NCBI RefSeq assembly: GCF_002056795.1
Contig: NZ_CP020104.1
Location: 7,139,501-7,203,500 of the forward strand
Source: Spirosoma aerolatum
GTDB taxonomy: Bacteria > Bacteroidota > Bacteroidia > Cytophagales > Spirosomataceae
DNA: 64,000 bases
Direction of reading: 5' to 3'
Shown: piece by piece, positions 1 to 64,000 of the stretch
Position numbering within the stretch: the stretch's first letter is position 1
How the letters are laid out: each line of letters starts with the position of its first letter
Notes under the pieces: model-generated
Told to the model about the DNA's origin: nothing
Database searches by the model: none
The model's input: the letters and a program-made list of their open reading frames with translations, nothing else
Program-made: the position numbers and the translations under genes

Positions 1-249
1 GTCCTGGAACAGGGTGCCGTTATTGTCGATGTTCGTTCGGCGGGGGAGTTTGCCGGAGGTCATGCCAAAGGGGCCGTAAACATCCCACTAGACCAGCTTG
101 AGACGAAACTAAACAAGATCAAAGGCTATCAGAAACCGGTTGTGGTCTGCTGTGCTTCGGGTATGCGGAGTGCCCGCGCCAAAGCGTTCTTAGCCAGTCA
201 CGGCGTAGCCAATGTACACGATGCCGGTAGCTGGCGAAATCTGGAATAG
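1..249 (+). CDS. Rhodanese-like domain protein, C-terminal part (cut by window start)
   Basis: An open frame runs from the first base of the window to a TAG at 247-249 and gives 82 residues of a rhodanese (sulfurtransferase) domain. It opens with the VxDVR(S/T)xxE(F/Y)xxGH-type motif (seen as VDVRSAGEFAGGH) and ends shortly after the active-site loop CCASGMRS. That loop has the cysteine expected to carry a persulfide and fits CxxGxR. The family moves sulfane sulfur from thiosulfate, glutathione persulfide or protein persulfides to thiol acceptors. The N-terminus and any fused domain lie outside the window. It converges with the OsmC gene across a 32-bp perfect inverted repeat and sits at the edge of a persulfide-handling cluster, which fits its role. 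Confidence 0.85.
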   Translation, partial: VLEQGAVIVDVRSAGEFAGGHAKGAVNIPLDQLETKLNKIKGYQKPVVVCCASGMRSARAKAFLASHGVANVHDAGSWRNLE

Positions 250-266
250 CAGAGGTACTGAATTTT

Positions 267-341
267 GTACTAACCGCGAGGGCGCAATAGACGCAAAGGA
301 GAAAAAACTCTTTGCGTCTATTGCGCCCTCGCGGTTAGTAC
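267..341. repeat. 32-bp perfect inverted repeat at a convergent gene end; likely bidirectional terminator and dispersed palindromic repeat
   Basis: The arms at 267-298 and 310-341 are exact reverse complements of 32 nt around an 11-nt A-rich loop. The element lies 17 nt after the stop of the minus-strand OsmC gene and 17 nt after the plus-strand rhodanese stop, so a bidirectional terminator role is plausible. Its right arm contains the core GCGCCCTCGCG and resembles the right arm of the hairpin at 51113-51172. That suggests a repeat family rather than a one-off terminator. Confidence 0.75.
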
Positions 342-358
342 AGCGCTTTACCCAGCTA

Positions 359-808
359 TTAATCATATACCTGAATCGAGAGCTGAACCTTAGGCTCCAT
401 AGTCACTTTCGATTTAACCGAGTTGGTGATGAGGCAGGCTTGTTCCGTCTTTTGAAGCACACGCTGGGCTTTTTCCATATCGCCTTCATGATTGAGCAGA
501 ACCTGGGGAAACAGTTTTATTTCGCTAATCAACAGTTTATTGTCTACCTGCTCAAGCTTACCAATGGCCCGACAATTAAAGTCTTCAAAATTCAGTTTTG
601 AATTTTCGGCAATGGCCAGAAACGTAGTCATAAAACAGCTTGAAACGGCGGCCACCAGCAAATGTTCCGGCGACCAGATTCCGGGCATTCCCTTCCGGAA
701 TTCGGGAGGAGTAGCTACCTCAATCGTTTCGGTTAAATCGGCCGAACTGAGTCGGCCCAGCCGAGCATATTGCCAGTCGAGATTTACTTTATATTCATGC
801 GTTTCCAT
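359..808 (-). CDS. OsmC family peroxidase-like protein
   Basis: This 149-residue protein has the length and layout of OsmC/Ohr-like proteins, which are thiol peroxidases acting on organic hydroperoxides and, in some members, persulfides. The two family cysteines are visible: one in the central helix context VSSCFMTTF (about residue 58) and one in QACLITNSV (about residue 124). The segment PEHLLVAAVSSC is typical of the first active-site helix. The gene lies 60 nt downstream of the first metallo-beta-lactamase/rhodanese fusion on the same strand, so the two are probably co-transcribed from a promoter near operator 2339-2352. A role in detoxifying persulfides or peroxides formed during sulfur oxidation is inferred from this context. 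Confidence 0.85.
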   Translation of the reverse strand: METHEYKVNLDWQYARLGRLSSADLTETIEVATPPEFRKGMPGIWSPEHLLVAAVSSCFMTTFLAIAENSKLNFEDFNCRAIGKLEQVDNKLLISEIKLFPQVLLNHEGDMEKAQRVLQKTEQACLITNSVKSKVTMEPKVQLSIQVYD

Positions 809-868
809 GAGAATAAACGAGAAGAAGTGGGCCTGCCTTGCAAATCAGGCTCACGGTTATGGTGTATG

Positions 869-2281
869 TTAAAGAAGTGTAGTTGGACACACGTAATCAG
901 TAAGCGGTAGGTTCCCGGTCTTCTTGATGGCTGCAAAGCCACCGGCTACGTCGATCAGATTGGTGAACCCCCGTGCTTTCAGAATCGAGATGGCCACCAT
1001 CGACCGATAGCCACCAGCACAGTGAACGTAATACGTTTTACGACGGTCGATTCGAGCCATGTTGTCGTTCAGGTAATCGAGCGGCAGGTTCTCAGCGCCG
1101 ACAATATGCTCTGACTCAAATTCGCTTTTCCGCCGAACGTCCAGTATGGGTAAATCTGGGTTCTTTTCGTAGCGTTCAACAAACGTATCGGCAGTAACGA
1201 AGGTAATCGTGTCGACCGCCCGGTTTTCTGCCTGCCAGGACGCAAACCCACCCAGCAAATAGCCAATGCAATTGTCGTAGCCAACACGGGCTAGTCGCAG
1301 CACTGCTTCCTCCTCTTTCCCTTCGGGGGCAATCAATAAAATCGGTTGTTTCAGATCAGGCACCAGTGTACCAACCCAGCTAGCAAACTGCCCTTCCAAG
1401 CCAATATTGACCGAGTTCAGAATAAATCCTTTGGCAAACTCCTGGGCCGTTCGAACATCGATCATCAAAGCCCCAACCTCATTGGCGGCTGCTTCGAACG
1501 CAGCTGGCGACAGTGCCTGAGTACCTTGCTGAAGTATCGCATCGACCCGTTCGTAGCCCATTTTATTGAGCACTGCATTTTTCGGAAAATACTGCGGAGG
1601 GGGCATCAGTCCGGCTGTAACTTCCTTCACGAACTCCTCTTTCGAGCGAGCCTGCAAGGCGTAATTGAAGCGTTTCTGATTCCCCAGCGTATCGGTGATT
1701 TCTTTACTCATATTTTTACCACAGGCCGAGCCAGCCCCATGGCCTGGGTACACAATTACCGCATCGGGCAGGGGTAAAATTTTTGTATGCAGGCTGTCGT
1801 ACAGATACCCGGCCAGGTCTTCGCGGGTAAGGTCGGTTTTTACGGCCAGGTCAGGGCGACCAACATCGCCAATAAATAGGGTATCGCCCGTGAAAATGGC
1901 GGTTTCTTTGCCATTCTCGTCGATCAATAAAAACGTCGATGATTCCATCGTATGACCCGGCGTATGCAGCAACCGAATCGTCACCTTGCCTACTGGAAAT
2001 TCCTCGTCGTCTTTAGCGATATGGGCAGTATAACCAGGTTGGGCCGTTGGGCCGAATACGATGGTGGCTCCAGTCTTGGCCGATAGGTCGAGGTGACCCG
2101 ATACAAAGTCGGCATGGAAATGGGTTTCAAAAATGTATTTAATCGTAGCCCCATCGGCAGTTGCCCGTTCGAGATAAGGACTGGTTTCGCGCAGGGGGTC
2201 GATGATAGCCGCTTCGCCTTCACTCTCAATGTAATAAGCGGCCTCGGCCAGACAGCCGGTATAAATTTGCTCTACCTTCAT
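869..2281 (-). CDS. Metallo-beta-lactamase / double rhodanese fusion protein (persulfide dioxygenase-like), copy 1
   Basis: The start is taken at the internal ATG at 2281 (470 aa), which aligns with the second copy; the open frame itself reaches 2311. Residues 1-240 are a metallo-beta-lactamase fold with THFHAD (53-58), H63, HTPGH (106-110), TGDTLF (131-136) and H181, the metal ligand set of persulfide dioxygenase/glyoxalase II-type enzymes. Residues about 262-350 form a rhodanese domain whose active-site loop (IAPEGKEEE) lacks cysteine. Residues about 362-460 form a second rhodanese with a normal loop, HCAGGYRS (Cys421). The family oxidises glutathione persulfide to sulfite or couples this to sulfur transfer. 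Operator 2339-2352 lies about 58 nt upstream, and OsmC follows downstream. The exact substrate is not shown by the sequence. Confidence 0.88.
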   Translation of the reverse strand: MKVEQIYTGCLAEAAYYIESEGEAAIIDPLRETSPYLERATADGATIKYIFETHFHADFVSGHLDLSAKTGATIVFGPTAQPGYTAHIAKDDEEFPVGKVTIRLLHTPGHTMESSTFLLIDENGKETAIFTGDTLFIGDVGRPDLAVKTDLTREDLAGYLYDSLHTKILPLPDAVIVYPGHGAGSACGKNMSKEITDTLGNQKRFNYALQARSKEEFVKEVTAGLMPPPQYFPKNAVLNKMGYERVDAILQQGTQALSPAAFEAAANEVGALMIDVRTAQEFAKGFILNSVNIGLEGQFASWVGTLVPDLKQPILLIAPEGKEEEAVLRLARVGYDNCIGYLLGGFASWQAENRAVDTITFVTADTFVERYEKNPDLPILDVRRKSEFESEHIVGAENLPLDYLNDNMARIDRRKTYYVHCAGGYRSMVAISILKARGFTNLIDVAGGFAAIKKTGNLPLTDYVCPTTLL

Positions 2282-2338
2282 GGTATTTTGATGATTAAAT
2301 GGATAGATCAAAATTGGCTGAAAGGCGAGGCTGCTTCT

Positions 2339-2352
2339 GTGATGTATGTTAC
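2339..2352. promoter_or_regulatory. Predicted Crp/Fnr-type operator A, upstream of MBL-rhodanese copy 1
   Basis: The site is GTGATGTATGTTAC, inside TGTGAT...GTTACA. It keeps the half-sites and spacing (GTGAY-N4-GTTAC) of the sites at 3725, 6845 and 9340, though the central four bases differ. It begins 58 nt upstream of the ATG at 2281. The binding protein is inferred to be the Crp/Fnr regulator encoded at 9420-10073. Confidence 0.55.
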
Positions 2353-2387
2353 AGAGAGTACATGATTATCGTCAGTTTAGACTCGGT

Positions 2388-2870
2388 TCAGTGAGGTAGT
2401 TTTTCTCGTAGATACCCATACACCCACGTACCCGCCACAGCACTCAGCAAGGTAGCCACTACAACTACATAACCGCTACCAATCTGGGCAAACAATGGAC
2501 CCGGACAGGCCCCTGTAATAACCCACCCAAGGCCAAACAACAAGCCACCAAAAATTTGCCCTTTGTTGAACGCCTTGGTGTGAAATTCGACCGTTTCACC
2601 CGCCAGTGTTTTGATCCTGAAGCGTTTAATGAGCCATACCGACAGCATAGCGACCAGCACCGCCGAGCCAATAACGCCATACATATGGAAGCTCTGCATC
2701 CGGAACATTTCCTGAATACGAAACCACGAAATGATTTCAGCTTTTACGAACACAATGCCGAACATGACCCCAACCATCAGGAACTTGAGATTGGCAAGAC
2801 CGCTTTCGGCTTTTTTCATATCGTTGGGCGCATCGCACGCCAACGCATCAAAGTTTTCTATGTGTTGCAT
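2388..2870 (-). CDS. DUF6691/YeeE-YedE half-transporter
   Basis: This 160-residue membrane protein has about four hydrophobic segments and the signature GACPGPLFAQIG (from about residue 120). That is the cysteine-containing motif of YeeE/YedE (thiosulfate or sulfur-compound) transporters. It matches the C-terminal half of the split two-gene form, in which this DUF6691 protein pairs with a YeeE/YedE partner. The partner gene ends 4 nt upstream, so the pair is almost certainly co-translated and assembles into one transporter. In YeeE (TsuA) conserved cysteines relay thiosulfate across the membrane; the equivalent cysteines in both halves here suggest the same chemistry. The transported compound is inferred. 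Confidence 0.85.
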   Translation of the reverse strand: MQHIENFDALACDAPNDMKKAESGLANLKFLMVGVMFGIVFVKAEIISWFRIQEMFRMQSFHMYGVIGSAVLVAMLSVWLIKRFRIKTLAGETVEFHTKAFNKGQIFGGLLFGLGWVITGACPGPLFAQIGSGYVVVVATLLSAVAGTWVYGYLREKLPH

Positions 2871-2874
2871 AATT

Positions 2875-3447
2875 CTAGAACCATTTCATCAGGTAAGGCA
2901 GAATCAGGTGGGTCATCGTGAAACCACCGATCATAAAACAACAGGTGGCTATCAACGACGGCCATTGCAGATTCGACAAGCCCGTAATAGAATGACCAGC
3001 TGTACAGCCACCCGCCCAGCGCGTACCGAAGCCTACCAGAAACCCACCAACTACAAAAAATATCAGTCCTTTCAGGGTAAACAGATTGGCAGTATTAAAT
3101 AAGTCGGCGGGCATCAGTCCCGAAAAGTCCTGTATGCCAAGCACCCTAAGGTCAGAAATGGTAGCGGGAGCAAGTTGAATAGCAGTTGGATTTTCCAGAA
3201 AATTAGCCGCCAGAAAACCACCAAGCAGCACACCCGTTACAAAAAACAAATTCCAGATTTCCCGTTTCCAGTTGTACTGAAAAAACGGAATACCAGCGGG
3301 TAGGCAGGCAGCACAGATATGCCGAAGCGACGACGAAATACCGAATGATTTATTGCCGATCAGTAACAGGGTTGGAACGGTTAGGCCGATCAGTGGCCCG
3401 GCCACATACCAGGGCCAGGGCTTACGAATGAGGTCGATAAACTCCAT
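2875..3447 (-). CDS. YeeE/YedE family sulfur-compound transporter subunit
   Basis: This 190-residue protein has five or so hydrophobic stretches and the family signature WAGGCTAGHSITGLS (from about residue 145), which carries the cysteine proposed to contact the sulfur substrate. It is the first gene of a two-gene unit; the DUF6691 half follows after 4 nt. The ATG at 3447 gives MEFIDLIRKPWPWY, a normal start for the family. Upstream lies a 411-nt divergent region shared with a ClC channel and holding operator 3725-3738. It probably imports thiosulfate or another reduced sulfur species for the rhodanese and dioxygenase proteins nearby. Confidence 0.87.
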   Translation of the reverse strand: MEFIDLIRKPWPWYVAGPLIGLTVPTLLLIGNKSFGISSSLRHICAACLPAGIPFFQYNWKREIWNLFFVTGVLLGGFLAANFLENPTAIQLAPATISDLRVLGIQDFSGLMPADLFNTANLFTLKGLIFFVVGGFLVGFGTRWAGGCTAGHSITGLSNLQWPSLIATCCFMIGGFTMTHLILPYLMKWF

Positions 3448-3858
3448 GAATTGATTGATAAACGATAGTTGAGAATTAAATTGGTGCCTACCTACCCGAT
3501 TGATTGTCGTAGGCTACCTATTGAATAGTCGTGGAGATTGATAACCCCCGCCCTACTCCCCAGGCGTATACATCACTCAACTCATCCAGATAAACTGATT
3601 GACCCCTACCATCGACACATTAGCCGCAAGTATGGCCATTAGCCCGTAGACCAGAAACGTCCGATCAACCCCTATGTTTTGTTGAGTAATTTCACAAAGC
3701 TCCTCAGACGACCGACTGTTTTCCGTGACAATTGTTACATAGCGTATTTAAACTCGCCGAAACAAGGGTTTTATGATTAAGATGAATTGCAACTAGTCCC
3801 CATTCTAGTAAAGAAACGACTTACCTTAACACATAGGCCGCTAACGGGTTAAACGACC
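3448..3858. other. Divergent intergenic region with operator and a possible coding relic
   Basis: This 411-nt region separates the YeeE/YedE gene (minus) from the ClC gene (plus). It contains operator 3725-3738. On the minus strand, 3582-3740 is open and would read as a membrane-type peptide (GLMAILAANVSMVGV), but it has no suitable ATG until 22 codons before its stop, so I do not call a gene. No other structure stands out. Confidence 0.5.
3725..3738. promoter_or_regulatory. Predicted Crp/Fnr-type operator B, between YeeE/YedE and ClC genes
   Basis: GTGACAATTGTTAC is the most symmetric of the GTTAC-type sites in the cluster (centre AATT, one off-pair per arm). It shares the flank TTTCC with sites D and E. 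It begins 121 nt upstream of the ClC start and ends 278 nt upstream of the YeeE/YedE start, so it may serve either or both genes. Confidence 0.55.
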
Positions 3859-5184
3859 ATGCGCATCCATGAAGAACTGGTTTTGTTTTTTAGTGTCCTT
3901 AAATGGGTCATTCTGTCGGTACTGATTGGTTGTCTGACGGGTCTGGCGGCATCGGGCTTCATTCTCTTTATTCATTATGTGATCGAGCAAAGCAATCACT
4001 ATCAGTATGTATTTTATTGGCTTCCACTCAGCTTTTTCGTCGCTAACCTACTGAGTCAGTTTGTCTTAAAACATCATATTGGCACCGATGCCCTGATTGC
4101 AGCCATCAACCGAAACTTTGGCAAAATCGAAGGAAGCTTCGTTCCTACCAAAATCATAAATGTCATCCTGATTCTGGCTACGGGAGGATCGGCGGGTAAA
4201 GAAAGTCCGTGTGCACAAATCGGAGCGGGATTAGGCAGTTTCTGCGCCAATCTATTCCGAGTTGATGATATTGACCGACGAAAAATGGTGCTATGTGGCT
4301 TTTGTGCGGGTTTCTCCTGTGTGTTTGGCGCTCCCATTGCAGGGGCATTGTTCGGCATTGAAGTACTGGCCGTAGGCGTTATTCTCTACGATGTGCTACT
4401 ACCCGCTTTCGTGGCTTCGATCACGGCCTATCAGATTTCCTCGGCGTTGGGGGTCACTTTTTTCTATTACCCGCTTCAGTTTGTTCCGGCATTCGGCCGA
4501 GGTTTCTTCCTGCAATTGCTGGGTGGTGGCATCTTCTTCGGGCTTTGCGCCTATGGGCTGATTCGGGCAATTCAATCCAGTACATCGGTAGTAAATTCCA
4601 TTCCAATCTGGCGCCCCTGGAAAGGCTTGTTGGGCGGTGTGGTACTGGTTGGCCTGACACTTTTGTTCTCCCGCGATTATCTGGGCCTGGGGCTCAATCT
4701 GATGGAAAATGCGATCGAAGGACATCCCGTGAGGTCGTATACTTTTTTGTTGAAAGCCCTCTTCACGGTTATTACCCTGAGCATCAGCCGGAGTGGAAGC
4801 GTTATTACACCCACTTTATTTATTGGCGCTACGGCAGGTAGTTTTTACGCTGACCTTATCGGAGCAGATCATTCAACATTCGCGGCCATTGGCTTTGTAA
4901 GTCTGCTGGCGGGTTCGGCCAACACGCCCATTGCCTGTAGCATTTTAGCCATCGAACTGTTTGGCGCTGAGGTTGCCCCCTACGCAGCTATTTCCTGCGT
5001 TATTAGCTTTCTGATGTCCGGCCATCGTAGCCTGTACGCATCGCAGGTTCTTACTATACCCAAGTCCAGTGCAATACCAACCGAAATTGGCCAGGAATTC
5101 AACGCCATGGTATCACCCATAATTCGATGGCGGGTTCATGTACCAAACTGGTTAAAAAAGATAGCTCAGCGTTTTCGTAGGTAA
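3859..5184 (+). CDS. ClC family voltage-gated chloride channel/antiporter
   Basis: A 441-residue ClC protein with roughly ten to twelve hydrophobic helices. The selectivity-filter motif GREGP appears as GKESP (113-117), keeping the gating glutamate at 115. The segment GFSCVFGAPIAGALFGIE follows, and the third filter strand reads GSVITPTLFIGATAGS (about 308-323). The usual first motif GSGIP is replaced by a GTDAL segment, so anion selectivity may differ from standard Cl- transporters. There is no C-terminal CBS pair. It is the only plus-strand gene in the sulfur cluster apart from the partial rhodanese, and shares a divergent control region (operator 3725) with the sulfur transporter. It may move Cl- to balance charge or export an anion such as sulfite; the latter is speculation. 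Confidence 0.88.
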   Translation: MRIHEELVLFFSVLKWVILSVLIGCLTGLAASGFILFIHYVIEQSNHYQYVFYWLPLSFFVANLLSQFVLKHHIGTDALIAAINRNFGKIEGSFVPTKIINVILILATGGSAGKESPCAQIGAGLGSFCANLFRVDDIDRRKMVLCGFCAGFSCVFGAPIAGALFGIEVLAVGVILYDVLLPAFVASITAYQISSALGVTFFYYPLQFVPAFGRGFFLQLLGGGIFFGLCAYGLIRAIQSSTSVVNSIPIWRPWKGLLGGVVLVGLTLLFSRDYLGLGLNLMENAIEGHPVRSYTFLLKALFTVITLSISRSGSVITPTLFIGATAGSFYADLIGADHSTFAAIGFVSLLAGSANTPIACSILAIELFGAEVAPYAAISCVISFLMSGHRSLYASQVLTIPKSSAIPTEIGQEFNAMVSPIIRWRVHVPNWLKKIAQRFRR

Positions 5185-5205
5185 CCCTAAAAATCGACCG
5201 CAAAC

Positions 5206-5239
5206 ACGAACGCCACGGGATCATCCCATGGCGCCGTTT
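5206..5239. terminator. Hairpin between convergent ClC and thioredoxin genes
   Basis: CGCCACGGGA and TCCCATGGCG form a 10-bp stem with one mismatch around a 3-nt loop (5211-5233), flanked by further A/T-rich complementarity. It sits between the ClC stop and the thioredoxin stop of convergent genes, so a bidirectional terminator is the simplest reading. Confidence 0.45.
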
Positions 5240-5272
5240 TCGTCCAAGTTAAGAAAAGTGGGTAATGATTAT

Positions 5273-5599
5273 TTATCGGGCTGGGGCCGCTGCAAGCTGA
5301 TTCACTACGTATTCCAGTTGCCGAGCCTCGGTTATACCTGACTGTCGCCAAACGACCCGCCCTTTTTGAAACAGGATAAGGGTGGGTACACCCTGAATCC
5401 GGTATGAACTGGCAACGGTAGGGCTTTGGTCGACATCAATTTTCAAGACGCGGACTCGGTCGCCCATGTGTCCGGCAAACTCGTTCAGAATAGGGGTCAT
5501 CATTTTACAGGGCCCGCACCATTCGGCAGAGAAATCGACGAGGACGGGGATATCGCCCTGGATGATTTCATTAAACGTTTCTTTTTTCGGCGTTTCCAT
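5273..5599 (-). CDS. Thioredoxin
   Basis: This 108-residue protein is a standard thioredoxin with the active site WCGPC (about residues 27-31) followed by KMMTPILNEF, and the cis-proline motif GVPTL near residue 76. It reduces disulfides and persulfides in the cytoplasm; there is no signal peptide. It is the last gene of a tight operon, and its start overlaps the end of the DUF6132-like gene by 29 nt, indicating translational coupling. Its place among sulfane-sulfur genes suggests it serves as the reductant that releases sulfide or sulfite from protein persulfides. I do not assign a symbol because other thioredoxins in the genome are unseen. Confidence 0.9.
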   Translation of the reverse strand: METPKKETFNEIIQGDIPVLVDFSAEWCGPCKMMTPILNEFAGHMGDRVRVLKIDVDQSPTVASSYRIQGVPTLILFQKGRVVWRQSGITEARQLEYVVNQLAAAPAR

Positions 5600-5804
5600 A
5601 GGTATTCGTTCGTTTTTGCCTGATTTGATGAAGCATATCGCCCAGCAAAAATCCGGTGGCAGCTCCCCAAATGGTCATCGTTTGCCAATGCGATTGTATC
5701 GGGCAATGCCCGGTCAAACAGCCAATCTCGCGCCAGTACACGAACCCACCCACGGCTCCCAGCAAAGCACCAACCCATTGCCATCGGTTACTATACTTCT
5801 TCAT
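5571..5804 (-). CDS. DUF6132-like small membrane protein
   Basis: A 77-residue protein with a hydrophobic hairpin-type layout: one segment near residues 10-30, then IGCLTGHCPI (about 27-36), then a second hydrophobic segment around 44-60 and a basic tail. The CxxxxC pair next to the membrane resembles the DUF6132 family, often found beside thioredoxin and rhodanese genes; no function is known. It overlaps the upstream gene by 14 nt and the downstream thioredoxin by 29 nt, so all three are co-translated. The cysteine pair could form a redox or sulfur-relay site at the membrane face; that is inference. Confidence 0.7.
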   Translation of the reverse strand: MKKYSNRWQWVGALLGAVGGFVYWREIGCLTGHCPIQSHWQTMTIWGAATGFLLGDMLHQIRQKRTNTYGNAEKRNV

Positions 5805-6036
5805 ATGGTATCTCGTCCAGAGCTTCCTTTGTATTCACTTTGCTCATAGGCGTTCGCCTGGGAATGTCGCAGCCAGCCGCCCCACAGCCCATGTTCAACA
5901 GGCTCTGCAACAGCAGTATACCACCCATCAGGCCAAGCAGCGGCTGACGATCCGTAATGGCACTCCAGATGATGAGGCTTCCGGCTATTAACCGGACAAT
6001 CCGCATGACATCCCAGTTTTTCAGTAAAGTTTCCAT
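5791..6036 (-). CDS. Small membrane protein, DUF2892-like, with GCGAAGC cysteine motif
   Basis: An 81-residue protein with two hydrophobic segments (about 14-28 and 34-48) followed by NMGCGAAGCD and a short charged tail. The layout resembles the YgaP-type transmembrane domain (DUF2892), which in Escherichia coli is fused to a rhodanese. Here it is free-standing beside separate rhodanese and thioredoxin proteins. It is 9 nt after the next upstream DUF2892 gene and overlaps the following gene by 14 nt. The CxxxxC pair at the end of the second helix recalls that of the neighbouring DUF6132-like protein. Function unknown; membrane sulfur or disulfide handling is a guess from context. Confidence 0.68.
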   Translation of the reverse strand: METLLKNWDVMRIVRLIAGSLIIWSAITDRQPLLGLMGGILLLQSLLNMGCGAAGCDIPRRTPMSKVNTKEALDEIPYEEV

Positions 6037-6045
6037 AGGCTATGG

Positions 6046-6261
6046 TTAATTGGCGTGTTTTCGGGCCCGGTTGGTTCGAATGCCAAACGGCAGATAGAGC
6101 GGACAAGTACTAACCAGGCTGGTAGCGATGAATATGGCAGCAACCACCAAACTTATCATGCCCCAGGTGCCGGTAAGAATATCTGTCGCAAACAGGGCAA
6201 TTAGTATCACGGCAATAATAATCCGAATGATTCGGTCAGCAGAACCCATGTTCTTTTTCAT
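6046..6261 (-). CDS. DUF2892 (YgaP-type) inner-membrane protein
   Basis: The start is chosen at the ATG at 6261 (MKKNMGSADRIIRI), giving 71 residues; the longer open frame to 6321 would run through operator E and adds an unrelated N-terminus. NMGxxDRxxR followed by a helix, a TWG turn, a second helix and CPLYxxFG is the diagnostic DUF2892 pattern. In YgaP this domain dimerises in the membrane beneath a rhodanese domain. It is the first gene of a four-gene unit ending in thioredoxin, and operator 6308-6321 lies 47 nt upstream. Confidence 0.82.
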   Translation of the reverse strand: MKKNMGSADRIIRIIIAVILIALFATDILTGTWGMISLVVAAIFIATSLVSTCPLYLPFGIRTNRARKHAN

Positions 6262-6307
6262 AGCTGTATTTTTTAGGCTAAGTACGACTAGCTGTAAACC
6301 TGTTTCC

Positions 6308-6321
6308 GTGATAAAAATCAC
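6308..6321. promoter_or_regulatory. Predicted Crp/Fnr-type operator E, upstream of the DUF2892-thioredoxin unit
   Basis: GTGATAAAAATCAC has perfectly inverted 5-bp arms (GTGAT/ATCAC) with the same N4 spacing as the GTTAC-type sites and the same TTTCC left flank as sites B and D. It begins 47 nt upstream of the ATG at 6261, between the DUF983 gene and the DUF2892 gene, so the downstream unit may have its own promoter. Confidence 0.55.
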
Positions 6322-6329
6322 ATAACCAA

Positions 6330-6755
6330 CTATTGCAACGCCTTCGAATTCGCTTTCATTTGCAAGGAGTTACCAGCCATTCTTGCCATTTCCGGTCGAT
6401 AATTCACAAAAAAATTGATCCAGGTTCGTCGGGCAAGCCGAAAAAAGAAGGGAGTCAGAATTATTAGCGACGGCAGGAGGACGATCAGATAGTAGTCCAG
6501 ATTGATGTCCAGTATGGCATAAAAGAGTACGAAGGAGCTAATGATAAAGGCTACGTAATAGGCATAGCTCACATACATGGCTCCGGTAAAAAAGCCCGGC
6601 TCCGGCGAATACCGCAGATGGCAATGGCTGCACTCCTCGTGCATTTTGTCGAACTGTTTCAGGTTATAGGCGCTTTTACTCACAAAAAAATCACCTTCCT
6701 GGCAACGTGGGCATTTATTGAAAAGAATGCTATTGAGTTTGGTTCCCTTTAACAT
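6330..6755 (-). CDS. DUF983 family membrane protein
   Basis: A 141-residue protein with an N-terminal zinc-ribbon-like pair of CxxC motifs, CPRC (about 15-18) and CSHC (about 42-45), then two strong hydrophobic segments (about 57-80 and 85-105) and a basic tail. This matches DUF983, a family seen in Bacteroidota and Alphaproteobacteria, sometimes beside cytochrome oxidase genes, without a proven function. The ATG at 6755 gives MLKGTKLNSILFNKCPRC, the expected start. Operator C lies about 90 nt upstream. It may be read through into the DUF2892 unit, which also has its own operator. Confidence 0.82.
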   Translation of the reverse strand: MLKGTKLNSILFNKCPRCQEGDFFVSKSAYNLKQFDKMHEECSHCHLRYSPEPGFFTGAMYVSYAYYVAFIISSFVLFYAILDINLDYYLIVLLPSLIILTPFFFRLARRTWINFFVNYRPEMARMAGNSLQMKANSKALQ

Positions 6756-6844
6756 GGCCTTATCGAGTTTATGTGCTGATCGGGCCGTTCATTGGCTGGC
6801 GATCACTTATAGCTCAAAAGTAGCCGGCCATTTTACCGAAATCT

Positions 6845-6858
6845 GTGATAATTGTTAC
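6845..6858. promoter_or_regulatory. Predicted Crp/Fnr-type operator C, upstream of DUF983
   Basis: GTGATAATTGTTAC is identical over 14 bp to site D at 9340. It begins 90 nt upstream of the DUF983 ATG and lies in the 274-nt gap after the second MBL-rhodanese gene. Confidence 0.58.
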
Positions 6859-7029
6859 ACAGGAGGCTGATTCTGGTAAGTGAATAAATCCTGAAGCTGT
6901 TTAAACTTTTCTGCTCAGGCCAGGAAAACGGACGTTTTCGCTCCATTCGTAAATGTTTAAATAGCTTACTTGTGAATTATGCCGAAGAAGTTTTTGACAG
7001 GATGTACAGAATTTTATCGAAACGGGTAA

Positions 7030-8454
7030 TCAATCCTTCTTTAGGGTGCTTGGGCAAACGTAATCGGTCGTGTTGATGCGTCCACTTTTCTGAATAGCCC
7101 CGAAGCCCCCGGCCACATCGATCACGTTATCGTACCCCCGCGATTTCAGGATAGAGGCCGCCATCATTGACCGATAGCCGCCTGCACAATGCACATAGAA
7201 TGGTTCGTTTTTAGGAAACTCGGCCATATACTCGCTGATGTAATCGAGCGGAACATTCTTAGCTCCGTCGATATGCTCAGCTGTAAACTCACCAGGTTTC
7301 CGAACGTCGATAACCGGAATAAGCCCCTGTTCGAGCCGCTCAGCCAGTTCATCAGCCGAAATCGACGTGATGGTGTCTACTTCTTTGCCACTGGATACCC
7401 AACTGCTAAAGCCACCTTCCAGATACCCCAGTACCTGATCGTAACCTACACGGGCCAGCCGGGTCAGCGTTTCCTGTTCAGTACCAGGTTCGCACACCAG
7501 TAAAAGTTCCTGCCGAACGTCGGGAACAAGGGCACCCACCCAGGGCGCAAACTGCCCACCCAGGCCAATATTGATCGAGTTGGGAATAAAACCCTTCGCA
7601 AACACCTGCGCCGACCGCACATCGAGTACCACCGCCCCCGTTTCGTTGGCAGCCGCTTCGAAAGCTTCCGGGCTCAGCGGTTGGGCACCCCGGTCCAATA
7701 CAGTATCGATGCTTTCGTAGCCCTGCTTGTTCATCATCACGTTTTGCGGAAAATATTTCGGGGGAGCCAGTAGCCCATCGGTAACCTCCTTAATAAATTC
7801 GTCGCGGGTCATTGTAGCCCGAAGCGCATAGTTGTATAGTTTCTGGTTCCCCAGTGTATCGGTGGTTTCCTTGCTCATGTTTTTGCCACAGGCCGAACCG
7901 GCACCATGAGCCGGATATACGATCACATCGTTGGGCAGGGTCATGATTTTGGTACGGAGCGAGTCGAAGAGATAGCCCGCCAGATCGTTCATGGTCAGGT
8001 CTGATTTCTGGGCCAGATCGGGACGGCCAACATCACCAATGAACAGCGTATCCCCACTAAACAAGGCTTTCTCGTTGCCCTCTTCATCAATCAGCAGATA
8101 ACAGGTTGACTCCATCGTATGGCCCGGTGTGTGCAGCACCCGGATTTTCACATGTCCTAATGGCAATTCTTCGCCGTCTTTAGCAATATAAGCCTGAAAA
8201 CCCGTCTGGGCATTCGGACCGTAGACAATCGTTGCGCCAGTCTGTTTAGCCAGATCAAGGTGCCCCGACACGAAATCAGCATGAAAATGAGTTTCCAGAA
8301 CGTATTTTATCGTAGCCCCTGCACGCTCGGCACGTTCTATATAAGGCTTTACTTCCCGGAGTGGATCAATAATGGCTACTTCGCCCTGGCTCTCAATATA
8401 ATAAGCGCCCTGCGCAAGGCAACCCGTATAAATCTGTTCTATGTTCATGTTCAT
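7030..8454 (-). CDS. Metallo-beta-lactamase / double rhodanese fusion protein (persulfide dioxygenase-like), copy 2
   Basis: A 474-residue paralogue of the protein at 869-2281, collinear over its whole length. The metal ligands THFHAD, HTPGH, SGDTLF and PAHG are all present. The first rhodanese domain has a cysteine in its loop (LLVCEPGTEQE) where copy 1 has none, but lacks the usual arginine; the second has the canonical HCAGGYRS loop. Initiation may be at 8454 or at the second Met (8448). It lies 33 nt downstream of TauE/SafE and shares its operator (9340). Together the pair probably oxidises or exports sulfur from persulfides. Two collinear copies within 7 kb suggest duplication and division of labour. 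Confidence 0.88.
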   Translation of the reverse strand: MNMNIEQIYTGCLAQGAYYIESQGEVAIIDPLREVKPYIERAERAGATIKYVLETHFHADFVSGHLDLAKQTGATIVYGPNAQTGFQAYIAKDGEELPLGHVKIRVLHTPGHTMESTCYLLIDEEGNEKALFSGDTLFIGDVGRPDLAQKSDLTMNDLAGYLFDSLRTKIMTLPNDVIVYPAHGAGSACGKNMSKETTDTLGNQKLYNYALRATMTRDEFIKEVTDGLLAPPKYFPQNVMMNKQGYESIDTVLDRGAQPLSPEAFEAAANETGAVVLDVRSAQVFAKGFIPNSINIGLGGQFAPWVGALVPDVRQELLLVCEPGTEQETLTRLARVGYDQVLGYLEGGFSSWVSSGKEVDTITSISADELAERLEQGLIPVIDVRKPGEFTAEHIDGAKNVPLDYISEYMAEFPKNEPFYVHCAGGYRSMMAASILKSRGYDNVIDVAGGFGAIQKSGRINTTDYVCPSTLKKD

Positions 8455-8487
8455 TCGTGTTTGATAACTGGAGAAAAATCGAGTCGA

Positions 8488-9291
8488 TTAAAAAAGAAGC
8501 TCTTTGGCAATGATATAAACACCCATCATGAGTACAAACCAGCCAAAGGCCTTTTTAAGTTTCTCACCGGCTACATACTTGGACAGATACGAACCCACAA
8601 AAATACCAACAATCGAAAGAGCGGTGAATTCGAGTAGAAATGGCCAATCGACCTGCATATTGGACAAATCGCCTAGAAAACCGATCAGTGATTTGGCTGC
8701 AATGATCAGCAATGAGGTGCCAACCGCCATTTTCATGGGCAGCCGGGCCAGCAGTACCAACGCCGGAATAATCAGGAACCCACCCCCGGCGCCCACAATG
8801 CCTGTGAGCGTGCCAACCAATGCCCCTTCGAGGGCAATCATGGGTAGGTTAAAGTGTGGTTCATCAGCTTCCGTATTCGTTTCATTTTTCTTGTCGCGAA
8901 TCATAGACAGCGAAGCGGCCAGCATAACCAGGGCAAAAAATAGCATAATAGCCACATTCCGGCTAAGTGCGAAGGAGTTTATAGTAAGCACCGGGTCGGG
9001 AATAACGGGAACCAGATACTTACGGGTTAAGAAAACAGCCAGGAAGGAAGGAATGGCAAAAACAATAGCCGCCCGATAATTAACCTGCTCGTTTCGCATG
9101 TAATTAACTGAACCGACAAGCGATGTAGCGCCAACAACGAACAGGGAATAGGCTGTGGACAGGACGGGGTTAATCCCCATCATATATACCAGAACAGGAA
9201 GCGTTAAGATACTCCCCCCTCCTCCGATCAGTCCGAGGCTGATGCCAATGAAAATGGAAGCCGAAAAGCCAATTAGTTGAATTGTGGTCAT
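8488..9291 (-). CDS. TauE/SafE family sulfite/organosulfonate exporter-like permease
   Basis: A 267-residue protein with two repeats of a multi-helix unit, each opening with a glycine-rich motif: SLGLIGGGGSILTLPVLVY (about 19-37) and GIVGAGGGFLIIPALVLL (about 164-181). These are the TauE/SafE (DUF81) signatures. Members move sulfite, sulfoacetate, taurine or related anions across the inner membrane. Its gene leads a two-gene unit with the second MBL-rhodanese fusion, and operator 9340-9353 lies 49 nt upstream. Export of sulfite made by the persulfide dioxygenase is the natural reading, but the substrate is inferred. Confidence 0.86.
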   Translation of the reverse strand: MTTIQLIGFSASIFIGISLGLIGGGGSILTLPVLVYMMGINPVLSTAYSLFVVGATSLVGSVNYMRNEQVNYRAAIVFAIPSFLAVFLTRKYLVPVIPDPVLTINSFALSRNVAIMLFFALVMLAASLSMIRDKKNETNTEADEPHFNLPMIALEGALVGTLTGIVGAGGGFLIIPALVLLARLPMKMAVGTSLLIIAAKSLIGFLGDLSNMQVDWPFLLEFTALSIVGIFVGSYLSKYVAGEKLKKAFGWFVLMMGVYIIAKELLF

Positions 9292-9339
9292 GCCCGTTTA
9301 ACTTTTATGCAAAGCAACAGCACGCCCCGAGCCTTTTCC

Positions 9340-9353
9340 GTGATAATTGTTAC
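9340..9353. promoter_or_regulatory. Predicted Crp/Fnr-type operator D, upstream of TauE/SafE and MBL-rhodanese copy 2
   Basis: GTGATAATTGTTAC with the left flank TTTTCC and right flank ACAG. It begins 49 nt upstream of the TauE/SafE ATG and is identical to site C over 14 bp. It lies between the TauE/SafE gene and the Crp/Fnr regulator gene. Confidence 0.6.
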
Positions 9354-9419
9354 ACAGCCCGTTCATGAAGCTTAACTTGACATAGCCATGCTCGTCTGCG
9401 ATTCATAAAACCAACAGTA

Positions 9420-10073
9420 CTAAACGGCTACCATCTCAATTTTGCCCCGTTGCAACTTTAGTTTGTTCATTTTTTCGAGTTGCTTCAATAACCGCGAAAT
9501 CACTTCACGGGAAGTAGCTAACTCATTGGCAATTTCTTCGTGGGTGATCGTCAGTTCGCGGCATTGACAATTCTGCATTTTTTTCTGAAGATAGGCCAGC
9601 AGTCGCTCGTCAAGTTTATGAAAGGTAACTTCGTCGATGGTGGTCAGCAGGTTGTCGAATCGTTTCTGGTAGGTCTGAAAAACAAATTGCTTCCAGGTCG
9701 AATAGCGGCAAAGCCACTCGTCCACTTTATCGACAGGTATGGCAATCAGTTCGGTTTCTTCCTCGGCAACAGCCGTAATTTCACTGCGTCGGCTACCCAG
9801 GCAGCACGTAAGCGACATGGCACAGGCATCCAGACCGCCCAGGTAATAGAGCAACGCTTCGCGGCCTTCCTGATCAGGGCGCATGATTTTAACCGAGCCC
9901 CGAACAATTATTGGAACAGAACGGATGTATTCGCCCGGACGGATCAGATATTCTCCTGCCGGAACAATCTTCTGTTGGCCAACTTTAGCCAGATCGTCAA
10001 GCAAAGCGTATTCAAACTGACCTTTGAATGTTTCCTGTAGGTAGTTCAGGCTTATGTTCATAGCAACAAACAT
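9420..10073 (-). CDS. Crp/Fnr family transcriptional regulator, cysteine-rich
   Basis: A 217-residue regulator: cyclic-nucleotide-binding-like beta-barrel (about 20-125), dimer helix, and a C-terminal winged helix with recognition region THEEIANELATSREVISRLLKQLEK (split: ITHEEIANELA then TSREVISRLLKQ, about 177-200). It carries six cysteines: C84, C90, C91 in the barrel, C122, and C169/C171 just before the HTH. The Fnr Fe-S ligand pattern is absent and no clear cAMP-binding RxS motif is seen, so a thiol/persulfide or other redox signal is possible. Translation may start at Met5 (10061). It is the only regulator in the sulfur cluster and the likely binder of the GTGAY-N4-GTTAC sites at 2339, 3725, 6308, 6845 and 9340. 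I see no such site upstream of its own gene. Confidence 0.88.
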   Translation of the reverse strand: MFVAMNISLNYLQETFKGQFEYALLDDLAKVGQQKIVPAGEYLIRPGEYIRSVPIIVRGSVKIMRPDQEGREALLYYLGGLDACAMSLTCCLGSRRSEITAVAEEETELIAIPVDKVDEWLCRYSTWKQFVFQTYQKRFDNLLTTIDEVTFHKLDERLLAYLQKKMQNCQCRELTITHEEIANELATSREVISRLLKQLEKMNKLKLQRGKIEMVAV

Positions 10074-10214
10074 GGTTGAAGTCTATCGCTATCATTAACC
10101 GAAACCTAGTTTAGCAAGTTGCATTCCCTTCTAAAAAGACCTACACCAGACACAGCTTAAAATATGAGCTCACCATTCAGGCTACGCTCCCAAAGGCCCG
10201 ATGCAACGGGTTCG

Positions 10215-11018
10215 TTATCGGCCAGAACAGCTAACGGAATCAGAGGATGATAAGCAAGTTGTACTCCGATTAAGTAATACGTCAAGTAAGGACCGATGGT
10301 GCGAAGCGGTTACCAGCAGATCGACATAGTGCGATTCTACATAGTTACTAATACCGGCCTGTAACCCAACATGCGATTCGATTACTTCAGTTGTGTTGAG
10401 ATCAGCAAATCGGGATTGGAACGCTTCACGAATAGCTTTATCAGGGGCTGACGTCATGGCGTCCTTAGCCAAAATCGTCAGAAAGGTAAGCTGCGCGTGG
10501 TGATTGCCGACTAAGTCCTGTAACGCTTTAGCGCCAGCGAAGCCGAGCGGCTGGTAGTCGGTAGCCAACACAACGTTGAGCAGTGGCCCCGGCTGGCTGG
10601 TGGCCGGAATCACAAGCACATGGCACCGATTAGCCCGCACCAGTGCCGTAGCGACACTCCCAAATCTGATCGTCTTTTCGCTCCCCGTTGCGCCGACTAC
10701 TACCCAGTCAACATGTTCAGCCTGAAGCATCATACTAATAGCCAGATCGGGTTCTACAGCCATCGCAACGGTTCGGAACTGGCAATTTGTATCTCGATTC
10801 GCGCTTGTTAGCTCCTCTGCCAGTTTCTGTAGATTGGCCTCAACCTGTTTTGTCAGATCAGCATATAACGCCAGCCCGTCGGGCGATACGCCCAGTGTGT
10901 TGCCACAGGCATTAAGCAGAACAAATTCAACGGGTGTTTTCGAGAAGTATCGGAGTGCGTGCTGAATCGCATTTTTCGATGCGGCCGAAAAATCGGTTGG
11001 GAGCAGAATCTTTTTCAT
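10215..11018 (-). CDS. Universal stress protein (tandem UspA domains), C-terminus frameshifted
   Basis: This protein of 267 residues has two Usp domains (about 1-138 and 145-end). The first carries the nucleotide-binding pattern GATGSEKTIRFGSVAT. The second breaks just after HHRSLLDVLLNRS: the current frame ends in a non-family tail (TTCLSSSDSVSCSGR). Another frame from about 10270 continues as QLAYHPLIPLAVL, the normal final strand of Usp proteins, and runs to a stop at 10157-10159. A small deletion near 10262-10270, or a sequencing error, explains this. Usp proteins support survival in stress or low oxygen. It is upstream of the Crp/Fnr gene on the same strand but separated by about 140 nt. 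Confidence 0.82.
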   Translation of the reverse strand: MKKILLPTDFSAASKNAIQHALRYFSKTPVEFVLLNACGNTLGVSPDGLALYADLTKQVEANLQKLAEELTSANRDTNCQFRTVAMAVEPDLAISMMLQAEHVDWVVVGATGSEKTIRFGSVATALVRANRCHVLVIPATSQPGPLLNVVLATDYQPLGFAGAKALQDLVGNHHAQLTFLTILAKDAMTSAPDKAIREAFQSRFADLNTTEVIESHVGLQAGISNYVESHYVDLLVTASHHRSLLDVLLNRSTTCLSSSDSVSCSGR

Positions 11019-11171
11019 TAGGAAGTGATTTTAGGTCGATACAAACTAATCCGGTTGACTCCGATACCTCAATGATACTGGTTAGTGCTTAAGCTGATCT
11101 AACGCAAGCTAGAGCTACTGCTACACTTCAAGAATCGGGATTGATTACTAGCGTCTTTATACGCTAGGTAC

Positions 11172-12296
11172 CTAATAAAGAGCCGATTGATTGTAATCGA
11201 TGGCCGTAATAGCCAGTTTATACCAGGTAAAATCGCCTGTTTTAAATTTCCAGGTGGCTGCTCCCTGCGTAGGTATACGAATACCATTGCAGAGGGCTCG
11301 GTAGGTATCGCTGGTGGTTGTCCAGGTATCCAGTATATAATGACTATCCGCTTGCCGGTAACGTTGTGCCTCAAAACCTGCAATATCTCCGTGGCTATTG
11401 AACCGAAATATACCCGAAGCCGTCACCCCTCCATAAGTCATCGTGGCTTTCGCTGATCGATCATCAACAGCCTCCCAACGAATATACGAACTCAGAACGG
11501 CCGTTGGGAACCATATAATTTCGCTCAGGAAACGTACCAGGGCTCCCTGGTCCATTTCGGGCCCTTTTTCATCAGCGATATTGATAAGCGACATAAACTG
11601 AATGGTCATTCCACCATGGCCATTTTTGTACTGGTCAAAACCATTTAGTTGAAGCAGGGGTGCCATCTGAATAGTAGCCTTCCAGACAAATCCGGGTTGG
11701 TCGACGGTAAAATACTGCTCAGCTTCGGCGGCCATCCACTTTCCATCCTGACGGGTTCGCATCAAACCCTGTTGCCGTAACCGAACGGTACGAATTTTCT
11801 CCTTACCCAACACGTCTGCCTTCATTAGCCACTGCTTTACCGGCTCTGGCAAGTTTACCAGCATATCCGTTGTTATAATTGTCCGGTCGAGAGGCTCTTT
11901 CGCCAGAAGCTGTTGCGCTGCCTGATCGGCTTTTTGGTCAAATCGCAGATTCGCATAGGCAAATCCAATTACGACCAGAACAATCAGATTAGCTATTGTT
12001 CCGGCTTTGGCATCGGGCCAGTACACAACGATGAGCGCCTGCGACACAACTATACTTAATAAGGCCGTTACCAGCCACAAGTCTTTCCGTAGTCCGTAGC
12101 TTACAGCCGCCAGAACAAACCCCACACAAGCAACTAACCAGCCGATACCCAGCACTTTCGCCATATCGGATGAAACGGGAATTAGGCTTCTTCCGGTCAG
12201 TTGAGGTAGAATTGCCAGTTGCCACTGACTGACAAACCCCATCAATTGTATTAATCCATGAGTGATTAATACCACTATAAACAAGACACGTAGCAT
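11172..12296 (-). CDS. DUF6544-like membrane protein
   Basis: A 374-residue protein with four or five N-terminal membrane segments (residues about 5-130) followed by a soluble domain. The soluble part has the phrases LPEPVKQWLMKADVLG, IRTVRLRQQGLMR and WMAAEAEQYFTVDQPGFVWKA, the pattern of DUF6544 proteins, which are usually found without the membrane part or after a short one. No enzymatic function is established for the family. It stands alone: about 150 nt of plain sequence follow before the stress protein. No regulatory clue is visible. Confidence 0.72.
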   Translation of the reverse strand: MLRVLFIVVLITHGLIQLMGFVSQWQLAILPQLTGRSLIPVSSDMAKVLGIGWLVACVGFVLAAVSYGLRKDLWLVTALLSIVVSQALIVVYWPDAKAGTIANLIVLVVIGFAYANLRFDQKADQAAQQLLAKEPLDRTIITTDMLVNLPEPVKQWLMKADVLGKEKIRTVRLRQQGLMRTRQDGKWMAAEAEQYFTVDQPGFVWKATIQMAPLLQLNGFDQYKNGHGGMTIQFMSLINIADEKGPEMDQGALVRFLSEIIWFPTAVLSSYIRWEAVDDRSAKATMTYGGVTASGIFRFNSHGDIAGFEAQRYRQADSHYILDTWTTTSDTYRALCNGIRIPTQGAATWKFKTGDFTWYKLAITAIDYNQSALY

Positions 12297-12433
12297 GATT
12301 TATAGGCGGATAGACGGATGATCAGAATGGTCAAATAACTTTATCCATACAGGTGTACGTATGCAAACACCAAAGTGCCCTATGCAGACACTGGTAATCG
12401 GTTAGTTCCTTTGACTAGTTCACGATTTAGGTT

Positions 12434-12688
12434 TCATTGTGGTGTTGGTTTAGCCAGGTCGGTTTCGATATACTGGCCATCATTACCAAATACTGCCACT
12501 ACCGGTTTGCCATCAAAAACAAAATGGGCATATGAATAATCGGCGTTACGCGTCCACTTGACCGACTCTACTTTACCAAATTTTTTAACAAATGCTTTCT
12601 CAACCGTTTCATTTGGCTCTTTGGTGGCACAGGCGATAAGCAAAACACCTAATGCCAGAGTAAAAACTCCTTTTGTAATCCGTTTCAT
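12434..12688 (-). CDS. Small PepSY-like lipoprotein
   Basis: An 84-residue protein with a lipoprotein signal ending in the lipobox LIAC (Cys19). The mature part reads VEKAFVKKFGKVESVKW...YAHFVFDGKPVVAVFGNDGQY, the one-repeat beta-lactamase-inhibitor-like (PepSY-like, DUF2874) pattern common in Bacteroidota. Such proteins are periplasmic or membrane-anchored, and are sometimes linked to inhibition or metal/haem sensing, but none of this is proven here. It is monocistronic, with about 137 nt to the DUF6544 gene. Confidence 0.72.
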   Translation of the reverse strand: MKRITKGVFTLALGVLLIACATKEPNETVEKAFVKKFGKVESVKWTRNADYSYAHFVFDGKPVVAVFGNDGQYIETDLAKPTPQ

Positions 12689-12742
12689 GGTCTGTATGAT
12701 TTAGTAGAACAACTTATTGATAGCCTATTGGTCAAGGCAAGG

Positions 12743-13864
12743 TTATGAATCCAGTTTCCACCAGCCGTACACGTCTTTGTACACCAAAATGGCACCCTGG
12801 TCGTCAATATCGAGCAAATTGTAGGTTACGATCACCGGAATCGGTTTTGGAATAGCGATTGTTTTAGGCTGTGCCTGCTTCTGACAGGTCGTCAGGAATG
12901 AAGGGGCAAAACGGGGTTTGCCCAGCATCAGGTTAGCTAGTTCAACGGGTTTTTCAACCCGGATGCAGCCGTGGCTCAGCGTCCGCTTGTCATGGGTAAA
13001 CAGGGTACGTTGATTGGTATCGTGCAGGTAAATGTCGTATGGGTCGTTTACATTGAATTTCAGGACGCCCAGCGCATTGTCGCAACCAGTTGATTGCCGA
13101 AGCCGATACGGAAACGTTCTGACCGTATAGGTCGACCAGTTGACTGACTCTGGCGACACAATCGCTCCTGTTCCGTCGATGATTTGTAGATTCATAGCGG
13201 CCAACACCCCTGCCGGATTTTTCCAGATTTTAGGCAGTAATTCGTTTATCGCTATCGAGCGTGGTACATTCCAGTACGGATAAGTAACCAGACCCGTAAT
13301 TTGCGCATTGAACAAAGGAGTGGGCGTGCCTGCTTTTCCGACAATCACTCGACTGCTTAGCCGCGTAATGCCCTCCTGATCAACTACCCGTAACGTAGCC
13401 GACGGGATGTTGACAATCACACGTTTATCGGCCGGAAACCGATTAAGCCATCGGTAAAAATTCAGCGTGGATTTGACCTGCTCAATCGTTAGTGAATCGG
13501 CCATATAATCATCAACCAGACAGCGTATGCAATAAGCCTTAAGCTGTTGATAGGTAGGGGCATGTGACTCCAGCGAATCCAGCAGCGGGCACCAGTCGTC
13601 GCCTGTCAGGAACAAGGCCGTCAGTCGATGAATACGAGCGGTATCCACTTGCTCTTTTAACCCCTGATAGCCCAGCCTTACATGAGGCTTTCCGTAAACG
13701 ATCTGCGTAAAATACGACCGCAGACAGCTAGCAGTGGGCGTATCACATGGCGCTTCTATACCAATTTCACTGGCATATTGCCGTAATCTGGCCCAGTCGT
13801 CAGGCTGTTGAGCAAAGGCCATCGAAGGGAAGCAGAGTAGTATGATTATCAGTCGGTTCAGCAT
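12743..13864 (-). CDS. L,D-transpeptidase (YkuD domain)
   Basis: The start is set at the ATG at 13864, which gives a clean signal peptide (MLNRLIIILLCFPSMAFAQQ); the open frame extends to 13915. About 373 residues. The N-terminal half is a helical putative peptidoglycan-binding/accessory region. The YkuD domain (about 155-330) has the catalytic motif SHGCIRVEKP with the nucleophile cysteine, preceded by the family histidine. The enzyme would form 3-3 crosslinks or attach proteins to peptidoglycan in the periplasm. It has the larger layout of the Escherichia coli YcbB (LdtD) class. No operon partner is evident. Confidence 0.88.
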   Translation of the reverse strand: MLNRLIIILLCFPSMAFAQQPDDWARLRQYASEIGIEAPCDTPTASCLRSYFTQIVYGKPHVRLGYQGLKEQVDTARIHRLTALFLTGDDWCPLLDSLESHAPTYQQLKAYCIRCLVDDYMADSLTIEQVKSTLNFYRWLNRFPADKRVIVNIPSATLRVVDQEGITRLSSRVIVGKAGTPTPLFNAQITGLVTYPYWNVPRSIAINELLPKIWKNPAGVLAAMNLQIIDGTGAIVSPESVNWSTYTVRTFPYRLRQSTGCDNALGVLKFNVNDPYDIYLHDTNQRTLFTHDKRTLSHGCIRVEKPVELANLMLGKPRFAPSFLTTCQKQAQPKTIAIPKPIPVIVTYNLLDIDDQGAILVYKDVYGWWKLDS

Positions 13865-14040
13865 ACTGAGCAGTTGTAATGACAGCCCAAAACTGCACAC
13901 GATTTGGTGACACAATCCTGATAGAGATCAGCCTATAACTTGAAACCAGTCAAGCGGTTTCCTGACGTATATCATAGAGGGTGCCAATAAATAGGGCTAT
14001 TTTTGACAGGGAATAATCTTGACACCTACTCTTTTGAACC

Positions 14041-14286
14041 ATGACATTCGAACCTGCCTCCCAAATACTGGCTTTTGTTTTGCCTATGTCGTTCCTACGA
14101 TGTAATCTAACGTTCAGCAAGCGGAATGGTATCGATGACGACATTCATATACCTGTTCAGCCAACGAGTAAGTCCAGATATGTAGTACCGACTGATAAAC
14201 TCGCGAAGGGTCTTTGGCGGGTGTACCTCGAATGGTCGGATGGACGCAGGCAATACCACGACGAACAGGAAATCAGTATTGTCTGA
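14041..14286 (+). pseudogene. C-terminal fragment of a FixH-like protein
   Basis: An 81-codon plus-strand frame translates to a peptide whose second half (IHIPVQPTSKSRYVV, KGLWRVYLEWSDGRRQY, then EISIV) matches the C-terminal periplasmic domain pattern of Bacteroidota FixH proteins, including the KGLWRV-LEW-DG-Y core. A TGA stop lies two codons before the ATG, so the N-terminal membrane helix and the first half of FixH are missing. FixH works with CcoG/FixI in cbb3 oxidase assembly; no cco or fix gene is nearby. I read it as a relic. It could still be expressed, but lacks the membrane anchor. Confidence 0.5.
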
Positions 14287-14345
14287 CCTAATCGGCATTG
14301 TCAAAAAACGTAAAGCCTCCAAAATCAAGCGAAGCCCTTAAACGC

Positions 14346-14370
14346 AAAAAGCCGCTTCCGTAGAAGCGGC
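14346..14370 (-). terminator. Rho-independent terminator of the Hsp20 gene
   Basis: On the minus strand GCCGCTTC-tacg-GAAGCGGC forms a perfect 8-bp stem with a 4-nt loop, followed directly by TTTTT. It begins about 60 nt after the Hsp20 stop. Confidence 0.8.
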
Positions 14371-14432
14371 CGAACTCATCTATAGGCAACAGAACCGTCT
14401 CTGGGTTCCGAAAGAGATTCGCGGTAGTTTGC

Positions 14433-14837
14433 TTAAAATAAGTTTTTTATATCGATTCGACGGTGCATCTGCTCTTCATCTTTGAAAGGCAACATGACCA
14501 TTACCCGACCCTGTTCATGAATGGCTTCGATATGATCAGCGTCAACAAAGGACGGAATATCCAAAACCCGAAGGAACATTGGTACGGCCAATCGCTGGCT
14601 GATACCATCTTCCTGATGCTCACTTGTGCCAACCAGTAAGGTATAGAGAACGAGTTTACTGCCCTCAACCAGCACATTAAACGAGTTGGCCTTGACACCA
14701 GGAGCTGACAGGGTGATAATTAAGCGTTCATCTTCCCGCTCTACATTCATAGTGGTCTGACTAGATCCACCATAAAGGGTATTCAGCAAGTCGATCTGCC
14801 CGCCTGTTCCCTGAAACACGTTTTCTATCGCTTTCAT
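14433..14837 (-). CDS. Hsp20/alpha-crystallin family small heat-shock protein
   Basis: A 134-residue protein. The alpha-crystallin domain starts near residue 28 with TTMNVEREDERLIITLSAPGVKANSF (in two parts: TTMNVEREDERLIITLS then APGVKANSFNV). Strands continue to VMVMLPF, which stands in for the usual Hsp20 strand ending. The C-terminal IxI motif appears as RIDIKNLF. Small heat-shock proteins hold unfolding proteins for refolding. The sequence is rather divergent. It is monocistronic: a clear terminator follows, and the promoter must lie in the 280-nt gap shared with hemC. Confidence 0.75.
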   Translation of the reverse strand: MKAIENVFQGTGGQIDLLNTLYGGSSQTTMNVEREDERLIITLSAPGVKANSFNVLVEGSKLVLYTLLVGTSEHQEDGISQRLAVPMFLRVLDIPSFVDADHIEAIHEQGRVMVMLPFKDEEQMHRRIDIKNLF

Positions 14838-15103
14838 AGTGGTGTTGTTTACTGTTCAATTACTGTATTATAGACAAACCTCGTGCCTAAAGGTTTATTC
14901 TGACTTTTTCGGCCAGTATGACAGGCAAAATCTTGAAAAAATCGCCCAAAAAATGCCTTTTTGACACGTTTAGATGGCTTTGTGCCAATTTCTTACAAAT
15001 ACTTACGTTTAGTCAGACTGTTGCGATTTCTGGGCTTTCTGTGGAAAGTCGGCCACACCACAATATCAATTTGTTGATATACGGAAAGCTGTGTTTCATG
15101 CCG

Positions 15104-15111
15104 TATCTTTG
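15104..15111 (+). promoter_or_regulatory. Candidate Bacteroidetes -7 box directly upstream of hemC
   Basis: TATCTTTG matches the Bacteroidetes -7 consensus TAnnTTTG and ends 6 nt before the hemC ATG. A TTG lies at 15074-15076, a little farther upstream (27 nt) than the usual spacing. If used, the transcript would start at or next to the ATG, i.e. be leaderless. Confidence 0.4.
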
Positions 15112-15117
15112 TGAATC

Positions 15118-16044
15118 ATGCATATTCGAATAGGAACCCGAAGTAGTCGCCTGGCCGTTTGGCAGGCGGAGCATATTCAAACACTGCTTCAACAGGGAGG
15201 CTTATCCTCCGAACTGGTATTGATTGAGACCAAAGGGGATCTGGTACTCGACCGATCGCTCGCCAAAATTGGCAGTAAAGGCGTCTTTACGCAGGAACTG
15301 GAAGACCAACTTCGTGATGGTAGTATCGATATTGCTGTTCATAGTGCCAAAGATTTACCCTCTAGTTTACCGGCCGATCTGACCATTATTGCCTTCACCG
15401 AACGCGAACAGGCGAATGATGTACTCGTCAGCCGAAATAAATCGCTGTCACTTAGTAGCGGACAGCCCTTCCGCATCGGTACATCATCCACGCGCCGGGT
15501 GGCCCTGCTTAAACACTATTGCCCACACCTAACTACGGTTGAAATGCGGGGCAATCTGCAAACGCGTATCCGTAAGCTCGACGAAGGGCAATGCGATGCG
15601 CTGCTGCTGGCGTATGCGGGTGTACACCGGATGGGATACGACGATCTGATTGCCGAACAGTTGCCCATTACCGAATTTATACCCGCCGTAGGCCAGGGAA
15701 CCATTGCGATCGAAGCCGCCACAGCGTTAGACCCATTGGTAAGTGAAGCCATTACGCAGCGTATCGATCATGCCCCAACGGCGGCCTGTTTACGGGCCGA
15801 ACGTGCTTTTCTGGCCCGGCTGGAAGGAGGCTGTAGTATTCCATCCTTTGCGCTGGCGCACTGGACATCCGACCAGACCATCAGCCTTACAGGCGGACTT
15901 GTCAGCCTGGACGGGAGCCAGTTACTCCGCGAAACCTTTACAAGCTCTCCAGTCGAAGCGTCAGCGTTAGGCCATTCGTTGGCCGAAGCTATTCTGGAAC
16001 GAGGGGGCGATGTAATTTTACAGCAAATCCGCCAACAATTATGA
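15118..16044 (+). CDS. hemC: Porphobilinogen deaminase (hydroxymethylbilane synthase)
   Basis: A 308-residue HemC of normal length. It has the opening IRIGTRSSRLAVWQAE, ETKGD (37-41), HSAKDLPS (75-82) with catalytic D79, GTSSTRR (121-127), RGNLQTRIRKL, and LEGGCSIP, in which Cys239 should carry the dipyrromethane cofactor. It polymerises four porphobilinogen units to hydroxymethylbilane in tetrapyrrole synthesis. The start at 15118 gives the standard N-terminus. The GNAT gene begins inside its stop (ATGA overlap), so the two are co-translated. Other hem genes are not in the window. Confidence 0.96.
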   Translation: MHIRIGTRSSRLAVWQAEHIQTLLQQGGLSSELVLIETKGDLVLDRSLAKIGSKGVFTQELEDQLRDGSIDIAVHSAKDLPSSLPADLTIIAFTEREQANDVLVSRNKSLSLSSGQPFRIGTSSTRRVALLKHYCPHLTTVEMRGNLQTRIRKLDEGQCDALLLAYAGVHRMGYDDLIAEQLPITEFIPAVGQGTIAIEAATALDPLVSEAITQRIDHAPTAACLRAERAFLARLEGGCSIPSFALAHWTSDQTISLTGGLVSLDGSQLLRETFTSSPVEASALGHSLAEAILERGGDVILQQIRQQL

Positions 16045-16478
16045 CGATTAAGATTGCCACTACCGACGCCGAAATTGAACGGTGTATTCCTGCTATGCTG
16101 GCTCTGCGTTCGCACCTGACCCCAGCCGAGGCTTTCGACCGGATTCGTTCCCAGCAACAAACGGATGGCTTCGTACTGGCCTATATCGATACCGGAAACC
16201 CTGATGAGCCCATCCCGGCCGTTACGGGCTATCGTTACCTGAATTTTTTGTACAGTGGCAAAACGCTCTATATCGACGATCTGTCCACCCTACCTGAAGC
16301 GCGTGGAAAAGGTTACGCTGGTGCTCTCGTCGATTTCATTATCGATCAGGCCCAGCAGGCGGGTTGCCAATGCGTTTCGCTCGATTCGGGGCAAAACCCG
16401 GCTCGGTACGATGCCCATCGGCTCTACCTGAACAAACGGTTCAATATAGTCAGTCACCATTTCAAACTGGACCTTTAG
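16041..16478 (+). CDS. GNAT family N-acetyltransferase
   Basis: A 145-residue GNAT protein. The acetyl-CoA loop appears as PEARGKGYAGALVDFI (about 92-107), the usual R/QxxGxG/A motif, preceded by the strand LYIDDLSTLP. The overall form IATTDAEIERCIPAMLALRSHL...TGYRYL resembles small cytosolic acetyltransferases of unknown substrate. The start codon overlaps the hemC stop by 4 nt, so translation is coupled to hemC. No functional link to tetrapyrrole synthesis can be read from the sequence. Confidence 0.85.
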   Translation: MTIKIATTDAEIERCIPAMLALRSHLTPAEAFDRIRSQQQTDGFVLAYIDTGNPDEPIPAVTGYRYLNFLYSGKTLYIDDLSTLPEARGKGYAGALVDFIIDQAQQAGCQCVSLDSGQNPARYDAHRLYLNKRFNIVSHHFKLDL

Positions 16479-16480
16479 GT

Positions 16481-16555
16481 TAATGAATAATGTAGAATGA
16501 ATAATTAGCTTGGTAGTTTTTCATTTTTACATTATCCATTGTTCATTATCTATTA
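16481..16555. repeat. AT-rich imperfect inverted repeat between the GNAT and permease genes
   Basis: Arms at 16481-16505 and 16531-16555 pair at 20 of 25 positions. Each is built from an AATGAATAAT-like unit. It fills almost all of the 89-nt gap before the permease. It may act as a weak terminator or be a remnant of a small AT-rich palindromic repeat. Confidence 0.5.
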
Positions 16556-16567
16556 AATTTCTTCAGG

Positions 16568-17794
16568 ATGAATCTTTTCCGAATTAGTTGGAGTAATCTA
16601 CGCGACAAGCCTCTGAGCAGCTTCCTAAGCGGCCTGTTGATGACGTTTGGAATTACGATTATCTCGCTGCTGTTGCTGCTCAACAAACAGCTGGACGATC
16701 AGTTTCGGAAAAATATTCGGGGCATCGATATGGTGCTGGGTGCGAAAGGAAGCCCCTTACAATTGATTCTGTCCAGTATTTATCAGATCGACTCACCCGT
16801 TGGTAATATCCCCCTCGATGAAGCCGAGCGGCTTTCCCGTAATCCAATGATTAAAACGGCCATTCCACTGGCCATGGGCGACAATTATCGGTCGTTTCGG
16901 ATCATAGGTACCAACAAAAAATACCTCGATCATTTTGGTGCCACGGTGGGTCAGGGAAAGCTATTTCAAAAGGACCTGGAAGTAGTCATTGGTCCTCGCG
17001 TAGCGGATGTGACGGGCTTAAAAATCGGGGATACTTTTGCCAGTTCGCATGGGCTGGATAAAGACGGTGAAGTGCACGGGGACTCCAAATACAAGGTTGT
17101 CGGTGTCCTCAACCCAACCAACACAGTTACCGACCAACTTATTCTGACCCCCGTATCGAGCGTATGGGCCATTCACGCACATCATGACGAGCATCACGAA
17201 GAAGGAGAAGCGCATGAAGCCGGTGAAACCCACGACGAACATGAGGAAGAGCCCCGCGAAATCACCAGCATGCTCATCAAGTTCCGGAATCCGATGGGTA
17301 TGATGCTGGCACGGGGTATCAACAGCAACTCCAAACTTCAGGCGGCTTTACCAAATATTGAAATCAATCGGCTTTTTTCTCTGCTGGGTATAGGTGTAGA
17401 AACCCTGCGCGGTCTTGCTATTGTAATTATGCTGATTTCGGGCGTTAGTGTGTTCGTATCACTCTATAACTCCCTAAAAGAACGGCGCTACGAAATGGCG
17501 CTCATGCTGTCGATGGGCGCCACACGCGCCCAGTTGTTTGGCATGCTCTTGCTGGAAGGTATTGTACTGGCGCTGATTGGCTTTGTGTTGGGGTTGTTAT
17601 TAAGTCGGGTTGGTTTATGGCTATTCTCGGGGACTGTTTCGGATGAGTATCATTATAATCTGGCGGCTTTTGGCATTCTGCCCGAAGAGTGGGCACTTCT
17701 GGGCATTGCCCTCCTCATTGGTATACTGGCCGCTGCCTTGCCTGCTTTGGGCGTTTACCGAATGAATATCTCCCGTACGCTGGCGGAAGAATAA
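16568..17794 (+). CDS. FtsX/MacB-type ABC transporter permease with His-rich loop
   Basis: A 408-residue permease: one N-terminal membrane helix (about 18-40), a large extracytoplasmic domain (about 45-270), then three helices forming the FtsX domain (about 275-400), with the typical RRYEMALMLSMGATRAQLFGMLLLEG segment (in part RRYEMALMLSMGATRAQ). Residues about 203-225 are a loop rich in His and Glu/Asp (HAHHDEHHEEGEAHE), as in metal-handling proteins. Related permeases occur in zinc-regulated ABC loci of other bacteria. No ATPase gene is adjacent, so the partner must be elsewhere. A palindromic terminator follows. Confidence 0.8.
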   Translation: MNLFRISWSNLRDKPLSSFLSGLLMTFGITIISLLLLLNKQLDDQFRKNIRGIDMVLGAKGSPLQLILSSIYQIDSPVGNIPLDEAERLSRNPMIKTAIPLAMGDNYRSFRIIGTNKKYLDHFGATVGQGKLFQKDLEVVIGPRVADVTGLKIGDTFASSHGLDKDGEVHGDSKYKVVGVLNPTNTVTDQLILTPVSSVWAIHAHHDEHHEEGEAHEAGETHDEHEEEPREITSMLIKFRNPMGMMLARGINSNSKLQAALPNIEINRLFSLLGIGVETLRGLAIVIMLISGVSVFVSLYNSLKERRYEMALMLSMGATRAQLFGMLLLEGIVLALIGFVLGLLLSRVGLWLFSGTVSDEYHYNLAAFGILPEEWALLGIALLIGILAAALPALGVYRMNISRTLAEE

Positions 17795-17802
17795 AACAAA
17801 TC

Positions 17803-17826
17803 GGGGTTGACGATATCGTCAACCCC
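17803..17826. terminator. 24-bp perfect palindrome between convergent genes
   Basis: GGGGTTGACGAT followed by its exact complement ATCGTCAACCCC. It lies 8 nt after the permease stop and upstream of the converging TMTC-like gene end. It probably serves as a terminator, at least for the plus strand, although no long T-run follows. Confidence 0.6.
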
Positions 17827-17911
17827 CAAAAGATAAACGTCAATTATACAATATGAGAGGAACCAGCGACCCTAAGCAGCTTTACACTAGCTCTCCACCG
17901 CCTTGAGTTAT

Positions 17912-20086
17912 CTAGTACTTATTAATAATCGAATCTGGTAGCACTTTCACATCGATTCCATACGCTTTCAGTAAGTTAGCCCGGTTGTTCTGCCCATCCA
18001 CATAAGCTGGGTTTACAACCATCGAGCGATTGTAATAGTACGACGCCAGTTCGAGCTTCTGCCGATTATTTTGTGCCTGAGCTTCCCCCTGATAGATTAC
18101 CCCCAGGTTGTTGTAAGCTGGTGCATACGCGTTGGCTGCCCGAATGGTTTGCTTATAGTAGTACTTGGCCGAATCGACATTGGGTGTAATTTTCTGAAAA
18201 ACATAGGCCATCGAGAAATACGCTTCCCCAAAGTTTGGATAGATACGGGTCGACTCCTGCAGATGGTCGAGTGCCCAACGACCGTGCACATTCGCGTGGG
18301 CGATATTAGTGTCGATCAAAGCCTGCGCTTTCTTGATCTGTTCAGGTGTCGGTTTAGGCTTGATCGCATTGGTTGCATTTGCAATTGAATCCGCTTTGGC
18401 ACGATCTTTCAGCCCTTTCTCAATCCACTCATTCGCTACATGTCGTTGTACCTGGCAGCTATTGGGTGCATAGGGTAGCGCCGAATTAAACAGGATGAAA
18501 TTGTTCTCCCAGTCGCGGTTACGTTCAACCGTTTTGAACGAATAGAGCCCAGCGACAACAGCCATCAGCCCTAGCAACGGCGCATAACGAACCAATGCGG
18601 GTTTGGTAGCAGACTCATCCGATGCATTGGCGTCTCCCCGAACAAGCAGTTTTTGTAAGGCCCAGATTAGAATGAACGCGAAGCCCATCACAGCTGCGTA
18701 GGCAAACCGTTCAGCGAAAATACCACCCCGCATCCAGATAAAACCCAGACCAGGAGCCATCGTAACAAAGAACCAGAATATACCAAAGCCCCAGAGTGTA
18801 CGCTTCATGAACCCCTTCCAGCCTAACCAGGCTAAGGCGATCAGCGACAAGAAGCCAGCCCAGGTCAGTAAATCGCCTTTGCTACCCGATGGGATCACAT
18901 TATACGAATAGTCATAGACAAGCGGATGTGGCAAGATCAACAACCGGATATAATACATCAGGAATTTGAAGGTTGTCGATTTCTCAGTCTGTAAAATCTT
19001 GTACGGATAGTTGGCCCAGTCGACCGGAGGGGTTCCGCTTAGAGTACCAATCATCTTCTGTTTCTGGAAGAAAAACAGAGCAGCCACAATTAGAAATGGC
19101 CATAAACTGATGAGCGACTGCCACACATTCCGACGGGCAAACCAGTATTGCATGGCCGGAATCAGTGCCAGACTCACAATAGACGACTCTTTGGACAGGA
19201 ACGCGAAATACAATGATACACATGCCAGCCCCACCCAACTTGCCGACAAAGAGCCCATAATCAGCACCCCGACGATACCACCAAACGTACTTCCCGTCAG
19301 ACTACTCCCAATTACCCAGCCCCCGACAATAGCAAACAGGCCAAATAATCCACCAAACGCCCAGTCGCCAACTGCCCCCTTATACCAGAACGACGAAGCC
19401 GATTCCAGGTGCTTCCAGTACGACAGTAACATAAGCGAGATAAACAGGAAGCTCAGGATTTCGTCACGTCCCTTGATATTCGCTACAATCTCAGTATGGA
19501 TAGGATGTGCAATAAACACCAGCCCAATCAGAAAAGCGGTGATCGTTTGACCCGGTAGCCATTTCTGAAGCAATGCGCCAATAGACAAACCAGTTAATGC
19601 GTACAAACCGGCATTGATCATGTGGCTGATGTTTGGATTATCTTTGAAATACTCCTGCTCCATCGCAAACGTAATCAGCGATAGTGGGCGATAATACCCC
19701 AGAGAGATATTGCTGAAATGCCAGAATTCGGTACGAAGCAGGTCAGGTATACCAGCTAGCCCTTTTTTAACGAATAAATTCTGACCAACGGCCGCTATAT
19801 CGTCGAGCGCGTACTGGTGTCCAAAGGTGTTAATGTACAAAACGAAGCCTAATAGAGCCAGAGCCGCTACAGGCCACCAGACGACCGGGCGTTTTTCGAT
19901 AGGTAGATCCGACGAGGGCGGTGTCGTAGTCGGTTTAGTTGTCGTTGGGCGCGTTACCGGACGCTGAGCCGTCTCGTTAACACGGGTTGAACTTGGCCGG
20001 GTAGAATTCGTTGCGGTGGTTTGAGCAGGTTTGGATGATGCCGAACGAGGATTCTCGTAGGCAGTAGGTTGCTTCTTTTTAGCCAT
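17912..20086 (-). CDS. TMTC-like multi-pass GT-C protein with C-terminal TPR repeats
   Basis: A 724-residue protein. Residues 1-65 are a Thr/Pro/Ser-rich cytoplasmic tail. About ten membrane helices follow (70-500), then an extracytoplasmic region with TPR repeats (about 550-724; e.g. AYNNLGVIYQGEAQA). The first loop has ALDDI, then YYRPLSLITFAME and HPIHTEIVANIKGRDEIL, motifs of the GT-C class TMTC/O-mannosyltransferase-like proteins. The likely role is transfer of a sugar from a lipid-linked donor to secreted proteins, with the TPRs binding the acceptor. Activity is inferred. It is monocistronic and divergent from the nuclease gene. Confidence 0.8.
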   Translation of the reverse strand: MAKKKQPTAYENPRSASSKPAQTTATNSTRPSSTRVNETAQRPVTRPTTTKPTTTPPSSDLPIEKRPVVWWPVAALALLGFVLYINTFGHQYALDDIAAVGQNLFVKKGLAGIPDLLRTEFWHFSNISLGYYRPLSLITFAMEQEYFKDNPNISHMINAGLYALTGLSIGALLQKWLPGQTITAFLIGLVFIAHPIHTEIVANIKGRDEILSFLFISLMLLSYWKHLESASSFWYKGAVGDWAFGGLFGLFAIVGGWVIGSSLTGSTFGGIVGVLIMGSLSASWVGLACVSLYFAFLSKESSIVSLALIPAMQYWFARRNVWQSLISLWPFLIVAALFFFQKQKMIGTLSGTPPVDWANYPYKILQTEKSTTFKFLMYYIRLLILPHPLVYDYSYNVIPSGSKGDLLTWAGFLSLIALAWLGWKGFMKRTLWGFGIFWFFVTMAPGLGFIWMRGGIFAERFAYAAVMGFAFILIWALQKLLVRGDANASDESATKPALVRYAPLLGLMAVVAGLYSFKTVERNRDWENNFILFNSALPYAPNSCQVQRHVANEWIEKGLKDRAKADSIANATNAIKPKPTPEQIKKAQALIDTNIAHANVHGRWALDHLQESTRIYPNFGEAYFSMAYVFQKITPNVDSAKYYYKQTIRAANAYAPAYNNLGVIYQGEAQAQNNRQKLELASYYYNRSMVVNPAYVDGQNNRANLLKAYGIDVKVLPDSIINKY

Positions 20087-20195
20087 GATAGCAGTTACTC
20101 ATCTATTGAGGACGTATTAATTCTCTTCTGGAAATCAGATATTGACTACGTAGAGAATCACTACATTTATGGATTGATTGTAAAGTTCCGTAAGA

Positions 20196-21080
20196 ATGTT
20201 AGCAAAATCAATTCAGATACATTATCAATTAAAAACATTTGCGTTCGCCATTGGGGCAAGTCTGCTCATCAGTGGCTGTGTTAGTGTTCGGCCAACCTTG
20301 CCCAGCACCAGCACAACGAGTACGCTAAATCGGCCCGACAATCTGGCCCTGGGTAATCCAAGCAACGCATCCAGCAACAGCCCTGACAATTACCTACTGA
20401 CAAAGCCACAGTATACGCTATCCTACAATCGTAGCCGTGGCATTGCTAATTGGGTCAGTTGGCGATTGACATCCACCTCAAAAGGCGATAGCAAACGTAC
20501 CAATGATTTCAGGCCTGACCCCACATTGCCAACTGGCTGGTATGCTGCCCGTCCTTCCGACTATACCAATACAGGCTTCGATCGGGGGCACCTTTGTCCA
20601 TCGGACGATCGCGATGCAACCCCCGAAGATAATGCCGCTACGTTTCTCCTAACCAACATCGTGCCACAAGCCCCACGACATAACCGCGAGGTCTGGAAAA
20701 ATTTAGAAGAGTATGAGCGTCAACTGATGAGCAACGGCAACGACGTCTACATTATTGCGGGTGTAAGCGGCACAGGTGGTACGGGCCAAAACGGCTTTGC
20801 CACATCCATAGCCAACGGAAAATTAGCTGTACCAGCCACACTCTGGAAAATCCTGATTGTTGTTCCAACCGGACCTGACAATACCTTTCAGCTCACAGAA
20901 AATACACGCATCATTGCCGTCAATATTCCCAATGAACAATCAGCCGCCGATAAACCCTGGCGTGCCTACATCACGACTGTCGACAAACTCGAAGCATTGA
21001 CTGGGTACGACTTCCTGTCAAATATACCTACTGACATTCAACAGGTTATTGAAGCCCGAATCGACGGAGGTACTAACTAA
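20196..21080 (+). CDS. DNA/RNA non-specific endonuclease, lipoprotein (beta-beta-alpha metal nuclease)
   Basis: A 294-residue protein with a lipoprotein signal ending in LISGC (about residue 27). A low-complexity Ser/Thr/Asn stretch links to the nuclease domain (about 65-285). The catalytic motif is DRGHLCPSDDR (Asp-Arg-Gly-His) followed by TNIVPQAPRHNREVWKNLE, the Serratia-nuclease pattern with its metal-binding Asn. It would degrade DNA and RNA without sequence preference outside the cell or in the periplasm, for nutrient scavenging or defence. The start at 20196 gives a complete signal sequence; an upstream overlapping frame is ignored. A 21-bp hairpin follows the stop. Confidence 0.9.
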   Translation: MLAKSIQIHYQLKTFAFAIGASLLISGCVSVRPTLPSTSTTSTLNRPDNLALGNPSNASSNSPDNYLLTKPQYTLSYNRSRGIANWVSWRLTSTSKGDSKRTNDFRPDPTLPTGWYAARPSDYTNTGFDRGHLCPSDDRDATPEDNAATFLLTNIVPQAPRHNREVWKNLEEYERQLMSNGNDVYIIAGVSGTGGTGQNGFATSIANGKLAVPATLWKILIVVPTGPDNTFQLTENTRIIAVNIPNEQSAADKPWRAYITTVDKLEALTGYDFLSNIPTDIQQVIEARIDGGTN

Positions 21081-21094
21081 CGTTGCTAATACAA

Positions 21095-21149
21095 AAAGCA
21101 GAAAGCTACAGAGAATCTGTTTTGATACTTCTCTGTAGCTTTCTGCTTT
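21095..21149. terminator. 21-bp perfect hairpin, bidirectional terminator
   Basis: Arms 21095-21115 and 21129-21149 are exact complements (core AGAAAGCTACAGAGAA) around a 13-nt loop, with A-rich and T-rich flanks on the two sides. It sits between the nuclease stop (21080) and the desaturase stop (21164) of converging genes. Confidence 0.8.
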
Positions 21150-21163
21150 ATACCGAAATGTAG

Positions 21164-22243
21164 CTAGGCAACAGCCACTTGGGGTACATCTAATACGGTA
21201 TCATTAGTCGTGATTCGTCGCGTACGCCGACGTAACAAGGCAATGGCTTCTTCGTCGCTGGCAAAGGCATCGTTTATGTTCACCATATATTTCACCAACA
21301 CATCATACCGACCGCGCATCAGCAGGAAAAAAATCTGGAGGAAATCAAGCCCATCAAAAACAATGGCCTGATTATGGGCATATTTATCAATTGTTTTCAG
21401 AAAAAATGTAGGGTGTTCAGTCCAGTGCAAAGCAGGCCGAACATGATGACTGATATGATAGCCGTCGTTCCAGCATTTTTTATTGTACTTCACATTGATA
21501 CAGGTAATACTGTTTTTATAGGCGTTACCTGGTTCATCGCCATCGACAAAGGCGTGCTGTGTCCAGTTGCCCATCATGGCAATTAACCGATACACCAGAA
21601 GTGGAAACAAAAATACCAGTACTGTTGCGGCCCAATTCACATAGAGCAAAATACAGGCAACAACGGCAAATATAATTTCGCCAGTAAGCGCACGGGTAGC
21701 TAGTTTTGAACGATTCTTCCGGTGAAGATAAGCCAGCAAATTCCGCACACCAATCACAAAAAACCGTCCGAAATAAGCTAGAAAGCTGCGGAAGCTATCC
21801 CGCTGGAATGTCATGGTACTACTGTCATCATCTTCCAGATTGTTTTCCGGATGGTGCATACCAATATGATGGCTGTAATAGGTTTCGGGCGTATGCCCGA
21901 AGAAAGGGGCAACAATCCAGGGCAGATAATTATTCATCCAGCCATATTCCGATTTGAAGAACTGGCGGTGGCTGGTGCAGTGAAGCATAAGTCCAAAGGG
22001 GCCTTTAAACACAAAGTTACTTACATAAAAATGTGCAGCCGCGATCGTCCACCAAATCCAACCTGTTACAAACGGCATAAATAGCAACACACTTAATGGA
22101 ATCAGCACAAATGTGATGCGAAGGGTCAGATAAATAAATGGCAAATCGCGCTCATCTTTGATAAACTGAAGAAAAAACCGATCAAATCGATTGTAATTCT
22201 TTCCTGTAAACGTAGGGTCTTTGATCGCGCCTAGAAGCTTCAT
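21164..22243 (-). CDS. Membrane fatty-acid desaturase
   Basis: The start is chosen at the ATG at 22243 (MKLLGAIKDPTFTGK), giving 359 residues; the open frame reaches 22426 but the extra N-terminus is basic, unlike the family, and overlaps the end of the 6-phosphogluconate dehydrogenase gene. Membrane segments flank three histidine clusters: HCTSH (first box), HHIGMHH (second) and HISHH in WNDGYHISHHVRPALHW (third). These are the di-iron ligands of acyl-lipid and acyl-CoA desaturases. The enzyme inserts a double bond into membrane acyl chains. It stands alone between two convergent or tandem neighbours. Confidence 0.87.
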   Translation of the reverse strand: MKLLGAIKDPTFTGKNYNRFDRFFLQFIKDERDLPFIYLTLRITFVLIPLSVLLFMPFVTGWIWWTIAAAHFYVSNFVFKGPFGLMLHCTSHRQFFKSEYGWMNNYLPWIVAPFFGHTPETYYSHHIGMHHPENNLEDDDSSTMTFQRDSFRSFLAYFGRFFVIGVRNLLAYLHRKNRSKLATRALTGEIIFAVVACILLYVNWAATVLVFLFPLLVYRLIAMMGNWTQHAFVDGDEPGNAYKNSITCINVKYNKKCWNDGYHISHHVRPALHWTEHPTFFLKTIDKYAHNQAIVFDGLDFLQIFFLLMRGRYDVLVKYMVNINDAFASDEEAIALLRRRTRRITTNDTVLDVPQVAVA

Positions 22244-22391
22244 ATTAGCTTTTACGGTGGTTAAGAGTAAAGAAAAAGGTCCGAAACAGTTCGATATCGT
22301 TATGGACGACAATCGAAACTGCCCGAACCTTCGTGTAATACTAACGAAAAAAAACGAACGAAATTGAACTATTTTTTTGTTTGTGCGAATT

Positions 22392-23288
22392 TTATTTTTT
22401 CTCGACGGCATGTCCACCAAACTCATTCCGTAAAGCGGCCACCACTTTTCCGGTAAACGTATCCTCCTGCAATGACCGATAACGCATCAATAACGACAGG
22501 GCAATAACGGGTGTTGGCACCTCAAGATCGAGGGCTGTCTCGAGCGTCCATTTCCCTTCGCCCGACGAAAACATCTTCCCTTTTATCGAATCAAGGTTAG
22601 GATCTTTCGTAAATGCATCTTCTGTCAGCTCCATCAGCCAGCTTCGAATAACCGAGCCATGATTCCACATTTTTGCAACCGCCTGATAATCCATCGGGAA
22701 CGGACTTTTGGATAATACTTCGAACCCTTCGGCGATCGACTGCATCATGCCATACTCGATACCGTTGTGGACCATCTTCGTAAAATGGCCGCTGCCCGCT
22801 GGGCCGGTATAGAGATAGCCATCTTCAACCGAAATATCCTTAAAAACCGCATGCAATGGCTCAATAACATCTGGATCGCCACCAACCATGGTACAGGCTC
22901 CATGCAATGCTCCACTCATACCCCCACTAGTACCACAGTCCAGAAAACCAATTCCTTTCTGCTTCAGGTAATCATGCCGCCGAATTGAATCTTTGTAATG
23001 GGAGTTTCCGCCGTCAATCACCACATCCCCTGGATTCATAACCTGTAACAATTGCTCGATCACTTTATCGATCAACGACCCGGCCGGAATCATCAGCCAA
23101 AGGACTCGTTTCTCTGGAAGCGCATTATACATGTCTTGTAGGGAATTGGCCCCTTGAGCTCCTTCCTGCTTCACAGCCTCAACCAGTGCTTCATTTATGT
23201 CGTAACCCACCACGGTATGACCATGCCCCACCAAGTTGCTGACGAGGTTATAACCCATCTTGCCTAAACCAATAAATCCAATATGCAT
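22392..23288 (-). CDS. gnd: 6-phosphogluconate dehydrogenase (decarboxylating), short form
   Basis: A 298-residue protein with Rossmann motif GFIGLGKMG (4-12), the substrate-binding DGGNSHYKDSIRR (about 93-105), TSGGMSGALHGACTMVGGD (about 120-138) and the catalytic KMVHNGIEYGMMQ (about 180-192). The short length (about 300 residues, not 470) matches the GntZ/YqeC-type, usually NAD-preferring. It oxidises 6-phosphogluconate to ribulose 5-phosphate and CO2. No zwf or other pentose-phosphate gene is nearby. The ATG at 23288 gives the normal N-terminus. Confidence 0.9.
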   Translation of the reverse strand: MHIGFIGLGKMGYNLVSNLVGHGHTVVGYDINEALVEAVKQEGAQGANSLQDMYNALPEKRVLWLMIPAGSLIDKVIEQLLQVMNPGDVVIDGGNSHYKDSIRRHDYLKQKGIGFLDCGTSGGMSGALHGACTMVGGDPDVIEPLHAVFKDISVEDGYLYTGPAGSGHFTKMVHNGIEYGMMQSIAEGFEVLSKSPFPMDYQAVAKMWNHGSVIRSWLMELTEDAFTKDPNLDSIKGKMFSSGEGKWTLETALDLEVPTPVIALSLLMRYRSLQEDTFTGKVVAALRNEFGGHAVEKK

Positions 23289-23628
23289 AGCTATGTAAGA
23301 TTAGATGACCAAGTTGGTAAATTCCTAATTACCTCTGCCCACCTGCTCCATTAGAATTCAATTAACTGTCAATCTAAAACCACATTATTGGTGCATTGTT
23401 ATTTTATAGTCAAACTAAAAAGTTACTTATAAAGTCCTTTTACACGTTTTGTACTCTTTTTGGTTAGGTTCGTTCATACACCTCCTTTAAAAAGTATATT
23501 ATTTTTATATAGTTTACATAAACAGTAATAAAATCAAAAAATAGATAACAGATTTTTAGCCATTATCGGATAAAATAGTAATAAAACTATACATTTGCCT
23601 GAATACTCTTTCATAAACCTAATCCATC
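23289..23628. other. AT-rich divergent promoter region
   Basis: These 340 nt between gnd and the TPR gene are clearly more AT-rich than their surroundings. A TAnnTTTG box (23590-23597) faces the TPR gene. I see no other gene or repeat. Confidence 0.5.
23590..23597 (+). promoter_or_regulatory. Candidate -7 box of the TPR protein gene
   Basis: TACATTTG matches the Bacteroidetes -7 consensus TAnnTTTG and lies 31 nt upstream of the ATG at 23629. No TTG is present at the expected -33 position. Confidence 0.45.
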
Positions 23629-25002
23629 ATGTATATGCAAAAATTATCCGTAACTGCCTTACTGTTACTCTTCTGCGCAGTGGGACGACTGGCTGTCGCT
23701 CAGCAAACGGCGGCTGACTTTTTCAACGAAGGCGTTCAGAAAAGTAACGCTAAAGACTACCCCGGCGCTTTACAGGCTTTTTCGACAGCCATCATTCTGA
23801 ATCCTGAAAATGCACCCAGCTACTATAACCGAGCATTAGCCAAAATCAGCTTAAATGATATTCAGGGCGCTAACCTCGACCTCGATCAGGCCATTGACCT
23901 TAATCCCAACGATGCCAATGCGTATTTATATCGAGGGTTAAACCGAACTCGTCAGGAGGATTTTCGGGGAGCTATGCAGGATTTCAACCGGGCCATTGAC
24001 CTTAATCCCAACGATGCCATACTCTACTATCAACGCGGTCTATGTCGTCTTCAGATCAACTATACCAATAGTGCTCTGGCCGATTTTAATAAAGCGGCTG
24101 GGCTTGCTCCTACCGATGCCAATATTCTGACCGCTCGAGGTAACTGCAAAATGCAGTTGAACGACTACAAAGGCGCTTTGGCCGATTATGGGTTGGCGCT
24201 GGAAAAAATGCCCAACAAAACCCAGGCTCTGAGCGGTCGTGGCTATGCCCGTTTTAAACTGGAAGATTACAAAGGCTCGATGGCCGACTTCAACCGGGCC
24301 ATTGAACTCAGTAAAGACGAAGCTGACTTATACTATCGGCGTGGCCTGGTCAAGTCCCGCTTGAGTGAATTTGAGAACGCAATAGCCGATTTCGACAAAA
24401 CAATCCAGCTAAGCCCCAACCACCATAAAGCTCTTTTTAGTCGTGGCTTTGCCAAGAGCCGTCTGAATACGACGAAACAGGCGATCAGCGATCTCGACAA
24501 AGCCATTGAAACGGGATCGGCCACCAACCAGAACAAGGCGTATTACAGCGATTTTATCACAACCAGTACCTTACCTTTATTTGGCTCTGTTGTACAGGAT
24601 CGATATAAAGTGGTCGAACTTGCCGATGACCGTTCAGATGCTTTTTTAGTGCGAGGTATATTGAAAAATGCGGCTGGCGATGGCAAACTAGCTTTACAGG
24701 ACTTAAACCGTGCCGTAGAACTGAATCCGACCAATGCCGAAGCCTACTTTATCCGGGGAATCGTTCGCTCTTCACTGGGCGACCAACGGGGCTCAATGAT
24801 CGACTGCAACAGCACCATCAAATTGAATCCACGCCATGCAGAGGCTTATTATTTGCGGGGAATCATTCGTTACGATTCGGGAGATGAGGCTAATGCCTGT
24901 ATCGATATGAGTCGGGCTGGCGAGCTGGGCTACACGGAGGCCTACAAAATTATTAGCGCTAAATGCAACTCTGTTCATCGGGCAACAGCCGCAAAATTGT
25001 AA
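23629..25002 (+). CDS. Secreted tetratricopeptide-repeat protein
   Basis: A 457-residue protein with a signal peptide (about 1-25, ending VAQQ) followed by about a dozen TPR units of roughly 34 residues. Typical elements are DFNRAIDLNPNDA and YYQRGLCRLQ, with the conserved small and aromatic residues. A non-TPR break lies around 295-335 before the last three repeats. TPR scaffolds bind partner proteins; the partner is unknown. Initiation could be at Met1 or Met3. The gene stands alone, with a strong hairpin after the stop. Confidence 0.85.
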   Translation: MYMQKLSVTALLLLFCAVGRLAVAQQTAADFFNEGVQKSNAKDYPGALQAFSTAIILNPENAPSYYNRALAKISLNDIQGANLDLDQAIDLNPNDANAYLYRGLNRTRQEDFRGAMQDFNRAIDLNPNDAILYYQRGLCRLQINYTNSALADFNKAAGLAPTDANILTARGNCKMQLNDYKGALADYGLALEKMPNKTQALSGRGYARFKLEDYKGSMADFNRAIELSKDEADLYYRRGLVKSRLSEFENAIADFDKTIQLSPNHHKALFSRGFAKSRLNTTKQAISDLDKAIETGSATNQNKAYYSDFITTSTLPLFGSVVQDRYKVVELADDRSDAFLVRGILKNAAGDGKLALQDLNRAVELNPTNAEAYFIRGIVRSSLGDQRGSMIDCNSTIKLNPRHAEAYYLRGIIRYDSGDEANACIDMSRAGELGYTEAYKIISAKCNSVHRATAAKL

Positions 25003-25014
25003 GTTGTAACTTGT

Positions 25015-25062
25015 GGCATCAGGTTTCAAGTTGTGCAAGAGAGCAACTTGAAACCTGATGCC
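25015..25062. terminator. 19-bp perfect hairpin, bidirectional terminator
   Basis: Arms 25015-25033 and 25044-25062 are exact complements (GGCATCAGGTTTCAAGTTG) with a 10-nt loop, followed by GTTTTT on the plus strand. It sits between the TPR protein stop (25002) and the converging VanZ-like stop (25067). Confidence 0.82.
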
Positions 25063-25066
25063 GTTT

Positions 25067-25420
25067 TTAAACGAATCGATACCTCTGCGGAATTAGCCAT
25101 GCCATACCTATTCCGACAACAGCCCCCAGACTATCGGCCAACAGATCAATCCAATCAGCACTTCGATTTATGGGCAGAACATATTGAAGGATTTCGATCA
25201 GGGCGCCGAAAAGTACACCAGCAATGAGTACTCGGCCCATAGGAAAACCAGCCAGTGCCCATAGCAGCGTAAATGGCGCAAAAATAAGCACATGTAACAG
25301 TTTGTCGCTCCAGGATAGTAACTCATCAGGTAACTCTTCATGAGGAGTAAGACAGCCAATCAGCATAATGATTGTCCAGATTATAGCCAGCCACCGAGCT
25401 AGTATTGGCGAAATTTTCAT
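25067..25420 (-). CDS. VanZ-like family membrane protein
   Basis: A 117-residue protein with three or four hydrophobic segments and the VanZ-like signatures LLSWSDKLLHVLIFAPFTLLW (in part, DKLLHVLIFAPF), FGALIEILQY and ADWIDLLADSLGAVVGI. VanZ itself lowers teicoplanin sensitivity; most homologues have no known role. Its start overlaps the gldF stop by 4 nt, so it is co-translated with gldF. Confidence 0.82.
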   Translation of the reverse strand: MKISPILARWLAIIWTIIMLIGCLTPHEELPDELLSWSDKLLHVLIFAPFTLLWALAGFPMGRVLIAGVLFGALIEILQYVLPINRSADWIDLLADSLGAVVGIGMAWLIPQRYRFV

Positions 25421-26142
25421 AAAGTTGATTTTAATCGATTGGTTGTCAGAAGAAGAAAAAGCACGATCACGCTAATCAGATAAATAACATTTCGACTGTC
25501 AATTACCCCACGCCCAAGCGATCGATACTGTTCGTCTAACGCCAACAAAGATAAATAGTACGCTATACCGCCCAGTACCGATAGGCCTGCCAGCGCACTT
25601 AGCCCAACATACAGCAGAAAGCTTACAAATACACCCAGGACAAAGGCCACCACCTGATTATCGTTGAACGATGAGGCCCATAAGCCGATAGCCACAAATA
25701 CACCAGCTAGTAAGATCAAACCCGTGTAGGAACCAAACACCCCTGCCGAGTCGATATTCCCAACGGGCGAACCAAGTTTATAAAGACTAATATAATAAAG
25801 AAGCGTTGGCAACAGAACAATGATTACCAGCAGCCAGCTTGCCAGAAACTTACCCCCTATGATACTCCAGCGGCTAACGGGCTTTGTCAATAGCCATTCT
25901 AACGTACCAAGCCGTACTTCGTCTGCAATGGAACGCATCGTGATAGCCGGTACCAGAAATAGCAGCAGGTAGGGAGTCAGATTGAAAAACGTACCCATGT
26001 CGGCATACCCATTTTCCAGTAGGCTCGTATCTGGAAACACCCACAGGAGCAGCCCCATAGCTGTCAGAAAGACGCCCATGATGATATACGCAATGGGCGA
26101 CGAAAAAAATTGATTGATTTCTTTACGAAAAATGGCCAGCAC
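25417..26142 (-). CDS. gldF: Gliding motility-associated ABC transporter permease GldF
   Basis: A 241-residue six-helix ABC-2 type permease. The opening IFRKEINQFFSSPIAYIIMG and the segment RSIADEVRLGTLEWLLTKPVS are diagnostic of GldF, the membrane subunit of the GldAFG gliding ABC transporter. The protein lies in the inner membrane and works with GldG and the ATPase GldA. Here the downstream neighbour is VanZ-like instead of the usual gldG, so GldG and GldA are encoded elsewhere or were lost. Gliding is consistent with sprA in the same window. Confidence 0.9.
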   Translation of the reverse strand: MLAIFRKEINQFFSSPIAYIIMGVFLTAMGLLLWVFPDTSLLENGYADMGTFFNLTPYLLLFLVPAITMRSIADEVRLGTLEWLLTKPVSRWSIIGGKFLASWLLVIIVLLPTLLYYISLYKLGSPVGNIDSAGVFGSYTGLILLAGVFVAIGLWASSFNDNQVVAFVLGVFVSFLLYVGLSALAGLSVLGGIAYYLSLLALDEQYRSLGRGVIDSRNVIYLISVIVLFLLLTTNRLKSTL

Positions 26143-26225
26143 TTGTGATTCTAGTTGAACAGTGAAGCAGTTAAATGCTTATTAGGTAGGCTTTACGCAG
26201 CGAATTAATCATTCCACCAACTACC

Positions 26226-26744
26226 TTATTCAAACGGATTGTTTTTGTTTCGACGTATAAACGCGGCAATAATCAATGAAAAAATCAGCCCTAAGAAGAT
26301 CGACCCAATAACTCCAAATGCAAACAAAATTCCGGGACTCTGAAATTTTTCCATGATGCTCATGGCACTATCGATCTGTTCGTCCGGCATTCCCTGGTTC
26401 TCCATCTGCTCACGGGCTTTATCAGCCGCACGTGTCATAATACCCGTATCGATAACGGTCATGTAGAATACCGAAAACAAGCTGGAGATAAAGCCAGAAA
26501 TAGCGGCCGTCAAAGTCCCTAAGCCTACACCTTCTCCATACGTCATAAAGCCACCATTGAGCGTCCTGAACTCACGCATGGCCATGATAATCGCAGCAAT
26601 GGTCAATCCATACGCAACAAAACCCAGCGCACGATTACCAATGCTATCCGTAACAAACAGAATTATGGAGTAAATAATGGAAACTACGGCCAATATTAGT
26701 GCCCACTTCAAGGCAACACGCGTTGTCGAGGTCTTTTCTTCCAT
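26226..26744 (-). CDS. DUF4199 family membrane protein
   Basis: A 172-residue protein with four hydrophobic segments (about 11-31, 37-55, 72-97, 139-163) and the DUF4199 pattern RTLNGGFMTYGEGVGLGTLTAAISG in the middle (in part, GGFMTYGEGVGLG). A charged, Met/Glu-rich extramembrane loop (MTRAADKAREQMENQ...) separates the last two helices. The family is confined mainly to Bacteroidota and has no known function. It lies downstream of a second, divergent DUF4199 gene (gap 26 nt), and 83 nt before gldF. Confidence 0.78.
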   Translation of the reverse strand: MEEKTSTTRVALKWALILAVVSIIYSIILFVTDSIGNRALGFVAYGLTIAAIIMAMREFRTLNGGFMTYGEGVGLGTLTAAISGFISSLFSVFYMTVIDTGIMTRAADKAREQMENQGMPDEQIDSAMSIMEKFQSPGILFAFGVIGSIFLGLIFSLIIAAFIRRNKNNPFE

Positions 26745-26770
26745 ACTACAAAGAGTTTAGGTGAAACCAA

Positions 26771-27322
26771 TTATTGCATAACACTGTAATCCTGCTTACG
26801 GAATATTAGCGAAATAATCAGTACGGGTATCACCGCCAGCGCTGTTTTTTTAGTAAGCTCATCGGGCAGCAGTACGGCAGGCTCCATCGTACTCGCTTTT
26901 TTCCACTGTTCGGCAAATGTCTCGGGCCCGAATTGATCCGTTATTTGTTTTTTACCATCCAGCAGAAGTTTCTTCGAATTGGCAACGTACTCAGCAAACA
27001 CACCCGGATCAACCTGAGTCACAAAGAAATAAATAAGCCAGCCCGTTATCAGCGCAGCCACCGTATTGATAACATAACCAATTGTTAGCCCTTCCCACAA
27101 ATGCAGCCGCCCATGACCAATGTATTTTCGGTAATACCAGACTGAACCGACCATCACGATAATATGAATACCATAATCCAATACCCGGATATTACCCAGT
27201 GGTGGAATGTCCAGCGCATATAGACCCAGGAAATAAACAAAGCACAAAACACCCGTTACTAGGCCCGCCAGAAGCGGGATCTTCAACAACGGATGACTAA
27301 AATAATTGAGAATACTTTTCAT
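26771..27322 (-). CDS. DUF4199 family membrane protein, second paralogue
   Basis: A 183-residue protein with the same four-helix, long-loop architecture as its neighbour: helices about 12-35, 43-63, 77-100 and 155-173, with the loop at 100-155. The motif GRLHLWEGLTIGYVINTVAA corresponds to the GEGVGLGTLTA region of DUF4199. Its start overlaps the dihydroorotase-like stop by 4 nt, so it is co-translated with that gene. Function unknown. Confidence 0.75.
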   Translation of the reverse strand: MKSILNYFSHPLLKIPLLAGLVTGVLCFVYFLGLYALDIPPLGNIRVLDYGIHIIVMVGSVWYYRKYIGHGRLHLWEGLTIGYVINTVAALITGWLIYFFVTQVDPGVFAEYVANSKKLLLDGKKQITDQFGPETFAEQWKKASTMEPAVLLPDELTKKTALAVIPVLIISLIFRKQDYSVMQ

Positions 27323-28653
27323 GATGTACGGATCAATTGGCCCTGATGCACAGTACCGATAACGCGTCCTGTAAATGTACGGCCAAGAAACGGCGAGTTT
27401 TTCGATTTAGAGAACGTACGATCGTAAACCCACGTTTGCGTAGGATCAAAAAGCGTCAGACGGGCAAACTGCCCTTCAGCGATCGATTGCGCTGGTAACC
27501 GAAGAATTTCGCGTGGGCGAACGGTAAGTTTCTCGATCAATTGAGCCAGGGGCAACTGCCGATTATGGGTTATGAGTACCGAAAAAACCGTCTCCAATCC
27601 GGTAATGCCAAACTCAGCCTGATCGAATTCCAGATTTTTGCTTTCGGCATCCTGTGGCGAATGGTCTGATACAATCGCGTCAATAGTACCATCGGCCAAA
27701 CCAGCCCAAAGTGCCTCTACGTCAGCAGCCGACCGAAACGGTGGATTTACCTTCAGGTTGGTGTCAAAGTTAGCAAGGGCCGAGTCATCAAAAACCAGTT
27801 GGTGTACGGCCACATCACAACTCACAGGAGCACCAGCCGCTTTTGCCTGTCGAATCAATTCGACCGAACGAGCGGAGGAAATAGTGGAAAAATGAAGGAT
27901 AGCGGACGTAGAATCTGAGGTAGTAGCGGTATTACTAGTCAACCCTTCACTCTTTTGGCCTCTCCCCTCTTCTCCAAGCACATAGTCGAGCAACCGAAGG
28001 TCGCGTTCAATGATCAGTTCTTCGGCCAGAGCGGGCAAACCTTTCAAGCCTAATAGAGTACTTTGGATACCTTCGTGCATCTGTCCAAAGCGAGTCAGTA
28101 ATTGCTCCTCCGGCCGATTCATTAGCAAGCCGTTGATAGGCTGAAGGTACTGCAGGGTTTTAAGGAGTAAATCCGGATTTTGAAGGGGGTGCGTTCCGTC
28201 CGAAAATGCCACAGCGCCTGCCCGATGCAGATCGAGCATCTCCGTAAAGTCCTCACCGGCAGCCTTTTTCGTAACGGCCGCAATGGCATGTACCGTAACG
28301 GGTTGTCCTTCGGCGATGCGACGGACATAGCCCAATGTCCCTTTATCATCGACTACCGGCTGCGTATTAGGCAGTACGGCTATATCCGTAAAGCCACCGG
28401 CAGCAGCGGCCCGACAAACGCTGGTCAGGTCTTCTTTATGCTCATAGCCTGGGTCCTGTGTCAGTACGCGCATATCGACCCAGCCCGACGAGACATGGAG
28501 ATTATCCGATTCTATAACCGGAGTATCTGTATCAGCAGACAGATTTTCGCCAATTTGACGAATCAGCCCGTTGTCAACCAGAATATCAACTACCTGCCCG
28601 TCGAACGACGAAGCAGTATCGACTATACGGGCAGAACGGATGAGAAATTGCAT
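27319..28653 (-). CDS. Dihydroorotase-like protein lacking the metal-binding HxH motif
   Basis: A 444-residue amidohydrolase-fold protein of class I dihydroorotase type (opening IRSARIVDTAS, then SGWVDMRVLTQDPGYEHKEDLTS). Active dihydroorotases read DxHxH here; this one has D60-M-R62-V-L64, so both zinc ligands are lost. The late motif TDHAPH reads VSDHSPQ. It therefore resembles the inactive PyrC' subunits that only scaffold aspartate transcarbamoylase, a state also seen in Bacteroidota homologues. A low-complexity insert near 228-250 (EEGRGQKSEGLTSNTATTSD) is unusual. It is translationally coupled to DUF4199 downstream; pyrB is not in the window. I avoid the symbol pyrC because catalysis is doubtful. 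Confidence 0.8.
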   Translation of the reverse strand: MQFLIRSARIVDTASSFDGQVVDILVDNGLIRQIGENLSADTDTPVIESDNLHVSSGWVDMRVLTQDPGYEHKEDLTSVCRAAAAGGFTDIAVLPNTQPVVDDKGTLGYVRRIAEGQPVTVHAIAAVTKKAAGEDFTEMLDLHRAGAVAFSDGTHPLQNPDLLLKTLQYLQPINGLLMNRPEEQLLTRFGQMHEGIQSTLLGLKGLPALAEELIIERDLRLLDYVLGEEGRGQKSEGLTSNTATTSDSTSAILHFSTISSARSVELIRQAKAAGAPVSCDVAVHQLVFDDSALANFDTNLKVNPPFRSAADVEALWAGLADGTIDAIVSDHSPQDAESKNLEFDQAEFGITGLETVFSVLITHNRQLPLAQLIEKLTVRPREILRLPAQSIAEGQFARLTLFDPTQTWVYDRTFSKSKNSPFLGRTFTGRVIGTVHQGQLIRTS

Positions 28654-28708
28654 AAAAAACTTCCGCTGCTTTTTGCAAAGAGGGACTGTAAATGTGACTT
28701 AATTAGCT

Positions 28709-28732
28709 AAAAAAAAGGCCCCTTCGGAGCCT
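28709..28732 (-). terminator. Rho-independent terminator of gcvH
   Basis: On the minus strand GGCUCC-GAA-GGGGCC forms a 6-bp stem (one G-U) directly followed by a run of U residues. It lies about 20 nt after the gcvH stop (28754) and about 55 nt upstream of the dihydroorotase-like start. Confidence 0.75.
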
Positions 28733-28753
28733 TTTACAACTGTATTTTATCGA

Positions 28754-29137
28754 TCACGCACCTACCAGTTTCTGGTACGCATCAGCTGTCAGCAACTCAT
28801 CTTTCTGAGTACCATCGGCCGGTTTCAGGCGGACAATCCAGCCTTCGCCATATGGATCGGTATTGAGTAGTTCGGGCTTTTTCTCAACCGCTGGATTCAA
28901 CTCCAGAATTTCACCTTCAATTGGCAAGAACAGGTCTGATACCGTTTTAACGGCTTCTACAGCCCCGAAAACCTCACCTTTTGCCAGCGTTTGGCCAACG
29001 GTGTTGATGTCGACGAAAATAATATCGCCCAGTTCATGCTGCGCGAAATCCGTAATACCAACTACGGCCGTACCGTCTTCTTCTATCCGAATCCACTCGT
29101 GATCCTCCGTATAACTCAGTTCTGCAGGAAAATTCAT
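28754..29137 (-). CDS. gcvH: Glycine cleavage system H protein
   Basis: A 127-residue GcvH of normal length. It starts [14 protein letters not shown], and the lipoyl attachment site is Lys64 in [14 protein letters not shown]. The end, [22 protein letters not shown], fits the family. The protein carries the lipoyl arm that shuttles aminomethyl groups between the P, T and L proteins when glycine is split. The other gcv genes are not in the window. A rho-independent terminator follows. Confidence 0.96.
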
Positions 29138-29265
29138 TGTAGGGGTGATTATCTATGACACCTACAAAATACGGTAGCCCGTACCGAATTTGCAAACCGT
29201 GCTGAACTTACCCAATCAGAAACTAACCATTGCTAACAAGAATCATGCGTAGCTTTCCAGCCGCG

Positions 29266-30321
29266 TTACTTCACGACAATAGAGGGCGGTGTAAAATTAT
29301 ACGCTCCCAGCCGATCGCTGCTTTGCCGTTGAATCATCCATTGTGGATAGGGTTTGGGATTGCCACTTACCTGGTCGAGTTGTTCGAGCTGTTCGTTCGT
29401 CAGGCTCACTTCTACCGCTTTAATATTGTCCAGCAGTTGATCGGTATTTTTAGCGCCGATGATTACGCTTGTAACAGCCGGTTGAGCCAGCACCCAAGCC
29501 AGCGCAACACGGGCGACCGACACACCATGCGCTTCGCCAATAGTCTGCATAACGTCGATTATATCATATGCCCGCTCCTGATTGACGGGTGGAAAATTAA
29601 ACTCCAGCCGTCGCGAGTCGCCTTCGGGCTTGTTATCACGGGTATATTTTCCTGAGAGAAATCCACCTGCCAGCGGACTCCAGGGTAGAATGGCCATATG
29701 CTGGTCCTGCACCATCGGTACAATTTCGTTTTCAATATCGCGACCCGCAATGGAGTAATAATTCTGGGTGGAGATAAATTTTGTCCAGCCATATTTTTCG
29801 GCAATGCCGTTGGCTTTCATCACCTGCCAGGCCGCTAGGTTGGAGCAACCAATATAGCGTACTTTACCACTTCGCACCACATCTTCCAGCCCGCGCATGG
29901 TTTCTTCCAGTGGGGTAATGGGGTCGAAGCCATGAATCTGATAGAGATCAACGTGGTCCATCTGAAGACGTTTCAGACTCCCTTCGATTTGCTGCATGAT
30001 CTGGAACCGGCCTAAGCCAACCTGATTTTTGCCTTCGCCCATGCGGCCGCGTACTTTCGTTGCAATGACGAGTTCATCGCGCGATAAGCCGAGCGACTTA
30101 ATGGCCTGCCCCAGCAACCGTTCGGATTCTCCGAATGAATACACATTGGCCGTATCAATAAAATTAATGCCGTTATCGACTGCCGTTTTCACAATATCAT
30201 TGACGGCATTCTGCTGCAATTCACCCATGGCTTTCCAGTAGCCATTTCCACCAAAGGTCATTGTTCCCAGGCATAGTTCAGAAACTAACACGCCGGTATT
30301 TCCAAGCTGGTTGTATTTCAT
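29266..30321 (-). CDS. Aldo/keto reductase
   Basis: A 351-residue TIM-barrel oxidoreductase with the catalytic tetrad context DTANVYSFGESE (Asp, Tyr), ATKVRG (Lys) and YQIHGFD (His), and the NADPH-binding C-terminal motif VIIGAKNTDQL. It resembles the YajO/Gfo-like AKR branch, with the stretch GCSNLAAWQVMKA. Such enzymes reduce aldehydes or ketosugars with NADPH; the substrate is unknown. It is monocistronic. A 13-bp hairpin between it and sprA separates the two transcripts. Confidence 0.9.
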   Translation of the reverse strand: MKYNQLGNTGVLVSELCLGTMTFGGNGYWKAMGELQQNAVNDIVKTAVDNGINFIDTANVYSFGESERLLGQAIKSLGLSRDELVIATKVRGRMGEGKNQVGLGRFQIMQQIEGSLKRLQMDHVDLYQIHGFDPITPLEETMRGLEDVVRSGKVRYIGCSNLAAWQVMKANGIAEKYGWTKFISTQNYYSIAGRDIENEIVPMVQDQHMAILPWSPLAGGFLSGKYTRDNKPEGDSRRLEFNFPPVNQERAYDIIDVMQTIGEAHGVSVARVALAWVLAQPAVTSVIIGAKNTDQLLDNIKAVEVSLTNEQLEQLDQVSGNPKPYPQWMIQRQSSDRLGAYNFTPPSIVVK

Positions 30322-30496
30322 CTGTTCGTTAATTGGGTTTGATTGTCCAACCTGAAAACGCCGAAATTGTTAGACAGTGATTCCAGGCCGATTAGTGTGT
30401 GATTGATATGTTTAATTCTGTCCATCTCCTAACAGACGCAATCGAATAAAGTCTATCTCAGGGCTGTTTATACTTAGCCATACGAACACCAATTGC

Positions 30497-30530
30497 TTAC
30501 TTCGAGAACCAGTAATAGTTCTCGAAGTAA
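30497..30530 (-). terminator. 13-bp perfect hairpin after sprA
   Basis: Arms 30497-30509 and 30518-30530 (TTACTTCGAGAAC and its complement) with an 8-nt loop, 53 nt after the sprA stop. No strong T-run follows on the minus strand, so terminator function is moderately supported. Confidence 0.55.
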
Positions 30531-30582
30531 TAAGTAATCGTTAAAGAAAGCTTTCGAATTGAAGAAGGTAGTCAGCTCTTAA

Positions 30583-33500
30583 TTACTCAGCCAGATTGAA
30601 CTTCAGCTGTACCCCACCCGACGTGGTAGCTCGCTTGAACGAGTTTGAAACAAGCGGATCATTGAAGGTACGGTCGAAATAGAGGTTGAAATTCAATCGG
30701 CGACTGACAATATAACTGATCTGCGGCCGTAACTGGAAGTTCACGTTACCAGCCGTAACGGTCTGTTCGGCATCCAGTTTTCGCTGAATCGTGCGTGTAT
30801 CCCGGAAGGTCAACGCGCAGGAGAACGTCAGGTCGTTTTTCAGTTTTTTGTAGGCCCCGTTAATACGGAACGGTATCCTGACGTTCTGCCGGGTAAAGCC
30901 CAGCGACGCAGTCAAATCCTTATTGCTCAACTCAGCCACCTGAGCATTTGATAAACTCAGGGCCACATCCCGACTCTGGTTATACGCCAACTGTCCACTA
31001 ATCCGATTCTTCGTCTGCACCTGAACCCCAATCATCGGCGCAAACTTCTCCGACATGGTGATGGTGCTCATGGCCACAATGGGCATAAACTGGCCTAGCT
31101 GGTTCGTCAATGTACCAACCCCAAAGTCCTGCACAGCCAGATTGACATACGCAGCCCCATAATCCAGGTTAGAGATGTAATTCCCTACACTATAGGTTGA
31201 TGTATAACTATGGTTGATGGTAAACGCATTAAATGCCTTTTTGATAAACCCTAAACCTGATAAGCCATTGTACGTGACCTGCCAGTTGGGCAGCGGAAAA
31301 TTATAGAAGGGCGAGAACTTGGCTTTTTCTTTCTGCTGCCCACTGTACGCTGCAAAAAACGATGGAATCAATACATCCTGCGCATTCAGATCGTAGGTTC
31401 CGGCACGGCCACCTTCTCGGGCCTGCTGATTAAGCTTACCTGCAAAGTACGTCCGATAACTCTCCAGGCTATCGAAGAGTACCGATGTATTATCGCTCCG
31501 AAGTCCTTTGAAGGCCGTACGGAACGACCAGAACGACATACTGAATTGACCGCTCCGCACTGGCGACTGCGTCTCGAACGGTCCACCCTGCGAGCCCGGT
31601 CGGAAGTATTCCTGATACGCATCCGTCCGGTCAAGACGCCAGTTTATCTGCATTCGGAAATCTTTGAACGGTTCGAGTGTGGTGCTGGCCGTAAACTTCT
31701 TGGTGATGTTTTGCTGGAAGGGCGTATTCAATACCGTACTGGGCGTCAGCCATCCTTTCTGAGCCGCTTTGTAAGCAATATTTCGATCCTGCCCACCCAA
31801 TACGAAAGCCAGCCCCGGTGCATTTTCGGCGCTTAATCCGAATAATTTGGGCGACGGTAAGAACCCCGGCAAAATAGTTGACTCCTGTAGATTATACGAG
31901 AAGTTAATCCCGCGAACGGTTAGCAAAGCCCGTGTAAAGTTTTTCAGCACTTTACTATCCCCACGCTCAATCTCTTCAATATCGCCTGGGTTCCGGGCAA
32001 AGTTTTTCCGAACCGGCGCTGGTGTATTGGCAAACCGCAGATACCGAATCTTGTTATACAACCGAATCAAATCCACTCGTCCGGTTAAACCCCGTTCGCG
32101 GTTGTTGCGAATAATATTGCCAAACGGCACACCCAGCGAATCGGCAATACCAAACGAGTTGGCCTGGAACTGATACCCTACCCCATAAGTAGCATCGGCC
32201 GCAATCCAGTCGAGCAGTGGAATTTTGTCGAGCGGTAAGCGATACGTCGCCCGAATGTCCTGCACAAAGTTTTTAATCCGGCCTAAGTGTTTGATACTGT
32301 TCCAGATCGAGTCACGCTTAGCCTGGGTATTGATATCGCCTGCTGGTTCGTCGATAATCGCATTGGCCTGGGCGTGGTACGTCAATACCAGGCTGCGCGT
32401 CAGGTTCCAGGTCAGATCATAATATCGGTTAAACAGGAAGTATTTTTCAAACTGCGGCAGAATACCGTTAGTCGTCAGGTCCGACGAACGAAGCTGCGTT
32501 TTGATGTAACTCCGGTCCATATCGGTTCGGATCGACACCAGCGATGGCACCAGGGTCAGGTTAAAATCCTTCAGCCAGCGCAGGTAAGGAGCCTCGAACG
32601 ACTGAACATTTTTGAATGGTTCAAACGCCCGTGGCTGAGCGCTATAGGTATACGAAATGCCGCCTTTATTCTGCCGTTGCAGGTACTCCTGCGTCAGAAT
32701 GTTCGTACGCTTCATGTCATTGAAGGCATAGGTAAAAGCGAAGTTTTCAATATCCCAGAAGTGCGATTTGGCATTCGGGTTCGTCTTTACCTTCCTGACA
32801 TTGGAGAAATTATAGCCACGTCGAGTCGTATTATCCTGTACTAGCTGCCGATAACTATTTCGCTCGGCGTCGCTCGCTTTTGTCGAAAGCGACATTTCCA
32901 ACGGCATATCGGGATCAAGCGGATCGAAATGCGGATCAACATTCCGATGGTCGTAGTTGACATAGAACGGAATCTTCAACCCCCAGGTGGCTGGCAGGAA
33001 TTTGTCGATTGCCAGGGCCGACGACAAACCAAACTCTGTAGTTGTTTCAAGAGCCCGATCACCAATCCGACTTTGTACACCACCAAAGCCAAAGGTCGTA
33101 ATTCGGCCCGAAGCGGTCAACGTTCCCAAATCGGCTAGCTTCATGCTCAAAGCCGCTACGGCCGCCGTTCCAGCATGTTGATCGTACCCATTGGCTCGTA
33201 GTTCATCCACCCAGACTGTAAACGTTTTCGGTCGTTCACCATCGCCCACAATTTTAGGATTACGCACCCCAATCATAATCGACTGTACCGAACTCAAATC
33301 GGGGTTACCGACTACCGTTATCTGATAGATGCCATTTGAAGACGTCTGTGTATAGGGCAATGAAGTACGGCGGCCAAATTCACGGTTGCGGTTTGCTTTC
33401 AGGTTGATCAGTTCCTCCAGCGCAATGTCCAGTTGGTTAGCTGCTGGCCAGATAGCGTCCGCATCGGTTACGCTTGGGAGCGTAGCAATCAGACGGGGAA

Positions 33501-36500
33501 TTTCGATTTCGTAGTAGTTGTCGGTATAATCCGTTCCAATCCGTACAAACGCCGATACCTGTCCGCTTTCATTGTCGGGGTTATGCATGTGCACAAACAT
33601 TTTGAGCCGCTCGCGGAACAACAGATTAAAATTCGTGTTTTTGAATGCCCCCCGTGAGTCACCATCACGTAAGTTCGTTACACTCAGACGCATCGACTGT
33701 TCGTTCAGTTCAACGACGTTTGGCTGCGTATAGTCACGGTCACGAACGTAGCCGGGGGGAACCGAGTAGACGTATTTATCACCGCCCTGCGACGTAACCT
33801 GCGTGCTACTATTCTCTTCAATATTGACCGTCGATACTGTAAAGTTTGCGTCGTACGGTTCAGGCACCTCCTGCAAACCGTGCTGATTCAGATCTCCTGT
33901 ATACTTACGGTACTGGTTGGCCTCCATCTGCAACTCAGCAAAGCGAAGTACTACCGGATTATCAAAATCCGTCAGATACATCCGCATAAACCGGATGGAT
34001 TTAAAGCCGTTGATACTCCCCACCTTCCGCAGGTATTCCCGCACTGGAATTCGGAACTGATACCAGTTTACGATACCACCCGGAGCGCCTTTTGTAGGCA
34101 CAGATACCTTATCGACAATATATTTATTCTGCCCTACTTCGATTTTTCCGGGTTGCAGATCCAGTTCGTATTCGTAATAGGCCTCGTTATCATTAATGGT
34201 GTTGTCGATGTTCAGATCTTCAATATCGGGCAGGGTCGATGAAGCTGGGGTCAGGTATTGATTCGCGCTGGTATTTTCGGGGGAGTTGTTCTCCATACCC
34301 ATATACCGCTTATATCGGGCAATAATGTACTTCTGCTCATCGGCCTGATCGCCCAGATAAAATTTAAAATCATCGCCCGACGGGTCATCCTCGATCTGTG
34401 CCAACGCATTAGGATCGGTAACTTTCGTGCGGATCGCATTTAGATAATTTCTGTAGAAATCTTTTTCAGCCACTACACCAGCCGGAATGGTAGGCTGGCT
34501 GCTCAGCCCGTCCAGTCCAATATCCTGCTGTTCCCGAGAGCCACTCTGAAAAGCATTTGTTACAAATTGGCGAGTTGGTGCCCGGCCCCAGGCGGTAGTC
34601 TCTGTACCTGGATTTCGGGCGCTAATGGCCGAATCGAGCGGGAATCCATTTTCAAATTCGTAGCGGCTGTCTTTAATAACGTCTTCCGAAATATCGCCCA
34701 GGTTGAAGACCAGCTTCCCACCGCGTACACGTCCCGTATTATCAAAGAACTGGCTCGCATCTGGTCCACCCCGAATCTTACCGGATTCTCCAGGAACGAA
34801 CGGGTCCATAAGCCAGAACGTGATGTTTTCAATGTTGGCGTTATCGAAGTCGATGTCTGAGGCAATGGCTCGGGTAACCGAGCCGAAATTGCCCCTTGGG
34901 TTAGGCAGGTGCCCGTTCTGGTCGAGATTGGGGTTGAAATTATACATACCCCGCTCGCTGGGGAAGTAGGCTACGTCCAGAATATTCTCAGGTAACTGAA
35001 CAGGCCGGGCCGACCGACCCGGAAATAATTCCTGCGGCAGAAATGGGCGTTCGTACACGTGTGAATTGGCGTCATCCACATCAATATTGGACGATACCCC
35101 CAATACACCCGTCGAACCGAAAATACTAGGGTCCACTGTATAGACCGAGACCAGTGCCCGGTTGTAGGCATACGGCAGTGGATCGGCAAAGGAGCCTTGT
35201 GGAAACTGCTGTGGTGTAGCACCCAACCGCCAGCGGGTCGGCTGACGAGTTAGATCATAAATGGTACGGGCCGCTTCAAAATCGTCCAGATAGCTCTCGT
35301 TACGCGCCCTTGGGTTTGTACCAGGAAACAATTGGGCAACTTCACCCGTAAACTGAACGGTCGACAATTCCTTGGTCTGTACGCCAGGTAAAGCGTCGAG
35401 CAGGCGGGTCAGTCCAGGCGCATCTTTCCGAATATTCGCATTCAGCCCAACTATTGTGTTATTTACAGGCTCATTTCCAAGAGCCACCCGGGTCAGAAAC
35501 CCGGCAGGCGTTTCTTTCATGTGCATAGCCGTTAAGCCAATGCTGATATCACGATTGATGGCATAGTCCAGCCGGGTTCCGATCAGTGTCCGAATCTGGT
35601 TCTGGAACAAATCAGGTTGCTCGTAGCTAATCCTGATTTCGCGCCCGGAATTGGTTACGCTCTCGTTGATGATTCGCAATCGGCCCGACTGCCCATCCAG
35701 CACATAATCCTGGCCCGGCGTCAAGGGAACTCCTCCGGCTGTTACTTGAACCGACTGCTCATTAACCCCATACGGCAGTTGCACGTCAGCCCCATTTCCC
35801 GACTGGAATGACCCTTTCAGGAAAAATTTATTTCGGTCGGCAAGCTGAGCCGCATCGGCTTTTGTGGTTGTATAGAGTTGCTTGAATACATATTTCGCCT
35901 TCAACGCATCTTCATCCGCATCAAACTGCTTCTCCAGATAGGACCCAAACGGCTCCAATACCGGGAAGATAATTTTGCCATAGCGACTATCGATCGTATA
36001 GTTTTCAACGTAGTCGAAATTACCGTCGGGCTGGGCATCCAACTGCTGATTCAATCGGTCCATACCGAAAAGCTGGACCAGGGGCCGATTCTGCGTCCGA
36101 CGGCCTTCCTGTAAGTTCGGGTTATCGATACCCGTCAGGTCGTCTTTGTAAATAACCCGCAATTGAAAACCCTGACGCGTGATTTGGGATGTGCTGAGTG
36201 GATAGATGTTTTTCATCATCAGGTTCCACATCGGCAACTGAAGGTTATTGCGCAGCGTCGACGATTTCAACAGCTTCAGCACCAGCACTTCATCGGCTCG
36301 TCGCGATTGGTAATCTTCGGTCAGTTCCCCCACTTTATACCGACGCCCCTGGTAGGTATATTCGTAGGCCACGGCCAGAATTTCGTCGTTCCGAAGTGGC
36401 GTGACTAAGGAAATATAGCCCAGATCGGGTTGCAATCTGAACTCTTTATCCGTCAGCCGTTTAGCACCCCGAAGCAGATCGTAGTCTGTTCCTTTAGCGA

Positions 36501-38217
36501 GCTGGAACGAGTTGACTAACTGATCGTTTGTCTGATCGATTTGCCGAAAGGGCTGGTTTGGCTGGGCGGTTAACTTGGTAAATAAACCATTGGACGAGTT
36601 GTCTGTAGGGGTACGGTTGTTTCGCGAAAAAGGGGCCAGATTACCATTGGTCTGATTGTAGGGATTGCCTTCGCCCAGATCCTGAAAGCCGACAATATTA
36701 CGAAGGGTTTCGGTGGTATTGGTCCGGTTAGTTACGTAGATTTCTACCCGTGTTACGTTCACCCCCGAGGTAACCTGCGGCAGTGTTTTCAGCGATGATT
36801 CGTAAAGAGCCCGGAAAAATTGGGACAGAAAAAAGTGCTGGTTTTCGTCGTAATTATCAGCCCGAATTTCGAAAGGGCGGTTTGAGGTGCCTCCACGTAG
36901 TACGATCTCATTCTTCCGAGACCGTTGTTGCGAAGCGACGAGCGTAGCATTCAACTTACCAAATCGTAACTGTGTTTTGATCCCAAACAGGTTTTGTACC
37001 CCCGGAATAAGCTGACTATTAACGGCCCAACTAATATTACCGACCTCCAGGCCCTGAATAATACTCTCGTTCTGAGGGGTAAAGTTGGGCATACCCGGCA
37101 TTGAACCGTTTACGCCAGGCACATTCGGCAGGTTGGGCGCATTCGGTAAACCAGGCAAACTCGGCATACCCTGCCCCGTGCCGAAAGCCGGCAAACCTCC
37201 TCCCGGACGGTAATTCAGTTTAAGCGCGTTCTCAAAATTGAAGCTGGCCTTTGTATCGAAATTAGCCAGTACGCCTAGCTTTTCCCCGATTTTACCATTG
37301 AAGTTGATACTGATCTGTTCATTGAACAGGAAATTCCCCGTCCGACGCTGACGAACCGGATAGGCAGGGTTATCGTTGAACTGATACAGGTACCCAAAGT
37401 CGAGGGTGACAAAACCGTTCGGCTTAAAATCAACCTGACTTCCCCCAAAAAGCCGATCGATGACGGGAGGAAGCTCCAGCTTAGGCACTAGGCCTCGGCC
37501 GCTGATGGCGCTTTGTCCATCCCGCTTAGCTCCATATTCTCGCCAGAGATTCTGTTCAAGCGTCTGGTTCTGAATCTGATTATAAGTCGAGTAAGGAATC
37601 GTTTCCGCTGGCCGATAGGGCAACCCAAACTGTGATGGTGGTAATGACAGGCCAGGAATCGATTGCCCAGGGGCTGCTGTTGTAGAGGTAGCTGGGGTGG
37701 TAGGTTCATTACGCCCAGGCGTATTATTAGCCGGAGGAGCTCCCGACAGCGATACGCCCGAACGCACGCGTTCCGTTATGCCAATGCCCCCATTAGGGCT
37801 AAGCCGGAAATCGGTCGAAACCCCTTTAGGGTCTCGTAAAATAAACGGAGATCGGGATGGACGTTCCGAAAAACGCGTTGCTCGACGGTCGGGCCAGTTG
37901 ACAGTTGGTCGACGATTGGCACTGCGTGCCGCCCGGACACTATCATTTCGATCCTGAATAGCCTGCTTAACCGAATCGGCCCGCATGATTGCCTTCCGAC
38001 GCGCTTCGGCTCGTGCTGAGTCGTTGGCCGCCTGTTGCCGTCGGGCAGCCGCGCCACGTCGGGCTGGTGCAGGTTGGTTCTGACCGACTGTTACCCCCAG
38101 TCCAAGCAATACCCAGCATCCCAGCGTCAGCCACCCATTTGACGCAAATGAGAATCGACTAACGACGGAAAAAACGTGATGGATAACAGGAATGTGAACA
38201 AAGTAAGGGTTCACCAT
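30583..38217 (-). CDS. sprA: SprA, outer-membrane channel protein of the type IX secretion/gliding machinery
   Basis: One of the longest bacterial open frames: about 2544 residues from the ATG at 38217 (2568 if the frame start at 38289 is used; the later start places the hydrophobic signal closer to the N-terminus). A signal-like segment (NGWLTLGCWVLLGLGVTVG) leads into a Lys/Arg/Ala-rich stretch, then Pro/Gly/Asn-rich repeats (LPNAPNLPNVPG; GMPNF), then the long beta-barrel domain with many aromatic-ended strands up to the last one, VQLKFNLAE. SprA forms the 36-stranded T9SS translocon in Bacteroidota and is needed for secretion and gliding. Matching phrases include ARNESYLDDFEAARTIYDL and TFTVWVDELRANGYD. 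No gene shares the transcript. Confidence 0.93.
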   Translation of the reverse strand: MVNPYFVHIPVIHHVFSVVSRFSFASNGWLTLGCWVLLGLGVTVGQNQPAPARRGAAARRQQAANDSARAEARRKAIMRADSVKQAIQDRNDSVRAARSANRRPTVNWPDRRATRFSERPSRSPFILRDPKGVSTDFRLSPNGGIGITERVRSGVSLSGAPPANNTPGRNEPTTPATSTTAAPGQSIPGLSLPPSQFGLPYRPAETIPYSTYNQIQNQTLEQNLWREYGAKRDGQSAISGRGLVPKLELPPVIDRLFGGSQVDFKPNGFVTLDFGYLYQFNDNPAYPVRQRRTGNFLFNEQISINFNGKIGEKLGVLANFDTKASFNFENALKLNYRPGGGLPAFGTGQGMPSLPGLPNAPNLPNVPGVNGSMPGMPNFTPQNESIIQGLEVGNISWAVNSQLIPGVQNLFGIKTQLRFGKLNATLVASQQRSRKNEIVLRGGTSNRPFEIRADNYDENQHFFLSQFFRALYESSLKTLPQVTSGVNVTRVEIYVTNRTNTTETLRNIVGFQDLGEGNPYNQTNGNLAPFSRNNRTPTDNSSNGLFTKLTAQPNQPFRQIDQTNDQLVNSFQLAKGTDYDLLRGAKRLTDKEFRLQPDLGYISLVTPLRNDEILAVAYEYTYQGRRYKVGELTEDYQSRRADEVLVLKLLKSSTLRNNLQLPMWNLMMKNIYPLSTSQITRQGFQLRVIYKDDLTGIDNPNLQEGRRTQNRPLVQLFGMDRLNQQLDAQPDGNFDYVENYTIDSRYGKIIFPVLEPFGSYLEKQFDADEDALKAKYVFKQLYTTTKADAAQLADRNKFFLKGSFQSGNGADVQLPYGVNEQSVQVTAGGVPLTPGQDYVLDGQSGRLRIINESVTNSGREIRISYEQPDLFQNQIRTLIGTRLDYAINRDISIGLTAMHMKETPAGFLTRVALGNEPVNNTIVGLNANIRKDAPGLTRLLDALPGVQTKELSTVQFTGEVAQLFPGTNPRARNESYLDDFEAARTIYDLTRQPTRWRLGATPQQFPQGSFADPLPYAYNRALVSVYTVDPSIFGSTGVLGVSSNIDVDDANSHVYERPFLPQELFPGRSARPVQLPENILDVAYFPSERGMYNFNPNLDQNGHLPNPRGNFGSVTRAIASDIDFDNANIENITFWLMDPFVPGESGKIRGGPDASQFFDNTGRVRGGKLVFNLGDISEDVIKDSRYEFENGFPLDSAISARNPGTETTAWGRAPTRQFVTNAFQSGSREQQDIGLDGLSSQPTIPAGVVAEKDFYRNYLNAIRTKVTDPNALAQIEDDPSGDDFKFYLGDQADEQKYIIARYKRYMGMENNSPENTSANQYLTPASSTLPDIEDLNIDNTINDNEAYYEYELDLQPGKIEVGQNKYIVDKVSVPTKGAPGGIVNWYQFRIPVREYLRKVGSINGFKSIRFMRMYLTDFDNPVVLRFAELQMEANQYRKYTGDLNQHGLQEVPEPYDANFTVSTVNIEENSSTQVTSQGGDKYVYSVPPGYVRDRDYTQPNVVELNEQSMRLSVTNLRDGDSRGAFKNTNFNLLFRERLKMFVHMHNPDNESGQVSAFVRIGTDYTDNYYEIEIPRLIATLPSVTDADAIWPAANQLDIALEELINLKANRNREFGRRTSLPYTQTSSNGIYQITVVGNPDLSSVQSIMIGVRNPKIVGDGERPKTFTVWVDELRANGYDQHAGTAAVAALSMKLADLGTLTASGRITTFGFGGVQSRIGDRALETTTEFGLSSALAIDKFLPATWGLKIPFYVNYDHRNVDPHFDPLDPDMPLEMSLSTKASDAERNSYRQLVQDNTTRRGYNFSNVRKVKTNPNAKSHFWDIENFAFTYAFNDMKRTNILTQEYLQRQNKGGISYTYSAQPRAFEPFKNVQSFEAPYLRWLKDFNLTLVPSLVSIRTDMDRSYIKTQLRSSDLTTNGILPQFEKYFLFNRYYDLTWNLTRSLVLTYHAQANAIIDEPAGDINTQAKRDSIWNSIKHLGRIKNFVQDIRATYRLPLDKIPLLDWIAADATYGVGYQFQANSFGIADSLGVPFGNIIRNNRERGLTGRVDLIRLYNKIRYLRFANTPAPVRKNFARNPGDIEEIERGDSKVLKNFTRALLTVRGINFSYNLQESTILPGFLPSPKLFGLSAENAPGLAFVLGGQDRNIAYKAAQKGWLTPSTVLNTPFQQNITKKFTASTTLEPFKDFRMQINWRLDRTDAYQEYFRPGSQGGPFETQSPVRSGQFSMSFWSFRTAFKGLRSDNTSVLFDSLESYRTYFAGKLNQQAREGGRAGTYDLNAQDVLIPSFFAAYSGQQKEKAKFSPFYNFPLPNWQVTYNGLSGLGFIKKAFNAFTINHSYTSTYSVGNYISNLDYGAAYVNLAVQDFGVGTLTNQLGQFMPIVAMSTITMSEKFAPMIGVQVQTKNRISGQLAYNQSRDVALSLSNAQVAELSNKDLTASLGFTRQNVRIPFRINGAYKKLKNDLTFSCALTFRDTRTIQRKLDAEQTVTAGNVNFQLRPQISYIVSRRLNFNLYFDRTFNDPLVSNSFKRATTSGGVQLKFNLAE

Positions 38218-38534
38218 TGAGGGTACTTTCGGGTTCAGAATTAGTAGCGTATGGAATGTACTTCTATCAAACGGCCAAAAACGGCCCATTCGTCTAACAG
38301 ATTAATAGATTTTTTAACAGGCTATACTTTGAATCGCTAAAGATAAGCCCCAAAATTAAGCATTAAGGTGATGTCATACGAATAGTTTGCTGTGATTACC
38401 GATTAATTAACCCAGAACATTAAAATGCCTTACAATTACCGGGCCATATTCTGTCTAGATGATTGATCGGCTATTGGTCAAAAGAGAAATGGCCAACAGA
38501 AGCTGTGATTCAGGCAAAATGCCTATACTTGAGC

Positions 38535-39344
38535 ATGGAAATTTCGTTTATCGGCGCCGGTAACCTGGCCTGGCACCTTGCTCCAGCCTTCGAAAATGCG
38601 GGGCATCACATCAATGAAGTCTATAGTCGGCAGCTCCAGCATGCCCGGCAACTGGTGAGTAATCTGTATGATGCCCGTACCCACTCCGACCTGAATTTTG
38701 CCGACAGTCCGTCGCAACTGTTCGTTCTGGCCGTTTCGGATCAGGCACTCGAAACGGTTTGCTCGCAGCTCGTTCTTCCCGAGAATGCCATACTGGTTCA
38801 TACCTCTGGCGGGCAATCGCTTAAGGATCTGGAACGCTGGATGACGATTTATAGCGACGTTCCGGTTCGAACAGGTGTTTTTTACGCCCTTCAAACATTT
38901 AGCCGGGGGCAGTCGTTCATGGCTTTTGAAGGGATTCCGTTATGCATCGAAGCCTCCGACGCTATCACCGAAGAATCGCTGGTTCAGCTAGGGCAGGATA
39001 TTAGCGATATTGTGTACATCGTTTCGTCTGAAGAGCGGCTAACTCTGCACGTTTCGGCTGTGTTTGCCTGTAACTTTACCAATCACCTCATGGCATTAGC
39101 CCATGATTTAACCGTGCAGAAAGGGCTTGAGTTTGATCTGCTCAAACCCCTCATTTCCGAAACATTTCGGAAAGGCCTGGCCGTTGGTAATCCAGCCGAC
39201 GTACAAACCGGCCCCGCTCGTCGGGCCGACCTGAGTACTCTCGATACGCATTTGACATACCTGCAATCACAACCCCGGCTTTCGGAAATTTATCAGGTTC
39301 TCACCGAAAGCATACAACAGTATTACACAGCCCATGACTCGTAA
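38535..39344 (+). CDS. Rossmann-like and DUF2520 domain protein
   Basis: The start is set at the ATG at 38535 (MEISFIGAGNLAWHLAPAFENAGH), 269 residues; the open frame begins at 38463 with unrelated residues. An N-terminal NAD(P)-binding fold has GAGNLAWHLA (8-17). A C-terminal helical domain (about 135-265) is typical of DUF2520 (e.g. HVSAVFACNFTNHLMALAHDL, in part FACNFTNHLMALA). Members resemble pyrroline-5-carboxylate or ketopantoate reductases, but the substrate is unknown. The stop overlaps the next gene by 11 nt, so the two are coupled. A box TATACTTG, one mismatch from TAnnTTTG, ends 3 nt before the ATG. Confidence 0.83.
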   Translation: MEISFIGAGNLAWHLAPAFENAGHHINEVYSRQLQHARQLVSNLYDARTHSDLNFADSPSQLFVLAVSDQALETVCSQLVLPENAILVHTSGGQSLKDLERWMTIYSDVPVRTGVFYALQTFSRGQSFMAFEGIPLCIEASDAITEESLVQLGQDISDIVYIVSSEERLTLHVSAVFACNFTNHLMALAHDLTVQKGLEFDLLKPLISETFRKGLAVGNPADVQTGPARRADLSTLDTHLTYLQSQPRLSEIYQVLTESIQQYYTAHDS

Positions 39345-40368
39345 AGAACTCATCATAAACCTCTTATTCGTCACATTACTGACTCCTTTATACGGCATCG
39401 CTCAATGGCAACCTCAATCGGTGGGTACCGATGCCAGTTTCCGGGCGGTTAGTGCGGCCAATGCCGAGGTCGTCTGGATTGGTGGCACTAAAGGCACCTT
39501 TGTTCGAACGGCCGATGGTGGCCGAACCTGGCAAACGGGTACGGTTCCCGACGCCCAAACCTGTGATTTTCGGGATGTACACGCGGTGGACGCGCAAACG
39601 GCTTACTTCATGAGTGCCGGACCCGCCGAAAATGGTCAGGCCCGTATCTACAAAACCACCAATGCCGGGCAAACCTGGACGTTACTCTATAAAACGGAAC
39701 AGAAAGGTATCTTCTTCGATGGCATCGACTTCTGGGATAGCCAGCACGGCATCGTATTCAGCGATCCCATTGACGGGCGATGGGCCATCCTAACGACCGA
39801 CGATGGGGGTAAAACTTGGCAACCCATTCCGCCATCGGCATTACCACTCATGCAGCCGAATGAAGCCGCATTTGCCGCCAGCGGTACCAGTCTGGTTGTT
39901 GAGGGCAAACGAAATGTTTGGATTGCGTCGGGCGGTGGCTTGGCCGGTCGTGTTTTCCATTCACGCGACCGGGGTAAAACCTGGACTGTCAGCAATACGT
40001 CGTTGCCAGGTGGTGAAGCAACTGGTCTGTTTGGCATGCGGTTTTTCAGCGATAAAGTGGGCGTGGTCGTTGGTGGTAACTACAAACAGGAAAGTCAGCC
40101 CGGCCCGAACGTGGCTATTAGCCGCGATGGTGGACAAACCTGGCAGACTGCTGCACAGACCGATCCGGCAGGATTGAAAGAAGCCGTCGCCCTACTCCCC
40201 GGCGATCGGCTACTGACGATTGGCCCATCGGGCACCAGCCTATCAGCCGATCAGGGTCAAACCTGGCAAAAGCTCGACACCGAGGGCTTTCATTCCATGG
40301 CCTGTGTAAAAGGCACCTGCTATGCCGTTGGTGCAAAAGGGAAGGTAAGCAAACAGGTCTTCAAATAA
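39334..40368 (+). CDS. Secreted BNR/Ycf48-like beta-propeller protein
   Basis: A 344-residue protein with a signal peptide (about 1-23, ending GIAQ). Repeated units of the form TADGGRTWQTG, TTNAGQTWTLLY, TTDDGGKTWQPI, SRDRGKTWTVS, SRDGGQTWQTA and SADQGQTWQKL mark a six- or seven-bladed Asp-box/BNR propeller (Ycf48/sialidase-like fold). No sialidase Arg triad can be seen. Such proteins bind partners or glycans at the cell surface. It overlaps the DUF2520 gene by 11 nt. Confidence 0.85.
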   Translation: MTRKELIINLLFVTLLTPLYGIAQWQPQSVGTDASFRAVSAANAEVVWIGGTKGTFVRTADGGRTWQTGTVPDAQTCDFRDVHAVDAQTAYFMSAGPAENGQARIYKTTNAGQTWTLLYKTEQKGIFFDGIDFWDSQHGIVFSDPIDGRWAILTTDDGGKTWQPIPPSALPLMQPNEAAFAASGTSLVVEGKRNVWIASGGGLAGRVFHSRDRGKTWTVSNTSLPGGEATGLFGMRFFSDKVGVVVGGNYKQESQPGPNVAISRDGGQTWQTAAQTDPAGLKEAVALLPGDRLLTIGPSGTSLSADQGQTWQKLDTEGFHSMACVKGTCYAVGAKGKVSKQVFK

Positions 40369-40692
40369 ACTGGGGTAAACTAAAAAAGGACTGTCCCGGC
40401 GGCTCGGTCAATTGGTTAATTGGCAAAATAACCGTCTCCCCCCATGTGAAACACTAGATCGTTCATTGCTCCGCTTTATTGAGTCGTGCTAAAATTGCGA
40501 TTGGGATTGGCTAAGTTCAACAAATTAAGTGCCATCAGCTTGGGCATGATGAAAGGGAAAGCTGGGATGGACACTAAGTAAGTCGCAATCGCTACCGGTT
40601 CAATCGAAACGGAGGCTTTCTTGAGACAGGTAGCTTATCGCTACTTATTCCCTGGAAACCCTCCGTTTTATGGCTAGCGATCGCCAGTTTAC
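40369..40692. other. Convergent intergenic region, one weak hairpin
   Basis: These 324 nt lie between the BNR protein and the FG-GAP protein stops. Arms AAACGGAGG (40607-40615) and CCTCCGTTT (40660-40668) could pair with further inner complementarity (TAGC/GCTA), a possible terminator. I see no gene here. Confidence 0.4.
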
Positions 40693-43600
40693 TCACAAAC
40701 CATTGATAATGCGGGCATAAACGTTATTGAGCCGGTTCACATCATAACTCCCACTGCTGTCATCGGCGATGTTGACCGTGATGTTGGAGGCACTCCCGGC
40801 ATTGGCCGTCGTGCGACTGATGCTAAAACCCAGATTCATCACGCTGTTGGCACCCACCGATTGACCCGTATTAATCGCAATACTAATCTGCTGACCCGCT
40901 ACCCCGTTGCTTTGATGCCACAGACTGTTCTGCACAGCCACCGGATTGGCAGAGCCTCCTGAGACGCTGAAACTGGTGAGGGTATTGTCGAAACTGACAC
41001 TGTAGCCAACCGGTACCGTGATGGTGACGACAATGGACCCGCTGGACGATGCCCCATTGACTTCCTGGATCCCGACCACCAGGCCTTTTTTAGCCCCAGC
41101 CGAGAAGTTGGCATCGGGCAGGTTTATAATCGCTGACAGATCGGGGCCTGCCAGCGCTGTCACACTGACCAGAGCACTCTGGCTACAGACTCCGCTGGTG
41201 CCTGTCAGCGTAAAGGTCTGTACACCTGAGGCCGTTAGGCTGGCCGATACAGCGGAGCCAGTAGCTGGAGGGGTAAGCGGTGCCGTAGGCGGAGCACTCC
41301 ACTGGTAGGCAGTAGCGCCTGAAGCTGTCAAACTCACCACTACCCCTACATTGGCCTGGGGCAGTGAAGCTCCGGCAGTCAGGTTCAACACCGTGTTACT
41401 ACTAACTGATGTTGTTGCTATGTTAGTACAGCCGTTGCTCCCTAGCAGAGTCACCATATAATTCCCAGGTGTAGTAACGGTACGCGTATTACCAGAACCA
41501 GCCAGTTGCTGACCGTCCGAATTCGTGAAGGTATATGAACTGGCTCCGCTGGCGGCTGTCAGGGTGACGCTTGTTATAGCGCAGGTCAAGGTGCCACTGC
41601 TGACTAACGTAGCCACGGGCCTGGGATTAACGATTAGATTGGTCGTAGCACTCACGGATTGATCACCGCTGATCACCACCAGTGTACACGTCTGGACACC
41701 TGAACTGGTTGGATTGACCGAAAAACTGAAATTACCATCACTGTTTGTTTCTTGCAATACAATATCCTTCGTTAACAGACGCCAAGTATAACTTTCCGAA
41801 TAATTTCCCACTGTGGCGGTAAAGGTAACGAGACCACCCGCACAGACCTCACCAATGTTGGCCGAAAACCCGGTAATGATTGGGCCTGAAACCTGCTGTT
41901 CATATTGGCTAATGGTACCATCAGCACGACCTACCAATAAATCCAAATTGCCATCTCCGTCAAGATCTGTAACAACGGGCCGCGCATTCCCTCCCATGGC
42001 TAAGCTATTGAAATTGGTCGTCACCTGACTGAAACTCAGTGAGCTGGACGTATTCTGTTTATAATGATAAACATTCCCCTGATTGTTTCCTACAAGCAAG
42101 TCGAGCAAACCATCCCCATCAAGATCAATTACCAATGGCGTTGAATTAGCCCCTACATTGATACTGTTGAAGCTCGACGTAATCCGAAAGAAATTATTAC
42201 TGTTCAGATCTGACTGCCGAAAATGACTAATCGTTCCATCTGCCTTCCCAACTAATACATCGAGCCGACCATCTCTATTCAAATCCGTCAATGTTGGTAC
42301 CGAGTTTGCAGTTGTATTAATACCCCCAAAGTTGGCGTCTAGGAGCGTGAACACATTGACACCTATGGTACTCTGCTCATAGTGATACACCAATCCGGAA
42401 CCACTGCCCAACAGCAAATCCAGCAAACCATCGCCATCAATGTCTGTTACGGCTGGTACAGCATTTGTTCCCACTGTAATAGCCGCTGAGCCATCCGTTA
42501 AACTACCTATTCGCGTGAAGTCACTTCCGTTAATGGTATTCTGCTCATAGTGATCTATAGTGCCGTCTGCTTTACCAATAAGCAGGTCGAGTCGACCATC
42601 ACTGTCCATATCCACTATTGCAGGTGCCGAGTTTGCAGTTGCATTAATACCCCCAAAGTTGGCGCTCTGTAAAGCATACAACAGGCTGGTATTGGGTCGA
42701 ATTACGGTAAAGGCACTCGACAACGTCTGTCCGGTTGGCGACGTCAGGCGGATTGGCTGTGAAGAAGCTACCCTAGGTACTATAACGGCTATGGTTGAGG
42801 ATGAATTGATAGTGAACGAGGCTGGCACATCCCCAAACTGCACATTCGTGACATTCGACATACCACTGCCCGTTATAGCCAGACTACTGCCTACCGGCCC
42901 ACTGACAGGCGTTATGGTATTGACTGCTACACTGCTCGTTATTGTGAAGTATTCACTACTGGTTGCAATGCCGCCGGCCGTTGCAATCTGAATAGCACCG
43001 GTTCGGGTACCGGCGCCTACCACGAACGTGAGAGAAGTAGCAGTGTTACTTACAATCGTACCCGGTGAACGCTGTGTAGAGAGGAATAAATTTACACTTC
43101 GCGCGGCCGACAGGTCTGTTCCGGTAACCGTCACAAGGGTACCAATGGGGCCGCTGGTTGGGGTGAAACTGGTGATAGTGGGGAGCGGGCCCGTAATATT
43201 CCATTGCGTAACAACTCCGCCATTAACCGTAGCGTTAGCTGTCACAAAATCCAGATCACCATCGCCGTCCAAATCACCAAGGGCCACATCAGATGTATTG
43301 TTTCCAGAACCAAAGTCGTTGCCACCACTGAATGTACCTGCTCCATTGTTAAAACGCACACTGGCCGTACCCGGATTATTAGTAGCCGTACCGGCATTAC
43401 CGCCGTTATCATTGGCCGTGATGAAATCGAGATCGCCATCATGATCCAGATCGCCCAGGTCGAGCCCCGAAGCACCACTGGCTACCGGGTAGGCGTTGCC
43501 ATTCGTAAAACTACCACTACCGTTGTTAAAGCGTATGAGAACCTGTCCGATGCTACGCAGCAGTACAGCCATATCCAAGTCGCCATCGGCGTCCAGATCG

Positions 43601-44670
43601 CCTAATTCAACACTGTAAGGATAATTTTGCGTTGCCGTATTAGTGACGCTGGGAAACGTTCCGTTGCCATCATTCAAACCCACAGCAAGCAAATTAGCAC
43701 CAACAGCTACAACGTCCAGATAACCATCCTGATTTAGATCGCCCAGGGCCACATCACGAGCAGTTCCTCCCAGGTTGATAGTAGAACCATTGTCAAAAAC
43801 GCCAGCGCCAGTATTAAGAAAAACACTAGCGTACGTCCCATTTATCGTTACAATATCCAGATCACCGTCTGCGTCTACATCGCCCAATGCCAGATTAACA
43901 GGACTGCCTGCTGCTCTGTTCGTTCCTCCACTAAATGTTCCCGTATTCGACCCCGACGCATCGCCCCCATTCAGCCGTATACTTATCTGGCCGGTATTAG
44001 GGCTGACAGCAACAATATCCAGATCACCGTCGCTATCGATATCACCCAGAACAGCCGCCGAACAATAGGCTGCGACGGATACATCCTCTCCGAAGTTAAG
44101 AAAGCCATCACCAGCATTACGATGTACAGTCACTACAAAGTCGTCATTGTTAGTCGCTACGGCGTCCAGGTCGCCATCGCCATCTACATCACCTAGTGTT
44201 ATGCGGGTTGTAGTTGTACCAGCCCCTGTACCACCTACTAACCTGTAATCGCCAGTACCCATGCCGCTCGTAGCTGTCGTAAATTGATATACATGGCCAT
44301 GAGCCAGATTACCGCCCGCGTCACTTTTAACGGCTGTTGTTGATGTAACAAAGACGGTTTCACCTGGTTTAAAGTTATTAGTCGGGTTAAATCGAAGTGT
44401 GTTTCCATTTGCTACGGTTGTAACCCCACCAAGCCCATCCCCCATGGCGCCACCCCGTTGCTGGCTGAACACCCGCAGGGCGCCTTTACTGGCCGCGCCG
44501 TTGTTTATCGACTGGTCAAAAGTCACGGCGACATTGGTACTAACCGGCGCATCGCGTTGGTTTCGTGTAGGGCTTAAGGCCGTAATCGTAGGAATCTGAG
44601 CCAACGTCTGCGAGCCTAGTAGGAGCGTGTATAACCCAATAAAAAGATGAGTTAGGGAGTAGTTTTTCAT
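40693..44670 (-). CDS. Large secreted FG-GAP/VCBS and IPT-TIG repeat protein
   Basis: A 1325-residue protein with a signal peptide (about 1-24). An SbsA-type Ig-like domain (about 27-130) is followed by many FG-GAP/VCBS calcium-binding blades with GDVDGDGDLD motifs (about 140-490), two IPT/TIG domains (about 495-660), and a second set of five related blades with SxPxxxDxDxDGxLDLLxG and DGTI-HYEQ patterns (about 668-965). Ig-like domains follow (970-1170), ending in a beta-sandwich domain (about 1180-1325) that lacks an obvious T9SS sorting sequence. It is probably an adhesin-like surface protein. Low-complexity antisense frames over this gene are shadows. Confidence 0.85.
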   Translation of the reverse strand: MKNYSLTHLFIGLYTLLLGSQTLAQIPTITALSPTRNQRDAPVSTNVAVTFDQSINNGAASKGALRVFSQQRGGAMGDGLGGVTTVANGNTLRFNPTNNFKPGETVFVTSTTAVKSDAGGNLAHGHVYQFTTATSGMGTGDYRLVGGTGAGTTTTRITLGDVDGDGDLDAVATNNDDFVVTVHRNAGDGFLNFGEDVSVAAYCSAAVLGDIDSDGDLDIVAVSPNTGQISIRLNGGDASGSNTGTFSGGTNRAAGSPVNLALGDVDADGDLDIVTINGTYASVFLNTGAGVFDNGSTINLGGTARDVALGDLNQDGYLDVVAVGANLLAVGLNDGNGTFPSVTNTATQNYPYSVELGDLDADGDLDMAVLLRSIGQVLIRFNNGSGSFTNGNAYPVASGASGLDLGDLDHDGDLDFITANDNGGNAGTATNNPGTASVRFNNGAGTFSGGNDFGSGNNTSDVALGDLDGDGDLDFVTANATVNGGVVTQWNITGPLPTITSFTPTSGPIGTLVTVTGTDLSAARSVNLFLSTQRSPGTIVSNTATSLTFVVGAGTRTGAIQIATAGGIATSSEYFTITSSVAVNTITPVSGPVGSSLAITGSGMSNVTNVQFGDVPASFTINSSSTIAVIVPRVASSQPIRLTSPTGQTLSSAFTVIRPNTSLLYALQSANFGGINATANSAPAIVDMDSDGRLDLLIGKADGTIDHYEQNTINGSDFTRIGSLTDGSAAITVGTNAVPAVTDIDGDGLLDLLLGSGSGLVYHYEQSTIGVNVFTLLDANFGGINTTANSVPTLTDLNRDGRLDVLVGKADGTISHFRQSDLNSNNFFRITSSFNSINVGANSTPLVIDLDGDGLLDLLVGNNQGNVYHYKQNTSSSLSFSQVTTNFNSLAMGGNARPVVTDLDGDGNLDLLVGRADGTISQYEQQVSGPIITGFSANIGEVCAGGLVTFTATVGNYSESYTWRLLTKDIVLQETNSDGNFSFSVNPTSSGVQTCTLVVISGDQSVSATTNLIVNPRPVATLVSSGTLTCAITSVTLTAASGASSYTFTNSDGQQLAGSGNTRTVTTPGNYMVTLLGSNGCTNIATTSVSSNTVLNLTAGASLPQANVGVVVSLTASGATAYQWSAPPTAPLTPPATGSAVSASLTASGVQTFTLTGTSGVCSQSALVSVTALAGPDLSAIINLPDANFSAGAKKGLVVGIQEVNGASSSGSIVVTITVPVGYSVSFDNTLTSFSVSGGSANPVAVQNSLWHQSNGVAGQQISIAINTGQSVGANSVMNLGFSISRTTANAGSASNITVNIADDSSGSYDVNRLNNVYARIINGL

Positions 44671-45293
44671 ACGTGTAACGTTAGTAATGAGCAGTCATTT
44701 AGTAAGGCCAGAAATGGCCCCGGCAAGTACTGCGTATACCTTTGATTCAACTACTCCCTACGTCGCATCAATACCAATCTCGTCGCATACACATAAAAAA
44801 ATCTCGGCAATCCGGACTTGTAAGCATCAATAAATTACCGTTTTATAGCATTTACGAATTAGATATGGGTCCTTCAACCCGACCATAATTCGACGATAAC
44901 ATGTTAAAACAACAAATCGAACTGGACTTGCAACAAAACGCTGGACGCAATTCACTGGGCAAATCTTTAAGCAACATTTTGACATTACCTGTTATAAAAG
45001 GCGAATGAAGATCAAGTCTCTTAGGTAGCATAAAGTCCATAGACTCCCCAAAATGCCGAAGGGCAGGCTACAATGGTAGTCTGACTGCTCGACCTAATTG
45101 AACGGATTAAAGGGGCTATAGAACGGCATACGAATGGGCCGAAATCTGATCAACTGGCCATTCGGTAGCGCACCGAACTACGGGATGAATCTGTGTGGAA
45201 GTTTGCCGAGTCAGTACGGTTTATTGGCTTGTTTGGGCAAATATCGCCTACTCTACAGGCAGCATAAGAAATGTATTAACTAGTGCCATAACC
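44671..45293. other. Long intergenic region with a decayed ORF
   Basis: A 623-nt stretch between the FG-GAP gene start and the next stop. Apart from the relic at 45073-45267 I find no gene, RNA or repeat. A minus-strand frame at 44852-45040 encodes a Cys/Ser-rich peptide with no recognisable features and was not called. Confidence 0.5.
45073..45267 (+). pseudogene. Decayed small ORF, interrupted by two in-frame stops
   Basis: Reading from ATG 45073 gives a frame with TGA at 45082-45084 and TAG at 45166-45168, and a final TAA at 45265-45267. Between the stops it reads LLDLIERIKGAIERH and RTELRDESVWKFAESV, then LFGQISPTLQAA: an amphipathic helix pattern with strong coding character and a bacterial C-terminus. 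I do not recognise the family. It looks like a dead copy of a small cytosolic helical protein. Confidence 0.35.
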
Positions 45294-45725
45294 TTATTTT
45301 TTATAAAGACCGAGTGGCGGGCAGGGGAAGTCGTTGGCGTCACAGTATTGAGTGATTGTTTTTCCGGCGGCTACTTCTGTGAGACAGTAGTCAAAAAGCG
45401 CATGTAAAACCCGCTCCAGATTGGCCATTCCGGCATTGCGCCGGGCTCTGTCGTGAGCATTTGCCTGTATACTTTTCGTTTCGTTTTCTCTGATATAGCT
45501 TTTTTGACGATCACAATAGGCACGGGTTAGCCTGGTTGTGTCGGTCCAGACGGAGTCAGAAACATTGTTGATTGCTATCCGTTTAGTGTCGTATGCTAGC
45601 GCATGGATAGCTAGTGCATAGGCTTTATTCGTTGATTCGATTTGTGTCTTTTCCAGCATGGATTGGGCCTTTAAGCCGCTGGACGTATACACCGTAAAAA
45701 TGAGTACGAACGAGAAGAGTTTCAT
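45294..45725 (-). CDS. Secreted hypothetical protein with Cys-containing helices
   Basis: The start is taken at the ATG at 45725, which gives a signal peptide (MKLFSFVLIFTVYTSSGLKAQS); the open frame extends upstream to 45851 without signal-like content. About 143 residues. The mature part is mostly helical with several cysteines (YCDRQK, DYCLTEV, QYCDANDFPC), suggesting disulfides in the periplasm. I do not recognise the family. It sits alone between the decayed ORF and the TonB receptor on the same strand. Confidence 0.55.
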   Translation of the reverse strand: MKLFSFVLIFTVYTSSGLKAQSMLEKTQIESTNKAYALAIHALAYDTKRIAINNVSDSVWTDTTRLTRAYCDRQKSYIRENETKSIQANAHDRARRNAGMANLERVLHALFDYCLTEVAAGKTITQYCDANDFPCPPLGLYKK

Positions 45726-45931
45726 AATGCCCTGGATAACGAAATAAATATAGCTCATCTGGCCAATAACACAGTCCTTAAACAGAAAAAGCGAAGAAGA
45801 GAAACAGTTGTCGAGGAAAGACAGCCGCTCGCGTTGATGGTCTCTACGCATACTAAATCACCAGTAGTAGCAGGCAGAGCGTTATCCGTAAAATTAGATA
45901 GTTACAAGTTGTATGTGTGTAATCCAGAGCC

Positions 45932-48205
45932 TTACCAAAAGTACGTTAGGCTTAGCCGGGCAAAAAAGGGTGTACCGGGCGTAAAGTGTATTTCTTCGAC
46001 CGGAGCGGCTTCGCCTTTCAGCCGACTTTCTGTAGCAAACTGGGTTTCTTTCCAGCGCGTGTTGAACAGATTCTGCACCGACAGGCCAAGGGTATATTGA
46101 CGACGGACATAATTCAGTTGCATGTCGGTCACAAAATAGCCTTTGGCTACAAGGCTATTGTCCTCGTTGGCTGGTCGGTCGGCCATGTAGCGGTAGCGTA
46201 GTGAGCCACTGAGTCCATATACCGTTTGTAAGGATAAGCCCCCCGTAGAGGTAAATACCGGAGCCAGCGGAAGATAGTTTTGCCCTGTTTCGGCATCCAG
46301 TGAGCGGGGGGTGGCTGTGTTCAGATCAATATCGGCAAACAGACTTTTGGTAAGCTGATACCGGGCCGACAGATCGATACCCTGACGACGCGAGCGGCCG
46401 CTGGGTTCTACTACCCCCTCATCGCCTACATACACAAACTCCTGCTTCATGTATAAATACCAGGCAGCAGCATTAATGAGCAATTGAGGAATCGGTTTGA
46501 TGATAATTCCGAGGTCGGCCCCGTAGGCACCGGGTAAAATCTCGCGCCCATTTTGAGCCGTAACGACGCGGGCATCGTTGGAGTGAAAGCCTTTGCCCGT
46601 ATTTAGATAAAGCTGAAAATGCGGATTAACAGTATAATAGAAGTTCAGTTTGGGCGATACAATCGCCTGCGATACGCGCCGGGTCGATGCGGGATTGATT
46701 AGCAGATCTGCATATTGAGACCGGAAATAATCGATCCGAACGCCCGCGTTGATACTGAAGCGGCTCGACACCTGAACAACTTCATCAGCATACAGTGCCG
46801 CGTTGATTTCGTTGACGTTGCCATATTGAATCTGATTCAGGGTTTCTACCCGGTTTTTAGTATGCGACAATTCGGTGCCATGGGTAATATCCTGCCGATA
46901 TTGAGCGCCGAAGGTGGTGGTCCAGTGGGTTTGGCCAATGAAGGTCTGCGTAGCGTAGCTGCCGTTGTAGCCGAACAGGTTCCGGTGTTCTTTCTGACGA
47001 ATCTGATCGCCGTTAAGGCTGTCGTTGAGGAAGAACGTGAAGTTGGAATACAGCTCGAAGTTATAATTGCTGTAGTAGAACTGGTTTTTGATCGTATGAT
47101 TTTTGGGCGTTACGGTGACCAGTTGGGCATTCAGATTCGAACGGCTGGTCTCGCCACCTTCGGTCGGATCGATGGAGCCGAACCAGCCGATCAAGCCCGA
47201 TTCAACGGCCCGGTCGGGTATCTGGCCAGAGTGATTCCATTTACTCCAGAAGGTAGAGGCCGTCAGGGTCAGGTTGGTGTTGGGCGCAATGTGGCTGTGG
47301 TATTTGCCCACTACATTCACCCGCTTGAAATGCTGCGGATTGTCGAAGTAGGAGTTGGAATAAGAGTATTCGGACGCCAGGAAAGCCGACTGATCATTCG
47401 ATTTGCCTTTCTGGCCCAGCAAATCAATCCCTGCCACGGCCCGATAGGTATCATATTGCCCCATTTCCAGCTTGGCAAACGAGCGATCCAGCGTGGTGCG
47501 GGTTCGGAAATCGGCCCAGCCTGCCGTTGCCAGATTGCCTTTATCACTCGTGTAAGGGCCTTTTTTAAAATCGACGCTTTCAACCAGTTCAGGAATCACA
47601 AAGTGTAGATCGGCGTAGCCTTGCCCATGCGCATGCGACACCATATTAACCGGCATCCCATCGACCGTCAGGCGAATATCAGTACCGTGATCCAGGTCAA
47701 AACCCCGCAGAAAAATTTGCTCCGCCTTGCCTCCACCCGCGTGCTGCCCGATAAACAGGCCCGGTACCAGCCGTAGAATCTCCTGAGAGTTTGTAATGGG
47801 CCGCAAACGAATGTCCAGACTACTGATAAGTTGCTGTGTATTGGCTTTCAGGGCCGACACCGTTACTGAACTCAGATTTACCGGGGCTACCGTCAATGCC
47901 GTCTGAACGTGCGTCGTCTGGTCGTCCGTAATGGCAATTTCCTGGGTAACCGTTCCATACCCAATGTGCGAGAACTCAACTTTGTAAGGCGATGCGACCA
48001 GACCATCGAAACGATAACGGCCCAGCTCATCGGTCAGTGTGGCTTTGCCCAGACCTACCAATTGGACGGTAACATCCCGTAGGGGTAAATGCGTGTTGCC
48101 ATCAAACACGATACCCGTAAGCGTACCCAGGTGAGCATAAGCAACCTGTAATGTCAACAATCCGATAATAAGTGTCGTGAGTATATTTTTCGCCATCATT
48201 TTCAT
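45932..48205 (-). CDS. TonB-dependent receptor with carboxypeptidase-like N-terminal domain
   Basis: A 757-residue outer-membrane receptor. Signal peptide (1-24), a carboxypeptidase-regulatory-like domain (about 27-110; GTLTGIVFDGNTHLPLRDV), a plug (about 115-235) with LRGFDLDHGTDIRLTVDG and a histidine-bearing stretch VSHAHGQGYADLHF, and a 22-strand barrel ending in YFW-type residues (SLTYFW). It draws energy from TonB-ExbBD. The gene ends a three-gene unit after DUF3500 and HupE/UreJ, separated by 6 nt. The substrate is probably a metal (nickel or cobalt) complex, inferred from HupE/UreJ. Confidence 0.88.
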   Translation of the reverse strand: MKMMAKNILTTLIIGLLTLQVAYAHLGTLTGIVFDGNTHLPLRDVTVQLVGLGKATLTDELGRYRFDGLVASPYKVEFSHIGYGTVTQEIAITDDQTTHVQTALTVAPVNLSSVTVSALKANTQQLISSLDIRLRPITNSQEILRLVPGLFIGQHAGGGKAEQIFLRGFDLDHGTDIRLTVDGMPVNMVSHAHGQGYADLHFVIPELVESVDFKKGPYTSDKGNLATAGWADFRTRTTLDRSFAKLEMGQYDTYRAVAGIDLLGQKGKSNDQSAFLASEYSYSNSYFDNPQHFKRVNVVGKYHSHIAPNTNLTLTASTFWSKWNHSGQIPDRAVESGLIGWFGSIDPTEGGETSRSNLNAQLVTVTPKNHTIKNQFYYSNYNFELYSNFTFFLNDSLNGDQIRQKEHRNLFGYNGSYATQTFIGQTHWTTTFGAQYRQDITHGTELSHTKNRVETLNQIQYGNVNEINAALYADEVVQVSSRFSINAGVRIDYFRSQYADLLINPASTRRVSQAIVSPKLNFYYTVNPHFQLYLNTGKGFHSNDARVVTAQNGREILPGAYGADLGIIIKPIPQLLINAAAWYLYMKQEFVYVGDEGVVEPSGRSRRQGIDLSARYQLTKSLFADIDLNTATPRSLDAETGQNYLPLAPVFTSTGGLSLQTVYGLSGSLRYRYMADRPANEDNSLVAKGYFVTDMQLNYVRRQYTLGLSVQNLFNTRWKETQFATESRLKGEAAPVEEIHFTPGTPFFARLSLTYFW

Positions 48206-48211
48206 AAGCCT

Positions 48212-49564
48212 CTACGCTGTTGGTAACGGTTTTGCGGGCCTTGCCCGCCAGGTTAGGTAAAGCGACAGCAAAGCTAATATGATAAGGCCATACGGAGCAT
48301 AACTGGCAATAACTTCAATCGCTTCTGTCAGCAGATTAGGCTGACCTGATATGCGCTCAGCAAGCCAGCCGAGGGCGGCAATACCTGACAGAAAAGCGCC
48401 TGACCGCCGGACGACGGTGTAGACGGGTGTACGACTCAGAAGCATCAGCCAGGGAATCACTACCAGGATGATGGTCAACTGCATCAGTTCAATGCCCAGA
48501 TTGAAGCCCAGAATACTCAGCGCCATCGGACCTGCATCGAGTTGTAGGTTTGCCAGGGTACTGGCAAACGCCAGTCCATGAACCAGTCCAAACCCAGCCG
48601 CGACCCAGGCTTCACGACCGAAAAAAACAGGTCGGACAGCGTGAATAGCCGATACCAGAATCGATACGACAATCAGGATTTCAACGGGTTGCGATGCTAA
48701 CCGAACCCAGCCAATTGAGCCTGCCAGTAAGGTGATGGAATGCCCGATGGTAAATGCCGTTACAATCAGCAGCAACCGTTTCAGGCTGTAGCGAACTCCG
48801 CCAAATTGCCCCCAACGTTGCCCGACTACCACAAGTGGCGCAGGCAGTAGCAGAACAAGTAAAAATAATAAATGATCGGTGCCTTCGGCAATGTGCTGGG
48901 TGCCTAGTTTGATCATGGCCATAAAGCCCGTCCAGAAACTACCCGATGCCAGGTTGACCGGGAGTGGCAGAATGCGGTTGTTCACAATGTCCAGACTGAT
49001 TTCGCCCACCTGAACCGGTTCGGTTTCGGCCAGTTGCCCACATTCCCAGTCCTGACGTACCGACACCAGAATTTTGTGGGTCATCACCTGATGTAACACT
49101 GCATCGTACTGAAACGTAAACTGCCGGACATCACTTCCCGCCGGAGGAACTAGCTGCACCTGCGCCGTCAGCTCGCGGTATACGCCGGTAATTGGATTCT
49201 GGCTTTCGTGAGCGGTTAGCTCCCCGACCGATACTGACCAGAAGCGCCCATCGGGGCTTTGCGGGCGAATGTGCGATTTGAGATAATCCCGCAGTTGAGG
49301 CCCCAGCCGCTCCACTAGCCCTACCGACGAATCGTTGACTGCATGGCCCCAGGCGGATTGTAGTTCGACTAGGGGTATCTGTAGTTCAGCATCGATGCGG
49401 TTTACATGGACATTGAGTAGTACTACCGAGTTCGGCATAGGGTGAGCAGTGGCTAAGCGGGGCTGCCCCAGGGTTACTACAAGTAGGCTGATGCCCAACA
49501 GCCAGTTGGATAGACGACTGCTGAGACGGCCTGATTTATTTGTTGGCAAAAGCTTTATAGACAT
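48212..49564 (-). CDS. HupE/UreJ family metal permease with N-terminal periplasmic domain
   Basis: The start is taken at the ATG at 49564 (MSIKLLPTNKSGRL), about 450 residues; the open frame begins at 49765 inside the DUF3500 gene. A signal-type helix (about 25-40, ending ATAHP) is followed by a periplasmic domain (about 40-210). Six or seven membrane helices follow (about 215-445), with the metal-binding motif HIAEGTDHLLF (first helix), typical of HupE/UreJ nickel or cobalt permeases. The C-terminal half has GLVHGLAFASTL, a second family motif. It lies between DUF3500 (76 nt upstream) and the TonB receptor (6 nt downstream), giving an outer-to-inner-membrane uptake path. Confidence 0.87.
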   Translation of the reverse strand: MSIKLLPTNKSGRLSSRLSNWLLGISLLVVTLGQPRLATAHPMPNSVVLLNVHVNRIDAELQIPLVELQSAWGHAVNDSSVGLVERLGPQLRDYLKSHIRPQSPDGRFWSVSVGELTAHESQNPITGVYRELTAQVQLVPPAGSDVRQFTFQYDAVLHQVMTHKILVSVRQDWECGQLAETEPVQVGEISLDIVNNRILPLPVNLASGSFWTGFMAMIKLGTQHIAEGTDHLLFLLVLLLPAPLVVVGQRWGQFGGVRYSLKRLLLIVTAFTIGHSITLLAGSIGWVRLASQPVEILIVVSILVSAIHAVRPVFFGREAWVAAGFGLVHGLAFASTLANLQLDAGPMALSILGFNLGIELMQLTIILVVIPWLMLLSRTPVYTVVRRSGAFLSGIAALGWLAERISGQPNLLTEAIEVIASYAPYGLIILALLSLYLTWRARPAKPLPTA

Positions 49565-49640
49565 TGTATTGTAGTTGCCGTTCGTTTGGTCATCAGTGAA
49601 ATAAACGGCTGTATTTGGAACAATTATCTTCCCATCAATC

Positions 49641-50798
49641 CTAGTTGCCACCGTAATCACCGGAGTGATCGCGCCACACGGAGTGAGAGTGGGGTGTATT
49701 TTTGATGATGACTCCGCCCTGATACGAAAACTCGATCCAGACACTCGGCCCATCAACCCGAACATAGTCCCCCTGCGAACTCATGGCCGTTGTGCCTGAA
49801 TACGAAATGTACGTATTGGCCAGCTCTGAAGTGTATTTGGTCAATATAGCCGCTGATGTCGTGGCGTCCAGGTCATTGACGTAGAGCTTGATGGCTTTGA
49901 GTACCAGGGCCTGCTTGTCGCTACTCAGGGTGCCCACCTGCAACCCCGACTTGGTTGCTGGAAACTTACCATCCTGCCCCGGTCCTAGTACCAGGTCGTT
50001 GTAAGAACCCGACAGTTTGGCTGTTGTCTGCTCGGTGGTGCTCAGCCCGGTCAGCATGGCTGCGAAAGCGACACGCTCCTGCTCAAAGGCCTGGTAGGTA
50101 CGGCTGGCTGCGGTAACGGCAGCCTGTGGCTCAGTACCCCGGAAGGCAGGGGTAACCCCAGTAACGGCCCCAGCATTGAAGGTGATCGGCTGGGTATAGT
50201 GGTGACCCGTAAACAGAATAGCCCATAAACTACTGGTGCTTGGTGTGCCCAGAAACGAGATGTAGTAATTGCCGGCTCCATAAGTAGAACCTCCACCGAT
50301 GGAATTAAGGTAATCATCGGCAACTAGATTGCCAATCATCTCATCATATCCTTCGTCGGTAGTGCCCAACGTCAGTACAGCGACCATCAGGTTACGGAAA
50401 GCGGCCAGTTGCGTGTCGCTAAGCGAACCCAGGTTAATGCCAATCCGGGCCGACATGCCTGCGGGCAGGTTTGACCATTTCTGAGCATTGGTTTTGGAAT
50501 ACGTCAGTTGGGTAGCGGCCAGTTGAGTACTGCTTAGCGTCGCTTTGAAGGCCTCAGCCAGACAGACGATCTGGGCCACGCCCGTCGAATTGCAGGTTGT
50601 CGTGGTGCCGGTGACCGACAGGGCCGTCGTGATGGAGCTGGAATTACTCGTTGTGGAACCTGTAGTAGTACCGGTCGATGTGCCCGTGGATGTACTGGTT
50701 GAGTTGGTGGCGTCAACATCGGATGATTTACAGCCTTCGAAGAGGTTGCCGAAGCCAAGCAGCAAGAGCAGGAGAATCGATATGTTTTTGCGTTTCAT
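49641..50798 (-). CDS. DUF3500 lipoprotein
   Basis: A 385-residue protein whose N-terminus is a lipoprotein signal (lipobox FEGC near residue 22), followed by a low-complexity Ser/Thr/Gly stretch (about 30-60), then the DUF3500 domain (about 70-385). The C-terminal motif SVWIEFSYQGGVIIKNTPH and SHSVWRDHSGDYGG fits DUF3500, a family of unknown function with HxH and DxxxDYG elements that may bind metal. It is the first gene of the HupE/UreJ-TonB receptor unit. A metal-binding or metallochaperone role is inferred from this position. Confidence 0.84.
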   Translation of the reverse strand: MKRKNISILLLLLLGFGNLFEGCKSSDVDATNSTSTSTGTSTGTTTGSTTSNSSSITTALSVTGTTTTCNSTGVAQIVCLAEAFKATLSSTQLAATQLTYSKTNAQKWSNLPAGMSARIGINLGSLSDTQLAAFRNLMVAVLTLGTTDEGYDEMIGNLVADDYLNSIGGGSTYGAGNYYISFLGTPSTSSLWAILFTGHHYTQPITFNAGAVTGVTPAFRGTEPQAAVTAASRTYQAFEQERVAFAAMLTGLSTTEQTTAKLSGSYNDLVLGPGQDGKFPATKSGLQVGTLSSDKQALVLKAIKLYVNDLDATTSAAILTKYTSELANTYISYSGTTAMSSQGDYVRVDGPSVWIEFSYQGGVIIKNTPHSHSVWRDHSGDYGGN

Positions 50799-51188
50799 AC
50801 TGAAAGTTGAGCAGCGTTTGCTCAGTGCCTACGTGTTTACTACCGAGTACTTATAACCATGAATCGCTGTTGCACAACCCATGCCGTGTTGGGGTAAAGA
50901 GCTGGAAAGTTGTGGCGAACAGCCTCTTTTGTGATTCATCCGTCTGTAGTGATTGCCAACCAGATGAATGAATTATGGGACAAAAGTCATGTGCAAAAGC
51001 CGGGTAGCGGAAAAAGAGTGGTTAGCTCTATTGGTTTGGGGGTAATTGCGCTGACTTTGTGATGAATAAGGAATTTTCCGGGGTTAAATCGCTGGTTTTC
51101 AGCTACAGCACAAGGGCGCGATGGGCACAAAGAATAGGGATTAAATTCCATTCTTTACGCACATCGCGCCCTCGCGTTTATAGTCTGT
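50799..51188. other. Intergenic region with a palindromic element
   Basis: A 390-nt gap between the LytTR regulator stop and the DUF3500 start, both on the minus strand. Apart from the hairpin 51113-51172 it holds no recognisable gene. The DUF3500 promoter should be in it, but I see no convincing box. Confidence 0.5.
51113..51172. repeat. Imperfect 23-bp inverted repeat related to the 267-341 palindrome
   Basis: Arms 51113-51135 and 51150-51172 pair at 20 of 23 positions around a 14-nt loop. The right arm, extended to 51180, reads CTTTACGCACATCGCGCCCTCGCGTTTA (in parts: CTTTACGCACATCGCG and CCCTCGCGTTTA) and matches the right arm of the element at 310-341 at most positions. It lies 17 nt after the LytTR regulator stop, the same distance as the first copy from the OsmC stop, so it may also end transcription. 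Confidence 0.6.
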
Positions 51189-51893
51189 CTATTTCATGAA
51201 AAGGCTGAAAAACTCCTTTTCGTAGCTGCTGCCAATGGGAATTTCTTCATCGTCGATCAGGATCATTTTGCTGCGGATGGCCTCAATTTTACCAAGAGCT
51301 ACAATAAACGACCGGTGAACACGAGTGAATTTTCCGGCTGGTAATTCGTCCAGTATGGCTTTTAGGGTAAGACGTAAAACGATGGTCTTTCCATGCTGCA
51401 GATGGATTTTGAGGTAATTATCCAGACCCTCTATGAAGAAAATATCGGCGATGGTCACTTTCACCAACCCGTAATCGGCCCGAAAGAAAAGGTGCGTACG
51501 CTCGGTGTTGCCTGTGTTTTCACCGGAGAGTTGTTTGAGCGCTCGCCATCGGGTTTGCGCTCGTTGGACGGCTTTGGTAAATCGGTCGAATGTATAGGGT
51601 TTGAGAAGGTAATCGACGGCTTCGACTTCGTAGCTTTCCAGGGCGTATTCGCTGTAGGCTGTTGTAAAAATAACGAGGGTTTGCTGTGTGATGGATTTGA
51701 AAAAGTCGAGCCCCGACTCTTTGGGCATATTGATATCTAAAAAGATGAGATCAACCGGATTGGTTTCCAGATACAGACGAGCCTCTCCGGTACGAATGAA
51801 CGTTTTGGCCAGCTCTACGGCCTCGATTCGGCTACAGAAGGCTTCAATCACATCAAGAGCAGGACGTTCGTCGTCGAGGGCGATGGCTTTCAT
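51189..51893 (-). CDS. LytTR family response regulator
   Basis: A 234-residue regulator: receiver domain (1-118) with phospho-acceptor D53 in FLDINMPKESG and the K of LLKPYTF, followed by a LytTR DNA-binding domain (about 135-232) with FIEGLDNYLKIHLQHGKTIV (in part) and RVHRSFIVALGKIEAI, the family hallmark. The ATG overlaps the kinase stop by 1 nt (TGATG), so the pair is co-translated. Its targets cannot be read from the sequence; the DUF3500-HupE-TonB receptor unit next door is the obvious candidate. Confidence 0.92.
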   Translation of the reverse strand: MKAIALDDERPALDVIEAFCSRIEAVELAKTFIRTGEARLYLETNPVDLIFLDINMPKESGLDFFKSITQQTLVIFTTAYSEYALESYEVEAVDYLLKPYTFDRFTKAVQRAQTRWRALKQLSGENTGNTERTHLFFRADYGLVKVTIADIFFIEGLDNYLKIHLQHGKTIVLRLTLKAILDELPAGKFTRVHRSFIVALGKIEAIRSKMILIDDEEIPIGSSYEKEFFSLFMK

Positions 51894-53083
51894 CAGGATA
51901 ACGTTAGCTGTAGATGAACACGGAAATCGGTAGGTCCATTATCGATGGTTAGTTCATGGGCGTCTGGATACAAAAGCCGAAGCCGTTCACGGGTGTTTTG
52001 CAGGCCTATTCCCGTTGAGTTTTCCAACAGGCTGATCCGCACTTTTTTATTGGCTACGTACAGGCTCAGCCGATTTTCTTCAATTCGTACATGAATGTCT
52101 ATGTGTGAGTCTTCATCTGGGCTTACGCCGTATTTAAAGGCATTTTCAATGAAGGAGAAGAGCAGTAAGGGAGCAATTTCCAGATGGTTCTCATTCCCTT
52201 CCAGTTGGCAGTTGATCCGAACAGCATCCCGTAAGCGTGCTTTCTGGAGGTCGATGTAGTTGACAATGTAGTTGATCTCCCGCGACAGAGCCACTTTATC
52301 CCGATGGGCGTCTCGAATAATATACCGCATGAACTCCGAGAGTTTTACAATTGTATCGGCAGTTTGCTCATCCTGGCGAATGGCCAGGGCATAAATACTA
52401 TTGAGGGTATTGAACAGAAAATGCGGCTGGATTTGCGCTTTGAGTTGGCGAAGCTCAGCCTGTAGCTGGTCATTTTCAACCTGATGAAGCCGACTCGCTG
52501 TCTGAACCGAAATCGAGATGAGCGTACTAACACTGCCCAATAAGAAAAAGATGGCTAGCTTGACCGGGAGCAATAGCGTAAACGAGGTGCCGTGTCGGCC
52601 ATCAGGTCCGACGCCGTAATGGGGATGATCGTCCGATCGATGTGAATGGTCAGGCAGGTCAACGTGAGGCTTATGGTCGCGTGCCTGTGCTGCAAAGGGT
52701 GGCAAATCGTGGGGGCGTAGCATCATTTCTTCCACAAAGATTTGCCGGAACCAGGCTTGTGGGGTGTTCTCTGATGGGGCTTTAAAGAAAATCCACTGTT
52801 CAATCCGATAGGGCAGATAAACAGCGGCCAGTATGCAGCTAATGGCTATAAGGACATAACGTCGGTACCGCTTATTCAGAAACAGGCGCGGTACAAATAC
52901 CGTATGGTTAATGTATGAGAAGGTGATCAGGAAACAATAAGCCAGACTGTTCTGAACAAGATGTTCATGGGGGCGTAAAGGCGAAACGCTTGCTCCGCTA
53001 AACCCGTAATAAACGATTGGTAGAATGGCCAGAGCCATTCCGATCAATACATGGGTTCTGTGGATTCTAAACCAGGCGGCCAT
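51893..53083 (-). CDS. LytS-type sensor histidine kinase with His-rich extracytoplasmic loop
   Basis: A 396-residue kinase. Four membrane segments (about 12-30, 46-65, 75-95, 167-190) place residues 96-166 outside the cytoplasm. That loop carries eight histidines (H125 to H164: RPHDLPP, DHKPHVDLPDHSHRSDDHPHY), like metal-binding linkers. A coiled coil leads to the His_kinase domain with the phosphorylatable H221 in QIQPHFLFNTLNSI, and to a Bergerat ATP-binding domain with FSFIENAFKYGV and GIGLQNTRERLRLLY. Partner of the LytTR regulator. The loop suggests it senses a divalent metal, fitting the HupE/UreJ locus; this is inference. Confidence 0.88.
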   Translation of the reverse strand: MAAWFRIHRTHVLIGMALAILPIVYYGFSGASVSPLRPHEHLVQNSLAYCFLITFSYINHTVFVPRLFLNKRYRRYVLIAISCILAAVYLPYRIEQWIFFKAPSENTPQAWFRQIFVEEMMLRPHDLPPFAAQARDHKPHVDLPDHSHRSDDHPHYGVGPDGRHGTSFTLLLPVKLAIFFLLGSVSTLISISVQTASRLHQVENDQLQAELRQLKAQIQPHFLFNTLNSIYALAIRQDEQTADTIVKLSEFMRYIIRDAHRDKVALSREINYIVNYIDLQKARLRDAVRINCQLEGNENHLEIAPLLLFSFIENAFKYGVSPDEDSHIDIHVRIEENRLSLYVANKKVRISLLENSTGIGLQNTRERLRLLYPDAHELTIDNGPTDFRVHLQLTLS

Positions 53084-53197
53084 TGACTACGTACCGAAAA
53101 ATACAAACGTACACAAACCCACTGGCGGCTGGGAATAATTGTGGCTAATAAGCAAAAAGCAGGGGTAAAGGAGCGCGCAGGTAGCTGATAAAATCTA

Positions 53198-53225
53198 GGG
53201 ATAGGGCTTCGATAAGCCCTATCCC
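53198..53225 (-). terminator. 12-bp perfect hairpin after the PfpI-like gene
   Basis: GGGATAGGGCTT (53198-53209) and AAGCCCTATCCC (53214-53225) with a 4-nt loop, ending 2 nt from the PfpI-like stop (53227) on the minus strand and followed by AGATTTTA. A clear stem-loop, likely a terminator. Confidence 0.7.
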
Positions 53226-53226
53226 C

Positions 53227-53796
53227 TTATTGCCCTACCAGTTCTGATTCCCTGAGGCAGGCAAACACCTCGCGGTAGAACTCTGGGTGCGACTGCCAGG
53301 TTTGGGCTGTAACCATGTTCCGGTCGCGGATGGCCTGTTCGGTCGCATAGGTTCCTCCGCCCATTTCAATTTCGGCACGCACATGCTCGTAGGCCGTGAG
53401 GGTTCGGTTTTGGGCTAAACCTGCCGTGACCAGAATCTGAATACCGTGGCAGATGGCAAAAACCCATTTTCCCTGCCGGTCGAACTCGCGCACGACATCC
53501 AGCAAGGGGGCATGGTTGCGCAGGTATTCGGGAGCGCGGCCTCCCAGTAGCAGAATAGCGTCATAATCATCAACCACCACATCGGCAATGGTCAGATCGG
53601 AAGCCAGGCAATAACCGGGGCGCTCCATATACGTATCCCAACCCGGTTCAAAATCGTGCATCACCAGGTTAAGTCGGCGTTTGCTGGGAGCCGCAATCAC
53701 AGCGGTATCGCCTTCTTCCTGAAAGCGGTGAACAGCATATAGGGTTTCATAACTTTCACCTCCATCGCCCGTAACGACCAAAATTCTGCGATTCAT
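53227..53796 (-). CDS. DJ-1/PfpI family protein
   Basis: A 189-residue class I glutamine amidotransferase-like protein with the nucleophile elbow AICHGIQ (Cys116-His117), preceded by LLLGGRAPEYLR and started by RILVVTGDGGESYE. Matches DJ-1/PfpI. Members are proteases, glyoxalases or deglycases, or redox-sensitive chaperones; which applies here cannot be decided. It is monocistronic. A hairpin follows, and a divergent GH32 gene lies upstream. Confidence 0.88.
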   Translation of the reverse strand: MNRRILVVTGDGGESYETLYAVHRFQEEGDTAVIAAPSKRRLNLVMHDFEPGWDTYMERPGYCLASDLTIADVVVDDYDAILLLGGRAPEYLRNHAPLLDVVREFDRQGKWVFAICHGIQILVTAGLAQNRTLTAYEHVRAEIEMGGGTYATEQAIRDRNMVTAQTWQSHPEFYREVFACLRESELVGQ

Positions 53797-53891
53797 GTAG
53801 ATAAGGATTTAGAACATGGTTTGTTAGATCTCTGCTCCTTAAAGTATAATCCCTGCCGTTTATACTTCACTCGGATAAACCCCTACTATGA

Positions 53892-55532
53892 ATGAAATCC
53901 GTTGGTAAGCTCATCTGTCTGCTCGTATGGATCAGTGGCTCACTCCAGTCGCAGAGCCTCTCCTTAACAATTACCAAACGCTACCTGAACCTGCCCGTGT
54001 CGCAGTCGCAGAGCCGGGGAACCATGCAGTTTACGATTCAGGGTAAACCAGAGCGCTCGTTCAAAATACGGCTGGCGACCGGAAAGCCCGACTACTGGGT
54101 GTTTTGCGACATGGCTGCTCTGAAAGGCAAAGCCATTACGATCAGCTACGACGGCAATTTGGAGGGATTAGCCCCGATTTATCAGGATGATAAAATCGCC
54201 GGACAGGATTCGCTATACAAAGAAACTAATCGGCCCCAATACCATTTTTCTACCCGCCGAGGCTGGATCAACGACCCGAACGGAATGATTTTCTATGAGG
54301 GAGAGTACCATCTGTTTTACCAGCATAACCCCTACGAACGCGACTGGGAAAATATGTCGTGGGGCCATGCCGTCAGCAGCGACATGATTCATTGGGAGGA
54401 GCTACCGACAGCCCTCTCGCCCGATAGCCTGGGGACGATGTTTTCGGGATCAACCGTGATTGATTATGCGAATACGGCAGGTTTCAACCGGGGCAATACA
54501 CCAGCGATGATTGCGCTGTTTACCGTCGACAATCCGGATAAACAGGTTCAGTGTATGGCCTATAGCCTGGATAAAGGCCGCACCTGGACAAAGTATACCA
54601 AGAACCCACTCATCGACTCCAAAGCGAAGTGGAATAGTAAGGATACGCGCGATCCACGAGTGTTTTGGTATAAGCCGGGCAATCACTGGGTAATGGTACT
54701 CAACGAACGGGATGGCCATTCGATTTATACTTCAAAAAACCTGAAGGAGTGGACGTATCAGAGTCATGTGACGGGCTTCTGGGAATGCCCGGACTTGTTT
54801 GAATTGCCCATAGATGGGGATAAGAGCCAGACAAAATGGGTCATGTATGGCGCGTCGGCCACGTATATGATTGGGGCGTTTGATGGAAAAGTTTTTACGC
54901 CGGAGTCCGGTAAGCATTATTATACGACAGGTAGCCTCTATGCCGCCCAAACCTTTGCCAATATGCCCGATACCGACCCCCGGCGCATTCAGATTGGCTG
55001 GGGCCGCATTTCGCAACCGGGGATGCCCTTCAACAACCAGATGCTTATGCCCACTGAGCTACAATTGCGAACAACTAAAAATGGCCCCCGTCTGGTTAGC
55101 GTACCCGTCAAAGAAACCGAGCAGTTGTTCGATCTGGTTCAACAGGGGGGCGATCTGAGCGCAGCCGAAGCCAATGAACAAGTGAAAGCGTTTAAAGAGC
55201 TGGACCGATTTCGATTGACGACAACGCTTAAACTATCGCATGCAACCAGTGCGGGTGTTTCGCTTTTCGGTCAGCGGATACTCGATTATGACCTGAATTC
55301 GAACCTGGTCAATGGCGTCTTTTATTCCCCAGAAAACATGACCAGTATGGAGGTGACCGCTGATATTTACGTTGATCGGACTAGTATAGAGGTGTTTATC
55401 GATGGAGGAGCCTATTCGTATTCACTTGCGAGAAAGCCGATTTCGACCGCCAAAGAGGCTATTCAGTTTTGGGGTAACCGTATCGATGTGAAGAGTTTTA
55501 AGCTATATACTGCAAAATCGATCTGGAAATAA
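53892..55532 (+). CDS. Glycoside hydrolase family 32 fructanase/levanase
   Basis: A 546-residue exported enzyme: signal peptide (about 1-21), an N-terminal beta region (22-110), the five-bladed GH32 propeller (about 115-415), and a C-terminal beta-sandwich (about 420-546). Catalytic triad: nucleophile D128 in GWINDPNG, transition-state stabiliser D254 in TRDPR, and acid/base E298 in WECPDLF. It would hydrolyse fructans (levan, inulin) or sucrose in the periplasm or outside the cell. No SusC/SusD or fructokinase gene lies next to it, so it is a lone fructanase. The ATG at 53892 starts a clean signal. Confidence 0.92.
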   Translation: MKSVGKLICLLVWISGSLQSQSLSLTITKRYLNLPVSQSQSRGTMQFTIQGKPERSFKIRLATGKPDYWVFCDMAALKGKAITISYDGNLEGLAPIYQDDKIAGQDSLYKETNRPQYHFSTRRGWINDPNGMIFYEGEYHLFYQHNPYERDWENMSWGHAVSSDMIHWEELPTALSPDSLGTMFSGSTVIDYANTAGFNRGNTPAMIALFTVDNPDKQVQCMAYSLDKGRTWTKYTKNPLIDSKAKWNSKDTRDPRVFWYKPGNHWVMVLNERDGHSIYTSKNLKEWTYQSHVTGFWECPDLFELPIDGDKSQTKWVMYGASATYMIGAFDGKVFTPESGKHYYTTGSLYAAQTFANMPDTDPRRIQIGWGRISQPGMPFNNQMLMPTELQLRTTKNGPRLVSVPVKETEQLFDLVQQGGDLSAAEANEQVKAFKELDRFRLTTTLKLSHATSAGVSLFGQRILDYDLNSNLVNGVFYSPENMTSMEVTADIYVDRTSIEVFIDGGAYSYSLARKPISTAKEAIQFWGNRIDVKSFKLYTAKSIWK

Positions 55533-55586
55533 GCATTTCAGGGTAGATCAGTGCTTGTAGCAAAATAGTACCACTGATTACATTTA

Positions 55587-56568
55587 CTAAACTTTACTCG
55601 CTGTGAGGTGAAAGGTGTTGATCGGGTGAGAATACCAACTCACTTGTGACGTCGTAGTTCGTACCTGCCGGACGGACAAAGACGCAGGTAAACATCCATT
55701 TGACCAGACGATATCGGCGGTCTGGAAAGCACCGGCAGGAAGTTTCAGCAGTACTTTATTCCATCCTTTGCGTAAGGCAACAACGAGAGGAGGCCGGTTT
55801 TCGTAGGGTTCATTGGTGTACGGTGTTTCCAGATCGGCAGAATGCTGACCGGGTGTAGACCAGACCGGCGGATTAATAACCTTTCCATTGATCCAGATGC
55901 GGCTACCTTTATAATCCCACTGGCCAGCCGGGGGCGATGCGTCTTTTTCCAACCTAGGACTTCCTTACCACAATCCCGGACTCACTGCTGCCATTTCGGG
56001 CACGAACTGCGCATCGTTAAACGCAACCTCATCGGTGCCGATGTGGATGTATGGTACGTCGAACAACGCACAGACTTCCGGGAGGAGTTTCTTTACCAGC
56101 ACTTTACCGAAATCACTTTGCATGTCATACCCCGTTGCCCGCCGAAAAGCTCCACTATGCCCCGGCATGTCGATTTCCGGGATGAGTAGCACGCGCTGCG
56201 CTTTCCAAAAAGTGACCAGTTCACAGGCTAGCTGTTTGGTATAGTAAAGGCCGGGAAAGCGTTTGGTCACCGTCGAATCCGTCAGATGCCCGTGAAATGT
56301 ATTTCTTTTGTAGCGGGACAGGATGACAATATGCGCTTTCAGGCGGTCGATTGGAATAAAACTGCGTCCTACATCATGCATGAAGCCACGGATTGGAAAG
56401 GCTGGAAAATCGACGATTTGGCAACCCGCCAGGAATGGCTGTGTTTTAGACTGAGCCAGTTGCTGGAGCGTTCGATATCCCCAGAATAATCCTTGTTCTG
56501 TAGCGGCACTCAGGTGAATAGTTGAAGCCGAAACGGTGAGTGGTGCTTGATAAGCTATAAACGCCTTA
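55587..56568 (-). pseudogene. Decayed beta-N-acetylhexosaminidase (GH20), fragmented by deletions and frameshifts
   Basis: On the minus strand one frame runs from 56568 with no start codon of its own: AFIAYQAPLTVSAS and QGLFWGYRTLQQLA (N-terminal GH20b-type), then FPIRGFMHDVGRSFIPID, PEIDMPGHSGAFRRATGYDM and HIGTDEV with the GH20 catalytic Asp-Glu pair, ending at a stop near 55965. The 5' end (signal peptide and first domain) is missing, cut at the stop of the FAD oxidase. After a frameshift with a large internal loss (most of the barrel), GQWDYKGSRIWING and KGWNKVLLKLPAG follow, then a second frameshift near 55705, beyond which another frame gives VKWMFTCVFVRPAG, the normal GH20 C-terminus. 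It cannot make an active enzyme. Confidence 0.8.
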
Positions 56569-57957
56569 TTAATCGGGTAATAGCTTTCCGGGATTCAGGA
56601 TACCACGCGGGTCCAGCGCTTTTTTAAGGGTTCGCATCAGAGTGATTTCTTCGGGTGTACGGCTTAAGTAAAGCCAGTTTTTTTTCTCCAGACCAATGCC
56701 ATGTTCGCCAGTTATGGAACCGCCGATTGGTTGGAGTCGGGCGTATAGCGTCTCTTCTATGGCGTGTTTGGTAAAGTGGTCCTCATTGCCACAACTAATA
56801 AACAGGTGAAGGTTGCCATCGCCCATGTGCCCAAATGTGTAGAGGTACACATCGGGCCAGGTTTGTTGAAGGGCTAACCGTATGGTTTTGATGTAGGTAT
56901 CCATCTCGGAAATGGCGAGGCTGATGTCGAATAGAAAAACGGGTCGATGAACCGAGAAAATAAACTCTACATTTTCGCGGATGCCCCAAAACCAGTCCAG
57001 CTCTTTTTGCGATTGGGCTATCACCGCGTCAACAATCAGGTCAGTCGTCAGGGCGTGCTCTAAAAAGGCGTCAAACTGGTGTTTGTCTTTGTCGGCATCC
57101 TGCCCGAGGGATTCCAGTAATACGTAAAAAGGATAATGCTGAGCCAGGGGCGGTGCGAACAGGGCAGGCTTCGAGGTCATCAACTGATAATAGTCCTGCC
57201 ATAACAGTTCGAAACTGGTAAGATCGTTTTTTAGGTGGGTTTTGGCGGCCAGCAAGAGGCTATTGGCCTTTTCGAAGCTATCTACGGCTATAAAAGCCGT
57301 ATTGCGGGTTTTGGGCAGATCGTCCAGTTTCAGCACCGCTCTAGTGATAATACCTAACGTTCCTTCGGAGCCAATGAAAAGCTGTTTCAGGTCATATCCG
57401 GCATTATTCTTCATCATTTTGTTCATCGACGAAACGATGGTTCCATCGGCCAGAACCACTTCCAGGCCCAGCACCAGATTACGCATAACACCATAGCGTA
57501 AGGCCTGTAAGCCCCCCGCATTCGACGCGATATTGCCCCCAATCATACAGCTGCCTTTAGCGCCCAGATCGAGTGGAAAAAGCTGCCCATGTGCGGCTAC
57601 CTGATCGCGTAGCTGTTGCAGTACAACTCCCGCCTGTACCGTTGCGGTTTTGTTGGCTACATCGATTTGTTCAACCCGATTCATCCGCTCAAGGCTCAAC
57701 GCTATTTCATGGGCGCTTGTATCGGTACCGCCAACCACATTGGTCAATCCGCCCTGGGGGACAACGGGTTGATGAAACTCGTGACAAATTTGAAGCATTC
57801 GGGACACCTCCTGGGTAGTGGTAGGCAAAAGCAGCGCCCGACAATCGAGGCTTCCGGTTTGCTTCCAGTGGCTGGCTACACGTGAACTGGCTTCTTCACG
57901 GCTGAGCACAGTGTTGTTGCCAAACGTGTTAACCAGTAGCTCGACAATATCGGACAT
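56569..57957 (-). CDS. FAD-linked oxidase, D-2-hydroxyacid dehydrogenase (GlcD/D-LDH type)
   Basis: A 462-residue flavoenzyme. The FAD-binding domain (about 35-175) has VPQGGLTNVVGGTDTSAHE (in part GGLTNVVGGTDT) and GAKGSCMIGGNIASNAGGLQ, and the C-terminal substrate domain (about 210-460) ends GSITGEHGIGLEKKNWLYL and LDPRGILNPGKLLPD. This matches GlcD/D-lactate dehydrogenase/D-2-hydroxyglutarate dehydrogenase. The enzyme oxidises a D-2-hydroxy acid to the 2-oxo acid. It lies beside the OtnK and DenD genes, so a role on four-carbon sugar acids such as D-threonate or D-erythronate is possible but not shown. Confidence 0.88.
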   Translation of the reverse strand: MSDIVELLVNTFGNNTVLSREEASSRVASHWKQTGSLDCRALLLPTTTQEVSRMLQICHEFHQPVVPQGGLTNVVGGTDTSAHEIALSLERMNRVEQIDVANKTATVQAGVVLQQLRDQVAAHGQLFPLDLGAKGSCMIGGNIASNAGGLQALRYGVMRNLVLGLEVVLADGTIVSSMNKMMKNNAGYDLKQLFIGSEGTLGIITRAVLKLDDLPKTRNTAFIAVDSFEKANSLLLAAKTHLKNDLTSFELLWQDYYQLMTSKPALFAPPLAQHYPFYVLLESLGQDADKDKHQFDAFLEHALTTDLIVDAVIAQSQKELDWFWGIRENVEFIFSVHRPVFLFDISLAISEMDTYIKTIRLALQQTWPDVYLYTFGHMGDGNLHLFISCGNEDHFTKHAIEETLYARLQPIGGSITGEHGIGLEKKNWLYLSRTPEEITLMRTLKKALDPRGILNPGKLLPD

Positions 57958-58306
57958 GGTGGAGGGAGAAAAATCAGAAAACAGTCAATTACTTAAAGGT
58001 GAATCAGCAGCTTCGTTACTACCGTGTCGAATAGATGATGGGTAAAGAGTGCCAAAACAGTGAATCATCAAGATAATTGACTATAGAAATAGTTACTGAT
58101 AGGGATGCTTTGAAGGCTATTGGCGATTATTTTCTTACCGTCACTCTTAGGTTTGCCTGGTCCACTGTGACCAGCAGGGAAGCAATGATAACGGGTCGAA
58201 TCATGGGAAAGCCAGGGAGCGGAGAGCTAGGCTACTGCTAATCAAACAGAAAAGCCTTACAACCAAGTTGCAAGGCTTTCTGTAGGTTGGTAATCTGTTA
58301 GGTAGG
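57958..58306. other. Intergenic region of 349 nt
   Basis: No gene or RNA is visible here. The only structure is the hairpin at 58251-58280 belonging to the next gene on the minus strand. Confidence 0.5.
58251..58280 (-). terminator. Hairpin after the 92-residue protein gene
   Basis: AAAGCCTT and AAGGCTTT arms with inner CAAC/GTTG pairing form a stem about 27 nt after the stop at 58307. On the minus strand it ends in CTTTTCTG, so a terminator is plausible. Confidence 0.6.
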
Positions 58307-58585
58307 TTAATTTCGGCAGCCCACGTAACCCTGAAAAGCGGTTGCCATGATCATGCCTGGTGAAATGGAGGAGTTATATTGCCAGTACACTTCTTTAGCG
58401 CTGTGCTTGCTATCATCCCATTCGACGACACCCAACGGTGATAGGTCGCCCAGGGCTACACTCGTTTCCAGAAACTCTATAGCATCGTCTGTTGAGTCGA
58501 ATGCAACAACACCGGGCATTTCCTGGAGTTGAAAAACCGCCAGAAAAGTTTCCTGAGAATTCATATCAATAAAACTTGTTGCCAT
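58307..58585 (-). CDS. Hypothetical protein, 92 residues
   Basis: A short cytosolic-looking protein (no signal or membrane segment) opening MATSFIDMNSQETFLAVFQL and ending AFQGYVGCRN. It has an acidic middle (FDSTDDAIEFLE, GVVEWDDSKHSAKEV). I do not recognise the family. It follows a spacer of 142 nt from the OtnK-like gene and ends near a hairpin, so it seems a separate transcript. Confidence 0.5.
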   Translation of the reverse strand: MATSFIDMNSQETFLAVFQLQEMPGVVAFDSTDDAIEFLETSVALGDLSPLGVVEWDDSKHSAKEVYWQYNSSISPGMIMATAFQGYVGCRN

Positions 58586-58727
58586 AAAGAACCTTAACTT
58601 CTGTACTGTATTTGACTACGTTTTTTCGCAATTGTCACTTTCATTTTGTTTAAATCTTCGGCCCTTCTGATTTTCGGAAATAATTACGGAAAACAGCCCG
58701 CCAAAAGAGGAGAGATAAGTATATAAA

Positions 58728-60143
58728 TTAGCTAGAATAAGACATATCGATCAACTGACAAACAGTTTCCAGAGCAGCTTCATCGCCAACATTGCCTGGG
58801 AAAACTACATAACGAATACCCGGAAATTTACTGCTTTCGGTCATTTGCCAGACGGGTACGCCGGGAATAATAGGCCCCAGTACCAATGCTTTTTCGGCCG
58901 ATAACCCGTTCGCTGCCAGATCGCTGGATGTAATCCCTCCTTTCGCCACAATGAACTTCGGGCGAATTACGAGTTCATGAAGTACCTTGACCAGGAAATT
59001 AGAAACTACCGAATTTATGGTCAGACTTTCAACGGCATCAATACCTACCTTTTGCTGGCGACTGGTATATAGGACAACGTTTTCTCCGGCTTCGAGCCAG
59101 TTGTCCGTTTGCTGGCTTATGCCAACGGCATGCGCTGCCGAATCACGGCTGATCAGGAGTTCGGCAACGTCGATTTCAATGGTCTTATACATTCCTCGTT
59201 TCAGTAACCGGCTTAGCTGCTGGGTCGTTTTGGGAACGTGCGACCCGACAATAACCAGATAACCATTGGCTGATGGAGGTACTGTTTTGGTGGGGATAAA
59301 TGGCTTGCCCGATGCCAGTCCGGCCCGAATCGGAACAAACGTAGCCGATGTTCGGTATAAGAACTGCTTGCCCGATGCTTCGGCCAGTAGGAGGCCCATC
59401 ACGACTACTTCCAAATCGCGGTAGCTGACCGCATTAACGACGCAGACGCTGCCATCGGTACAGCGTGTGAATGCTTCACTAACAGCCTCTGGACCACCTG
59501 TTCGGATTTCGTTGAGACTGATAGAGTGTACGGCTGATGCCTGTATTCTCCCGTTTGTTTTTTCCTCTACCCACTGTTTTAAATTCGAATGGGTATAGCC
59601 AAATACCACATCCTGGGCAAACGGTGTGTCTGAAACGGGAACTAGCTGGTGATTTTCAACCAGATAATGAACATCGTCAATCGTGTAGCGGCCACCTTCA
59701 ATAAACGCGGGAATCAGCACAGTGATAGCCTTTGTTATACCCAGCGACTGCGCAACGGCATCTACTTCAGCCGGAAAATGACCCCGTAAGGTTGAATCAC
59801 TTCGGCTAACAACGACAATGTCGCGCCCACTTTCGCTAACGGCCTGCTGTAAGTTCCGGCCAATTTCCTGAGCGAGTTCAACGGCTTCGTTTTCGGGTAA
59901 ACTACGCGAATTGGTGAGGATATACAGAATGGAAGGATTTTTTCGTAATTCTTCGGCAATAAGTTCCACCCGCCAGGTAGTCAGTACCATGACGTCATAG
60001 CAGGTCTGTGTGCCAGTAGGATCGTCGTCAAGCACAACAATCGTTTGCCGACGTTTTTCGAATACATCGCGAATGGCCGGTAACAGATCGACTGAATATT
60101 CGCGTGGTAATTGAGTTATCTTCTGACTAACAGATTGATACAT
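58728..60143 (-). CDS. otnK: Four-carbon acid sugar kinase (OtnK/DUF1537 family)
   Basis: A 471-residue kinase with the N-terminal DUF1537 motif VLDDDPTGTQTC (about 37-48) and IVVVSRSDSTLRGHFPAEVDA, and the C-terminal nucleotide domain with FIVAKGGITSSDLA (about 391-404) and VFPGNVGDEAAL. This is the 3-oxo-tetronate 4-kinase/D-threonate kinase family, which phosphorylates a keto-tetronate made by a DenD- or LtnD-type dehydrogenase. DenD-like follows, divergent, at 60251. The usual OtnC decarboxylase and OtnI isomerase are not in the window. Exact substrate uncertain. Confidence 0.85.
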   Translation of the reverse strand: MYQSVSQKITQLPREYSVDLLPAIRDVFEKRRQTIVVLDDDPTGTQTCYDVMVLTTWRVELIAEELRKNPSILYILTNSRSLPENEAVELAQEIGRNLQQAVSESGRDIVVVSRSDSTLRGHFPAEVDAVAQSLGITKAITVLIPAFIEGGRYTIDDVHYLVENHQLVPVSDTPFAQDVVFGYTHSNLKQWVEEKTNGRIQASAVHSISLNEIRTGGPEAVSEAFTRCTDGSVCVVNAVSYRDLEVVVMGLLLAEASGKQFLYRTSATFVPIRAGLASGKPFIPTKTVPPSANGYLVIVGSHVPKTTQQLSRLLKRGMYKTIEIDVAELLISRDSAAHAVGISQQTDNWLEAGENVVLYTSRQQKVGIDAVESLTINSVVSNFLVKVLHELVIRPKFIVAKGGITSSDLAANGLSAEKALVLGPIIPGVPVWQMTESSKFPGIRYVVFPGNVGDEAALETVCQLIDMSYSS

Positions 60144-60250
60144 GGGGCAATGGTCTGGTTCTCAAAAGCCTGTTTAAAGCCGACAGTTTACCTATTGGTC
60201 AGGAGTTTCAACTTGGTTTCGGCTTTCATAGGGTAAAAGAATATAGCCGT

Positions 60251-61198
60251 ATGCAACTAATTATAACAGGGGGAGCGGGATTTCTGGGACAGCGTCTGGC
60301 AAAAGCTCTTGTGAGTAGTTCAATTCCATTCGACGAACTCAGTCTGATCGATGTAGTGCTACCTCCAAAACCGATTGACGATGCGCGAATCAGTTGTCAG
60401 CAGCTAGACCTGGCCGAAGAAGGTGCGGCCGAAAAAATCATATCGATCAGAACCGGAATCGTGTTTCATCTAGCGGCTATCGTAAGCAGTCATGCCGAGA
60501 AAGACTTCGATCTGGGTTTGAAAGTCAATCTGGATATTACCCGACATCTGCTGGAGGCCTGTCGGCGTCAAAATCCGGCCATCCGGTTGATTTTTTCCAG
60601 TTCGCTGGCGGTGTATGGTGGTCAGCTTCCGGCTATTGTCGATGAATCAGTAGCTGTAAAACCGCAATCATCATACGGAGCTCAAAAAGCCATCGGTGAA
60701 TTACTGGTGAACGATTATACCCGAAAAGGCTTTGTCGATGGTCGTGTATTGCGGTTACCTACTATCTGTGTGCGCCCTGGTCGGCCTAATCAGGCTGCTT
60801 CTTCGTTTGTCAGTAGTATCATTCGGGAGCCTATCCAGGGCGAGGAGGCTATTTGCCCGGTAGCTCCAGAACTGCCCTTGTGGTTATCGAGCCCGAATAC
60901 AGTAATTCAAAATATACTGACAGGGGCCATTCTGGATGGCAAAACATTTGGCGAATGGCGTACCGTCAATTTGCCGGGAATCAGCGTAACCGTGCAACAC
61001 ATGCTGGATTCTCTCGAACGAATTGCGGGTAAAGAGGCTCTTGACCGGGTTCAGTTCAGGCCTGATCCTGCTATTAATGCCATTGTCAGTAGCTGGCCGG
61101 GTCTAGCCGATAATACAAGAGCGTTGGGGCTGGGGTTTCAGGTCGATCAGCATTTCGATGACTTTATCAGGCAGTTTATGGGCTATGATCGCGCATAA
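60251..61198 (+). CDS. denD: NAD-dependent D-erythronate dehydrogenase-like (DenD family)
   Basis: A 315-residue extended-SDR/epimerase-type protein: nucleotide motif ITGGAGFLGQRLA (4-16), catalytic Tyr-Lys in SSYGAQKAIGELL (about 138-150), and the C-terminal features LRLPTICVRPGRPNQAASSFVS and VAPELPLWLSSPNTVIQN typical of DenD, which oxidises D-erythronate to 2-oxo-D-tetronate. It is divergently placed against the OtnK-like kinase with about 107 nt between them, a normal pairing for this catabolic route. It heads a plus-strand series with SDR, GNAT and Gfo/Idh genes. Confidence 0.82.
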   Translation: MQLIITGGAGFLGQRLAKALVSSSIPFDELSLIDVVLPPKPIDDARISCQQLDLAEEGAAEKIISIRTGIVFHLAAIVSSHAEKDFDLGLKVNLDITRHLLEACRRQNPAIRLIFSSSLAVYGGQLPAIVDESVAVKPQSSYGAQKAIGELLVNDYTRKGFVDGRVLRLPTICVRPGRPNQAASSFVSSIIREPIQGEEAICPVAPELPLWLSSPNTVIQNILTGAILDGKTFGEWRTVNLPGISVTVQHMLDSLERIAGKEALDRVQFRPDPAINAIVSSWPGLADNTRALGLGFQVDQHFDDFIRQFMGYDRA

Positions 61199-61310
61199 CT
61201 CCAGGTGGGTATCCAGGGGATAACGGACAGGTAAGTAACAATCTTGACGACTTATTGGCGATAGTCAGTCAATTTTGTTTCTTGCATACCTAATTCATCA
61301 GTATATCCGA

Positions 61311-62093
61311 ATGTGGTTAGATTCTAAAAAGATTGTGGTCATTGGTGGCACCACAGGTATGGGGCTATCAGCGTCATTGGCTTTTATTCGCGAAGGCGCA
61401 CAGGTTGTGGTAGTTGGGCGTAATCCAGAAAGTTGCACCGCTGCTGAAAGACAATTGGATGGCAATGGCCTGGCGATGTCGGGCGATGCATCTGATCCGC
61501 AAACGGCACCCAAAGCCATTGCACTTTGTCAGCAGATTTTCGGTGGTTTCGATGGGTTGTATCACGTTGCCGGGGGGAGTGGACGGCGTTTCGGCGATGG
61601 GCCACTGCATGATCTGACCCTCGATGGCTGGAATTATACAGTGAACCTGAATCTAACCTCGCTCATGCTGTCTAATCAGGCGGCTGTGCGTGCGTTTCGG
61701 GCCCAAGGTGTCGGCGGCACTATCCTGAACATGGGATCGGTATTAGGGTCGAGCCCTTCTCCGACCTACTTTGCTACCCACGCGTATGCTGCCATGAAAT
61801 CGGCTGTAATTGGTTTTACGAAATCGGTGGCTGCCTATTATGCCAACGACAACATACGAGTCAATGTATTAGCCCCGGCACTGGTCGAAACCCCCATGGC
61901 GCAACGTGCCGTTCAGGACGATACGATACTAGCCTTCACCAGAACAAAGCAACCTCTGGATGGAGGACGTATCGGCCAGCCAGACGATCTGGACGGAGCC
62001 GCCGTGTATTTCATGTCCGATTATTCGGCATTTACCACTGGACAGGTACTGACTGTCGATGGTGGCTGGAGTGTTAGTGAAGGGCAATTATGA
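61311..62093 (+). CDS. SDR family oxidoreductase
   Basis: The start is taken at the ATG at 61311 (MWLDSKKIVVIGGTTGMG), 261 residues. Nucleotide-binding GGTTGMGLSAS (10-20), NNAG replaced by HVAGGSGR, catalytic Ser in MGSVLGSS and YxxxK in YAAMKSAV (about 161-168), and VNVLAPALVETPMAQ near the end. A classical SDR with unknown substrate; its place after DenD suggests a sugar-acid or polyol. Upstream is about 112 nt. Confidence 0.88.
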   Translation: MWLDSKKIVVIGGTTGMGLSASLAFIREGAQVVVVGRNPESCTAAERQLDGNGLAMSGDASDPQTAPKAIALCQQIFGGFDGLYHVAGGSGRRFGDGPLHDLTLDGWNYTVNLNLTSLMLSNQAAVRAFRAQGVGGTILNMGSVLGSSPSPTYFATHAYAAMKSAVIGFTKSVAAYYANDNIRVNVLAPALVETPMAQRAVQDDTILAFTRTKQPLDGGRIGQPDDLDGAAVYFMSDYSAFTTGQVLTVDGGWSVSEGQL

Positions 62094-62105
62094 TGGTTAC
62101 TGTCG

Positions 62106-62612
62106 ATGATTGAAACCCAGCGCCTGACTATTGTTCCGCTTACGCTTAAGCAATTGTATCTGTACATTGTTGATACCCATCAGCTAGAAGAAGCTATGGG
62201 GCTCAAAACGGGTTGCCGGGAACTGGTTGAACCGGTGCTGAGTATTATCATTCACTTTACGATTCCACGGTTGAAAGATCCCACCAACGACCCACTCTAC
62301 CATACGCTCTGGATGGCCATCGACCGTGAAAAACAGCAATTTGTAGCCGAAGCTAAGTTTAAAGGGGAGCCCGACGAAACCGGCACCATCGAAATTGGCT
62401 ATGGTACGTACTCCGCTGTGCATCGGCAGGGATATATGACCGAAATGGTGGGTGGACTTCTAAAGTGGGCTGGCGAACAACCTGACGTTCAGCGGGTAGT
62501 AGCCGACACCGAGGCAGGAAACGTAGCATCTCAGAAAGTGCTGGAGAAGAGTGGGTTTCGGTTGTTCGATCAGATTGAAGATATGCTTTGGTGGGAGTAT
62601 CCAATTCGGTAG
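62106..62612 (+). CDS. GNAT family N-acetyltransferase (RimJ/RimL-like)
   Basis: A 168-residue acetyltransferase. Opens MIETQRLTIVPLT (the T-x-R-L start of RimJ/RimL-type proteins), with the strand IEIGYGTYSA and acetyl-CoA loop VHRQGYMTEMVGGLLKWA (about 108-125), then NVASQKVLEKSGFRLF. It begins 13 nt after the SDR stop, so it is in the same transcript. Substrate unknown. Confidence 0.87.
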   Translation: MIETQRLTIVPLTLKQLYLYIVDTHQLEEAMGLKTGCRELVEPVLSIIIHFTIPRLKDPTNDPLYHTLWMAIDREKQQFVAEAKFKGEPDETGTIEIGYGTYSAVHRQGYMTEMVGGLLKWAGEQPDVQRVVADTEAGNVASQKVLEKSGFRLFDQIEDMLWWEYPIR

Positions 62613-62646
62613 CGAGTAACGTTGGTACTTTTTATTGGTAAAATTG

Positions 62647-62654
62647 TAATTTCG
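62647..62654 (+). promoter_or_regulatory. Candidate -7 box of the Gfo/Idh/MocA gene
   Basis: TAATTTCG has one mismatch to TAnnTTTG, with a TTG at 62622-62624, 22 nt upstream, a usual Bacteroidetes -33/-7 spacing. It is 24 nt before the ATG at 62679. Confidence 0.3.
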
Positions 62655-62678
62655 GCTTCCTGCAAATGAACCCTACCT

Positions 62679-64000
62679 ATGCATTCACGTCGTAAATTCC
62701 TCCGTCGGCTCGGTGGTACATCGGCTTTACTGGCCGGAGGAACTACCCTGGTTGGCGCCGAAACCCTTGTCCCTTCAATTTATCGCGAACATCTGATAGA
62801 GATTATCCCCCCTCGCTCTGTAGCCGATACGATCAATATTGGTCTGATTGGCGCTGGAATCATCGGCCATTATGATCTTGATTGTGCGCTGAAAGTACCA
62901 GGTACGAAGGTAGTCGCTGTGGCAGACCTATACGATCCCCGACTGGTCAGGGCAAAGGAGGTTTGGGGACAGGACCTGTTTACCACCCGCGATTATCGGG
63001 AAATACTGGCCCGAAAAGATGTCGATGCGGTCCTGATTTGTGTACCCGATCACTGGCACGACCATATTTCGATTGCTGCACTAAAAGCCGGGAAACATGT
63101 GTACTGCGAAAAACCGATGGTACACCACATCGAAGAAGGACAGGCCGTTATTGCCGCGCACAAGAAATCAGGTAAGGTATTTCAGGTAGGTAGCCAGCGC
63201 GCAAGTGCATCGGCTGTACTTGAGGCAAAACGGCGTTATGAAGCCGGACACATTGGCGAACTGACGTCCGTCGAAACGTTTCTGGATCGGACGGATGCGT
63301 TAGGGGCCTGGCAGTATACGATGCCACCGAATCTGGACCCTAAAGACCTGGATTGGGACCGATACCTGGGCGATGCACCCAAACATCCTTTTCAGGCAGA
63401 GCGATTTTTTCGGTGGCGGAATTACAAAGACTATGGCACAGGCGTAGCGGGCGACCTATTTGTCCATTTGATTACGGGCGTTCATACCATTACTGGCTCA
63501 CTCGGACCAACCCGGATTTTCGCGCTCGGTGATCTGAATTTCTGGAAAGATGGACGGGATGCTTATGACCTGGTCACGGCTATGATGGACTATCCCAAAA
63601 CGGATAAGCACCCATCGTTTCAATTTACGACCCGTGTAAACCTGGCTACGGGCGCTGGTGGCGATATTCATACCCGCCTGGTTGGAACGGAAGGCGTTAT
63701 CGATATTGGCTGGAATTCGTTCGTCATGAATCGGCTAAAACGGCCCAATGCCCCTATGTACAGCCGGGGTTATGACGCCTTATTCACCTATCCGCAGGCT
63801 ATGCAGGAGGAGTTTATCCGGCAGTATGAGCAGAAATACCCGACAGGTCAGTTTACCCGAACCGTACAGAACGAACCGGTCATTACCTATACAGCCCCCG
63901 ATGGCTACGACGATCGGCTCGATCACATGATCGTTTTCTTCAATGCGATCCGGGAAAATAATCCATCGCTGGTTCGGGAAGATGCTGAATTTGGCCTGCG
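62679..64000 (+). CDS. Gfo/Idh/MocA family oxidoreductase with Tat signal (cut by window end)
   Basis: Starting at ATG 62679 (MHSRRKFLRRLGG), about 440 residues are visible before the window ends. The first part is a Tat signal (RRKFLRR, then a hydrophobic stretch with GGTSALLAGG). The Rossmann domain follows with INIGLIGAGIIGHYDLD (about 48-64), DVDAVLICVPDHWHDHISIAALKAGKHVYCEKPM (in part: ICVPDHWH and HVYCEKPM), the family EKP motif, and a C-terminal beta domain (HTRLVGTEGVIDIG). Such periplasmic enzymes act on sugars or sugar acids with a tightly bound NAD(P). It is the last visible gene of the plus-strand catabolic series. Confidence 0.88.
   Translation, partial: MHSRRKFLRRLGGTSALLAGGTTLVGAETLVPSIYREHLIEIIPPRSVADTINIGLIGAGIIGHYDLDCALKVPGTKVVAVADLYDPRLVRAKEVWGQDLFTTRDYREILARKDVDAVLICVPDHWHDHISIAALKAGKHVYCEKPMVHHIEEGQAVIAAHKKSGKVFQVGSQRASASAVLEAKRRYEAGHIGELTSVETFLDRTDALGAWQYTMPPNLDPKDLDWDRYLGDAPKHPFQAERFFRWRNYKDYGTGVAGDLFVHLITGVHTITGSLGPTRIFALGDLNFWKDGRDAYDLVTAMMDYPKTDKHPSFQFTTRVNLATGAGGDIHTRLVGTEGVIDIGWNSFVMNRLKRPNAPMYSRGYDALFTYPQAMQEEFIRQYEQKYPTGQFTRTVQNEPVITYTAPDGYDDRLDHMIVFFNAIRENNPSLVREDAEFGL

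Follow-up and report, generated by a model that had tools for sequence, protein, structure and literature searches.

The question raised by this locus of Spirosoma aerolatum is whether a short palindrome repeated among its sulfur genes is the operator of the Crp/Fnr regulator encoded beside them (here called REG), and what such a regulator might do there. We analysed a stretch of 64,000 nucleotides (the window; contig NZ_CP020104.1, positions 7,139,501 to 7,203,500), in which the following genes were assigned.

1..249, plus strand: 3' part of a rhodanese gene, whose operator is the sixth site, outside the window
869..2281, minus strand: PDOa, a metallo-beta-lactamase (MBL) domain plus two rhodanese domains, CstB-like persulfide dioxygenase-rhodanese (Pfam; 3tp9 and 3r2u over residues 4-454)
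2388..3447, minus strand: two half-size YeeE/YedE (Sulf_transp) genes (Pfam PF04143)
6046..6261, minus strand: YgaP-like transmembrane protein (Pfam PF11127)
6330..6755, minus strand: DUF983 protein (Pfam)
7030..8454, minus strand: PDOb, a second protein with MBL and two rhodanese domains (Pfam)
8488..9291, minus strand: TauE/SafE-family exporter, by family (Pfam PF01925)
9420..10073, minus strand: REG, Crp/Fnr regulator of 217 aa (Pfam; CRP-like model fold)

Downstream of the YgaP-like gene, on the same strand, more small genes and a thioredoxin gene (5273-5599) follow, presumably as part of one operon. A universal stress protein gene adjoins REG.

A scan of the window with GTGAYNNNNRTYAC found the motif exactly at the five places reported by the first-pass annotation:

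2339..2352, minus strand: operator 1, 57 nt from the ATG of the PDOa gene starting at 2281; exact match, kept in relatives
3725..3738, minus strand: operator 2, 277 nt upstream of the YeeE pair, with a divergent CLC gene 120 nt away; exact match
6308..6321, minus strand: operator 3, 46 nt before the YgaP-like gene; exact match
6845..6858, minus strand: operator 4, 89 nt upstream of the DUF983 gene, with the same 14 bp as operator 5; exact match
9340..9353, minus strand: operator 5, between the stop codon of REG and TauE, 48 nt before TauE; exact match

The finer details of that annotation were also borne out, namely the 14-bp identity of two sites (6845 and 9340), the TTTCC left flank of three (3725, 6308 and 9340) and the position of three within 60 nt of a start codon (57, 46 and 48 nt). 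It had seen no match elsewhere; there are indeed exactly five perfect places inside the window, but a sixth exact site, GTGACATTTATCAC, lies just to its left, 128 to 115 bases before its first base. This site stands 57 nt before the rhodanese gene, within whose coding part the window opens. When one mismatch to GTGAYNNNNRTYAC is tolerated, strand matches in the window rise to 29, compared with an expectation of 20.7 (sd 6.3); thus, only the exact form of the motif stands out.

On the scale of the 7.96-Mb genome the bare 14-mer is at background, with 82 strand matches, compared with 94 for the reversed pattern that served as a control. Its distinct places number 63, and 57 of them are outside the sulfur cluster. 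The other six fall within 10.2 kb, where 0.073 would be expected (Poisson p = 2e-10, a value somewhat flattered by the fact that the stretch is bounded by the sites themselves). A script check located 52 of the 57 off-cluster places inside ORFs of at least 100 aa and five outside; for the cluster, the Fisher test of intergenic position counts all six sites as intergenic, and the crude ORF test gives 5/6 (2339 lies inside a start-extended ORF). The core of a promoter -7 box begins at offset 23 in three of the six cluster sites versus 0/57 elsewhere, and at offsets 20-24 in five of those 57. A random spread at the same rate had been named beforehand as grounds for dropping the motif: the bare 14-mer is indeed at background, but density, position and promoter box distinguish the cluster. 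The proposal that motif and regulon could both be read from the sequence holds for the operator family, but not for the regulon genome-wide, which the bare motif fails to define. Since none of the 57 off-cluster places searched for further regulon targets in the S. aerolatum genome has the box core at +23, we claim no additional target.

The motif is conserved before the homologous genes of relatives; a lack of such conservation was what the first-pass annotation would have taken as refutation. In 60 relative loci (the top 60 among the 77 regulator places listed, chosen mainly by score), 84 sites occur within 350 nt before cluster-gene homologs, versus 1-8 for six altered control patterns; these loci, in the site counts as in the box counts below, include near-identical relatives such as L071-L073 and are not independent. 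Homologs of the cluster genes were found near REG in 47/60, 70/80 and 22/40 loci of three locus sets. Upstreams of PDO genes carry a site in 17/33 cases in genomes with REG versus 0/37 in genomes without it, a comparison made on 70 upstreams (30 best plus 40 picked) of more than 150 listed matches and confounded with paralog type, as nine off-cluster copies in REG-bearing genomes also have no site. An unbiased enumeration of inverted 4-mers ranked GTGA-N6-TCAC first in both near and far loci with Glu at CRP position 181 (Glu loci); among six strict loci with Val there (Val loci) it gave nothing clear. FNR-type TTGA operators were rejected, since the seven found upstream of cluster-gene homologs in the 60 loci are at the level of the control patterns. 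A strict boxed site is absent from 19/50 Glu loci and 56/90 other loci, and from 15/40 in a later set.

The position of the sites relative to the promoter is likewise constrained. The core of the Bacteroidota -7 box, whose consensus was taken from a section of PMC7366714, begins precisely 23 nt downstream of the site in 39/78 cases, with every other offset at 2 or fewer; in 80 other loci it does so for 23/39 strand matches, with other offsets at 1 or fewer. The TTTG element at -33 is present in only 2/89 and 1/52 sites (two site sets, duplicates removed; Ala, Thr and Ser regulators are pooled with Val). In the window the predicted elements are:

2309..2315, minus strand: -7 box core AATTTTG, operator 1 (PDOa promoter), offset 23, predicted from sequence
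3695..3701, minus strand: -7 box core AGCTTTG, operator 2, offset 23
6277..6283, minus strand: near form of the core, ACTTAGC, operator 3, offset 24; fails the strict box test
6815..6821, minus strand: -7 box core ACTTTTG, operator 4, offset 23
9310..9316, minus strand: near form of the core, TGCTTTG, operator 5, offset 23; fails the strict box test

Only 3/6 of the genome's own sites pass the strict test. The fixed 23-nt spacing would centre the operator at about -41.5, the arrangement known from class II activation. A fixed site at that distance, a -7 box and an absent -33 element are the features of a class II activator, and this geometry points to activation by REG.

The assignment of the operators to REG rests further on its recognition helix, SREVISR, in which R189, E190 and R194 correspond to CRP positions 180, 181 and 185. 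REG thus combines the CRP-type residues R180, E181 and R185 with GTGA half-sites. In an alignment of 62 regulators both arginines are kept in 62/62 and Glu at CRP position 181 in 52/62. In CRP, recognition of the G4:C4 pair falls to Glu181 and Arg185, according to a passage of PMC11253593. Among boxed sites, G at half-site position 4 is found in 61/62 for Glu181 regulators, 4/35 for Val and 5/6 for Ala/Thr. The Val motif was spotted by eye in upstreams of Val loci and then tested in 80 other loci; these were the best 80 of 588 confirmed and were partly selected for Val, as the scan patterns include the RVV[VI]SR helix, while their sites are free of that selection. In 40 later loci, hand-picked from a query with a Val-type regulator but blind to helices and sites (25/40 have a strict boxed site), G4 was found in 32/33 boxed sites for Glu versus 3/12 for Val. 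Judged by these counts, operator and recognition helix change together across relatives. Independent Glu/Val switches on supported branches amount to only 2-3 pairs (sign test p 0.25-0.5), in trees that exclude the second regulators of L067 and L091 and short pieces. The proposals of the first-pass annotation (the operator family, its tie to the sulfur units and the choice of the Crp/Fnr gene as its regulator) are all supported by this evidence: conservation before homologous genes, fixed promoter geometry, the confounded absence of sites from the 37 PDO upstreams of genomes without REG, and a motif that tracks the specificity residue of the regulator.

It is highly probable that REG, encoded nearby, docks on the palindrome that precedes the six sulfur-handling units. 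Our main reading, with a probability of about 85%, is that a dimer of REG, as a member of the Crp/Fnr family, recognises TnT-GTRAY-N4-RTCAC-GA and activates these six units. The dimer would bind this imperfect palindrome and, at about -41.5, replace the -33 element in class II activation. The six units would encode the two MBL-rhodanese (CstB-like) proteins, the TauE exporter and the YeeE pair, as well as the YgaP-like/thioredoxin unit, the DUF983 protein and the rhodanese, in operons of predicted extent. It is likely that REG switches sulfur genes on in many Bacteroidota.

Membership of REG in the Crp/Fnr superfamily is given by PF00027, PF13545 and PF00325, all above cut-off, and its model fold resembles CRP and FNR structures; the model is of a monomer, and the helix after the key cysteine has a mean pLDDT of 73. 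In CRP, Glu72 and Arg82 contact cAMP. The Glu72 equivalent is never Glu in the 62 regulators (Met, Leu, Val, Ile, Phe or His), that of Arg82 is variable (Arg in 15/62), and a Ser at the place of CRP Ser83 is kept in 61/62. As the pocket residues are not kept, we rejected an identity of REG with CRP proper, or a response to cAMP. FNR proper holds a [4Fe-4S] cluster by an N-terminal cysteine cluster, and this identity was rejected as well, since the first cysteine of REG is residue 84. This Cys84 is invariant (62/62). Perhaps REG senses reactive sulfur through this one cysteine: hypothetically, persulfide or polysulfide would act on Cys84, which adjoins what was once the cAMP pocket, and thereby switch the regulator.

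It is possible, if on balance doubtful, that REG does bind these sites but that its cue is a different one, such as redox state, NO, O2 or a small ligand, the sulfur genes being targets of a more general stress regulator. The effector of REG is hypothetical, the conserved Ser at the Ser83 place would allow a ligand, a neighbouring gene encodes a universal stress protein, and related HcpR proteins respond to nitrosative stress (a passage of PMC1274295); however, REG is surrounded mainly by sulfur genes, and no non-sulfur target appeared among the 57 other motif places of the genome. That REG represses at these sites is unlikely. The downstream half-site would cover the -33 region, and the reactive-sulfur regulators CstR, SqrR and BigR repress (sections of PMC9774590), but rigid -7 box spacing without a -33 TTTG suggests an activator-dependent promoter with the site at -41.5.

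Other readings concern who uses the sites, if anyone. The genome has six HTH_Crp_2 and 21 cNMP-binding matches, yet use by another Crp-type protein is very unlikely, as only REG among the five readable HTH_Crp_2 helices has R-E-x-x-x-R and the operators covary with REG's own helix. We give hardly any weight to REG being HcpR, the regulator of the hybrid cluster protein: the HcpR motifs TGTGAnnnnnnTCACA and GTAACnnnnGTTAC in part of PMC1274295 resemble the two motif forms seen here, but the hybrid cluster (Prismane) family occurs in 0/119 genomes of REG relatives versus 5/14 control genomes, leaving no hcp gene to regulate. Chance repetition of a common word would fit a bare pattern no commoner than its reversed control; conservation refutes it, local density and promoter geometry speak against it, and its likelihood is negligible.

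The proposed activator REG resembles E. coli CRP in fold, R-E-x-x-x-R helix, class II-like position and half-sites (GTGA and TCAC, six bases between), and differs in the missing Glu72, the variable Arg82 equivalent, the invariant cysteine by the pocket and a local regulon. With HcpR/HcpR2 it shares operator forms and a link between residue 181 and an operator base (as part of PMC1274295 describes), but residue 181 is Glu or Val in REG, not Pro, Ser or Gln, and its targets are sulfur genes. Target kinds (persulfide dioxygenase, rhodanese, sulfur transport) are shared with CstR, SqrR/BigR and FisR (sections of PMC9774590; see also PMC5823870), which are CsoR-like, ArsR-family and Fis-family proteins (PMC9774590, same sections), whereas REG is Crp/Fnr. 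The main text of PMC9774590, a review of bacterial reactive-sulfur sensors, contains neither 'Fnr' nor 'Bacteroid', and the sections consulted name no Crp/Fnr member. Among the titles and abstract openings listed in literature searches, none showed a Crp/Fnr sulfur regulator in Bacteroidota; these searches covered few subscription papers and could not take 'Crp/Fnr' with its slash, so that novelty is not proven. The best solved sequence relative, the unnamed Crp/Fnr regulator of PDB 3dv8 (E = 2.8e-38 with the family profile), keeps cysteines aligned to C84 and C90 of REG; the entry names no function.

Tentatively, and at somewhat less than even odds, a widespread Crp/Fnr branch, mostly of Bacteroidota, might jointly be a one-cysteine persulfide/polysulfide sensor and class II activator in which Glu181Val rewrote the operators. 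Conceivably, its activated targets would be persulfide dioxygenase, rhodanese, TauE and YeeE genes, and the change from Glu to Val could have converted GTGAC- into GTAAC-type half-sites with the geometry unchanged. If true, this would equip Bacteroidota with a regulator of sulfur stress for which the operator, its position in the promoter and a candidate sensing residue are defined. It would also provide a set of naturally occurring variants of the recognition helix, with Glu, Val, Ala or Thr at a single residue and operators to match, all within the same conserved regulon.

The five operator places of the first-pass annotation are borne out, with an exact GTGAYNNNNRTYAC at each of them in the window:

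2339, operator 1, before the PDOa unit (PDO, MBL-rhodanese persulfide dioxygenase-type protein)
3725, operator 2, before the YeeE unit
6308, operator 3, before the YgaP-TM unit
6845, operator 4, before the DUF983 unit
9340, operator 5, before the TauE unit
9420-10073, minus strand, REG, the Crp/Fnr regulator gene

A sixth operator lies outside the window, 57 nt upstream of a rhodanese gene starting just beyond the window edge. Regarding random spread in the genome, the outcome was divided: the word alone is at background, since the 7.96-Mb genome holds 82 strand matches of GTGAYNNNNRTYAC vs 94 of the reversed pattern, whereas clustering in the sulfur cluster and conservation before homologous genes speak for the motif. 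Six of the 63 distinct places fall in the 10.2-kb cluster (0.073 expected), and 52 of the 57 others lie inside ORFs of at least 100 aa. A box core, A-N-Y-T-T-N-S, stands at +23 from three of the six cluster operators and from none of the 57 off-cluster places of the genome. Near forms were recognized by eye at the other three, at the same offset for TauE and rhodanese and one base further for YgaP.

Of 119 relatives, 66 have REG homologs (E <= 1e-20); conservation was assessed in the surroundings of such homologs, up to 20 kb in each of 60 loci (the best 60 of 77). GTGA-N6-TYAC occurred 84 times within 350 nt before cluster-gene homologs and 59 times elsewhere; the controls gave 5 (N4), 3 (N5), 8 (N7), 6 (N8), 1 (reversed word) and 7 (TTGA word) before these homologs, and 32-80 elsewhere in the loci. 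TauE, PDO, YeeE, rhodanese or YgaP-TM homologs lie near REG in 47 of these 60 loci, in 70 of 80 Val-type loci (the best 80 of 588, partly Val-selected) and in 22 of 40 later, hand-picked ones. On this comparative evidence, the sulfur regulon called in the first-pass annotation is supported. The operator also precedes the regulator gene itself in relatives L074, L092 and L093, which suggests autoregulation there; none precedes REG in the window. Two related regulators share one locus in L067 and in L091.

In gene-oriented pairs, the weak half GTAA is gene-distal and TCAC gene-proximal in 45, the reverse holds in 9, and both halves are strong in 35. The box core lies exactly 23 nt past the operator in 39 of 78 sites situated 30-150 nt from a start codon, any other offset occurring at most twice. 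This box is the core of TAnnTTTG, described in PMC7366714 as the -7 element for the primary sigma factor in Bacteroidota; TTTG at -33 is largely missing (2 of 89 and 1 of 52 sites). Allowing about 5 bases from box to transcription start, the palindrome centre is predicted near -41.5, a class II activator position, and by this geometry putative activation from the operators is well supported.

In CRP, the G4:C4 pair of TGTGA is read by Glu181 together with Arg185 (PMC11253593). The REG recognition helix is SREVISR; the CRP 181 equivalent is Val in 10 of 62 first-set regulators, and GTAAC-N4-GTAAC was seen in upstreams of strict Val loci. A Val-type alignment scan gave the 80 further loci, nearly all titled as Bacteroidota, with a few MAGs titled otherwise, where GTWAC-N4-RTAAC had 39 strand matches vs 2, 8 and 8 for N3, N5 and N6 spacers; 23 of the 39 carry the box at +23 (other offsets, at most 1 each). 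Among boxed sites of both sets, at least one half has G at position 4 in 61/62 with Glu, 4/35 with Val and 5/6 with Ala or Thr (Glu vs all others, Fisher p = 2e-17), and in the 40 later loci in 32/33 with Glu vs 3/12 with Val (p = 2.3e-6), the cases in both comparisons sharing ancestry. No more than two independent pairs are placed on branches with good support; when pairings were drawn at random, a change of the operator in the expected direction was seen in 1.7 of them on average and in the opposite one in 0.0 (p = 0.5). A main exception is L318 (G140), whose Val-type regulator accompanies mixed operators, some with this G and others without. The operator base goes with helix residue 181 across loci, in agreement with the earlier assignment of the family to the Crp/Fnr gene, and argues strongly for REG as the predicted regulator. 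The rule itself has been described in other Crp/Fnr regulators: in PMC1274295, HcpR2 has Pro for Glu181 with GTAACnnnnGTTAC, whereas the REG branch has a Glu/Val split. Relative to that description, the branch, the split and the regulon are new.

Presence of the regulator was also compared over 70 PDO upstreams (30 best and 40 picked among more than 150 listed matches): 17 of 33 from REG-containing genomes have the operator vs 0 of 37 from 35 genomes devoid of REG (p = 1.5e-7), paralog type and regulator presence being confounded here because nine off-cluster PDO copies in REG-containing genomes also lack it. Among the upstreams read, the operator was not found before the off-cluster PDO type. 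PDO homologs (E <= 1e-60) occur in 110 of the 119 genomes vs the 66 with REG.

The operator-preceded units encode two MBL-rhodanese-rhodanese proteins, TauE, a YeeE pair, YgaP-TM, thioredoxin, DUF983 and rhodanese. PDOa residues 4-454 match structures 3tp9 and 3r2u, the latter presumably CstB. From what is established on these families, the cluster gene content reads as oxidation of persulfides, transfer of sulfur and transport of sulfur compounds. A CLC-type channel gene (3859-5184) diverges from the YeeE unit and shares with it the upstream region holding operator 2; in L055 and L056 an operator lies 56-59 nt upstream of CLC. At about 268-344, 3' of the rhodanese gene, a nearly perfect long inverted repeat with arms around TTGCGTCTATTGCGCCCTCGCGGTTAGTAC, noticed by eye, may be a terminator or a mobile repeat.

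The genome has 21 cNMP-binding domain matches vs only 3 HTH_Crp_2 matches above cut-off, and many of its cNMP-binding proteins may have divergent DNA-binding ends. Across 62 aligned regulators, Cys84 is conserved in all and the CRP Glu72 equivalent, as placed by the alignment, is never Glu. E-[ST]-C-[IV]-M-S occurs in 79 of 80 Val-type loci (for the other locus, an earlier Cys had ended the search), and the protein piece contains just one cysteine in 61 of the 80. In a structure model, this Cys (residue 80 there) immediately precedes a short helix, 81-89, of moderate confidence. Considering which genes REG would control, the candidate signal judged likeliest, at roughly even odds, is persulfide or polysulfide that would act on Cys84.
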